A stretch of 34,207 nucleotides of DNA from the NCBI GenBank assembly GCA_030017955.1, contig JASEGR010000028.1, forward strand, positions 1-34,207, read 5' to 3'. This DNA is from Candidatus Eisenbacteria bacterium (GTDB taxonomy: Bacteria > Eisenbacteria > RBG-16-71-46 > JASEGR01). A program made the translations under genes and the position numbers. Shown here piece after piece: positions 1 to 34,207 of the stretch (positions are counted from its first letter, which is position 1; every line of letters begins with the position of its first letter). A model generated the notes under the pieces. That model did not search any database. It was not told the origin of the DNA and was given only the letters and a program-made list of their open reading frames with translations.

Positions 1-47
1 CAAAGGGGACATTTTCCCTTTGCAGTTAAGGGGACATATTGACTTTG
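1..47. repeat. Left-edge GGGGACA-type intergenic repeat
   Basis: The first bases contain an inverted repeat, CAAAGGG (1-7) and CCCTTTG (16-22), and the decamer AAGGGGACAT occurs twice (3-12 and 28-37). This is the style of short palindromic intergenic element scattered through many uncultured genomes, often as REP-like sequences mobilised in trans. No protein reading frame in 1-134 looks real. The element may continue beyond the left edge. Confidence 0.45.
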
Positions 48-134
48 CTTAAACAGAAAGAGATAGATCGAGAAATGGGTAGTGCGGCCCGGCGGCTAAA
101 GCCGGCATCGGTGACACGGCACGACTGCTTCGCC

Positions 135-929
135 TTATGCGCGTCCCGAGACTCTCTTCGCTTTCTTCTCGATGAGCCTTCGTATCTTTTCGTAGGAAGG
201 CGGGGGGCCTGTCCGCACTTGTTTCTTGTCTATGAAAAGAGCGTCTGACTGTCCCCATTCCAGAAAAACATTTCTGTCAAACGCATCGATTGGCCTGAAG
301 ACCACGCTGTCGCCGAATTCCCCGCATGCCCGTTTTGCGCGTTCATAAGCCATGTTCTGGGCAGGGCACCACCCGTTTAAGAGAGCGGTAACAGTTACTT
401 TTCCGGGTTCAAGCTGAGGTTTCTTCCTTTTCCGTATCCACTTTGGAGGTTTCGCATCAGCGGCCAACGGTTTCCAGACCAACTCCATTATCCCATCGCG
501 GTCGACTCTCTTGTATCCATGCTTCTTGAACCAGGATGAGCGCATGAAGAATGGCAATATCAAGCCCCATGCCACCATCCCATTCACATTCATGCTCTTC
601 ACATCATCTTCGGCGCTCCGGAGCAGCGCCTTTCCCATCCCCTTCTTCTGAAAATTCCCCCGTCCCTTCTTGTGGCCGTGAACCCAAATGCAGTTGACAA
701 AATAGAGACCTTCGCCTTCTGCGGATGAATACTCGATGGGAACATATTGGATCATTCCACCGACTTGTCCGTTGTCGTCGAGAGCAAGCTTCACACGCAA
801 CCCTTTGTCCTTCATTCTCTCGCACCATCTGAGCTTATGATCACCAGCTTCTTTGATGTCATCTGACCAGTCTTCGAGGCACTCGCAATAGAGCTGCTTG
901 TATTCATCCTGTAGGTCAATGATTTTCAT
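135..929 (-). CDS. GNAT N-acetyltransferase with C-terminal YoaP-like domain
   Basis: A 264-residue protein. The N-terminal ~150 residues look like a GNAT acyl-CoA-dependent acetyltransferase, with the acetyl-CoA-binding segment KKGMGKALLRSAEDDV around residues 95-110. The last ~90 residues resemble the thioredoxin-like YoaP domain, with the motif GWCPAQN near residue 186 and DALFIDKKQV near 233. This two-domain arrangement is a known family of uncertain substrate. The ATG start at 929 has no obvious Shine-Dalgarno; immediately upstream lie two tandem copies of a palindromic repeat, so the native leader may have been altered. Function beyond acyl transfer is not predictable here. Confidence 0.85.
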   Translation of the reverse strand: MKIIDLQDEYKQLYCECLEDWSDDIKEAGDHKLRWCERMKDKGLRVKLALDDNGQVGGMIQYVPIEYSSAEGEGLYFVNCIWVHGHKKGRGNFQKKGMGKALLRSAEDDVKSMNVNGMVAWGLILPFFMRSSWFKKHGYKRVDRDGIMELVWKPLAADAKPPKWIRKRKKPQLEPGKVTVTALLNGWCPAQNMAYERAKRACGEFGDSVVFRPIDAFDRNVFLEWGQSDALFIDKKQVRTGPPPSYEKIRRLIEKKAKRVSGRA

Positions 930-941
930 AAGAAATCATTT

Positions 942-998
942 GGAAATAGGTGACTGTCACTATTTTTCTCGGAAATAGGTGACTGTCACTATTTTTCT
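942..998. repeat. Tandem GTGACTGTCAC palindromes (two copies)
   Basis: Two direct copies of a unit with period 29 start at 942 and 971. Each has the core AATAGGTGACTGTCACTATT, an almost perfect inverted repeat centred on GTGAC-T-GTCAC. A third copy lies in opposite orientation at 4674-4697. They sit between the GNAT gene start and the DsrE-family gene stop. They look like REP/RAYT-type intergenic elements; no transposase is in the window. Confidence 0.75.
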
Positions 999-1009
999 TT
1001 TTCTTCCGT

Positions 1010-1381
1010 TTAGAAAGACACAACTTTGTCGGACTCCAGAACCCACCGCACGAAGTCCCTCATCGAGGCAACCTCGACTCCCTCCACGAGGTCGCCTTGA
1101 TTCAGGGATCGTTCTAACGCACAGTTGCCACAGATCTTGACCTTGGCACCAGCCTTGATGGCTGCCTTCACAAGCTCCTCGCAATTAGGCATCTTCTCAT
1201 CCAGGACGCCCGGCATTTCAGAGGGTTTCTGCCCTTTTTTCGGCGCAAGAACAGAGTCTTCGATAAGAAAAAGATTCACGGCATGGCCCTCGTGAAGTGC
1301 GGTCAGCACGAATCTCAGTGTCGTGTACACTCGCTCTTTTCCGTATGGCGGCTCTCCAACTATCACTGTAATGGTTGCCAT
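1010..1381 (-). CDS. DsrE/DsrF-family protein
   Basis: A 123-residue protein starting MATITVIVGEPPYG, with the small alpha/beta fold typical of the DsrE/YchN sulfur-relay family. It has a conserved-looking cysteine pair in the segment KICGNCALERS (around residues 82-92) and another Cys in NCEELVKAA. Family members carry persulfide or act in sulfur transfer. The ATG at 1381 is preceded by AGGAGGG at good spacing, so the start is well supported. The next gene upstream is a TSUP-family permease, which would fit a sulfur role, but the link is only positional. Confidence 0.8.
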   Translation of the reverse strand: MATITVIVGEPPYGKERVYTTLRFVLTALHEGHAVNLFLIEDSVLAPKKGQKPSEMPGVLDEKMPNCEELVKAAIKAGAKVKICGNCALERSLNQGDLVEGVEVASMRDFVRWVLESDKVVSF

Positions 1382-1481
1382 GTACGCCCTCCTTTTGTGA
1401 AATACACAATCGCTCAGTGGAGGAAAAGTGTCAAGCAGTTCAGTGATGGGAAAACATCTCTTCCGGGAACCTTCACACTCG

Positions 1482-2231
1482 CTAGGCGAAGATCAGCTTG
1501 AAACCTGCAATTGTCAAAACGACGGCAAGAAGCCTTCTGATGAGGAGAGGTGAAAACCGATGACTTCCGTAGTAGGAACCGACGGACCCGCCCAAGATTG
1601 CGGCAGCTGCAAAAGGCAGAGCAAAGGAAGGAAGGTGCTTAGTACTGCTGATGTTCCCGAGCAGCCCGGAGATCGAATTGACAAGAATAAAGAGTGCAGA
1701 AATGGCCGATGCAGTCCTAGTGCGTGCCCAACGCACGAGAATCACAAGCGGCATCAGAAAGATCCCTCCGCCAATACCTGTCAGTCCTGATAGAAGACCT
1801 AGCCCTGCTCCAATGGACAAGGCAATCGGCTTTCGGGGAAGATGAGTTTCTTCTTGTCCCTTGGGACGGATAATGAAACAGGCGGCGGAATATAGAAGAA
1901 CTGTGCCGAGAACGATCTTAAATACCAGGGCTGGCAAATTCAGATAGCCCCCGAGAAAGGCAAAAGGAATGGAAGATAGCGCAAATGGCCAGAATAGCTT
2001 CCAGGAGAAGTGACCAGCTCTCCAGAATTGCCACGCGGCAAGAGATGCCACCAAGATGTTGAGGAGAAGGGCCGCCGGCTTGATGACTGCCGGGGCAAGC
2101 CCAAATAATGTCATCACTGCGATGTAGCCTGACGCCCCTGCCTGTCCAACCGAGGAGTAGAAAAAAGCAACGATCAGAATTCCAACACAAATCAGGAGGA
2201 GAGTTTCAATAGGCATCAGCCATGCCGTCAA
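1482..2231 (-). CDS. TSUP (TauE/SafE) family membrane permease
   Basis: A protein of up to 249 residues, largely hydrophobic, with about seven to eight predicted membrane segments. The N-terminal GQAGASGYIAVMTLFGL and the repeated GLLSGLTGIGGGIFLMPLV are typical of TauE/SafE transporters, which move sulfite, sulfonates or related anions across the inner membrane. Lengths of ~250 residues are normal. The reading frame can start at TTG (2231) or ATG (2216); neither has a clear ribosome-binding site, so the exact start is uncertain. It lies 33 bp downstream of thpR and upstream of the DsrE-family gene. Confidence 0.85.
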   Translation of the reverse strand: MTAWLMPIETLLLICVGILIVAFFYSSVGQAGASGYIAVMTLFGLAPAVIKPAALLLNILVASLAAWQFWRAGHFSWKLFWPFALSSIPFAFLGGYLNLPALVFKIVLGTVLLYSAACFIIRPKGQEETHLPRKPIALSIGAGLGLLSGLTGIGGGIFLMPLVILVRWARTRTASAISALFILVNSISGLLGNISSTKHLPSFALPFAAAAILGGSVGSYYGSHRFSPLLIRRLLAVVLTIAGFKLIFA

Positions 2232-2264
2232 CGCGGGATCGTCTGAGAGGCAAGATGGTTTTCC

Positions 2265-2822
2265 TCACAAGAGAAGCTTGAAGGTCGAGAGCTTCGTATA
2301 AATCGGCCCTTTTCCCGTGAGAGTGCTTTTTACGATTGAGAAAGAATCTATTGGAAAGCCTTCCGTTTCGAATTCCATCTTCCTAACCTTCTGAGCTAAG
2401 GCATCAATCCCTTTGGGGACGCGGACTCTTCCAATAGTGAGGTGTGGCTTGAAAGGCTTGTCTGCCTTCCCGAATCCAGCTTCGACCAGCCCTCTTTCGA
2501 GCTCCTGGCTCAAGTCAATAAGCTCAGTGCCGCCTTCTTTCATGGCGACCCAGAAGACCCTCGGTCTTTCAAGTGAAGGGAAAGCACCCAGTCCTGATAG
2601 TCTCCCGGTGCAGCTTCTCACTTTCTGACTTGTCGCTGACGCAAGCCCGGAAAGCTTCCCCAGGTCGCTCTCGTTCATCTCTCCAAGAAATCTGAGCGTC
2701 ATGTGCAGGTTTTCTCCCTCGACCCATTTGACGCCGATCGCTTCCCGTGATAGATCGTGGATTAGCCGCGACAGCTTTGTGTTGATTTCACTTGGGAAAA
2801 AGACTGCAACAAAAGTTCTCAT
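2265..2822 (-). CDS. thpR: RNA 2',3'-cyclic phosphodiesterase (ThpR/LigT-like)
   Basis: A 185-residue member of the 2H phosphoesterase superfamily. Both catalytic HxT motifs are present: HMTLRFLGE near residue 40 and HLTIGRVRVP near residue 127. It begins MRTFVAVFFP, as is usual for the family, and AGAGG lies about 7 nt upstream of the ATG. Such enzymes open 2',3'-cyclic phosphate ends of RNA. It is 24 bp downstream of cinA; the pair cinA-thpR (often before recA) is a common bacterial arrangement. Confidence 0.92.
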   Translation of the reverse strand: MRTFVAVFFPSEINTKLSRLIHDLSREAIGVKWVEGENLHMTLRFLGEMNESDLGKLSGLASATSQKVRSCTGRLSGLGAFPSLERPRVFWVAMKEGGTELIDLSQELERGLVEAGFGKADKPFKPHLTIGRVRVPKGIDALAQKVRKMEFETEGFPIDSFSIVKSTLTGKGPIYTKLSTFKLLL

Positions 2823-2846
2823 GCGTTGGCCTCTAAATAAATCACC

Positions 2847-4079
2847 TTAAGAGATAAGAAACCTTCTGAGAAGATCAAGAGCAGCCTGTGCCGCTCTTCT
2901 TTGAATATTTCTCCTCTCGCCGGAGAAGATATGTTTCTCGCTTCTCGTCTCATGTATTGATGAGACAGCCAGGAAGACTAACCCGACCGGTTTCTCTTCA
3001 CTCCCACCTGCAGGACCTGCGATTCCCGTCACAGAAAGTCCCAAATCAACCCCGGCCTCTTTCCTTATCCCCTCTGCCATGGAACGCGCCACCTCGTCAC
3101 TGACAGCGCCATTCTGGGCAATGAGTTCTTCGGGAACTTTGAGAAGCTCCACTTTCGCCCTGTTGGAGTAAGACACAACTGAGCGCTCAAAGTAGTCCGA
3201 GCTTCCTGGAACAAATGTAACCCTCGATGAAATCAGTCCTCCAGTGCAGGATTCGGCAACCGCAAGCCGTCTCTTCTGCCTGGAGAGAATCCCGCCGACT
3301 ACCTCCTCCATCCTTACTTTGCCCTCACCATATATCAAGTCTCCAAGCTTCTCCCGCGCTGCGCTTCTTATCTTTTCCTTAATCTTCTCCGTGTCCGTTC
3401 CCGGCAAGCTGGCCATGGTGACTCTCAGGTCAACGCCATCGACGCTGGGAAGAAACGAAACAGGAAATCCTTCGATCTTTCCCGAGAACTCCTTGAGTCG
3501 TTCCGCAATCGCAGACTCAGGGATGCCGGTAGTCCTGATGGTGAGCTCTTCTATCGTTCCCAACTTGAGCTCACGGAGTCTGGGCTGGACGAAATCCTCC
3601 ATCATTTGCTCCATCTCAAAGGGCACGCCGGGAAGAATGAAGAGTCTTGCTTTTCCGACCTCGAAGAAAAGGCCGGGAGCGAGCCCCTGTTTGTTTTCAA
3701 TCAGAGTTGCCCCTCTCGGCACGAGGGCCTGGGTCTCATTCATGGGAGGCATCTCCAGGCCGCGTGTCATGAATCGCGTCTTTATTCTCTCCAGAATCTC
3801 ATCGTTGAGAACAAGCTGAGTGTCCATCACAGTGGCAAGAGATTTTCTTGTCACATCGTCCGGGGTTGGGCCAAGCCCGCCTGTGGCAACAACGATATTG
3901 GCTCTCGAAATAGCAAGTCTCAGTGCTTCGCAAATCTTATCCCCATCATCTCCGACTGTGGTGTGCCAGAGGACACGGACTCCCACCTGCCTCAAGGCCT
4001 TCGCGATAAACGTGAAATTCGTGTCGAGCGTCTCGCCGATGAGGATTTCGTTTCCGATTGTTATGATTTCACCGTTCAT
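2847..4079 (-). CDS. cinA: CinA family protein: molybdopterin-binding-like domain plus nicotinamide-nucleotide amidase domain
   Basis: A 410-residue full-length CinA. Residues 1-170 form the MoCF-like domain (GNEILIGETLDTN; VVATGGLGPTPDDVT), associated with ADP-ribose pyrophosphatase activity in characterised homologues. Residues ~250-410 form the PncC/CinA C-terminal domain (AVAESCTGGLISSR; VTGIAGPAGG), a nicotinamide mononucleotide deamidase in NAD salvage. The ATG at 4079 is preceded by GAGGGG at 5 nt, and that sequence belongs to the outer arm of the CCTCTCCCC hairpin repeat upstream, so the repeat appears to provide the ribosome-binding site. Confidence 0.93.
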   Translation of the reverse strand: MNGEIITIGNEILIGETLDTNFTFIAKALRQVGVRVLWHTTVGDDGDKICEALRLAISRANIVVATGGLGPTPDDVTRKSLATVMDTQLVLNDEILERIKTRFMTRGLEMPPMNETQALVPRGATLIENKQGLAPGLFFEVGKARLFILPGVPFEMEQMMEDFVQPRLRELKLGTIEELTIRTTGIPESAIAERLKEFSGKIEGFPVSFLPSVDGVDLRVTMASLPGTDTEKIKEKIRSAAREKLGDLIYGEGKVRMEEVVGGILSRQKRRLAVAESCTGGLISSRVTFVPGSSDYFERSVVSYSNRAKVELLKVPEELIAQNGAVSDEVARSMAEGIRKEAGVDLGLSVTGIAGPAGGSEEKPVGLVFLAVSSIHETRSEKHIFSGERRNIQRRAAQAALDLLRRFLIS

Positions 4080-4084
4080 GAGGA

Positions 4085-4208
4085 CCCCTCACCCTGACCC
4101 TCTCCCCAAAGGGGAGAGGGAGACTACGTGGCAGCTCCCAAGGACAGATAAGTGACTACCTCATTCTCTCCCCGGAGGGGAGAGGGAGACTACGTGACAG
4201 TCCCAAGA
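4085..4208. repeat. CCCTCTCCCC hairpin repeats, two degenerate units
   Basis: The first unit contains a perfect 10-bp inverted repeat, CCCTCTCCCC (4098-4107) and GGGGAGAGGG (4111-4120), with an AAA loop. The second has CTCTCCCC (4166-4173) and GGGGAGAG (4177-4184). Both are followed on the plus strand by GGAGACTACGTG and then CAG(C)TCCCAAG, so the whole ~65-bp unit is tandemly duplicated. Related hairpins occur at 6946-6996 and 26206-26335. The elements fill the gap between pgpA and cinA. Confidence 0.8.
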
Positions 4209-4225
4209 ATTGGAGAGGGACATCT

Positions 4226-4672
4226 CTATCGCAAGAGAAGAATCGCTCTCGCCACAAGATTCGCATAGAGCCCGGACACGAGGTCATCGGCAGTAACTCC
4301 GAGCCCGGAAGGCAAATTCTCAGAGCGTCTTGCCGGAAAAGGTTTTGCTATGTCGAAAATCCTGAAAAGGAAGAATGCAAGAAGATAGATTGGAAAACTC
4401 CTGGGCAGTGCATAGAGACTCACCATCATGCCTGCAAACTCATCAATCACGATCTTGTGCCCGTCTTCTCCAAAGTATCGCTCGCCGAGGGAAGCGAAAA
4501 CGATGGCAATGACACAGACTGCAAGCATGACGGGCAAGTAGATGTCCATGAGGTATGGAAAGAGAAACCAGACCAGGATGAGACAGATGAGACTTCCGAA
4601 TGTCGCAGGCGCTACGGGGAAATAGCCGGCATAGACTCCCGTGGCAAGGAATTTCACTACTTCTCGTTTCAT
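4226..4672 (-). CDS. pgpA: Phosphatidylglycerophosphatase A
   Basis: A 148-residue membrane protein of the PgpA family, which dephosphorylates phosphatidylglycerol phosphate in phospholipid synthesis. It has the expected YAGYFPVAPATFGSL segment near the N-terminus, GEDGHKIVIDEFAGMMVSL in the middle (the Asp/Glu-rich catalytic region) and LPSGLGVTADDLVSGLYAN near the end. The frame is open upstream to a GTG at 4690, but that codon lies inside a palindromic repeat; the ATG at 4672 gives the family-like start MKREVVKFLATG and is preferred. No good ribosome-binding site remains, probably because the repeat inserted there. Confidence 0.9.
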   Translation of the reverse strand: MKREVVKFLATGVYAGYFPVAPATFGSLICLILVWFLFPYLMDIYLPVMLAVCVIAIVFASLGERYFGEDGHKIVIDEFAGMMVSLYALPRSFPIYLLAFFLFRIFDIAKPFPARRSENLPSGLGVTADDLVSGLYANLVARAILLLR

Positions 4673-4673
4673 C

Positions 4674-4697
4674 AAAATAGTGACAGTCACCTATTTT
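4674..4697. repeat. GTGACTGTCAC palindrome at the porB-pgpA junction
   Basis: A 24-bp element, reverse complement of the repeats at 942-998 (core AATAGTGACAGTCACCTATT). Read on the minus strand, the TAG within its AAAATAGGTGAC arm is the stop codon of porB, and its other arm ends one base before the pgpA ATG. Confidence 0.8.
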
Positions 4698-5629
4698 GCG
4701 GCGAGCTCGACCTCACCGCACCTGATGAGAAGATTATCCCAGGCCTTGTCAACATCCTTTTGAAGCCGCTCAAGCAGCTGCTTTCCTTCGGGCGTGAAGA
4801 GGTGAGCGAACCTTCCCTGCGGTTTAACCCAGTCCTCGATGGGTCTCTTAATCCTGGGCTTGTGCGTCAGCTTGTACGTCCCCTCCTCAATCTCAAAAAG
4901 CGGCCAATAGCAGGTCTCCACAGCTAGCTTGCACATTTCTATGCTCAGCTCCGCCGGAAACTTCCAGCCATTGTGGCATGATGAAACAATGTTCATGAAC
5001 GATGGCCCGTTCGCTGAAAGTGCCTTTTCGACTTTTTTCATCAGGTCCTGCCAGTTGCTGGGAGATGCCTGCGCCACGTATGGAATATTGTGCGCCGCAA
5101 CGATTCCTGTAAGGTCTTTCCTGTGCTGCTGCTTTCCCATGATGACATCACCCTTGGGTGTGGTGCTGGTATGCGCTCCGATGGGTGTTGAGCCGGAACG
5201 CTGGGTCCCGGTGTTCATGTAGGCCTGATTGTCGTAGCATACATAGAGCATGTTGTGCCCTCTCTCGAGCGCCCCCGACAATGCCTGGATCCCGATATCA
5301 TACGTGCCGCCGTCGCCGCCAAAAGCGATGAACTTGATATCCTTTGTGACCTTTCCCCTTTTCTTGAGCGCCCTATAGGCAGACTCAATTCCGCTAACTG
5401 TGGCAGCGACATTCTCAAACGCGCTATGGACAAATGGAGTCTTCCATGCTGTATAGGGAAAGATTGTCGTTGTGACCTCGAGACATCCTGTTGCGCAACC
5501 CACAACGACCGGTTCCTTCGCTGCAAGCAGTATCTGCCGCACGATCACTGTCATCGCACAGCCGGCGCAGGCACGGTGACCTCCTGCCAGCAGGTCTTCT
5601 TTCTTAGAACTTTCTTTTAGCGAAATCAT
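4691..5629 (-). CDS. porB: Pyruvate:ferredoxin oxidoreductase, beta (TPP-binding) subunit
   Basis: A 312-residue TPP-binding subunit of a 2-oxoacid:ferredoxin oxidoreductase, most like the pyruvate enzyme that makes acetyl-CoA, CO2 and reduced ferredoxin. The N-terminal ACAGCAM and VVGCATGCLEV cysteines are the [4Fe-4S] ligands expected in PorB. The TPP/Mg motif is GGDGGTYDIGIQALSGAL followed by the distal YDNQAYMNTGTQRSG (residues ~105-145). The strong ribosome-binding site GGAAGGAG precedes the ATG at 5629. The stop codon lies inside a palindromic repeat, so the C-terminus (EVELAAK) may have been cut or changed by repeat insertion. Pyruvate is the likely substrate, but related oxoacids cannot be excluded. 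Confidence 0.92.
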   Translation of the reverse strand: MISLKESSKKEDLLAGGHRACAGCAMTVIVRQILLAAKEPVVVGCATGCLEVTTTIFPYTAWKTPFVHSAFENVAATVSGIESAYRALKKRGKVTKDIKFIAFGGDGGTYDIGIQALSGALERGHNMLYVCYDNQAYMNTGTQRSGSTPIGAHTSTTPKGDVIMGKQQHRKDLTGIVAAHNIPYVAQASPSNWQDLMKKVEKALSANGPSFMNIVSSCHNGWKFPAELSIEMCKLAVETCYWPLFEIEEGTYKLTHKPRIKRPIEDWVKPQGRFAHLFTPEGKQLLERLQKDVDKAWDNLLIRCGEVELAAK

Positions 5630-5643
5630 TTTCTCTCCTTCCT

Positions 5644-6825
5644 CTATTCCCTCACTCCCAGAAACTCAAACCGGGTAAGTGGCTCTCCGGCTTTCCCGAT
5701 GCCTTCGAGCTCTTTGTATACATTCTTTATGTCCCCGATCGAAATATCCCTTCCACCAAGACCGTAGACATAGTTGATGATGGGAACGTTTCTCACTTTT
5801 CCGTAGGCAGATGCTCTGACTTCCGTGAAAACGGGGCCGCCCGGGCCGCCAAACGTGTGTGACCTATCAAGAACAGCAACCGCCTTGAGATGGGAAATAC
5901 TGGATGCCAGAAGGTCCCCGGGGAAAGGTCTGAAGACTCTCAGCTTGATCATCCCAACCTTCTTTCCTTCAGCCCTCAGCTCATCGACTACGACCTTGAC
6001 TGTCCCTGCTGTTGACCCAAGAACGATTATTCCGGTCTCGGCGTCATCCATCCTGTAGCTTTCAAAAAGAGCCATCTTCCTTCCAGTGAGCTTCCCATAC
6101 TCTTCCGAAACGCTCAGGATTCTCTTCGTTGATTGGCTCACGGCCTCAGCGACTTGCCTTTTGTGCTCGAAATAGTAGTCCTGAAGATCAAGCGCACCGA
6201 ACGTAGCCGGGTTGTCCACATCGATCACAGAGTATTTGCGCCTGAATTCGCCTACAAACTTCTTAACCTCCGCATCATCAAGAACTTCTACTCTATCGGC
6301 AGTGTGGCTCGTTATGAATCCGTCAAGCATCACCATCGTGGGAAGAAGAACATCCTGTGATTCGGAGATTTTTGTCGCCTGAATCATATTGTCGTACGCT
6401 TCCTGAGCACTCTCTGAGAAAAGCTGGATCCAACCCGTGTCTCTCGCGCCCATGGAGTCGCTGTGGTCGCAGTGGATATTGATGGGCCCACTCAACGCCC
6501 TACTGACAACAGCCATCACTATGGGGCATCTATTGCCGGATGCCACATAGAGGACTTCCCACATGAGAGCAAGACCATTCGCTGATGTCGCAGTCATCGA
6601 TCTTGCACCTGCAAGTGACGCGCCGATAGAGGCGCTCATGGCGCTGTGCTCCGATTCGACAAGCACAAACTCTGTCTGAACCTTTCCATCAGCTACGTAC
6701 TGGGCAAATCTCTCCATTAACTCAGTCTGAGGAGTTATCGGGTAGGCCGCGACAACATCTGGCTCAAGCTGTCTTATTGCCTCTCCGACTGCCTCATTAC
6801 CCGTAAGCGAAAGAATCTTTCTCAC
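5644..6825 (-). CDS. porA: Pyruvate:ferredoxin oxidoreductase, alpha subunit
   Basis: A 393-residue alpha subunit. It has the pyrimidine-binding-type start (AAYPITPQTELMERFA, residues ~28-43), VESEHSAMSASIGASLAGARSMTATS around 58-82, and a C-terminal domain with VLDRSHTFGGPGGPVFTEVR. The start is a GTG at 6825 with GGGAGGAAAC just upstream. The gap to porB is only 14 bp, while porD lies almost 200 bp upstream across a hairpin repeat. Together with porG, porD and porB it forms the four-subunit enzyme typical of anaerobic bacteria and archaea. Confidence 0.93.
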   Translation of the reverse strand: MRKILSLTGNEAVGEAIRQLEPDVVAAYPITPQTELMERFAQYVADGKVQTEFVLVESEHSAMSASIGASLAGARSMTATSANGLALMWEVLYVASGNRCPIVMAVVSRALSGPINIHCDHSDSMGARDTGWIQLFSESAQEAYDNMIQATKISESQDVLLPTMVMLDGFITSHTADRVEVLDDAEVKKFVGEFRRKYSVIDVDNPATFGALDLQDYYFEHKRQVAEAVSQSTKRILSVSEEYGKLTGRKMALFESYRMDDAETGIIVLGSTAGTVKVVVDELRAEGKKVGMIKLRVFRPFPGDLLASSISHLKAVAVLDRSHTFGGPGGPVFTEVRASAYGKVRNVPIINYVYGLGGRDISIGDIKNVYKELEGIGKAGEPLTRFEFLGVRE

Positions 6826-6945
6826 GTTTCCTCCCTATACGTTCTGCTTTATTCCGACTTACTGCTAAGCACGATGAATCTGACCGTAGCGTTTGGTTCC
6901 CCGCACGACCGATTTACAGCGGCCGCATTCGCGCGACCAGAATTC

Positions 6946-6996
6946 CCCCTCACCAACCTCTCCCCCCAAGGGAGAGGACCAAGGTGACGGAGGGGT
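6946..6996. repeat. CCTCTCCC hairpin repeat inside the por operon
   Basis: Arms CCTCTCCC (6957-6964) and GGGAGAGG (6970-6977) are flanked by outer CCCCCTCACC and GGTGACGGAGGGG. It is the same family as the elements at 4085 and 26206. It lies in the 197-bp space between porD and porA, where the other por genes are nearly contiguous. The rest of 6826-7022 shows no gene. Confidence 0.7.
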
Positions 6997-7022
6997 TCGA
7001 TGAGTCATACCGCCACAACGTC

Positions 7023-7322
7023 TCATTCAAATTCACTTTCCAGCTTCATCGAAATCGCTTTTATCTTCGGGGGGCATTCCTGAGCACAAATGCCGCAGCC
7101 CTTGCAGTGGTTGAGGTCGAAACCGACGACCTTGCTGTCTTTCACGCGAACCGATGAATCCGGACAATAGATCCAGCACAAAAGGCAGGTTGTGCACTTC
7201 TCAGTGTCAAGGACCGGCCTGAAAGTCCTCCATGAACCTGTCTCATAGGCATCAGAATTCCCGGCTTTTTCTATGACGCATCCAAGCGGGAGTTCCCTCC
7301 ATCCCTTCAGCTTGTCAAGCAT
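7023..7322 (-). CDS. porD: Pyruvate:ferredoxin oxidoreductase, delta (2x[4Fe-4S] ferredoxin) subunit
   Basis: A 99-residue ferredoxin-like subunit with two classical [4Fe-4S] motifs: CTTCLLCWIYCP (residues ~42-53) and CKGCGICAQECP (~73-84). It passes electrons from the TPP site to external ferredoxin. The ~35-residue N-terminal lead containing GSWRTFRPVLD is typical of PorD. Its start overlaps the end of porG by 8 nt, which indicates translational coupling. Confidence 0.93.
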   Translation of the reverse strand: MLDKLKGWRELPLGCVIEKAGNSDAYETGSWRTFRPVLDTEKCTTCLLCWIYCPDSSVRVKDSKVVGFDLNHCKGCGICAQECPPKIKAISMKLESEFE

Positions 7323-7881
7323 TCCCTTTTACCTCCTTATAGGCCCTCTCAAGTGCCCTCAAGTTTCCTTCTATTACCTTGTCAGAGTACTTCCCGGCGA
7401 ATTTTTCCTTGACCAGGCCTGCCAGAGTTTCGAGCTTGATGACTCCGGTGACCCTGGCGAGAGCGGCCATCATGGGCGTATTCGGAATCGGCCGGCCAAT
7501 CTCTTTGAGCGCTATCCCAGTGGCGTTGACAGTGAACACCTTTCTTCCGGTGAGTCCTAGTATCTTCGCAATAGCGCCAGGGTCCTTGTCGGTATTGATA
7601 AGGAGAGTACCGCCTTCCTTAAGTCCTGCAAGGATATCAACCTTGCCCATAAGAGAAGGATCAAGAACGACGCCTATGTCAGGATTCTCGATCCTGGAAT
7701 GGATTCTTATCTCCTTGTCATCAATCCTATTGTATCCCTTGACTGGCGCGCCACTTCTCTCAGGACCGAAATCAGGGAAACCCTGACAATATTTCCCCTC
7801 GTGAATCACGGTTTCCGTAAAGAGGAGGGCGGCCGTTTTTACACCTTGTCCACCTCTACCCAACCAGCTAATCTCGATCAT
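7315..7881 (-). CDS. porG: Pyruvate:ferredoxin oxidoreductase, gamma subunit
   Basis: About 188 residues, beginning MIEISWLGRGGQGVKTAA, the signature of the gamma subunit of 2-oxoacid:ferredoxin oxidoreductases. DFGPERSGAPVKGYNRI (residues ~40-56) is also diagnostic. Two adjacent ATG codons exist (7884 and 7881); GGGAGGA abuts the first and is better spaced for the second, which also matches the family start. It is the first gene of porG-porD-porA-porB. Confidence 0.92.
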   Translation of the reverse strand: MIEISWLGRGGQGVKTAALLFTETVIHEGKYCQGFPDFGPERSGAPVKGYNRIDDKEIRIHSRIENPDIGVVLDPSLMGKVDILAGLKEGGTLLINTDKDPGAIAKILGLTGRKVFTVNATGIALKEIGRPIPNTPMMAALARVTGVIKLETLAGLVKEKFAGKYSDKVIEGNLRALERAYKEVKGNA

Positions 7882-7884
7882 CAT

Positions 7885-8135
7885 TCCTCCCTTCCAAGGT
7901 GAGTGGTCTGACCCGGCATCTTCACAAAGCTAAAGATCCCAGCCGCCCGTCCGGGCCTCTGCCATTTCCGGTCTTCAGGCTGAAGGCTGCCTCGATGACC
8001 CGGCCTCGTGCATCTCCCGCAGCCATCATGAGCACTCGTTGCCTTCAAAAGGCTCACTCAACGGTTTATTTGGATTGTTGACAACAAAGCCTGGTCGGAA
8101 AGCATACCACGGGGGGACGGCTGGGTCAACCAGCA
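7885..8135. other. Intergenic region between recR and porG, no gene seen
   Basis: About 250 bp without a convincing reading frame. It presumably carries the recR transcript end and the por promoter, but no strong terminator hairpin with a T-run or close sigma-70 match was identified on the minus strand. Confidence 0.4.
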
Positions 8136-8738
8136 TTACTCCATGTCTTTTCTTCCCTCCAGTGCCCGTGCGAGCGTGACCTTATCTGCGTATTCGAGGT
8201 CAGTCCCGACAGAAATTCCTCTTGCAATCCTTGTCACCCTAAGGTCTTTTCTCGCGATGACTTTCCTCAAGTAGAGCGCTGTCGCTTCGCCCTGGACACT
8301 CGGGTTTGTTGCGACTATGACTTCTCTGACTCTTCCGTCTTCAAGTCTCTTCAGAAGCTCCTTGATCTTCAGATTCTCGGGGCCAATACCATCAAGCGGC
8401 GAGATTGCCCCATGAAGCACGTGATACGTGCCTCTGTATTCGCCCGTCCCCTCAACGGCAAGCGCATCATTCGGCATTTCCACCACGCAGATTTCCGTGA
8501 GATTTCTCTCCCCGTCCTTGCAAATGTGGCAAGGTTCGACTTCGGTGATGTTCCAGCACACTCCGCAGTACCTCACTGAGTCTTTCACCTTCATTATTGC
8601 ATCGGAAAGCCGGGAGGCATCTTCTCTCGGGACGCGCATGAGGTGAAAAGCAATTCTCTGCGCGGACTTTCTACCTATTCCGGGAAGCGCGGCAAGCTCT
8701 TCTATGAGTTTCTCGACAAGCTGCGAGCTGTATTTCAC
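8136..8738 (-). CDS. recR: Recombination mediator protein RecR
   Basis: A 200-residue full-length RecR, which with RecO/RecF loads RecA at gaps. It contains the helix-hairpin-helix region LAALPGIGRKSAQRIAFHL (residues ~14-32), the four-cysteine zinc finger C-x2-C-x8-C-x2-C (YCGVCWNITEVEPCHIC, ~57-73) and the Toprim segment starting ICVVEMPNDALAVEGTGEY. The GTG start overlaps the TGA of ybaB (GTGA), so the two are translationally coupled. Confidence 0.96.
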   Translation of the reverse strand: MKYSSQLVEKLIEELAALPGIGRKSAQRIAFHLMRVPREDASRLSDAIMKVKDSVRYCGVCWNITEVEPCHICKDGERNLTEICVVEMPNDALAVEGTGEYRGTYHVLHGAISPLDGIGPENLKIKELLKRLEDGRVREVIVATNPSVQGEATALYLRKVIARKDLRVTRIARGISVGTDLEYADKVTLARALEGRKDME

Positions 8739-9049
8739 TTGAAGAGCCCCGGGAGACCCAGTTCACCGGTGAGTCTCGCCATTTCTTCCTTGGCGAGCTC
8801 ATCCGCTTTTCTTCTCGCTTCGTTCACTGCAGAAAGGATGAGGTCCTCAAGCATTTCGACATCGTCTTTGCTCACAACCTCAGGGTCTATCTTTATTGAA
8901 ACGATCTCCTGCCTGCCATTTGCTGTAACCTTGACCATCCCTCCGCCCGCGGAACTCTCGACAATCTTGGTCTCAAGTTGTGCCTGAAGCTCATTCATCT
9001 TTTCCTGCATCTTCTGCGCTTGTTTCATGATCGATGCAAAATTCTTCAT
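8735..9049 (-). CDS. ybaB: YbaB/EbfC nucleoid-associated protein
   Basis: A 104-residue YbaB/EbfC family DNA-binding protein with the typical KQAQKMQEKMNELQAQL coiled start and IKIDPEVV..DVEMLEDLI segments. The frame is open to a GTG at 9058 overlapping the dnaX stop, but the ATG at 9049 has AGAGGTGA at 5-6 nt and gives the usual family start, so it is preferred. It sits between dnaX and recR, the position conserved in very many bacteria. Confidence 0.93.
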   Translation of the reverse strand: MKNFASIMKQAQKMQEKMNELQAQLETKIVESSAGGGMVKVTANGRQEIVSIKIDPEVVSKDDVEMLEDLILSAVNEARRKADELAKEEMARLTGELGLPGLFK

Positions 9050-9054
9050 GAGGG

Positions 9055-10716
9055 TCACCTCTTCTCTTTCTTCACGATTTCACCATGAAAAAGTTCCACA
9101 ATCGTTTTCACAGTTTCATTCTCCAACGGGTCTTCCCCTTTTGCCCCACTTATCTCTGTGACTTCTCCGTCAACCACCTTAAGAGAAAGAGGCTTCCCAA
9201 ACGCCTTCTTAATTTCATCGAGAATTATTTCTCTGTTTGCTTTATCCTCGATCCGCTCCCTATGGAATCTCTGATCTCGAGGCAATTTGACTGTCAACTC
9301 TGTCTCGGAGATAGACAGAACTTTTGCCTCGCTCAAGAAACCCCAGAGAGAAGTTTTCTTCTTCTTAACGGCGAGAAGGAGGACTTCCCACCCCTTTGCC
9401 GCTTCTTCTACGCGCCCGGGTTCAACGTGTGACGGCGCCGGCTTTTGCGCCTGAGGGTGGGCACCCGAATCGCGCGAGGCGGGGTCCCGATCGTCGTCCC
9501 GGACCACATGCTTCTTTCCAGCTCTGTTTTCATGGTCCAACTCGTCTCCGCCATCTCCAACAAACTTCTTCTCAATGACCGAGAGTTTTTCTATCAATTC
9601 CTTCACGCTGACTGTGGAATCAAGATTCGCCATTTCCACGAGCGCAAGTTCCAGATGGAGCCGCGGCACAGGACTCCTCTTCATCAAATATGCGGCGGAG
9701 TTGAGAATTCTTATCAGTCTGACCAGGTCTGCATCGTTCGTTTTTGCGCTCTGCTCCGCAAGCCTTGAGAGCGAACTCTTCAGTATCCCGGCGGGCTCGG
9801 CAAGAGACCGGTCAATTGAGACGAGCAGCAGGTGTCTCAGGTGCTCGATAAGCGAGCCTGCGAATTCATCGAGATCATGCCCCTCCTTGTAGAGCTCCTC
9901 GAGGACTTTGAGCGTCTCGGCCGGCTTCCCATCAAGAACGGATTGTGTGATTTCAAAGAAAACATCTTCCTTGGGTATGCCGAGAAAGTTCCGGACAACC
10001 TCTGCCGTAACAGTTCCCTCCGTACCGGTCACAAGTTGGTCAAGCATGCTCTCGGCATCCCTCATGCTGCCTTCCGCCTTTTTCGCAATGACTGCGAGGG
10101 CCTCATCCTCAACGGAGAAATGTTCTTTTTTCGAGACCATCTTGAGTCTTTCGACAATCTTCTCCGGGAAGATTCTCCTGAAATCGAACCGCTGGCACCG
10201 GGACAGGATCGTCGGTGGAATCTCGCTCGGCGCAGTCGTGGCCATGATGAAAATCACGTGCGAAGGAGGCTCTTCAAGTGTCTTGAGGAGTGCATTGAAA
10301 GCAGGCGTCGTAAGCATGTGCACTTCGTCAATCACGTATATCCTGTACCTGGAACCGGCAGTCGCATACTTTATTTTCTCTCTGATCTCTCTGACCTCAT
10401 CAATTCCGCGGTTTGATGCGCCGTCAATTTCAAGAAAATCAAGACTTGACCCGATAAGCATTTCTTTACATGTATTGCACTCGTTGCACGGATTTCTCTT
10501 TGGTCCGTTCTCGCAGTTGATCGCCCTTGCGAAGACCCGTGCTGCCGTCGTTTTCCCGACGCCTCTTGATCCGCTGAACAGATATGCGTGCCCAACCCTG
10601 CCGGCTTCAATTGCATTCATGAGGCAGGTCGTCACATGCTCCTGTCCCACTATCTCTTCAAAGACTCTTGGTCTCCACCGTCGCGACAAAACCTGATACG
10701 GGATTTTTTCTTGCAT
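9055..10716 (-). CDS. dnaX: DNA polymerase III subunit gamma/tau
   Basis: A 553-residue clamp-loader ATPase. It begins YQVLSRRWRPRVFEEIVGQ and has Walker A GSRGVGKTTAARVFA (~49-63), a zinc-binding region with CENGPKRNPCNECNTC, Walker B VIDEVHML and the sensor LSRCQRFDFR. The C-terminal ~170 residues are a low-complexity linker plus a tau-like domain. GGAGAAAG lies a few nucleotides upstream of the ATG at 10716. The gene begins 29 nt after the SRP RNA 3' end, so the two are probably one transcript. I saw no A6G slippery site for programmed frameshifting. Confidence 0.95.
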   Translation of the reverse strand: MQEKIPYQVLSRRWRPRVFEEIVGQEHVTTCLMNAIEAGRVGHAYLFSGSRGVGKTTAARVFARAINCENGPKRNPCNECNTCKEMLIGSSLDFLEIDGASNRGIDEVREIREKIKYATAGSRYRIYVIDEVHMLTTPAFNALLKTLEEPPSHVIFIMATTAPSEIPPTILSRCQRFDFRRIFPEKIVERLKMVSKKEHFSVEDEALAVIAKKAEGSMRDAESMLDQLVTGTEGTVTAEVVRNFLGIPKEDVFFEITQSVLDGKPAETLKVLEELYKEGHDLDEFAGSLIEHLRHLLLVSIDRSLAEPAGILKSSLSRLAEQSAKTNDADLVRLIRILNSAAYLMKRSPVPRLHLELALVEMANLDSTVSVKELIEKLSVIEKKFVGDGGDELDHENRAGKKHVVRDDDRDPASRDSGAHPQAQKPAPSHVEPGRVEEAAKGWEVLLLAVKKKKTSLWGFLSEAKVLSISETELTVKLPRDQRFHRERIEDKANREIILDEIKKAFGKPLSLKVVDGEVTEISGAKGEDPLENETVKTIVELFHGEIVKKEKR

Positions 10717-10745
10717 CTAACTTTCTCCAAGAACTAACAATCTTA

Positions 10746-11018
<273 letters not shown>

Positions 11019-11025
11019 AGCTCTG

Positions 11026-11031
11026 ATACTA
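11026..11031 (-). promoter_or_regulatory. Probable -10 element of the SRP RNA gene
   Basis: TAGTAT on the minus strand lies 7 nt upstream of the predicted RNA 5' end, the spacing expected for a -10 box. A -35 match (TGTCCA, 17 nt further up) is weak. Confidence 0.4.
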
Positions 11032-11068
11032 GAACAAAACGATGCAAGTGGACAGAGTTTTCTTGCGC

Positions 11069-11287
11069 TCACACAATCTCTACGATCTTGCGACTCGAAG
11101 TGTGACCGCTCTTGATTGCGATACGTGACACCGGAATGCCGAAGTGCGCCCCGAGCGCCCGCAGGACTGCAGCATTTGCCCTGCCTCCTTTTCGAGGCTC
11201 CTTGACCCAGATGCGATAGCTGCCCTGGCTCGCTTCTTCAACCTTCTCGACCTTCGAATTCGCTCTCACAACCACCGAGATTTTCAT
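11069..11287 (-). CDS. DUF167 (YggU) family protein
   Basis: A 72-residue small basic protein of the DUF167/YggU family, with VKEPRKGGRANAAVLRALGAHFGIPVSRIAIKSGHTSSRK covering the conserved core (in sections). Function is unknown; structural work on homologues shows a compact alpha/beta fold. The frame is open further upstream to 11401, but the family start is MKISVVVRANSKV, so the ATG at 11287 is chosen. Spacing from the SRP RNA gene suggests its own transcript or read-through. Confidence 0.82.
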   Translation of the reverse strand: MKISVVVRANSKVEKVEEASQGSYRIWVKEPRKGGRANAAVLRALGAHFGIPVSRIAIKSGHTSSRKIVEIV

Positions 11288-11430
11288 AGAACCAAGACTC
11301 GGACATTGTCGCACACAGCGCAGGGCAATCTCGTCCGGCGAAAGTCGTTTTTGTGAAGTGACAACGCGGAAGAATCGGCTCAGCTGCCGATTCGCGAGCA
11401 AGATTTCCTGACTTGCCGAGTGCTGTGTTT

Positions 11431-11506
11431 TGGTGGAGATGAGCGGAGTCGAACCGCCGACCTCCTCGTTGCGAACGAGGCGCTCTCCCAGCTGAGCTAC
11501 ATCCCC
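11431..11506 (-). tRNA. tRNA-Ala(CGC)
   Basis: The 76-nt minus-strand sequence begins GGGGATGTAGCTCAGCTGGG, has the anticodon loop TTCGCAA on stem CCTCG/CGAGG (anticodon CGC, reading GCG), a T-arm GGTTCGACTCC and encoded ACCA at the 3' end. All stems pair (acceptor GGGGATG with CATCTCC). Confidence 0.96.
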
Positions 11507-11580
11507 ACCGCTAACCGGCTAGATTTGATTCCAGTCAATTTCCACAATGCTAGCCGATTGCGGTTCTCTTCGCAAGGTTT

Positions 11581-12408
11581 TCAGTCTTTTACACCAGAGA
11601 CTTTGACGCTCAACACTGAATCGGCGACTTCCTTGAGATCGCCAGCCGAGAGATTCAGATCCTCCACAACTGCCTTTCCGGTTGCGTCATTTGCCATGAG
11701 TTCGACAGGGAAGCTGGTCTCATCGAGTACTCTGACCTCGTGAAACCCGGCTGACCTGATGGCATCAAGGTATTCATTTTTCATCATCGCTCCGGAGAGG
11801 CACCCCACGTATGCTTGGACAGAGTTCTTCAGCGAATTCGGAAGCTCTTTGAGAAGCACCAGGTCTGAAACCATCAGCCGTCCGCCCGGCCTGAGGACTC
11901 TGAACGCTTCCCTGAAAACCTTCTCCTTCTCGGGCGAGAGGTTGATCACACAGTTTGAGATTATTGCATCAACTGAATCGTTTGCGACCGGCAGTTTCTC
12001 AATCTCTCCGAGCCGGAACTCAACATTGCCGTAATTGCCCTTCTTTGCGTTTTGCGTCGCCTTCTCGACCATCTCGGGAGTCATGTCAACGCCGATGACT
12101 TTCCCGTTCTTCCCAACTCTGTTGGCAGCGAGAAAACAATCGAATCCTGCTCCTGAGCCAAGATCAAGAACTGTCTCGCCCTCTTTCAGAGACGCCAGCG
12201 CGATCGGATTCCCGCAGCCCAGTCCAAGGTTTGAACCTTCGGGGACTTCTCTAAGCTCTTTTTCAGAATATCCCACAGATGTGCTTATCGTCTCGCTCTG
12301 GCTGGTGCCCCCGCAGCATGGCGCCGCACCGGCGCAGCAAGAGCTCCCTTCCTTCGCAATTCGCCCGTAGCCTTCTCTGACGGCTTTCTTCACTTTTTCT
12401 TTTTTCAT
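11581..12408 (-). CDS. arsM: Arsenite S-adenosylmethionine methyltransferase
   Basis: A 275-residue ArsM. It starts [19 protein letters not shown] with CCAGAAPCC near residue 24. The SAM motif is [16 protein letters not shown], followed by [14 protein letters not shown]. Arsenic-binding cysteines fit [12 protein letters not shown] and the downstream [10 protein letters not shown]. The enzyme methylates As(III) to methylarsenicals in the cytoplasm. GGAGG precedes the ATG at 12408. The AbrB-type gene immediately upstream is probably in the same transcript. No arsR or other ars genes are in the window. Confidence 0.93.
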
Positions 12409-12441
12409 ATTCCTAACCTCCGGAACCCCCGGCAGGCATGC

Positions 12442-12729
12442 TCAGCCCATTATGTCCTTCATGAGAGGTCCGAGTACGTCCTTCACCATCTTTGCATAAT
12501 CAGAGGCCTTCACAAGGGAGATACAGTGCACTTTGTTTCCCTTTTCACAGCTAATTACTGCCAGCTTGTCCCCGGCTTTGATTCCTGCCCGCTGCCTGAT
12601 CTCCTTTGGGAGCACCATCTGGCCGCGTGCATCTACGGTTACCACCGATTCAACCTTGCAGCAGCCCACCCGTGCGCCTTTCGACTCGCCGCAGCAATCA
12701 CCCTTTCCTTTCTTGCCTTTCTCGCACAT
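12442..12729 (-). CDS. AbrB/MazE-fold protein of the HgcAB-associated (HgcC-like) family
   Basis: A 95-residue protein with a cysteine- and lysine-rich head (CC at two places, residues ~12-24) followed by an AbrB/SpoVT swapped-hairpin DNA-binding domain: VVTVDARGQMVLPKEIRQRA then GIKAGDKLAVISCE. This matches the family annotated as HgcAB-associated protein; hgcA and hgcB themselves are absent. The frame is open to a GTG at 12738, but that codon lies inside a perfect AGGAGGTGA ribosome-binding site, so the ATG at 12729 is the real start. It leads the arsM transcript and may be a thiol-based metal(loid) sensor; that role is inference. Confidence 0.82.
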   Translation of the reverse strand: MCEKGKKGKGDCCGESKGARVGCCKVESVVTVDARGQMVLPKEIRQRAGIKAGDKLAVISCEKGNKVHCISLVKASDYAKMVKDVLGPLMKDIMG

Positions 12730-12798
12730 TTCAATCACCTCCTGACCACAACTTCATGAGACAGATCGACCTAATCAGCTAATTCTGAATTCACTGAC

Positions 12799-12828
12799 CA
12801 TTCTAACAAATCAGATGATCTTCTGTCA
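12799..12828 (-). promoter_or_regulatory. Sigma-70-type promoter of the HgcC-like gene and arsM
   Basis: On the minus strand TTGACA (12828-12823) and TAGAAT (12804-12799) are separated by 18 nt, a near-consensus promoter. The predicted transcript starts near 12792 with a ~60-nt leader. The spacer contains the near-palindrome AGATCATCT, a possible operator. Confidence 0.65.
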
Positions 12829-12888
12829 AGGTTTTTTCTCGAGTGGTTGGTGCTGCAGGCAGAGTGAAAAACAACAACCTGGCGGCTC

Positions 12889-14235
12889 CTACTCTGTTGC
12901 CGCGGACGGTGCCCCTTTTGTCCGTCCCATCCACGACAAATCACCAAGTTCTCCGAAGCGCTCCCGAAAAATGCGGTAGTACATAAGCTCTTCCTTGGTA
13001 TTTATGGTCCAGCCGTTCGGCAAGATGCGCTCCTGCCCGAAATCCGCATCTGAGATCTTGCCGTCAGCATGTTGCGCCAACAACTCACCAATTCCGGCCC
13101 CTTCCCAGAACTTGGCTTTTCGTCTTTGCAGGATCTTCTGAGGAAGCGCGTCATCCAGAGCCCTCCGCAAGATCCATTTCTCGACGCCGCCGTGGATTTT
13201 GAACTCCACAGGTATGCGCAACACATACTCAACGACATCAGGGTCGAGGAATGGAACGTGGGCAACAACCCCATGCGCCGACGCACACCGGTCGACGCGC
13301 TGCAAAGCAGTGTTGTGGAGCCGCGCTGTGATGTCGATAAGCTCATCGGCCAGCTTGTCCGGCTGGAGGGTCTTCAAGTACTCGTAACCCGCAAACATCT
13401 CGTCGCCGCCTTCTCCGGAGAGTACGTCTGTGACGTACTCAGCCGCTGCCTTTCCTGCCAGATAGTTTGCTACACTTGAACGGACCAGGAGCGCATCGAA
13501 TGATTCCAGGTGATATATGACCTCCGGCAGAAGTTGGAGCATCTGATTCATGCTTGTCCGGGCTTCGTGGTGGTTGGCCTCCAGGAAATCCGCGACCTCT
13601 CGCGCATACTCCAGGTCTGGTGCGCCTGCAAGGCCTGCGGAAAAGGTGTGAAGTTTCTTGACGAATGGTCTGGCGAGCGCAGCCATTGTACTCGAGTCCA
13701 ATCCGCCGGACAACCATGCGCCAACCTCCTGGCCGGCAATACACCTCTCCACAGAGGCGGTAAGCTTCCGCCTCAACTCCTTCGCTACAACCTCCGGCTT
13801 TTCCCTTAGCAGCGGCTGCTTGTCCGGGAAATAGTCGGTTTTCATCTGGATTCCATCATACGAGCAGCCGGGAGGCAGGATGCGCACATCATCGGTCGCA
13901 GTCAGAATAGCTTTTACCTCTGAGGCAAAGCACACAGCACCGCTTCCGGTTCTCCCGTAGTAGAGCGGCGCGACTCCAACCGGATCCCGTGAAAGCAGCA
14001 CCTTTTCGTCGCTAACCTTTGCCTCTGCAAAATGCCACTTCCCGGCGTAGTCCCGCACGGTGTTTTGTTCGAGCGCAAGTGCGGTTGCATTACGGTCGTT
14101 GAACGCAACGCCAAGAGTCGCTTGTTCGATCTCAACAACCAGTCTCCCTGCTCTGCCGCGATGCTCAATCTTCTCCAGCATCTTCGTAACGTCCCCGGTT
14201 CTGCCTGCTTCTGCTATGCCCGCTATGCCAGCCAA
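12889..14235 (-). CDS. Asparagine-synthetase-like amidoligase lacking the glutaminase cysteine
   Basis: A 448-residue AsnB-family protein. The N-terminal class II amidotransferase fold is recognisable (IEHRGRAG near residue 25, LSRDPVGVAPLYYG near 84, CFASEVKAI near 100), but it begins MAGIAGIAEAG where active enzymes have Met-Cys-Gly, so the nucleophilic Cys2 is Ala. The synthetase domain keeps the PP-loop AWLSGGLDSSTMAAL (~170-184) and GEGGDEMFAGYEYL. The start is a TTG with GAGGGGG 8 nt upstream; the MxGIxG motif supports it. It probably adenylates a carboxylate and uses ammonia or an amine, as beta-lactam synthetases of this family do. Last gene of the six-gene operon, 14 bp after mscS. 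Confidence 0.85.
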   Translation of the reverse strand: MAGIAGIAEAGRTGDVTKMLEKIEHRGRAGRLVVEIEQATLGVAFNDRNATALALEQNTVRDYAGKWHFAEAKVSDEKVLLSRDPVGVAPLYYGRTGSGAVCFASEVKAILTATDDVRILPPGCSYDGIQMKTDYFPDKQPLLREKPEVVAKELRRKLTASVERCIAGQEVGAWLSGGLDSSTMAALARPFVKKLHTFSAGLAGAPDLEYAREVADFLEANHHEARTSMNQMLQLLPEVIYHLESFDALLVRSSVANYLAGKAAAEYVTDVLSGEGGDEMFAGYEYLKTLQPDKLADELIDITARLHNTALQRVDRCASAHGVVAHVPFLDPDVVEYVLRIPVEFKIHGGVEKWILRRALDDALPQKILQRRKAKFWEGAGIGELLAQHADGKISDADFGQERILPNGWTINTKEELMYYRIFRERFGELGDLSWMGRTKGAPSAATE

Positions 14236-14249
14236 AACAGCATCCCCCT

Positions 14250-15503
14250 CTATGTTGCGTCCTTTTCAGACTGCTTGTGGCTGCCTGTCACAGCCACGCC
14301 ACGATTAGACCCAGACGTCTGCAGCCATGCTCTTTCCTGGCGAACATGGATGTCCCGCTGCGGGAACGGAATCTCGACCCTCTCCCCCTCGAACCGATCC
14401 TTTATGGACATATTCAGCTCGTCCCTGATTCTGAACTGATTGCGATAATCTGCGACCCAACACACGTAGAAGAGCTCCAGCGAAGAGTCACCGAATTCGG
14501 TGAAGTACACGCCGGGCGCAGGATCCTTAAGTACTTCGGGGTGGGCCCTGAAGATTTCAAGCAGGATTCTCTTGGCCTTTCTCAAATCAGTTCCGTAACT
14601 GACGCCGATCTTTGACCTGATTTTGTAAAGCGGGGTTGGCGTGCTTTGATTGACTATTTGGTTCTTGGCGATCTCCGAGTTCGGGATGTTGATTACAGTG
14701 TTATCGAAGGCCAGGATGCGGGTGCTTCGAAACCCGATCTCCAGCACATCCCCCATCTTCCCGTTGGCTAATTCAACCCTGTCACCTGGCCGGAATGGGC
14801 GGTCCATCGTCAAGGCGAATCCTGCTATCATGTTGGCGATGGTTTCCTGCGCGGCAAACGCAACGGCTAGCGATACCACACCTGCTGTCGCAAGGACCCC
14901 GGCAATCTGGACGCCGAAATGGTCGAAGATAATTGTGAAAGCGATGAAGAAAAACACAAACTTGGCGATTTTCCGGAGAAGTGTAACAACCTGGTCATGG
15001 GAAGTCGGACGCTCTCCACCCCCGACCCCTTTTCCGTACCATTCCGTAAAAGCGCGCGCAAAAGAGTAGGCAACCGATGTAAGAGCCAGAACCACGGCCA
15101 CGTAAAGTGCCCCTCTCAGAACTGTCCAGGCAACAGATTCGGTAACGGCCGGCGCTCCTTGAAAGCTCGCACGGGCGGCCATGTTCAGCCCAGCCAGAAA
15201 GACCGCCCACTGCACCGACGCGCGGGAACCTTCAAGCATCACAACATCAAGGCTTGTTCGTGTCCGCCTGGCGATGGGCAAAAGCACCCAGTTCCAGATA
15301 AGGAGGACTATCTTGCCTGCAACGAAGCTCCCTGGTAACCAGATTACGAAGCGCAGGAATTCTCGAGAAAGGTCAGGCGTCCCGGCGGCTCCCTCTCCAA
15401 TTGCACCCGCCAGACCATCGGCTGTCAGAGTCAGAACCAAGACAACACTTGCCGGAGCAAGTTGGAACATGCATCTCCGCGCAAGCTTTGCAGTGAGCGA
15501 CAT
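14250..15503 (-). CDS. mscS: MscS-family mechanosensitive channel
   Basis: A 417-residue inner-membrane protein with about five hydrophobic segments in the first 260 residues and then the MscS pore and beta domain: AGVVSLAVAFAAQETIANMI followed by RPFRPGDRVELANGKMGDVLEIGFRSTRI and NTVINIPNSEIAKNQIVN. Such channels open on hypo-osmotic shock and release small solutes. The frame is open to 15566 but that would overlap the upstream gene; the ATG at 15503 has AAGGGGG at good spacing and is chosen. Within this operon it may release the pathway product; that is inference. Confidence 0.9.
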   Translation of the reverse strand: MSLTAKLARRCMFQLAPASVVLVLTLTADGLAGAIGEGAAGTPDLSREFLRFVIWLPGSFVAGKIVLLIWNWVLLPIARRTRTSLDVVMLEGSRASVQWAVFLAGLNMAARASFQGAPAVTESVAWTVLRGALYVAVVLALTSVAYSFARAFTEWYGKGVGGGERPTSHDQVVTLLRKIAKFVFFFIAFTIIFDHFGVQIAGVLATAGVVSLAVAFAAQETIANMIAGFALTMDRPFRPGDRVELANGKMGDVLEIGFRSTRILAFDNTVINIPNSEIAKNQIVNQSTPTPLYKIRSKIGVSYGTDLRKAKRILLEIFRAHPEVLKDPAPGVYFTEFGDSSLELFYVCWVADYRNQFRIRDELNMSIKDRFEGERVEIPFPQRDIHVRQERAWLQTSGSNRGVAVTGSHKQSEKDAT

Positions 15504-15522
15504 ATCATCCCCCTTGGCGGCC

Positions 15523-17409
15523 TCAAGAATACTCTTCCGGAATGGAACGTTCCGATTTTGTGACAAACCTCATTCGATCAGACGCGGAGATCGGGATTCC
15601 ATGTTCATCCACCACCTTCACTGATCCGCGGATCAGACGGGTTTGCCATTCAGCGGCCCGGTGGAATTCCTCCTTGCACTCCCAGAGGTAAGGAATAGGC
15701 AGAAATCCAGAGGAAAGGATCCGGTAGAGCCCTTCTGGCGTGTACGGGTTCCGGATCGATGATTCAATGGCTTCAATCACGACCCGTGCGTCAGACACGA
15801 GTTCTGCAGTCCGGGACAGAACTTCCGGGTGGAGGGACATGTCGTCGATCTCCCCCTTGCGTCTCAGTTTGCGGTACGCCTCAAGTGCGTGGCGAGTTAT
15901 CTGGATGCTTTCATTCACAGTCGGGGGATCTGCGAGATGTGAGGCCTCGGAAAAACTCACCACGTGGATAATGGCAGGACTGTTCGTGTTATGAGGTTCT
16001 ATATCGTCCATGAGCGCGGTCGCTGCAGCAAGTTGTGCCTTTGCTCTGTCGAGGTCATGAGAGAAGTAGTCCAGCCCTCCGCGCGGCTGAAGGACGACGC
16101 GGAACCCGTCGTCCTCAAGTTCCCGAACGAGCTGTAGCATTGCCCTGGACTTAGCCAGGTCCTGAACTCCCCAGGTATATTTGGGCGTGTTGAGCATATT
16201 CTGCAGGACCAGAAGCCGGACACCCAGCGATTTAGCAACCTTGGCAGCGACGAAAGCAGACACAATGTAGGTTACATCATCAGACCCGCGGAAGGCGAAA
16301 TGGTGAGGGACATTCGGCTCGAAGGGTTTCCCCGTCGATGCGATGTACCTGAGAGTCTCGAAATGTTCTTCGAGGTTCTCCCGCACCGAATACGGCCCCC
16401 GGCCGTCTATCCGGCAGAACCACCACAGCGAGAGCGCATGCCAGGCGATGCTTATCGCTTCTTCGTACATTCTTGCCAGCGAGACGATGTTCTTCGTCCC
16501 GGCATAGCTCCGGACGAGCATCGGTCTCGCCGCCTGCCAGACAGCGGCAAACTCCTCCTTCGAGTTGAGCGGCACACCGCCGCCATTCGGCTTATCGCCC
16601 CAATCTTCTCCGAAATTGGATTGAGTGAGCTGAGAAGTTCCAATAGAAAGTACGTCAAGCAGGCCTGATGCGGCGAGTTCACGGGTCCATTGCAGGAACA
16701 GGCGCACTGCCTCGGCGCGATCAGGAAGGTACGGCCCCACATGAGCCCGCGTAAGAGGCGGCATGCGGTGGTCAATCCCATATTGAATCCTTGATTCGAG
16801 CCGGTCGGCTCCTGTTCCGTACCCACCACACCCACTCCGGTCAATAGGTCGAACTGCAAGATACTCTCCTTTTTCAATCAGTTCTTTGCCGAACGAGAGA
16901 CGGTCTTCGTCGTATGCCATCCCCTTGAGCAAGTCTTTCGGCAAAATCTCTGTCTCTATTCCCAGCATGCGGAGAGTCTCAGCGGGGGTCTCATCCCCCA
17001 CGAAGATCCCTCCCACCTCAGGATTACGCTCGCGGACCATCCGGCAAGTTTCGGGCAGCCCTGCGAAGTGCAAGGCTTTGACCGCACCACCATCCACTGC
17101 GAACAGACGCCGCCGCTTGAGTTCACCAACCAAGCGTGAGACTAAAGCTGCACCGTCCGCGGGATTCAGCCTGTAGCTGAAACAGAGAACGTCAATCTGG
17201 TTGTCGAGAAGCCAATGCTCGATGACTGCGCCGCGGGCAGGATCTTCAGGGAAGCCGAATGCCTCGGAGGCGGTAGCATCTGCCACGATCACGTGGTAGC
17301 CGCAATCCCTCAGAAGCTGCGCCACCGAAGTTATGCCGAGTGTGTGTGCATCCAATTGAGGACGCACCAATCCAAAGCGGTCGGTACGGGTCCCGCGGAC
17401 TCTTCTCAC
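15523..17409 (-). CDS. B12-binding domain fused to a glutamate-mutase-epsilon-like barrel
   Basis: A 628-residue protein. Residues 20-25 read D-A-H-T-L-G, the DxHxxG motif of base-off/His-on cobalamin domains, with the matching S78 (FSYRLNP) and G107-G108 (VDGG). From about residue 170 the protein resembles the epsilon chain of glutamate (methylaspartate) mutase: RPIDRSG, PLTRAHVGPY, NGGGVPLN and a tail SGFLPIPYLWECKEEF comparable to the family's TGVMDIPFGPSKYN. In known glutamate mutases these parts are separate S and E chains. The GTG start has GGAGAAG upstream. Substrate is unknown; a carbon-skeleton rearrangement of an amino acid is the best guess. Confidence 0.7.
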   Translation of the reverse strand: MRRVRGTRTDRFGLVRPQLDAHTLGITSVAQLLRDCGYHVIVADATASEAFGFPEDPARGAVIEHWLLDNQIDVLCFSYRLNPADGAALVSRLVGELKRRRLFAVDGGAVKALHFAGLPETCRMVRERNPEVGGIFVGDETPAETLRMLGIETEILPKDLLKGMAYDEDRLSFGKELIEKGEYLAVRPIDRSGCGGYGTGADRLESRIQYGIDHRMPPLTRAHVGPYLPDRAEAVRLFLQWTRELAASGLLDVLSIGTSQLTQSNFGEDWGDKPNGGGVPLNSKEEFAAVWQAARPMLVRSYAGTKNIVSLARMYEEAISIAWHALSLWWFCRIDGRGPYSVRENLEEHFETLRYIASTGKPFEPNVPHHFAFRGSDDVTYIVSAFVAAKVAKSLGVRLLVLQNMLNTPKYTWGVQDLAKSRAMLQLVRELEDDGFRVVLQPRGGLDYFSHDLDRAKAQLAAATALMDDIEPHNTNSPAIIHVVSFSEASHLADPPTVNESIQITRHALEAYRKLRRKGEIDDMSLHPEVLSRTAELVSDARVVIEAIESSIRNPYTPEGLYRILSSGFLPIPYLWECKEEFHRAAEWQTRLIRGSVKVVDEHGIPISASDRMRFVTKSERSIPEEYS

Positions 17410-17461
17410 TATCTTCTCCCTCTCCCAACTCCCACGGAAGAACGGTTTATGGTTACCGTTT

Positions 17462-18151
17462 CTATCCCTCCAAATCGCTTTCAGTACTCCTGTGTCTTTC
17501 CCTAAGGTTGTGGAGGAATCTCTGCATTGAATCGCGAGCTATGTCTTTGCAGCCCAAGCCGAAGGCAAGTGCGAGGCCAAATGCGGCGGCAGCCAGGATT
17601 ATCTGAAAGGCAGCGCTGATGAGCTTGAACTCAAGACCTAGCTGTCCGACTGCAATGGCCAGAACAAGAAACAGACCACCCCATTTCACCACACTGGCAA
17701 GCAAGTCGGCGTACACGAAAGCCGCATTCCTGGCAATGGTTCGAAGAACATTTGCACAGAAAGATACGACGACGTATCCGAACGCAACGATGCACACCGC
17801 TGCGATGTACGTTGGCAGCGCAGCCTCGACCCGGTTCACAAGAGTTGCCACAAGTCTCACGCCGATGAGATGAAGAGCCCACAGTATGGCTGAGAGAAGT
17901 GTCAGCCAATACGCTATCACTGCGGCCAGTCTCGCAGGCGAGTAGTTGACATCGCCCTTTCGCAGGAACTCAGAGACACCGATTTTGTCGCACAAGGTGT
18001 TGAACCGGGCGGCCTCAAGGATCCGCGAGGCCAGCAGCCGGACCAGAATCGCCACGCAGAAGCCCAGCAACAAAACGAGCAATGCGGCGACACCAGGCGA
18101 CATGGATTGCAGAAACGGCATGAAACCCATCTGCACAAAGTAAGTTTTCAT
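17462..18151 (-). CDS. TM-helix-repeat membrane protein (MscS-related, CmpX-like)
   Basis: A 229-residue membrane protein with about five hydrophobic helices and the repeated motif of the conserved TM-helix family related to mechanosensitive channels: AFQIILAAAAFGLALAFGLG followed by KDIARDSMQRFLHNL. Unlike mscS in the same operon it lacks a cytoplasmic beta domain. CGGAGGTTGAATCA precedes the ATG at 18151. It lies 21 bp after the opine dehydrogenase gene and 52 bp before the B12 protein. Probably a small-solute channel or tension sensor; the function is inferred. Confidence 0.75.
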   Translation of the reverse strand: MKTYFVQMGFMPFLQSMSPGVAALLVLLLGFCVAILVRLLASRILEAARFNTLCDKIGVSEFLRKGDVNYSPARLAAVIAYWLTLLSAILWALHLIGVRLVATLVNRVEAALPTYIAAVCIVAFGYVVVSFCANVLRTIARNAAFVYADLLASVVKWGGLFLVLAIAVGQLGLEFKLISAAFQIILAAAAFGLALAFGLGCKDIARDSMQRFLHNLRERHRSTESDLEG

Positions 18152-18172
18152 TGATTCAACCTCCGTTGTAGT

Positions 18173-19321
18173 TCACCGCTCCACCCCGACGACCATCTGG
18201 CGGATTTCCTGGACCGAACGTCCTGCCAGGCCGAGTTTTTCCACAGTCCGGCCCTCGGACCAATAGTCGCGGCCATGCATGATTGAGGCGAGCTCGATAA
18301 TCATGTGAATCGTCGGAGTGTGAACTCCGAACATTGCGCCGATAGATGCAAGCGGAACCAAACTCATGGGCACGTCTTCAAAGACGTACCTGTGAAAAAT
18401 GTTTTGCGGCGCCTTTATCCCGCGGTAGCTCTTTGTGTTCTGGATTGCTTCGAAAAGATCCCGGCCGGAGGAATCGTATGACAAGTACAGCCATTCTCTG
18501 GCCGAAACGGTCCCGATGCCAAGGCTGCTGGCCACCGCGGTCCGCTCCTGGTCTATCTTCTCAAGGAGTTTCGCGACCGATGGCGTTATACCCTGCGTGT
18601 AGTAGTCAAAGTTCCCCTGGGTTGCCTCTATCCAGCCAGCGTTAACGAGAGTCAGAGCAGGGTGGAAAATCGCGCCAATGTTCTCCATGCTTGTGCACAA
18701 CACATTGTTTCCTGCAACAAATTGAGGAAATGCCTGATTGATCACCGCCAGAACATCTGGTATCCAATACGCCGGCAATGTCGCGAGCGGTACCTTGTTT
18801 TTTATCCGGTAGATAAACGCTTCGGATCGCGAGAGCGCTCTCGATGCATATATGAATGTCTGTGTCTCGGCAAGAAACACACTCGCAGTGGCCTTGTTGT
18901 CGTCAAGGACTTTGCGGAATTCCAGCGCGCCGCCGGTGCGGCCCGGGTTCAGAACGATAATCTGACCGTCGATCAGATGCGGAGCCATTTTCTTTGCCAA
19001 CGGACGGTGCGCCGTCGTCGGGGTGACTACCATGATCACGTCAACGCCGGAAATCGCTTCCGCAATGTCTGCAGTCGCAAGGTTTATGCGGCCAAAACCG
19101 CTGGCCTCCCCACCCAACGCAATGCCGCCATGCCAGCGCACCCCATTCAGGTGTTCGCTTGTCCGGTTGTAGAGGTTCACCGAATATCCCATGATTGCCA
19201 GGTGAGCCGCCATGGCCATTCCGCCGTGACCGGCACCGACAACGCAATACTTGAGTTCCAATTCCTTGTCGCGGGTTTTCCGAAGAAGCGCGTGGAGCCG
19301 TTCATCGTTCGGGTTCGTCAT
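18173..19321 (-). CDS. Octopine/nopaline-type (opine) dehydrogenase
   Basis: A 382-residue NAD(P)-dependent dehydrogenase. A Rossmann motif GAGHGGMAMAAHLAIMGY (residues ~29-46) is followed by LNPGRTGGALEF (~126-137). The C-terminal opine-dehydrogenase domain contains ENIGAIFHPALTLVNAG, with the His predicted to act as the catalytic residue in this family, and a late HMIIELASIM. Opine dehydrogenases reductively couple an amino acid with a 2-oxoacid. A strong AGGAGGGAG precedes the ATG. It follows the small membrane-protein gene by 9 bp. The physiological substrates are not identifiable from sequence. Confidence 0.87.
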   Translation of the reverse strand: MTNPNDERLHALLRKTRDKELELKYCVVGAGHGGMAMAAHLAIMGYSVNLYNRTSEHLNGVRWHGGIALGGEASGFGRINLATADIAEAISGVDVIMVVTPTTAHRPLAKKMAPHLIDGQIIVLNPGRTGGALEFRKVLDDNKATASVFLAETQTFIYASRALSRSEAFIYRIKNKVPLATLPAYWIPDVLAVINQAFPQFVAGNNVLCTSMENIGAIFHPALTLVNAGWIEATQGNFDYYTQGITPSVAKLLEKIDQERTAVASSLGIGTVSAREWLYLSYDSSGRDLFEAIQNTKSYRGIKAPQNIFHRYVFEDVPMSLVPLASIGAMFGVHTPTIHMIIELASIMHGRDYWSEGRTVEKLGLAGRSVQEIRQMVVGVER

Positions 19322-19330
19322 CTCTCCCTC

Positions 19331-19669
19331 CTAACTCAGCACTCGCTTGAGGAAGTGGGCCAGAAGCCATGTTCCGAGTGCTGCGACCGTGAGAATCACG
19401 GCATAGCGTCGCCAATGGACAAGCGAAGCAGGACTGCCGTCGGCCGTCAAACCGCGGAAATAGCGAACATCAGCATATCGCACAAGAACAAGCGAGCCAA
19501 ACGTAAACCAATACGCGGCATCAAAGGCAGAAAGGAATTTCGCCGGTTTTTCTATAATGAGGACCAGAAGCAAAACAGCAATTATGTTACCAAAGCACAT
19601 CCAATAGAGACGAAGAAAGCAACCCGCGCCTTGCGAAAGATCTTCTTTCGGCTCTTGCATGTCACACAT
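19331..19669 (-). CDS. Small membrane protein, unknown
   Basis: A 112-residue protein with two to three hydrophobic helices (YWMCFGNIIAVLLLVLII near residue 23, WFTFGSLVLV near 54 and YAVILTVAALGTWLLAHFL near 88). I do not recognise a family with certainty. The ATG codons at 19669 and 19660 both have weak ribosome-binding sites. It appears to be the first gene of the six-gene minus-strand operon and is separated from divergent nikR by 243 bp. Confidence 0.6.
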   Translation of the reverse strand: MCDMQEPKEDLSQGAGCFLRLYWMCFGNIIAVLLLVLIIEKPAKFLSAFDAAYWFTFGSLVLVRYADVRYFRGLTADGSPASLVHWRRYAVILTVAALGTWLLAHFLKRVLS

Positions 19670-19764
19670 CCAGTCTGCGCCTACTGCGCCGTTGACCGGA
19701 CGGCGGCCCGACCATCCGCAGAGCCTGCGGCAGGTATCTCCCCCCGCACCCTTGAGAAGCTCGC

Positions 19765-19783
19765 AGACTGTTGTTCACAGTCT
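19765..19783. repeat. 7-bp inverted repeat in the nikR/opine-operon intergenic region
   Basis: AGACTGT (19765-19771) and ACAGTCT (19777-19783) form a perfect dyad with a 5-nt spacer. It lies between the divergent operons, nearer the minus-strand one, and could be an operator or a hairpin. It does not match the NikR-type half-site found next to nikR. Confidence 0.4.
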
Positions 19784-19863
19784 ACGTCTATATGATGCAA
19801 TCATGACACGCGTCTGTATATTTATCAAGGTCAAATTGTTCACTTACGCCTCATCTCTCAAGA

Positions 19864-19892
19864 TTGACAAACATCTCTCCACCGTGTTACCT
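19864..19892 (+). promoter_or_regulatory. Possible nikR operon promoter
   Basis: TTGACA (19864-19869) is followed after 17 nt by TTACCT (19887-19892), a weak -10 that overlaps the left half of the NikR-type operator. If used, transcription would start near 19899 with a very short leader. Confidence 0.4.
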
Positions 19893-19911
19893 TCTGGTCG
19901 AAAGGTAACAC
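19884..19911 (+). promoter_or_regulatory. NikR-type operator, GTGTTAC-N14-GTAACAC
   Basis: A perfect 10-bp dyad (GTGTTACCTT and AAGGTAACAC, 8-nt spacer) whose outer heptamers GTGTTAC and GTAACAC are exactly 14 nt apart. This is the form reported for Geobacter-type NikR rather than the E. coli site. It ends one base before the nikR ATG and covers the AAAGG ribosome-binding site, so bound repressor would block both transcription and, as an RNA hairpin, possibly translation. Confidence 0.75.
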
Positions 19912-19912
19912 T

Positions 19913-20350
19913 ATGAAAAAGAAATCCTTATCCAGATTTAGCGTTTCTATGGCCGGCGATCTTGTGCGACAACTCGACGCCATGTCGAAAGCAAAGGGCT
20001 ACGCCAACCGGTCTCAGGCCATTGCCGACATGGTGCGCGCGCACCTTGTCGAACATCACAGCCAGATCGGAAGTCACGAAATAACGGGGACGGTAACGGT
20101 TGTCTACGACCATCATAAGCGAAATATCCAGGCGCTCCTGACTGACATTCAACACGATCACCAGAACTTGATAATCGCCACCTTGCACGTGCACCTGGAT
20201 CATCACAACTGCATGGAAGTTCTCGCTGTCCGCGGACGGGCCCATGAGGTCAAGCACGTCGCCGACAAGCTGATCGCTGCGAAAGGTGTGACGCACGGAA
20301 AGCTGACAGTAACGACGACAGGAAAAGCAGTGTCACATGCACATACCTGA
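19913..20350 (+). CDS. nikR: Nickel-responsive transcriptional regulator NikR
   Basis: A 145-residue NikR. Residues ~6-45 form a ribbon-helix-helix DNA-binding domain (LSRFSVSMAGDLVRQLD), and the rest is the ACT-like metal-binding domain. H81, H92, H94 and C100 have exactly the spacing of the E. coli high-affinity nickel ligands H76, H87, H89 and C95. The His-rich tail (SHAHT) is additional. The gene stands directly behind a matching palindrome, so autoregulation is likely, and its end overlaps nikMN by 14 nt. Presence of NikR argues that the linked importer carries nickel rather than cobalt. Confidence 0.94.
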   Translation: MKKKSLSRFSVSMAGDLVRQLDAMSKAKGYANRSQAIADMVRAHLVEHHSQIGSHEITGTVTVVYDHHKRNIQALLTDIQHDHQNLIIATLHVHLDHHNCMEVLAVRGRAHEVKHVADKLIAAKGVTHGKLTVTTTGKAVSHAHT

Positions 20351-21332
20351 CGGATTCATTGACGCAAAGACAGCTCTGGCTTCGAGTGCAATAGCGGCCG
20401 CCGGGCTTGGCATTGCCCTGGCCCGTGTCCGGCGTGCGGTCCCGCCTCAGCGCATCCCGCTCATCGGTCTGGCCTCGGCTTTCGTGTTCGCAGCGCAGAT
20501 GTTGAACTTTCCGGTCGCAGGCGGGACATCCGGTCACCTGATCGGCGCCGTCCTGGCCGCCGTGCTGCTGGGTCCAAGCGCAGCCATACTGGTCATTAGC
20601 TCAGTTCTGTTCCTCCAATGCTTCATGTTTGCCGATGGAGGCGTAACTGTGCTTGGAGCGAATATTTTCAACATGGGGATTGTTGCGCCCGGTTTGGGCT
20701 ATGCGATCTATGTTCTTGTTCGCCGCGCCGCCGGAAGTGGACTTCGCGTCCGTCTTCTTGGTACTGCATTTGCGGCCTGGTGTTCCATTGTAGCAGCATC
20801 AATCGCGTGCGCCGCGGAGCTGGCGCTGTCGGGCACAGTCGCCTGGCGGGTCGCCTTCCCCGCAATGGTCAACATTCACATGGTGATCGGCATCGGGGAA
20901 ACATTGATAACGACTCTTGTTGTCGCTGGGGTCTGCCGCGTGCGGCCTGAGTTGCTGATGGAGGACCGCCAGCCCAATCTGCGGACCAACTATGCGGAGC
21001 TGGTCGCGTATGGATTGCTGATATCACTGGGATTGGTCATCTTCGTGAGCCCGTTTGCCTCCAAATGGCCGGACGGTCTTGAGAAAGTCGCGGAGCTGTT
21101 TGGTTTTGAGCACAGGGCGGCGACAAGACCGGTTGTGGCGTCCCCGTTTCCAGACTACACGATGCCGGGCGAGAACTCCGCCGTGTTGTCAACGTTAGTA
21201 GTTGGATGCGTCGGCACTGTGGCCGCTTTCGTTTTCGCCTACTTGCTGGCGCGCTTCCTGACGCCGCGGAGTAGACCGGACGACGGGCGTCAATCTGGAG
21301 GCGATGCCGATCATGCGCCAACATCTTCTTAG
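20337..21332 (+). CDS. nikMN: ECF nickel/cobalt transporter, fused substrate-binding NikM and NikN (CbiMN-like)
   Basis: A 331-residue membrane protein. It starts MHIPDGFID; the N-terminal Met-His forms the metal site in this family. Residues 1-~205 are the CbiM/NikM S-component (PVAGGTSGHLIGAVLAAVLLG; NIHMVIGIGETLIT). The C-terminal ~110 residues with SPFASKWPDGLEKVAELFGF form the PDGLE domain of NikN/CbiN, plus a last membrane helix. One-chain MN fusions are known in nickel systems. It overlaps nikR upstream and nikQ downstream, indicating coupled translation. Nickel is inferred from NikR; cobalt transport cannot be excluded. Confidence 0.9.
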   Translation: MHIPDGFIDAKTALASSAIAAAGLGIALARVRRAVPPQRIPLIGLASAFVFAAQMLNFPVAGGTSGHLIGAVLAAVLLGPSAAILVISSVLFLQCFMFADGGVTVLGANIFNMGIVAPGLGYAIYVLVRRAAGSGLRVRLLGTAFAAWCSIVAASIACAAELALSGTVAWRVAFPAMVNIHMVIGIGETLITTLVVAGVCRVRPELLMEDRQPNLRTNYAELVAYGLLISLGLVIFVSPFASKWPDGLEKVAELFGFEHRAATRPVVASPFPDYTMPGENSAVLSTLVVGCVGTVAAFVFAYLLARFLTPRSRPDDGRQSGGDADHAPTSS

Positions 21333-21927
21333 CCCATATCAGCATGGCCAAAGCCCAATCCATCGCCTGCCTGCAACTCTGAAGCTCATAGTATCGATCA
21401 TCTTTGTGCTTGGGATAGTTCTGCTCCCCCGTGGAGCTTGGTTGGCATACGCAATTCCAGGCCTTGCACTCTTACTGATAGCCGCGCTGTGCCGGGTACG
21501 CCCCCGGCACCTGGCAACAAGGCTTCTCTGGCTGGAGCCATTTGCCGTGGGCGCGGCGCTTCTCTCGCTTCTGCAGCCAAACGGGACGCTGGTCTTCCTG
21601 ACCATGCTGTCCAAGAGTACGCTCTGCCTCTTCTGCATGGTTCTGCTCTCAAGCACAACGCGGTTTTCGGAAATTCTCTCCGTGTTGTGGCGTTTCCGCG
21701 TGCCGGCTCTGTTCGTCACCACGCTTGCACTTACCTACCGCTATCTTTTTCTCCTCGTGGATGAGATGCAGCTGATGCTTCGTGCGCGCCGCAGCCGCAG
21801 CTTCTCGCGCGGCCGTCTTCAAATGTGGCGAGCGATGGCCACAACCATTGCCCAGCTTTTTGTGCGTACTTCTGAACACGCCGAGCGCATCTATGCCGCC
21901 ATGTGCGCACGGGGATGGAGAACATGA
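21304..21927 (+). CDS. nikQ: ECF transporter transmembrane (T) component NikQ/CbiQ
   Basis: A 207-residue membrane protein with about five helices and the coupling motif of the T-component, LRARRSRSF (~residues 159-167), before the C-terminal AERIYAAMCARGWRT, which is the family's usual end. It joins the S-component to the ATPase. Its start overlaps nikMN by 29 nt and its stop overlaps the nikO ATG (ATGA). Confidence 0.9.
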   Translation: MPIMRQHLLSPYQHGQSPIHRLPATLKLIVSIIFVLGIVLLPRGAWLAYAIPGLALLLIAALCRVRPRHLATRLLWLEPFAVGAALLSLLQPNGTLVFLTMLSKSTLCLFCMVLLSSTTRFSEILSVLWRFRVPALFVTTLALTYRYLFLLVDEMQLMLRARRSRSFSRGRLQMWRAMATTIAQLFVRTSEHAERIYAAMCARGWRT

Positions 21928-22670
21928 ATGCTTTGGATGTCAGTAACCTGAGCTACACTTACCCGGATGGAACAGAGGCGTTACGCAATATCACTTTCTC
22001 TGTAAGGGAAGGCGAACGGGTGGGGTTGATCGGTCCGAACGGCGCGGGCAAGTCCACATTGTTCCTGCACCTGAATGGACTCCTGCCGGAGCGGCTTGGC
22101 CGGCCACCCCGGGTTCATGTCTTTGGGACGCCGGTTATCGACGCGCATGCGGCTGCGATCAGAGCACAGGTCGGAATGTTGTTTCAGGATCCGGATGACC
22201 AACTGTTCTGCCCGACGGTTTGGGAAGATGTCGCATTCGGCCCTCAGCAGCTTGGACTCAGCGGGCCGGGCTTATCGAGGCGGGTAGCCCAGGCCTTGGA
22301 GCAGGTTGACCTCACGGGATTTGGAGAGCGTCATCCGCATCATTTGAGCCGTGGTGAGAAGCGCCGGGTATGTCTGGCGGGACTGCTGGCCTGCGAGGCC
22401 AGACTGCTCGTACTGGACGAACCAACAAGCGACCTGGACCCACGTGGGCGAAGAGAACTCAAAACGCTTCTAGCGGCTCTGCCGATAACACAACTCATCG
22501 CGACTCATGACCTGGAGCTCGTCGTCGAGACATGTCCCAGGGTGATTGTGTTGGATCGCGGCGGCATCGTGGTTGAAGGAGAAACTGCGGAGCTACTATC
22601 CGATGAGGCCTTAATGCTTGCTCATGGGCTGGAACGCCCCCACATTCTTCGCCACCTTCACCCGCACTAA
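21924..22670 (+). CDS. nikO: ECF nickel/cobalt transporter ATP-binding protein NikO/CbiO
   Basis: A 248-residue ABC ATPase with Walker A GPNGAGKSTLF, Q-loop MLFQDPDDQLFCPTVWEDV (the DDQLF form typical of ECF ATPases), a signature LSRGEKRRVCLA (LSGGE with Arg in place of the first Gly), Walker B LLVLDEPTSDLDP and switch IATHDLE. The frame is open to a GTG at 21903, but the ATG at 21924 overlaps the nikQ stop as ATGA, the usual coupling, and is chosen. Last gene of the plus-strand operon; it ends 9 bp from the convergent gene. Confidence 0.92.
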   Translation: MNALDVSNLSYTYPDGTEALRNITFSVREGERVGLIGPNGAGKSTLFLHLNGLLPERLGRPPRVHVFGTPVIDAHAAAIRAQVGMLFQDPDDQLFCPTVWEDVAFGPQQLGLSGPGLSRRVAQALEQVDLTGFGERHPHHLSRGEKRRVCLAGLLACEARLLVLDEPTSDLDPRGRRELKTLLAALPITQLIATHDLELVVETCPRVIVLDRGGIVVEGETAELLSDEALMLAHGLERPHILRHLHPH

Positions 22671-22679
22671 GAATTCTCA

Positions 22680-23165
22680 TCATTTCACTTCAGCGACCAC
22701 TGCCACGTAGTTCTTGCCGTATTTCTTGGCACACTTCGGGCACGTGGTGTACCACATATACCACTTCCTGACATCCAGACCTTTGCTCTTGGCAAAATTT
22801 CCAAAATCCTTGCACCACTTTCCGGTGTCCTTGTACGGACCTTCGTACACCTTGCTCAGGAATTTTCCCGAGAGCTGTACATTCTGGGCGTCCTTGATTT
22901 CTTTGTCCACCGCCAGATAAACGTCCATGTTCCATTTTGAAGTGTGGTCTGAGAGACAAAGCCAATCGGGCATGGTTGCCCCGGCCTGCTTCACCTTCCG
23001 ATCCAGCTTCTTCATCACCGATCCGAAAGTGACCGGCATATAGAAAAGCGTTAACACTTTCTCTTTGATGAATCTCTTGTTGTCCCACTCGAGAATTCTT
23101 CCGTCCCAAGGCGCCGGATCAAATTTTGGACAGCAGGTCTGATTTTGAGGACTACTGTTCGCCAT
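22680..23165 (-). CDS. GyrI-like conserved protein, unknown substrate
   Basis: A 161-residue protein starting with a Cys-pair motif TCCPKFDPAPWDGRILEWD and ending with YTTCPKCAKKYGKNYVAVVA. This family is widespread and is sometimes annotated as hydrolase; the fold is predicted to be of the GyrI-like small-molecule-binding type (SGKFLSKVYEGPY). No catalytic role can be assigned. Four cysteines in CC and CPKC pairs could bind metal, a guess. It lies downstream of tRNA-Ser(GGA) and its trailing repeat. Confidence 0.75.
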   Translation of the reverse strand: MANSSPQNQTCCPKFDPAPWDGRILEWDNKRFIKEKVLTLFYMPVTFGSVMKKLDRKVKQAGATMPDWLCLSDHTSKWNMDVYLAVDKEIKDAQNVQLSGKFLSKVYEGPYKDTGKWCKDFGNFAKSKGLDVRKWYMWYTTCPKCAKKYGKNYVAVVAEVK

Positions 23166-23274
23166 GGCTCCTCCTTACTTTGCCAGATATGTTTGACAAT
23201 CCCTGCTCAGGTACCTATTGCCTTCTCCTACCGCATCCTTTCTTGCGTCAGCTGCAGCCAACTGGCTTGTTACA

Positions 23275-23325
23275 TGGCGGAGAGGCAGGGATTCCTGCTC
23301 ACCCGAGACGCTCCCGCATCTCTCC
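23275..23325 (-). repeat. 51-nt tRNA-Ser-like element, copy 1
   Basis: Read on the minus strand, it opens with GGAGAGATGCGGGAGCG and closes with CCCTGCCTCTCCGCCA, i.e. a tRNA-Ser acceptor stem (six pairs plus one A-C mismatch) with CCA. Between them is a short T-arm-like stem, GCAGG/CCTGC, with a reduced AATC loop; the anticodon and variable arms are missing. It lies 74 nt past the tRNA-Ser(GGA) 3' end. A near-identical copy stands at the same distance behind tRNA-Ser(CGA). The 74-nt spacer is also conserved. Confidence 0.7.
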
Positions 23326-23399
23326 TTCGCAGCCGGCCACCCTCACTGCTTCTGCCACCGGCAGCGTTCGGGTTGGCTTCGAATCCCCTATGGAAAACA

Positions 23400-23490
23400 T
23401 GGCGGAGAGGCAGGGATTCGAACCCTGGGTCCGCTTTTGGCAGACACGCGCTCTCCAGGCGCGCCGATTAAACCGCTCTCGCACCTCTCC
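23400..23490 (-). tRNA. tRNA-Ser(GGA)
   Basis: A 91-nt class II tRNA on the minus strand. Acceptor GGAGAGG pairs with CCTCTCC, the anticodon loop CTGGAGA sits on a CGCGC/GCGCG stem (anticodon GGA, for UCC and UCU), there is a long variable arm, T-arm GGTTCGAATCC and encoded GCCA. Confidence 0.96.
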
Positions 23491-23503
23491 GCAATTGATC
23501 ATA

Positions 23504-23644
23504 CTAGTCGCAACACAAGCAGCTGTGTCGTTCTCTTTTCCTCCGCTCAAATGCCTCCAACCGATCTTTGCCAAGAAGAAAATAGGCGCTTGTCACTAAA
23601 TCCGGCAACGGTATCTCGACGAAAAGGTCCTGGTCATCAAACAT
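23504..23644 (-). CDS. Possible 46-residue small ORF or gene remnant
   Basis: Between tRNA-Ser(GGA) and hepT a frame starting at ATG 23644 reads MFDDQDLFVEIPLPDLVTSA and continues to a tail with C-L-C-C-D. The open frame extends ~30 residues further upstream without another ATG (including RPVGYVIASEKSR), which looks protein-like. The ribosome-binding site is weak. It may be the eroded end of a gene belonging to the neighbouring toxin-antitoxin segment. Confidence 0.3.
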   Translation of the reverse strand: MFDDQDLFVEIPLPDLVTSAYFLLGKDRLEAFERRKRERHSCLCCD

Positions 23645-23693
23645 TCTAGACTTTTCTGATGCTATGACATAGCCAACCGGTCTATCGTCGTCT

Positions 23694-24041
23694 TCAAGGC
23701 AATTGCTCCGTGGGAAGAATCTTCTCCAGGGCAGTCACGAGCGGAGGGAGATCTTTCAGAACAGTATCCCAGACAATATCAAGGTTGATATCAAAGTAAC
23801 CATGAATCAACCGATTGCGGAGTTCGGTCATCTTTCTCCAAGGAAGAGATGGATGCTGCTCACGGAAATCCATGGAGACATTGTTTGCCGCCTCGCCGAC
23901 TATCACTAGCAGGTGGACGAGCGACATACCTAGCATCTCATTCTTGTCCAGGTCTTCTCTGGTTCGGCTCTTCGCAAAATGCAGCGCCTTTCTGGCGGCA
24001 TCCAAGATATGGCGGATGTACACGGTGTCGTCACGCTGCAT
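23694..24041 (-). CDS. hepT: HepT-like HEPN ribonuclease toxin (DUF86)
   Basis: A 115-residue all-helical HEPN protein. R75-x4-H80-x-Y82 (RNRLIHGY) is the complete RX4HXY motif of HepT toxins: Arg and His form the RNase site, and the Tyr is the residue AMPylated by the partner in the characterised Shewanella system. It overlaps mntA by 11 nt, the order seen in MntA-HepT operons. With an intact motif it is probably an active toxin unless neutralised. Confidence 0.9.
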   Translation of the reverse strand: MQRDDTVYIRHILDAARKALHFAKSRTREDLDKNEMLGMSLVHLLVIVGEAANNVSMDFREQHPSLPWRKMTELRNRLIHGYFDINLDIVWDTVLKDLPPLVTALEKILPTEQLP

Positions 24042-24342
24042 ATTTCACCACAGCGGTGGCGAGCACATTCCGCCTGAAATAGCGGCTCAGATCTTCAGGT
24101 GTCCGCAGGTCAACCTTTCTCCCGCCAAGCATGACGGACAGTTCGTCCTCCATATCAAACAAGCGGAAGAAACTCGGCACGTGGCCAGTTTCGAATTCGA
24201 CGAGGACGTCCACATCGCTCTCGAGTCCAAAGTCGTCCCGCAGCACAGAACCATAGAGGGATAATCTCAGTATATGATGTTTCTTGCAGAACGATGCTAC
24301 CTTGTCTTCTGGAAATTCTACGTGTGCTTTCTTGGCCGTCAT
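24031..24342 (-). CDS. mntA: MntA-like minimal nucleotidyltransferase antitoxin
   Basis: A 103-residue minimal nucleotidyltransferase. G31-S32-x10-D43-x-D45 (YGSVLRDDFGLESDVDVLVEF) is the GSX10DXD catalytic motif used for AMPylation of HepT. The third acidic residue is likely in GGRKVDLRT near residue 76. Together with hepT it makes a complete type VII toxin-antitoxin pair, located between two duplicated tRNA-Ser units. Confidence 0.9.
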   Translation of the reverse strand: MTAKKAHVEFPEDKVASFCKKHHILRLSLYGSVLRDDFGLESDVDVLVEFETGHVPSFFRLFDMEDELSVMLGGRKVDLRTPEDLSRYFRRNVLATAVVKYAA

Positions 24343-24470
24343 ACAACCTCCACTATTTTCAGACTCTCGATCCCTCTCCGAAGAGGGCCGCCTTCGTCGA
24401 GTGGGTTTGCCGATTCACCCGGGACTCCGGTTCTGATTCTTCCTCATTGAGTATCGTGACATTGCCTGTC

Positions 24471-25007
24471 CTAAACCCAGAAGCATCCCCAGCTATCAGC
24501 TTTGACTTCTCTGATACAATCTTGAATCGTATGGATAGGCCTGTCGGGGATATATGGCCACCATGTGCCGGATTTCCGCATCCAATACAGGTGCCAACGA
24601 TTATCAAAATCCGTATAACGGACCTGAAACACATCTGAGCAACTTGTCTCTGTGGGATCGGCAAGAAGAGGCCTTTCTTCTGAAACCGTTATTCTGTTAT
24701 CCTGCGCCTTCACAAGGAATCCTACTTCCGAACGAAGATGCACCGGCACTCTTCGTACAAGGTACTTGCTGATCTTGTCGATTGCGTGTTTGCGTATTTC
24801 GGGGGCGATCTTCCTTCGGTAAGAAAGGGCTCTGAGGCCCGATGCGCCGGCTGCTTCATAGGCATTGGCGTAGTAGCTCAGCCACATCTCTCCCAGGCCA
24901 CTCCTTTTCGCTATAGCGTAGAATTCTCTGTAGCCCTTTTCAGTCTCAACGTCCAGTCGAGCGGCTTTCTCCGCCCATAGTAATTTCTCAGAAAAACCAA
25001 GCTTCAT
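24471..25007 (-). CDS. Uncharacterised protein, C-terminus DUF3024-like
   Basis: A 178-residue protein. The N-terminal part is helical (MKLGFSEKLLWAEKAARLD; GASGLRALSYRRKIAPEIRK), and the C-terminal ~70 residues (FQVRYTDFDNRWHLYWMRKS then GTWWPYIPD) resemble DUF3024, a domain of unknown function; the assignment is from memory and tentative. The frame is open to 25040, but the ATG at 25007 follows GGGGGAG and gives a non-overlapping start 13 bp behind the XRE gene. The pair looks like a two-gene unit, possibly a toxin-antitoxin-type module. Confidence 0.6.
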   Translation of the reverse strand: MKLGFSEKLLWAEKAARLDVETEKGYREFYAIAKRSGLGEMWLSYYANAYEAAGASGLRALSYRRKIAPEIRKHAIDKISKYLVRRVPVHLRSEVGFLVKAQDNRITVSEERPLLADPTETSCSDVFQVRYTDFDNRWHLYWMRKSGTWWPYIPDRPIHTIQDCIREVKADSWGCFWV

Positions 25008-25020
25008 TTCGGCTCCCCCT

Positions 25021-25404
25021 TTAGAAATCTGTGACATCAAAACTTAGGATATAGCCCAATTCATTGAGATAGACAATGATCAATCCTAATGGAAAATTCG
25101 CGATCTTCTCCGATTCGAGTCTCTCGATATCCCGAGGTTTCACCTTGAATCGCTCTGCCATCTTCTTGACGCTAATGCGTTTTCTCTGCCGGGCGTATTT
25201 CAACGCCAGCCCCAAGGCACGTTTGCGACTGCCTTGCTCAAGGCCCAATCTCACCCGAGACTCTTTGACATTCATCCGTCTCGCTGTCATCGCTATTGCC
25301 TCCCCCTTAGTCTCATCCCAAGAGTCTTTGCTTTTCCTCAACTCGGCAATTTCTGCGTTGCCCATGACTACGCCTGACATCGTCTTCAACAAATCACGCT
25401 CCAT
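25021..25404 (-). CDS. XRE-family helix-turn-helix protein
   Basis: A 127-residue protein with a Cro/C1-type helix-turn-helix in the C-terminal half: LKYARQRKRISVKKMAERFK followed by VKPRDIERLESEKIANFPL, and the tail LNELGYILSFDV, similar in layout to HigA-like antitoxins. The N-terminal ~60 residues are charged and not recognised. GGAAGGGG precedes the ATG at 25404. The gene starts 32 nt after the second tRNA-like element and may be read from the tRNA-Ser(CGA) promoter. Confidence 0.75.
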   Translation of the reverse strand: MERDLLKTMSGVVMGNAEIAELRKSKDSWDETKGEAIAMTARRMNVKESRVRLGLEQGSRKRALGLALKYARQRKRISVKKMAERFKVKPRDIERLESEKIANFPLGLIIVYLNELGYILSFDVTDF

Positions 25405-25435
25405 ATTTCGCCCCTTCCTTGCTCTCTTCGTGCGC

Positions 25436-25485
25436 TGCGGAGAGGCAGGGATTCCTGCTCACCCGAGATGCTCCCGCATCTCTCC
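25436..25485 (-). repeat. 51-nt tRNA-Ser-like element, copy 2 (one base shorter)
   Basis: The sequence is the same as the element at 23275-23325 except for one substitution in the small GAGC(G/A)TCTC loop and loss of one C in the terminal GCCA. The 74-nt spacer to tRNA-Ser(CGA) is also conserved, with about six differences. The tRNA bodies next to the two copies differ almost only in the anticodon and variable arms. Confidence 0.7.
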
Positions 25486-25559
25486 CTCGCAGCCGGCCAC
25501 CCTCACTGCTTCTGCCACAGGCAGCGTTCGCGTTGGCTTCGAATCCCAAATGGGAAACA

Positions 25560-25649
25560 TGGCGGAGAGGCAGGGATTCGAACCCTGGGTCCCCTTACGA
25601 GGACAACGGTTTTCGAGACCGCCCGATTCAACCGCTCTCGCACCTCTCC
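25560..25649 (-). tRNA. tRNA-Ser(CGA)
   Basis: A 90-nt class II tRNA on the minus strand with acceptor GGAGAGG/CCTCTCC, anticodon loop CTCGAAA (anticodon CGA, reading UCG), a long variable arm, T-arm GGTTCGAATCC and encoded GCCA. Its D-arm and T-arm are nearly identical to tRNA-Ser(GGA). Confidence 0.95.
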
Positions 25650-25683
25650 ACAAAACCTGTGTCCCGGATTTACTCGGGATTCT

Positions 25684-26196
25684 CTATTCCCTCAGCTCCT
25701 GGAAAAAGTCCTTGAGCATGTTTGATGCCTCTTCCTCCAGAACACCAGAATTCAATTGTACCTTGTGATTTAACGTCCCATCAAAAAGGTTCGACACCGA
25801 CCCGCAGGCGCCAAGCCTCGGGTCCTTCGCTGCAAATACCAGCCTTCCGACTCGTGACAGGAGTATTGCACCGGCACACATGGGGCAGGGCTCCAGGGTC
25901 ACATAAAGCGTGACACCATCGAGTCTCCAGGACCTAAGGGCGTTTGAGGCAGCAGTAATGGCGATCATCTCTGCGTGGGCAGTGGCATCGTTGAGACTCT
26001 CAACTTGATTGTACCCCTTCCCTATGAGAACTCCGTCCTTGACTGCAACCGCACCGACGGGCACTTCTCCCTCTTCCACTGCTCTCCTTGCTTCCTCAAG
26101 AGCGGCGCGCATCCACTTCTCGTCTTCCTGAAGGAGATTCGGCGGATCGCTTCCTTTCGCCCCGAACTTTCCGTTGTCGCCATCAGAGAGAATCAT
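25684..26196 (-). CDS. tadA: tRNA-specific adenosine deaminase TadA
   Basis: A 170-residue zinc deaminase that converts A34 to inosine in tRNA-Arg(ACG). It has the catalytic HAE in NDATAHAEMIAI and the zinc cysteines in LEPCPMCAGAIL. The frame is open to 26217, inside a hairpin repeat; the ATG at 26196 follows GAGGGGG by 8 nt and is preferred. This leaves a ~28-residue tail before the usual start of the domain at MRAALEEARRAVEEG. Its substrate tRNA-Arg(ACG) is encoded 155 bp upstream on the same strand. Confidence 0.93.
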   Translation of the reverse strand: MILSDGDNGKFGAKGSDPPNLLQEDEKWMRAALEEARRAVEEGEVPVGAVAVKDGVLIGKGYNQVESLNDATAHAEMIAITAASNALRSWRLDGVTLYVTLEPCPMCAGAILLSRVGRLVFAAKDPRLGACGSVSNLFDGTLNHKVQLNSGVLEEEASNMLKDFFQELRE

Positions 26197-26205
26197 CTCA
26201 AATAC

Positions 26206-26335
26206 CCCCTCATCCAACCTCTCCCCATAGGGGAGAGGAGCTCATCACTTCTCACGCAGCCTCTCCCCAAAGGGGAGAGGGAATGTGCCCGTTTCTTCTC
26301 ATTGGACCCTCTCTCCCCAGGGGGGAGAGGGGATT
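26206..26335. repeat. Three consecutive CCTCTCCCC hairpin repeats
   Basis: Arms pair at 26218-26226/26230-26238, 26260-26268/26272-26280 and about 26307-26318/26320-26332. The first carries the CCCCCTCATCC flank also seen at 4085 and 6946 in related form. Read toward tadA, this flank provides GAGGGGG ahead of the start codon. Confidence 0.8.
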
Positions 26336-26351
26336 GACCACAAGAAAGAAC

Positions 26352-26428
<77 letters not shown>

Positions 26429-26550
26429 ACTCAGGGCTGATTTTTGCATACAGAACGCAGTGGAGTCAAGAAAGGTCGACATTTTCACCGGGAGCGAAAG
26501 GATATCTCGCAAGGACAGGCTACATTTTGAGCCCGGGTAAGCTCGTAGAA

Positions 26551-26582
26551 GAAAAAGCCCCCTGGCTTTGACTCAGGGGGCC
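26551..26582 (-). terminator. Rho-independent terminator after queF
   Basis: On the minus strand GCCCCCTG (26581-26574) pairs with CAGGGGGC (26564-26557) around a 9-nt loop and is followed at once by TTTTTC. It lies ~110 bp past the queF stop. Confidence 0.8.
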
Positions 26583-26694
26583 TTGGATTCTGTCACTTAA
26601 GTAGTTTTGAGTCTTGCTCGGGACTTAGTTAGAGCCTTTACAGCAGTGGGCTACTCTCGGGACCATGAAACGCGCCACGTTGCTCACCTCCTTC

Positions 26695-27105
26695 TCATTT
26701 CTTCTTGAAGCTTGCATGAACGGTCGTCTGGATTCCGCCTCTTGCGTTGAACTCACCGGTTATTTTCATCTCTCTCGGGCTGCAGGCAGAGACGAAGTCT
26801 TCGAGGATCTTGTTCACGGCGTGCTCGTGAAAAATCCCGACGTCCCTGAAACAATTTATGTATTCCTTGAATGACTTGAGCTCCACACACTTTCTGTCCG
26901 GAATGTATTCAATTATGATTGTGGCAAAATCAGGAAGCCCGGTCTTGGGGCAGACGCAGGTGAACTCGGGGATTGTCAGCTTTACCCAATAGCTCTTGTC
27001 TCTATACTCATTCTCCCAGGTTTCGATGGGAGGAGTCTTCATCCTTCTGATCTCTTTCTGCAGTCCTCCGTATGAAGCGGGCCTCCTGCTCTTCGCTGGA
27101 TTCAA
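26695..27105 (-). CDS. queF: NADPH-dependent 7-cyano-7-deazaguanine reductase QueF
   Basis: A 136-residue type I (YkvM-like) QueF, which reduces preQ0 to preQ1 in queuosine synthesis. The catalytic Cys lies in TCVCPKTGLPDFATI, the QueF motif is VELKSFKEY and FHEHAVNKIL follows. The frame starts at a TTG (27105) with AGGAG upstream; an ATG at 27042 (MKTPPIETWENEY) is an alternative with a poorer ribosome-binding site. No other queuosine genes are in view. A terminator lies downstream. Confidence 0.92.
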   Translation of the reverse strand: MNPAKSRRPASYGGLQKEIRRMKTPPIETWENEYRDKSYWVKLTIPEFTCVCPKTGLPDFATIIIEYIPDRKCVELKSFKEYINCFRDVGIFHEHAVNKILEDFVSACSPREMKITGEFNARGGIQTTVHASFKKK

Positions 27106-27179
27106 TGCCGTTCTCCTTTTCGGCTCAGCATTCGAGGGATGGAATCCGATGGAAAAAGCTCAAGATTAACCAACATCAC

Positions 27180-27272
27180 TGGCGGAGAGGAGAGGATTCG
27201 AACCTCCGGTAGAGTATTACCCCTACAACCGCTTAGCAGGCGGCTGCCTTCAGCCGACTCGGCCACCTCTCC
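27180..27272 (-). tRNA. tRNA-Ser(GCT)
   Basis: A 93-nt class II tRNA on the minus strand with acceptor GGAGAGG/CCTCTCC, anticodon loop CTGCTAA (anticodon GCT, reading AGC and AGU), a variable arm with GTAG...CTAC pairing, T-arm GGTTCGAATCC and encoded GCCA. Confidence 0.95.
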
Positions 27273-27432
27273 GCTTCGGTTTCTTGATGGCCTTCCACCG
27301 GAACCGGCGAAGGCTCTTGATTCTGACGCATCACGCACGGACGGCAGAAACCGGGCTATCCGCGCTGTGATTCTAACCCGCCGGCATCACTCAGGACAAG
27401 TTCCAGTTGTCACAATCTGCCGGGTCAACCTC

Positions 27433-28098
27433 TCAATGCGGCATGCCGTGCCGTATGTCCCTGCCCTTGACCATGTAAATCGCAAGCTCAGCTATGTTCG
27501 TGGCGTGGTCTGCAACCCTCTCCAAATATCTCACTATTGAAGTCGCGGGGAACAGCTTCTTTGCGCTCTGCGGCTCTCTGGAAGCACGCTCAATCAGCTC
27601 GGTGACGATCGTCTCGGTCATTTCATCCACAGTGTCATCCTTCAGGAATACGCCTTCTGCCTTCTCTGCATCGGAGTTCACAAAGGCCTCCAGACTCTCC
27701 TTTAGCATTGCCTGGACAATAGAGGCCATGTTCGTGAGGTCAACTCCCGGAGAACCCTCCTTCACAATGTCTATCACCCGCTGCGCAAAGTTGACCGCCA
27801 GATCTCCAATGCGCTCAAGGTCGGTGGCAATCTTGAGGCCTCGCGTTATGAAGCGAAGATCGCTCGCCGCCGGCTGATACCGCGCAAGGAGATGTATGCA
27901 TTGCTCGTCGATTGACATCTCAAGTGCGTTTACCGAATGGTCGGCCTCGATTATTTTTGCCGCAAGACCGGCATCCCTCTTCTGAAGGGCGGTTATGCAG
28001 TCGGCAATCATCGATTCCACCCTTTCGCTCATCATGAGTATCTGCTGCTTCAACGCCGCCAGGGCGTCATCAAAATGACGGTCAATGTGATGGTCCAT
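27433..28098 (-). CDS. phoU: Phosphate signalling protein PhoU
   Basis: A 221-residue helical PhoU. It starts HIDRHFDDALAALKQQILMM and has both metal-binding E/D repeats: LERIGDLAVNFAQRV (~93-107) and LERVADHATNIAELAIYMV (~192-210). PhoU connects the Pst transporter to the PhoR sensor and represses the Pho regulon at high phosphate. It is the last gene of pstS-pstC-pstA-pstB-pstB-phoU, 11 bp behind the canonical pstB. Confidence 0.95.
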   Translation of the reverse strand: MDHHIDRHFDDALAALKQQILMMSERVESMIADCITALQKRDAGLAAKIIEADHSVNALEMSIDEQCIHLLARYQPAASDLRFITRGLKIATDLERIGDLAVNFAQRVIDIVKEGSPGVDLTNMASIVQAMLKESLEAFVNSDAEKAEGVFLKDDTVDEMTETIVTELIERASREPQSAKKLFPATSIVRYLERVADHATNIAELAIYMVKGRDIRHGMPH

Positions 28099-28109
28099 GG
28101 CTCAGCTCC

Positions 28110-28856
28110 TTATCCGTATCTGCCCGTAATATAATCCTCAGTCCTCTTGTCACGCGGTGCGGTGAATATCTGAACTGTCTTTCCGAACTCGACGAGCTCG
28201 CCAAGAAGCATGAAGCCGCAGTCGTCAGAGACCCGAGCGGCCTGCTGCATATTATGTGTGACTATCACAATCGTGTAGTCATTCTTCAGGTCTTGCATTA
28301 GCTCCTCAACACGGGCGGTGGCAATTGGATCAAGCGCGGAACACGGCTCGTCCATGAGCAGGATATCGGGCTTCACTGCAACCAGCCGCGCGATGCACAG
28401 GCGCTGCTGCTGCTCACCTGAAAGACTAAGCGCGTTTTCTTTGAGGCGGCCCCTCAGTTCCTCCCAGAGTCCAACCGATGAGAGGCTCCTTTCCACTATT
28501 TCATTCAGCACCCGGCGCTTCGCTGCGCCGTGCACACGCAGACCATACACCACATTATCGAAGATTGACAGCGGGAACGGATTCGGCCGCTGAAAGACCA
28601 TGCCAACGGACTTTCGCAGGGCTGTAAGTTCGATTTCATTCATCGGCTTGCCGAATATGCTAACTTCACCCGTTATGCGTATGCCGCCGATTAGGTCATT
28701 CATCCGGTTAAAAACCCTGAGAAGCGTTGACTTTCCGCATCCGGAAGGGCCTATTAGCGCAGTGATCTTCTTAGGCGCCACAGATAAATTGATGCTCATC
28801 AGCGCCTGGAGATCGCCGTAGAAAAGATTCAAATCCTTCGCGGTGATTGCCTGCAT
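28110..28856 (-). CDS. pstB: Phosphate ABC transporter ATP-binding protein PstB (canonical)
   Basis: A 248-residue ABC ATPase with Walker [19 protein letters not shown]-loop [10 protein letters not shown], signature LSGEQQQR, Walker [14 protein letters not shown] and switch VTHN. Every catalytic element is present. It lies a single base downstream of a divergent PstB homologue, so the transporter may use a heterodimer. Confidence 0.95.
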
Positions 28857-28857
28857 A

Positions 28858-29640
28858 TCAGCCGAATTTCCCTGTCACGTACTGTTCAGTCCTCAGATCT
28901 GACGGCGCGGTGAATATCCTGTCTGTCTCGTCGATCTCCACAAGCTCGCCCATGAGGAGAAATGCCGTCCTGTCTCCCACGCGGGCCGCTTGTTTTGTGT
29001 TGTTGGTGACAAGTATGATCGTGTGGTCTTTTTTTAACTCCTTCATCGCATCTTCGACCTTAGCCGTGGAGATCGGATCAAGACCGGAACACGGCTCATC
29101 AAACATCAACACCTCCGGCTTCACGGCGAGCGTGCGCGCTATGCAAAGGCGCTGCTGTTGCCCCCCCGAGAGGCGCAGCGCAGGCGCATCGAGCCGGTCC
29201 TTCACCTCGTCCCACAGGAAGGCCGCCCTGAGCGAATACTCAACCAGGTCATCCGCGGCCCGCCTACTCATTCTCCTTTGAAGCCGCGGTCCGAAAAGCA
29301 CATTCTCCCTCGTGGACATGGGCAAGGGTATCGGCAGGGCGTATATCATGCCGACTCTCCTTCGCAGTTCCTCAACATCTCCAAATTCGCCCACATCTCT
29401 TCCCTCGAGAAGGATCGTCCCGCCCACCTTTGCATTCACAACCCTGTCTATCATCCTGTTTATCGCAAGAAGTAAGCTCGACTTCCCGGAATTCGCCGGT
29501 CCGATCACTGAGAGTATCTCATTCTTCCAGATATCCAACGAAACGTCTTTCAGTGCAGTGATTGCCCCAAAGGTCACACGCAGGTTTCTAATCTCAAGTT
29601 TTGTCGCACTGCTGCGATTGTCAATCTTTGACGTCGGCAT
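28858..29640 (-). CDS. Second PstB-like ATPase with degenerate Q-loop and switch
   Basis: A 260-residue PstB homologue. Walker A ([17 protein letters not shown]), signature LSGGQQQR and Walker [14 protein letters not shown] are intact, but the Q-loop reads [10 protein letters not shown] instead of [10 protein letters not shown] and the switch reads VTNN instead of VTHN. It is therefore probably weakly or non-hydrolytic and pairs with the canonical PstB. The frame is open to 29718, inside pstA; the ATG at 29640, just after the pstA stop, is preferred although its ribosome-binding site is weak. Confidence 0.88.
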
Positions 29641-29645
29641 CGTCT

Positions 29646-30485
29646 TTACGCTCTTTTGCCCCTCATCATCCTGTGCATCATGCTGTAAGCACAGATATTG
29701 ATGATCAGCACGGTGCACACGAGTATCGCTGCCGTCGCATATGCATTCTCATTTGAGATTCCCTCTCGCGCCAGTATGTAGAAGTGAACGGCCATCGTGC
29801 GCGCGGAGTCAAAGAGCGACGTCGGCATCTGCACTGCCGAACCTGCTGTGAATATCACGACTGCGGTTTCCTCGATCGAGCGGCCTATTCCCAGAATCAC
29901 TCCAGTCAGTATCCCCGGAAGCGCATAGGGAAGGACAGACCTTGTGACGACCTGCCAGCGCGTAGCGCCAAGCGAGGCGGCGACATCGCGGTACTGTTTC
30001 GGAACGGAACGCAGGGCCTCCTCAGCAGTCCTGATTATCGTAGGCAGTATCATGGCCGCGAGAGAAAGTCCGCCCGAGATGATGGACCAGCCAAACCCCA
30101 GCATCACGACAAACAAAATGAATCCAAAGAGTCCGAATATGATCGACGGAACGCCGGCAAGACAGTTTATCCCGAACCTTATCACCTGTGTGATGCGCCC
30201 TTCCTTTGTGTACTCGGCAAGATAAATTGCAGATGCAATTCCAAGCGGAGCAGCTACCCCCACTGCCACAAAGACCATGAGGATCGTGCCAACAATCGCG
30301 GGGAGGATACCTCCGCTCCGGCCCATGTCGAGTATCGGCTGGGTCAGGAAGGACCAGGATATGTGCCCAAGACCCCCGGCGAGCACAAAACCGATCACAA
30401 ACAGAAGCGCGCCGATAGCCGATGCGGTCGCGAGAAAGAGAGCAACCTTCGCAATACCCTGGGTTATGGATGGTTTGATTCGCAT
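29646..30485 (-). CDS. pstA: Phosphate ABC transporter permease PstA
   Basis: A 279-residue permease with about six membrane helices. The coupling segment EEALRSVPKQYRDVAASLGATRWQVV (in parts, ~residues 153-178) and SVLPYALPGILTGVILGIGRSIEETA follow the binding-protein-dependent permease pattern. It begins 3 nt after pstC. Confidence 0.94.
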   Translation of the reverse strand: MRIKPSITQGIAKVALFLATASAIGALLFVIGFVLAGGLGHISWSFLTQPILDMGRSGGILPAIVGTILMVFVAVGVAAPLGIASAIYLAEYTKEGRITQVIRFGINCLAGVPSIIFGLFGFILFVVMLGFGWSIISGGLSLAAMILPTIIRTAEEALRSVPKQYRDVAASLGATRWQVVTRSVLPYALPGILTGVILGIGRSIEETAVVIFTAGSAVQMPTSLFDSARTMAVHFYILAREGISNENAYATAAILVCTVLIINICAYSMMHRMMRGKRA

Positions 30486-30488
30486 CTT

Positions 30489-31325
30489 CTAAGACTTCGC
30501 CCTGGCAAACCTGAGGGCAACAATGTTCAAGATCATGATGAAGAAAAACAGGACCACGCCGGTTCCAAAGAGCGCCTGCCTGTGGTCGCCAACGGCATAG
30601 CCCATCTCAATCGCGATGTTTGCAGTGAGCGTCCGCACGGAATCAAGCATAGAATGGGGGATCGCCGTCGCGTTTCCGGATATCATTATCACCGCCATTG
30701 TCTCGCCCACTGCCCTGCCCATTCCCAAAATGACACCTGCGAGTATCCCGGAACGGGCCGCCGGCAGGATAACACGCCACATGGTCTGCCACTCCGTTGC
30801 GCCAAGGGCAAGCGACCCTTCCTTATAGTTCCTCGGCACTGCCTGTATGGCGTCTATCGAAACGCCGACAATAGTGGGGAGTATCATTATCGCAAGGACG
30901 CATGATGCCGCGAGGATGGATAAGCCCGGTCCTCCGAGGTTATTGCGTATAAGCGGGGCGAGCCACATAACCCCCATGAATCCATAGACCACCGAAGGTA
31001 TGCCGGCCAGAAGCTCTATCGCCGGCTTCAATACGTTTACCCACTTCTTCGGCGCGAACTCGGCAAGATAGACCGCGCAGGAGACACCCAGTGGGACGCC
31101 GAGGACGAGCGAACCGAAAGTGATCCAGAGCGAACCCAGGATGAAGGGAAATATCCCGAATTGTCCCTGAAGTGGGGCCCAGTTGCTCCCGAAAAGAAAA
31201 TTCCCCAGGCCCGACTTGGCCATTATTGGCACACCTTCTTTGAAGATGAAGAGAGCGATCAACGCCAGAACGGCGGTTGAGGAGCAGGCCGCAAGAAACA
31301 GAAGTTTCGATATTAGTCTGTCCAT
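30489..31325 (-). CDS. pstC: Phosphate ABC transporter permease PstC
   Basis: A 278-residue permease with about six helices. The EAA-type loop is IDAIQAVPRNYKEGSLALGA followed by ILPAARSGILAGVILGMGRA. FLFGSNWAPLQGQFGIFPFI near residue 43 is the periplasmic W-x-P motif of PstC. It forms the membrane channel with PstA and follows pstS by one base. Confidence 0.94.
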   Translation of the reverse strand: MDRLISKLLFLAACSSTAVLALIALFIFKEGVPIMAKSGLGNFLFGSNWAPLQGQFGIFPFILGSLWITFGSLVLGVPLGVSCAVYLAEFAPKKWVNVLKPAIELLAGIPSVVYGFMGVMWLAPLIRNNLGGPGLSILAASCVLAIMILPTIVGVSIDAIQAVPRNYKEGSLALGATEWQTMWRVILPAARSGILAGVILGMGRAVGETMAVIMISGNATAIPHSMLDSVRTLTANIAIEMGYAVGDHRQALFGTGVVLFFFIMILNIVALRFARAKS

Positions 31326-31326
31326 A

Positions 31327-32136
31327 TCATTTCACGGCAATGAGTCCTTCTTCTTCCAGAATGCCCTGCGCTTCATCGGACAACACGTAATCGATGAACG
31401 CTCTTACCATCGGCGCCACCTGCCCCTTCGTCAGGAAAAAAATGGGCCGGGCCAAGGGATATTGCCCCATCTTAACGTTCTCGTTGGACGGGGTCACGCC
31501 ATCATATGAAACTGGTTTGACACGGTCGTTCACAAGACCGATTGAGAGATAGCCTATGGCGCTTGGATCGCTCGCTACAGCTTCCCTCACGGTTCCGTTC
31601 GAATTCTGGAACAGAGCCGCGGAAACGAGTCTGTCTGCGCCGAGTACAAGCTTGTCAAACGAGCTTCTTGTCCCGCTTCCTTCTTCTCTTGAAATCACTC
31701 TGACTGCCGCATCGTTTCCACCGACGTCTTTCCAATTAGTGATTCTTCCGACGAAGATGTCGTGCGTTTGTGTTGGACTGAGTGCACGGACCTGATTCTG
31801 CGGGTTGACAATGATTGCGATTCCGTCCCGTGCTACCGTTACCGAGTTCAATGCCTTTGCTTCATCAGGGAGCTCCAGCAAATCTGCCATGCCTATGTCA
31901 GCGTTTCCTGCAAGCGCCGACTGTATGCCGACCGCAGAACCGCCACCCTGAACGTTGATATGAATGTCTTTGTGCTCAGCCTGATAACGCTCGGCCAGCT
32001 TCTCTGCAAACGGCTGAAAGGCGGTGGAACCTGCGAGGGTGATAATGTTGTGATGTTTCCGGGAACAACCGGGTCCTGATGCCAGGAGGCTGCCACAAAT
32101 CACCAGGACTACAACTGAAAGAGTATTTCTTCTCAT
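31327..32136 (-). CDS. pstS: Phosphate ABC transporter substrate-binding protein PstS
   Basis: A 269-residue secreted phosphate-binding protein. The signal peptide MRRNTLSVVVLVICGSLLAS ends in a lipobox-like GPGC (Cys near residue 24), so it is probably a lipoprotein, although the box is not ideal. Phosphate-binding segments are LAGSTAFQPFAEKLA, NVQGGGSAVGIQSALAG and REEGSGTRSSFDKLV. GGAGGAG precedes the ATG by 8 nt. I found no convincing Pho box in the ~200 bp upstream, where the tRNA-Ser(TGA) terminator is located. Confidence 0.95.
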   Translation of the reverse strand: MRRNTLSVVVLVICGSLLASGPGCSRKHHNIITLAGSTAFQPFAEKLAERYQAEHKDIHINVQGGGSAVGIQSALAGNADIGMADLLELPDEAKALNSVTVARDGIAIIVNPQNQVRALSPTQTHDIFVGRITNWKDVGGNDAAVRVISREEGSGTRSSFDKLVLGADRLVSAALFQNSNGTVREAVASDPSAIGYLSIGLVNDRVKPVSYDGVTPSNENVKMGQYPLARPIFFLTKGQVAPMVRAFIDYVLSDEAQGILEEEGLIAVK

Positions 32137-32282
32137 ATCTTCTTCTCCTCCGCTTTGATGTCGGCATCACGGTCCATGATCGGGATAGTCTGCGTCCAAT
32201 AACTCGCAGGGGATGTTATATTGAGAAGAAGTATTACACAACAGGTTTGAGAGTCCAAAAATCACGCCCAGCGCGACGTGTC

Positions 32283-32318
32283 AAAATCAAGGGTCTTTGC
32301 CGGAACAGGCAAAGGCCC
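32283..32318 (-). terminator. Probable terminator after tRNA-Ser(TGA)
   Basis: On the minus strand GGGCCTTTGCC (32318-32308) pairs with GGCAAAGACCC (32301-32291) with one mismatch and a 6-nt loop; TTGATTTTG follows. It separates tRNA-Ser(TGA) from pstS. Confidence 0.6.
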
Positions 32319-32339
32319 TCCTGTATTGTGGCTCAAAAC

Positions 32340-32425
32340 TGGCGGAGGGTGAGGGACTCGAACCCCCAGGGGCTTTCACCCGCTGGTTTTCAAGACCAGT
32401 GCCTTACCTGTTAGGCTAACCCTCC
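32340..32425 (-). tRNA. tRNA-Ser(TGA)
   Basis: An 86-nt class II tRNA on the minus strand with acceptor GGAGGGT/ACCCTCC, anticodon stem CTGGT/ACCAG with loop CTTGAAA (anticodon TGA, reading UCA), a 15-nt variable arm, T-arm GGTTCGAGTCC and encoded GCCA. Confidence 0.94.
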
Positions 32426-32503
32426 GGGAAATCCGATTGCCGTCGGCTAGGATAGCGCCCGCCGCCGCCAGAAGTCAACGCTAGCAGGCGAGGCCGGGGA
32501 CAT

Positions 32504-33589
32504 TCAGGCCGAGCTTACTATCGTTGCTCCACCGAGCACCGCATCACCCTCATAGAAAACAACAGACTGTCCGGGTGTGATTGCTCTCTGAGGTTTCTCA
32601 AACGTGACCTTCACTTTTCTTGTGCCGGTCGGGACTAGAAGCGCACGGGCAGGCAGATGCCTGTACCTGATTCTAGCCAGCACGCGAGCTTCCGGGCCTA
32701 TTGATGCGGCGGAGACAAGATTGAGACCGTCGGCCAGAAGTGAAATCTTCTGGAGCTCCTCTTCCTGCCCAACATAGAGTGCATTCTTCGCTGCATCTAT
32801 TTTTGTCACATAGAGCGGTCTGGGAGCTGCGATTCCAAGTCCTTTTCTCTGTCCGATCGTGTAGAACACGACTCCCTTGTGAGTCCCTATTCTTTTCCCC
32901 TTCTCGCTGAAGATTGGACCCTCTTCTCCCTGCCGGATTCTTCTCCCAAGTTTCCTCTTTAAGAATTCCCCGTACTCCCCGTTTTCTGCAAAGCAAATGT
33001 CCTGACTTTCCTTTTTCCCGGCGACCGGAAGCCGCGCTTCCCTCGCAAGTTTTCTCACTTCATCCTTAGTCAGTTCTCCGAGAGGGAAAAGACACTTCGC
33101 CAGCACATTCTGCTTCAGCCCCCACAGGAAGTAACTCTGATCCTTGTTCCTGTCTTTTGCCCGCAGAAGCTGATGACGGCCCGCCCTTGGATCATACCGA
33201 AGGCCGGCATAGTGTCCGGTAGCAATCGAGTCAACTCCAAGAGATCCGGCCTTTCTCAAGAGCGAACTGAATCGCACAAAGCTGTTGCACAGCACGCAGG
33301 GGTTCGGAGTCAATCCCCTCAGGTACTGTCTAACGAATCTCTCCACGACCTCTTTCTCGAACTCAGGTTCAAGGTCTATGACGTAATGCCTTATCCCCAG
33401 TTTCCTTGCCACTTCTCTTGCATCTTCGATCGATTCCTCCGAACAGCATGCAAGCTCACCTGGCGGCTTTTCACCAAAGCACCAGAGCTTCATCGTAATG
33501 CCTATAACCTTTGCCGTTCTCGAGAGCAGGCAGGCCGCTACGGAGCTGTCGACTCCCCCGCTCATTGCGACAAGAATACTTTTCTTCAT
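32504..33589 (-). CDS. mnmA: tRNA-specific 2-thiouridylase MnmA
   Basis: A 361-residue MnmA, which thiolates U34 of tRNA-Lys, -Glu and -Gln. PP-loop AMSGGVDSSVAACLL (~8-22), the first catalytic Cys in LTPNPCVLCNSFVRF (~95-109) and the second in KESQDICFAENGEYGEFL. It keeps the extra CFGEKPPGELACCSEES cysteines found in many non-enterobacterial forms. The sulfur donor IscS is not in the window, but iscU lies 141 bp upstream, and iscS is probably just beyond the right edge. Confidence 0.95.
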   Translation of the reverse strand: MKKSILVAMSGGVDSSVAACLLSRTAKVIGITMKLWCFGEKPPGELACCSEESIEDAREVARKLGIRHYVIDLEPEFEKEVVERFVRQYLRGLTPNPCVLCNSFVRFSSLLRKAGSLGVDSIATGHYAGLRYDPRAGRHQLLRAKDRNKDQSYFLWGLKQNVLAKCLFPLGELTKDEVRKLAREARLPVAGKKESQDICFAENGEYGEFLKRKLGRRIRQGEEGPIFSEKGKRIGTHKGVVFYTIGQRKGLGIAAPRPLYVTKIDAAKNALYVGQEEELQKISLLADGLNLVSAASIGPEARVLARIRYRHLPARALLVPTGTRKVKVTFEKPQRAITPGQSVVFYEGDAVLGGATIVSSA

Positions 33590-33730
33590 GGGTTCGTCCG
33601 GAATAGGCCCCTGGTTTTGTCCTTATTGTATCTTAAGTCATGCCTTTGTGGCGAGATGGAGGTGGTTCGGGAGAATAGAAGAGACCGATCTCAGAAGAAA
33701 GCTCTGGAGTTCGAAACCAGACCTGCGTCC

Positions 33731-34138
33731 TCAATGGGAAGTCTCAGTGGACTCCTTGGCAGTCTCGCTCTTTTTCAATCTTGAACGGTAATCCTCAATT
33801 GCCTTATGAAGGGCATCCGCGGCAAGATTCGAACAATGCATCTTGGTCGGAGGAAGCCCGTCCAGGGCTTCGGCAACCACTTTGTTCGAAATGGCAAGCC
33901 CCTCTTCAATGGTTTTTCCTTTGACCAGCTCAGTCACCATACTGCTCGTGGCAATTGCCGCCCCGCAGCCGAATGTCCGGAACTTGACGTCTGCGATTCT
34001 GCCGTCCTCTATCTTAACAGAGAGCCGCATTATGTCCCCGCATACCGGATTTCCAATTTCCCCTATTCCGTCAGCGTTCTCGATCTCGCCCACATTCCTC
34101 GGATTACGGAAGTGGTCCATCACTTTTTCACTGTACAT
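33731..34138 (-). CDS. iscU: Iron-sulfur cluster scaffold IscU/NifU N-domain
   Basis: A 135-residue scaffold protein. It begins MYSEKVMDHFRNPRNVGEIE and has the three cluster-binding cysteines C33 (NPVCGD), C58 (FGCGAAIATSS) and C102 (MHCSNLA), with the conserved Asp35. It assembles [2Fe-2S]/[4Fe-4S] clusters with IscS and supplies targets such as PorB/PorD. The C-terminus (KKSETAKESTETSH) is polar and lacks NifU extra domains. Confidence 0.93.
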   Translation of the reverse strand: MYSEKVMDHFRNPRNVGEIENADGIGEIGNPVCGDIMRLSVKIEDGRIADVKFRTFGCGAAIATSSMVTELVKGKTIEEGLAISNKVVAEALDGLPPTKMHCSNLAADALHKAIEDYRSRLKKSETAKESTETSH

Positions 34139-34155
34139 TCATGCACTCCCTTCTA

Positions 34156-34207
34156 GTGTCGTGTCCCGGAAATTCCTTGTCTATGTCTTTGCCCAGGGAC
34201 ACGACAC
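34156..34207. repeat. GTGTCGTGTCCC inverted repeat at the right edge
   Basis: Perfect 12-bp arms GTGTCGTGTCCC (34156-34167) and GGGACACGACAC (34196-34207) enclose a 28-bp spacer, upstream of iscU. It ends exactly at the window edge, so it may be longer. It looks like another REP-type intergenic element. Confidence 0.6.

Follow-up and report, generated by a model that had tools for sequence, protein, structure and literature searches.

A candidate NikR operator merged with the predicted promoter of a nikR-nikMN-nikQ-nikO operon in a Candidatus Eisenbacteria genome

What is the function of an inverted repeat that ends a single base before the start codon of a nickel sensor gene: is it bound as DNA by the nickel-responsive regulator NikR, does it fold as RNA over the ribosome-binding site, or does it do both? 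The question is raised by a contig of 34,207 nucleotides from a Candidatus Eisenbacteria genome (the whole contig is referred to below as the window), in which the sequence immediately upstream of nikR reads GTGTTACCTTCTGGTCGAAAGGTAACAC and corresponds to GTGTTAC-N14-GTAACAC with no mismatches. In this genome, the arms of the dyad are 10 bp long each (GTGTTACCTT/AAGGTAACAC), and its last base, 19911, is separated from the ATG at 19913 by one base. The initial annotation of this locus had described the geometry of the dyad exactly (half-sites 14 nt apart, 10-bp arms, an end one base before the ATG) and had interpreted it as a Geobacter-type NikR operator, at which repression could act on transcription and also sequester the ribosome-binding site in RNA.

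The protein encoded downstream of the dyad displays a ribbon-helix-helix N-terminus and a C-terminal nickel domain and scores above the cut-offs of two NikR profiles (PRK04460, 173.8 bits with a cut-off of 105; PRK02967, 135.3 bits with a cut-off of 83). It aligns over its full length with the structure in PDB entry 2bj1 (E 1e-40) and also matches 1q5v (E 6e-27). A gap-free alignment to E. coli NikR confirmed that all four square-planar nickel ligands, three histidines and one cysteine, are present at the E. coli spacing (Table 1); their E. coli counterparts are H76, H87, H89, and C95.

The nikR gene is followed by nikMN, nikQ, and nikO, so that the M, N, Q, and O components of a nickel energy-coupling-factor (ECF) transporter are found in one cluster beside the sensor. 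The nikMN product is at most 67% identical to those encoded by nikMN genes adjoining related nikR genes. As every gene in the series overlaps the preceding one (by 14 nt in the case of nikR and nikMN), one promoter probably serves nikR and the importer, and a single site can control both. The linkage to nikR and the absence of a cobalamin riboswitch from the window suggest that the substrate of the transporter is nickel, not cobalt. [NiFe]-hydrogenase-like large subunits, which would be nickel users, are encoded on two other contigs of the genome, and a CODH/prismane search gave no match.

Table 1 Features of the nikR locus, with positions in the window
Feature	Position	Strand	Basis or remark
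−35-like hexamer TTGACA (perfect)	19864..19869	+	14 nt upstream of the dyad; position conserved in relatives
Predicted NikR operator GTGTTAC-N14-GTAACAC, 28 bp	19884..19911	+	7-bp arms conserved; published consensus; N14 site at nikR of relatives
Probable extended −10 TGT-TACCTT, in the left arm	19885..19893	+	Placed by its conserved spacing from the −35 (18 nt in the window; 16-19 nt in related loci)
Predicted transcription start region, within the operator	19898..19902	+	From the position of the −10
Shine-Dalgarno-like AAAGG, inner right part of the operator	19901..19905	+	7 nt upstream of the ATG
nikR, 145 aa, nickel-responsive ribbon-helix-helix regulator; ligands H81, H92, H94, C100	19913..20350	+	NCBIfam PRK04460; PDB 2bj1, 1q5v
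nikMN (CbiM-like S component and CbiN-like part, fused)	20337..21332	+	Best matches CbiM/CbiN models, below curated cut-offs
nikQ (CbiQ-like T component)	21304..21927	+	TIGR02454, 117.7 bits, cut-off 111.8
nikO (CbiO-like ATPase)	21903..22670	+	Energy-coupling-factor ATPase models, E down to 1e-63, below curated cut-offs

The same N14 dyad accompanies NikRs that are 59-82% identical to that of the window in Verrucomicrobia, Lentisphaerae, Sumerlaeota, Zixibacteria, and Hydrogenedentota. Conservation was quantified in 30 loci that have upstream DNA available and whose NikR reaches at least 59% identity (the window, L012-L032, L059, L084, L085, L108, L110, L111, L112, and L114, where L025 and L059 are near-duplicates), and the ATG that fits the alignment was taken as the start codon in MAGs. 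An N14 dyad with no more than three half-site mismatches is located at the nikR start in 23 of these loci, all 23 with a spacer of 14, and in 18 of the 30 exactly one nucleotide separates it from the start codon. Elsewhere, the dyad ends 2 nt (L015) or 3 nt (L032) before the start or 8 nt before a GTG (L110), or it overlaps the start codon (L027 and L030, the latter with a perfect dyad across the ATG). The dyad matches L084 and L085 each proved to mark a nikR gene that shares the layout of the window. Seven close loci of the set carry no dyad (L019, L021, L025, L026, L031, L059, and L108). In more distant loci, from delta-proteobacteria, Bacteroidetes, and Deferribacteres, no operator was found near nikR at up to three mismatches, and an Omnitrophota locus (L035) displays an N13 site with two mismatches. 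Matches with 0-1 mismatch in the genomes of L092, L095, and L096 are sited within long open frames and were set aside as chance occurrences.

Alignment of the loci on the dyad also brings a second element into register, TTGAC(A/G/C/T), positioned 12-15 nt upstream of the dyad. Requiring at least five of six matches to the hexamer 11-16 nt upstream of the dyad, we found a −35 in 12 of 15 loci, the window included, compared to an average of 0.3 and at most 4 in 2000 trials with shuffled upstream DNA, these being the same 15 loci on which the rule was first noticed. Control windows placed elsewhere upstream scored in 0-1 loci, barring those that overlap the −35 position. Nine additional sites, which constitute a small and related set and include L084 and L085, both seen before this second test, contained a −35 in five cases compared to 0.19 expected. 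Dyad-bearing relatives that do not have a good −35 at the expected distance are L024, L029, L032, L085, L116, and L117.

The conserved position of the −35 places the −10 at dyad positions 5-10 and a TG at positions 2-3, which would create an extended −10 element of the TGn-TAnnnT type within the left arm. The −10 hexamer of the window is weak, as it agrees with TATAAT in three of six positions (T1, A2, and T6). Evaluated as a σ70 promoter with a spacing of 16-18 nt, the region thus combines a strongly conserved −35 position with a 3/6 −10 that is confounded with the operator half-site. A generic promoter scan reported nothing at the site because the −10 is under its threshold. Transcription usually starts 6-8 nt downstream of the −10 hexamer. 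The predicted start is therefore near dyad position 17, at about 19900, and the mRNA would begin at the Shine-Dalgarno sequence, with a leader about twelve bases long.

This placement bears on the proposal that the dyad has a second role in RNA, in which NikR binding to DNA is complemented by a 10-bp hairpin that buries the Shine-Dalgarno sequence and lowers nikR translation. Provided that the whole dyad is transcribed, such a hairpin would be stable, at −13 to −14.5 kcal/mol with a z of about −3 to −4, and would leave the Shine-Dalgarno sequence about 90% paired. The probable transcription start, however, is within the dyad and would leave its left arm outside the mRNA. Nor did we find a stem kept by compensatory change, by which a Shine-Dalgarno-sequestering hairpin could be recognized: of 17 relatives, 9, 9, and 11 form the inner pairs 8-21, 9-20, and 10-19, respectively, as many as expected for permuted partners, and compensatory change is not clearly in excess over the helix as a whole. 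Furthermore, the Shine-Dalgarno sequence would be largely unpaired in many relatives, and in four relatives left-arm position 4 has changed from T to C with its partner unchanged, which breaks the RNA pair but leaves TGn-TA intact. As the inner pairs are at chance level and the left arm is probably absent from the mRNA, the sequestration suggested in the initial annotation finds no support, and we regard dual control as unlikely. On the right, the inner bases A(A/G)AGG hardly vary and recur in almost every related site, as a Shine-Dalgarno sequence would be expected to do; the inner bases on the left are variable. The 10-bp arm in the window is probably best read as a 7-bp operator arm followed by a −10 tail, CTT, that complements the Shine-Dalgarno sequence by happenstance.

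Repression by promoter occlusion, and not by RNA folding, would then be the most likely mode of action, and we propose the following model. When nickel is sufficient, nickel-loaded NikR would bind the two GTGTTAC half-sites and cover the −10 element and the transcription start of its own promoter. The nikR-nikMN-nikQ-nikO operon would be shut off, limiting both nickel import and the production of further NikR. When nickel is scarce, NikR would leave the site and RNA polymerase would use the promoter TTGACA-18 nt-(TGT)TACCTT. We consider it highly probable that this nickel-dependent autorepression of the overlapping operon, exerted by NikR covering its own promoter, accounts for the locus as a whole.

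The assignment of the dyad to NikR draws on known operators. De novo prediction in delta-proteobacteria yielded GTGTTAC-[N13/14]-GTAACAC as the NikR signal upstream of nikMNQO (Rodionov et al. 2004, PMC545781). The window site is equal to this consensus in 14 of 14 half-site bases, its N14 spacer is within the N13/14 range, and it is likewise directed at a nickel ECF transporter, with the nickel transport genes nikR-nikMN-nikQ-nikO directly downstream. The sites of that study are located 20-197 nt upstream of transporter, nikK, hydrogenase, or hypothetical genes, none being given for nikR itself (PMC545781), whereas the window site fronts nikR at a distance of 1 nt from the ATG, belongs to another phylum, and has a spacer that is always N14 in the close relatives examined. 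The E. coli operator at nikABCDE, GTATGA-N16-TCATAC (PMC7055735), is also a 28-bp inverted repeat at which a nickel-dependent ribbon-helix-helix regulator represses a nickel importer, as predicted for the window, but it differs in the sequence of its half-sites and in its target, the NikABCDE importer. The first strand of NikR differs as well, being RFSVSM in the window and RVTITL in E. coli. NikR of Geobacter uraniireducens, studied in the Chivers laboratory, reportedly binds a GTGTTAC-type repeat.

Considering (i) the published half-sites, (ii) the location of the site in front of nikR-nikMN-nikQ-nikO, and (iii) the retention of its position across several phyla, the dyad is very likely to be a NikR operator and nikR to be autoregulated, in agreement with the initial annotation. 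Because the motif is short and palindromic, like many others, it could in principle be the operator of another regulator that happens to control nikR. This is very improbable given that the half-sites agree in full with a NikR motif derived independently in delta-proteobacteria and that, within the phylum, nikR sites with 0-1 mismatch are confined to the two genomes that encode a NikR of this type; the phylum has two further 0-1 mismatch matches, both in genomes in which no NikR was found. A chance or non-regulatory inverted repeat can be dismissed almost entirely, as about 0.0002 perfect 10-bp dyads with the same gap are expected per 243-bp intergenic region and the dyad occupies the same position in 18 loci from several phyla.

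To define a possible regulon, the genome was searched for the same dyad. At 0-1 mismatches, the nikR site is the single match in 3.1 Mb, and the window contains no second match at up to three mismatches. The next-best match in the genome has two mismatches and lies within a long ORF (C4:32464). The degenerate pattern GTRTTAY-N11-16-RTAAYAC, in which each half-site has two R or Y positions and the spacer ranges from 11 to 16, again matched the nikR site and nothing else in 3.1 Mb, and the inverted half-site arrangement reported for Desulfotalea had no match in the genome. With no other 0-1 mismatch or inverted site, and with the two-mismatch site inside an ORF, no further regulon member was retained. 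The absence of other copies near nickel genes had been put forward as evidence that would count against the operator. The copy is indeed single, but this does not refute the site because that copy lies on the nickel importer operon itself.

The designation 'Geobacter-type' is appropriate for the DNA motif, which follows the delta-proteobacterial consensus, but not for the organism. The source genome belongs to the same GTDB class as another Candidatus Eisenbacteria genome (G032) and is the sole member of its order among the genomes compared. Its NikR is most similar to those of Verrucomicrobia MAGs (81-82% identity), next to which it is placed in the NikR tree, and the closest NikR group overall is that of Verrucomicrobia and Lentisphaerae. 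A NikR match is present in 10 of 47 genomes of the phylum, the source included, and besides the source a close NikR was found in G032 only. As NikRs are few in the phylum and only that of G032 is close, horizontal transfer of this NikR appears likely from the sequence comparison; a binning error of the nikR contig is possible.

More tentatively, a NikR lineage that extends across Eisenbacteria, Verrucomicrobia/Lentisphaerae, Sumerlaeota, and Zixibacteria may have fixed a merged 28-bp element in which an extended −10, a transcription start, an operator, and a ribosome-binding site coincide. Its sister branch may be represented by four Verrucomicrobiota NikRs (L118, L119, L120, and L123, 52-56% identity), whose diverged dyad, e.g. 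GTATTAC-N14-GTAATAA, is located across the nikR start codon. The right half-site is coding in these loci (e.g. ATGAAAAATCGTAATAAC, translated as MKNRNN), and their mRNA may be nearly leaderless.

The operator type itself is already known; what is new is where it is placed, its occurrence beyond Proteobacteria, and the merged layout. The open-licence literature searched contained no description of a NikR operator in these uncultured phyla, and a prior description of the layout is possible. The delta-proteobacterial NikR motif would be of much greater age, or of much wider distribution, than was apparent when it was first described, and uncultured phyla would possess a precise and testable nickel switch. 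The layout supplies a simple rule for finding such sites in other genomes: a dyad that ends 1 nt before the nikR ATG and a TTGAC 12-15 nt upstream of it.

Two related loci display additional features. In a Victivallis vadensis MAG (L028), where nikMN is upstream of nikR, a second NikR-like site, TTGTTAC-N14-GTAACAC (1716-1743), is located upstream of nikMN, with a perfect TTGACA 12 nt upstream of the site and the nikMN match about 160 nt downstream. This site is one of the nine used in the additional −35 test. In L085 (G069, contig 277), the operator-bearing nikR is divergent from genes for a ZnuA-like metal-binding protein and a metal ABC ATPase, as judged by eye from the ORFs, which suggests a different metal importer beside NikR.

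Elsewhere in the window, positions 19698-19751 on the reverse strand match the Rfam family RF03057, nhaA-I, at 50.1 bits (the gathering score is 37); this class is reported to be a lithium riboswitch (PMC9646797). The match is upstream of a divergent ORF of 112 aa (19331-19669) whose product looks membrane-bound and matches no Pfam family at E 0.01. An octopine-dehydrogenase-like gene and a mechanosensitive-channel-like gene come next, and no recognised nhaA adjoins the match. A large bacterial SRP RNA (10749-11015, reverse strand) stands beside dnaX (9055-10716, reverse strand) with tRNA genes nearby, an ordinary housekeeping region.
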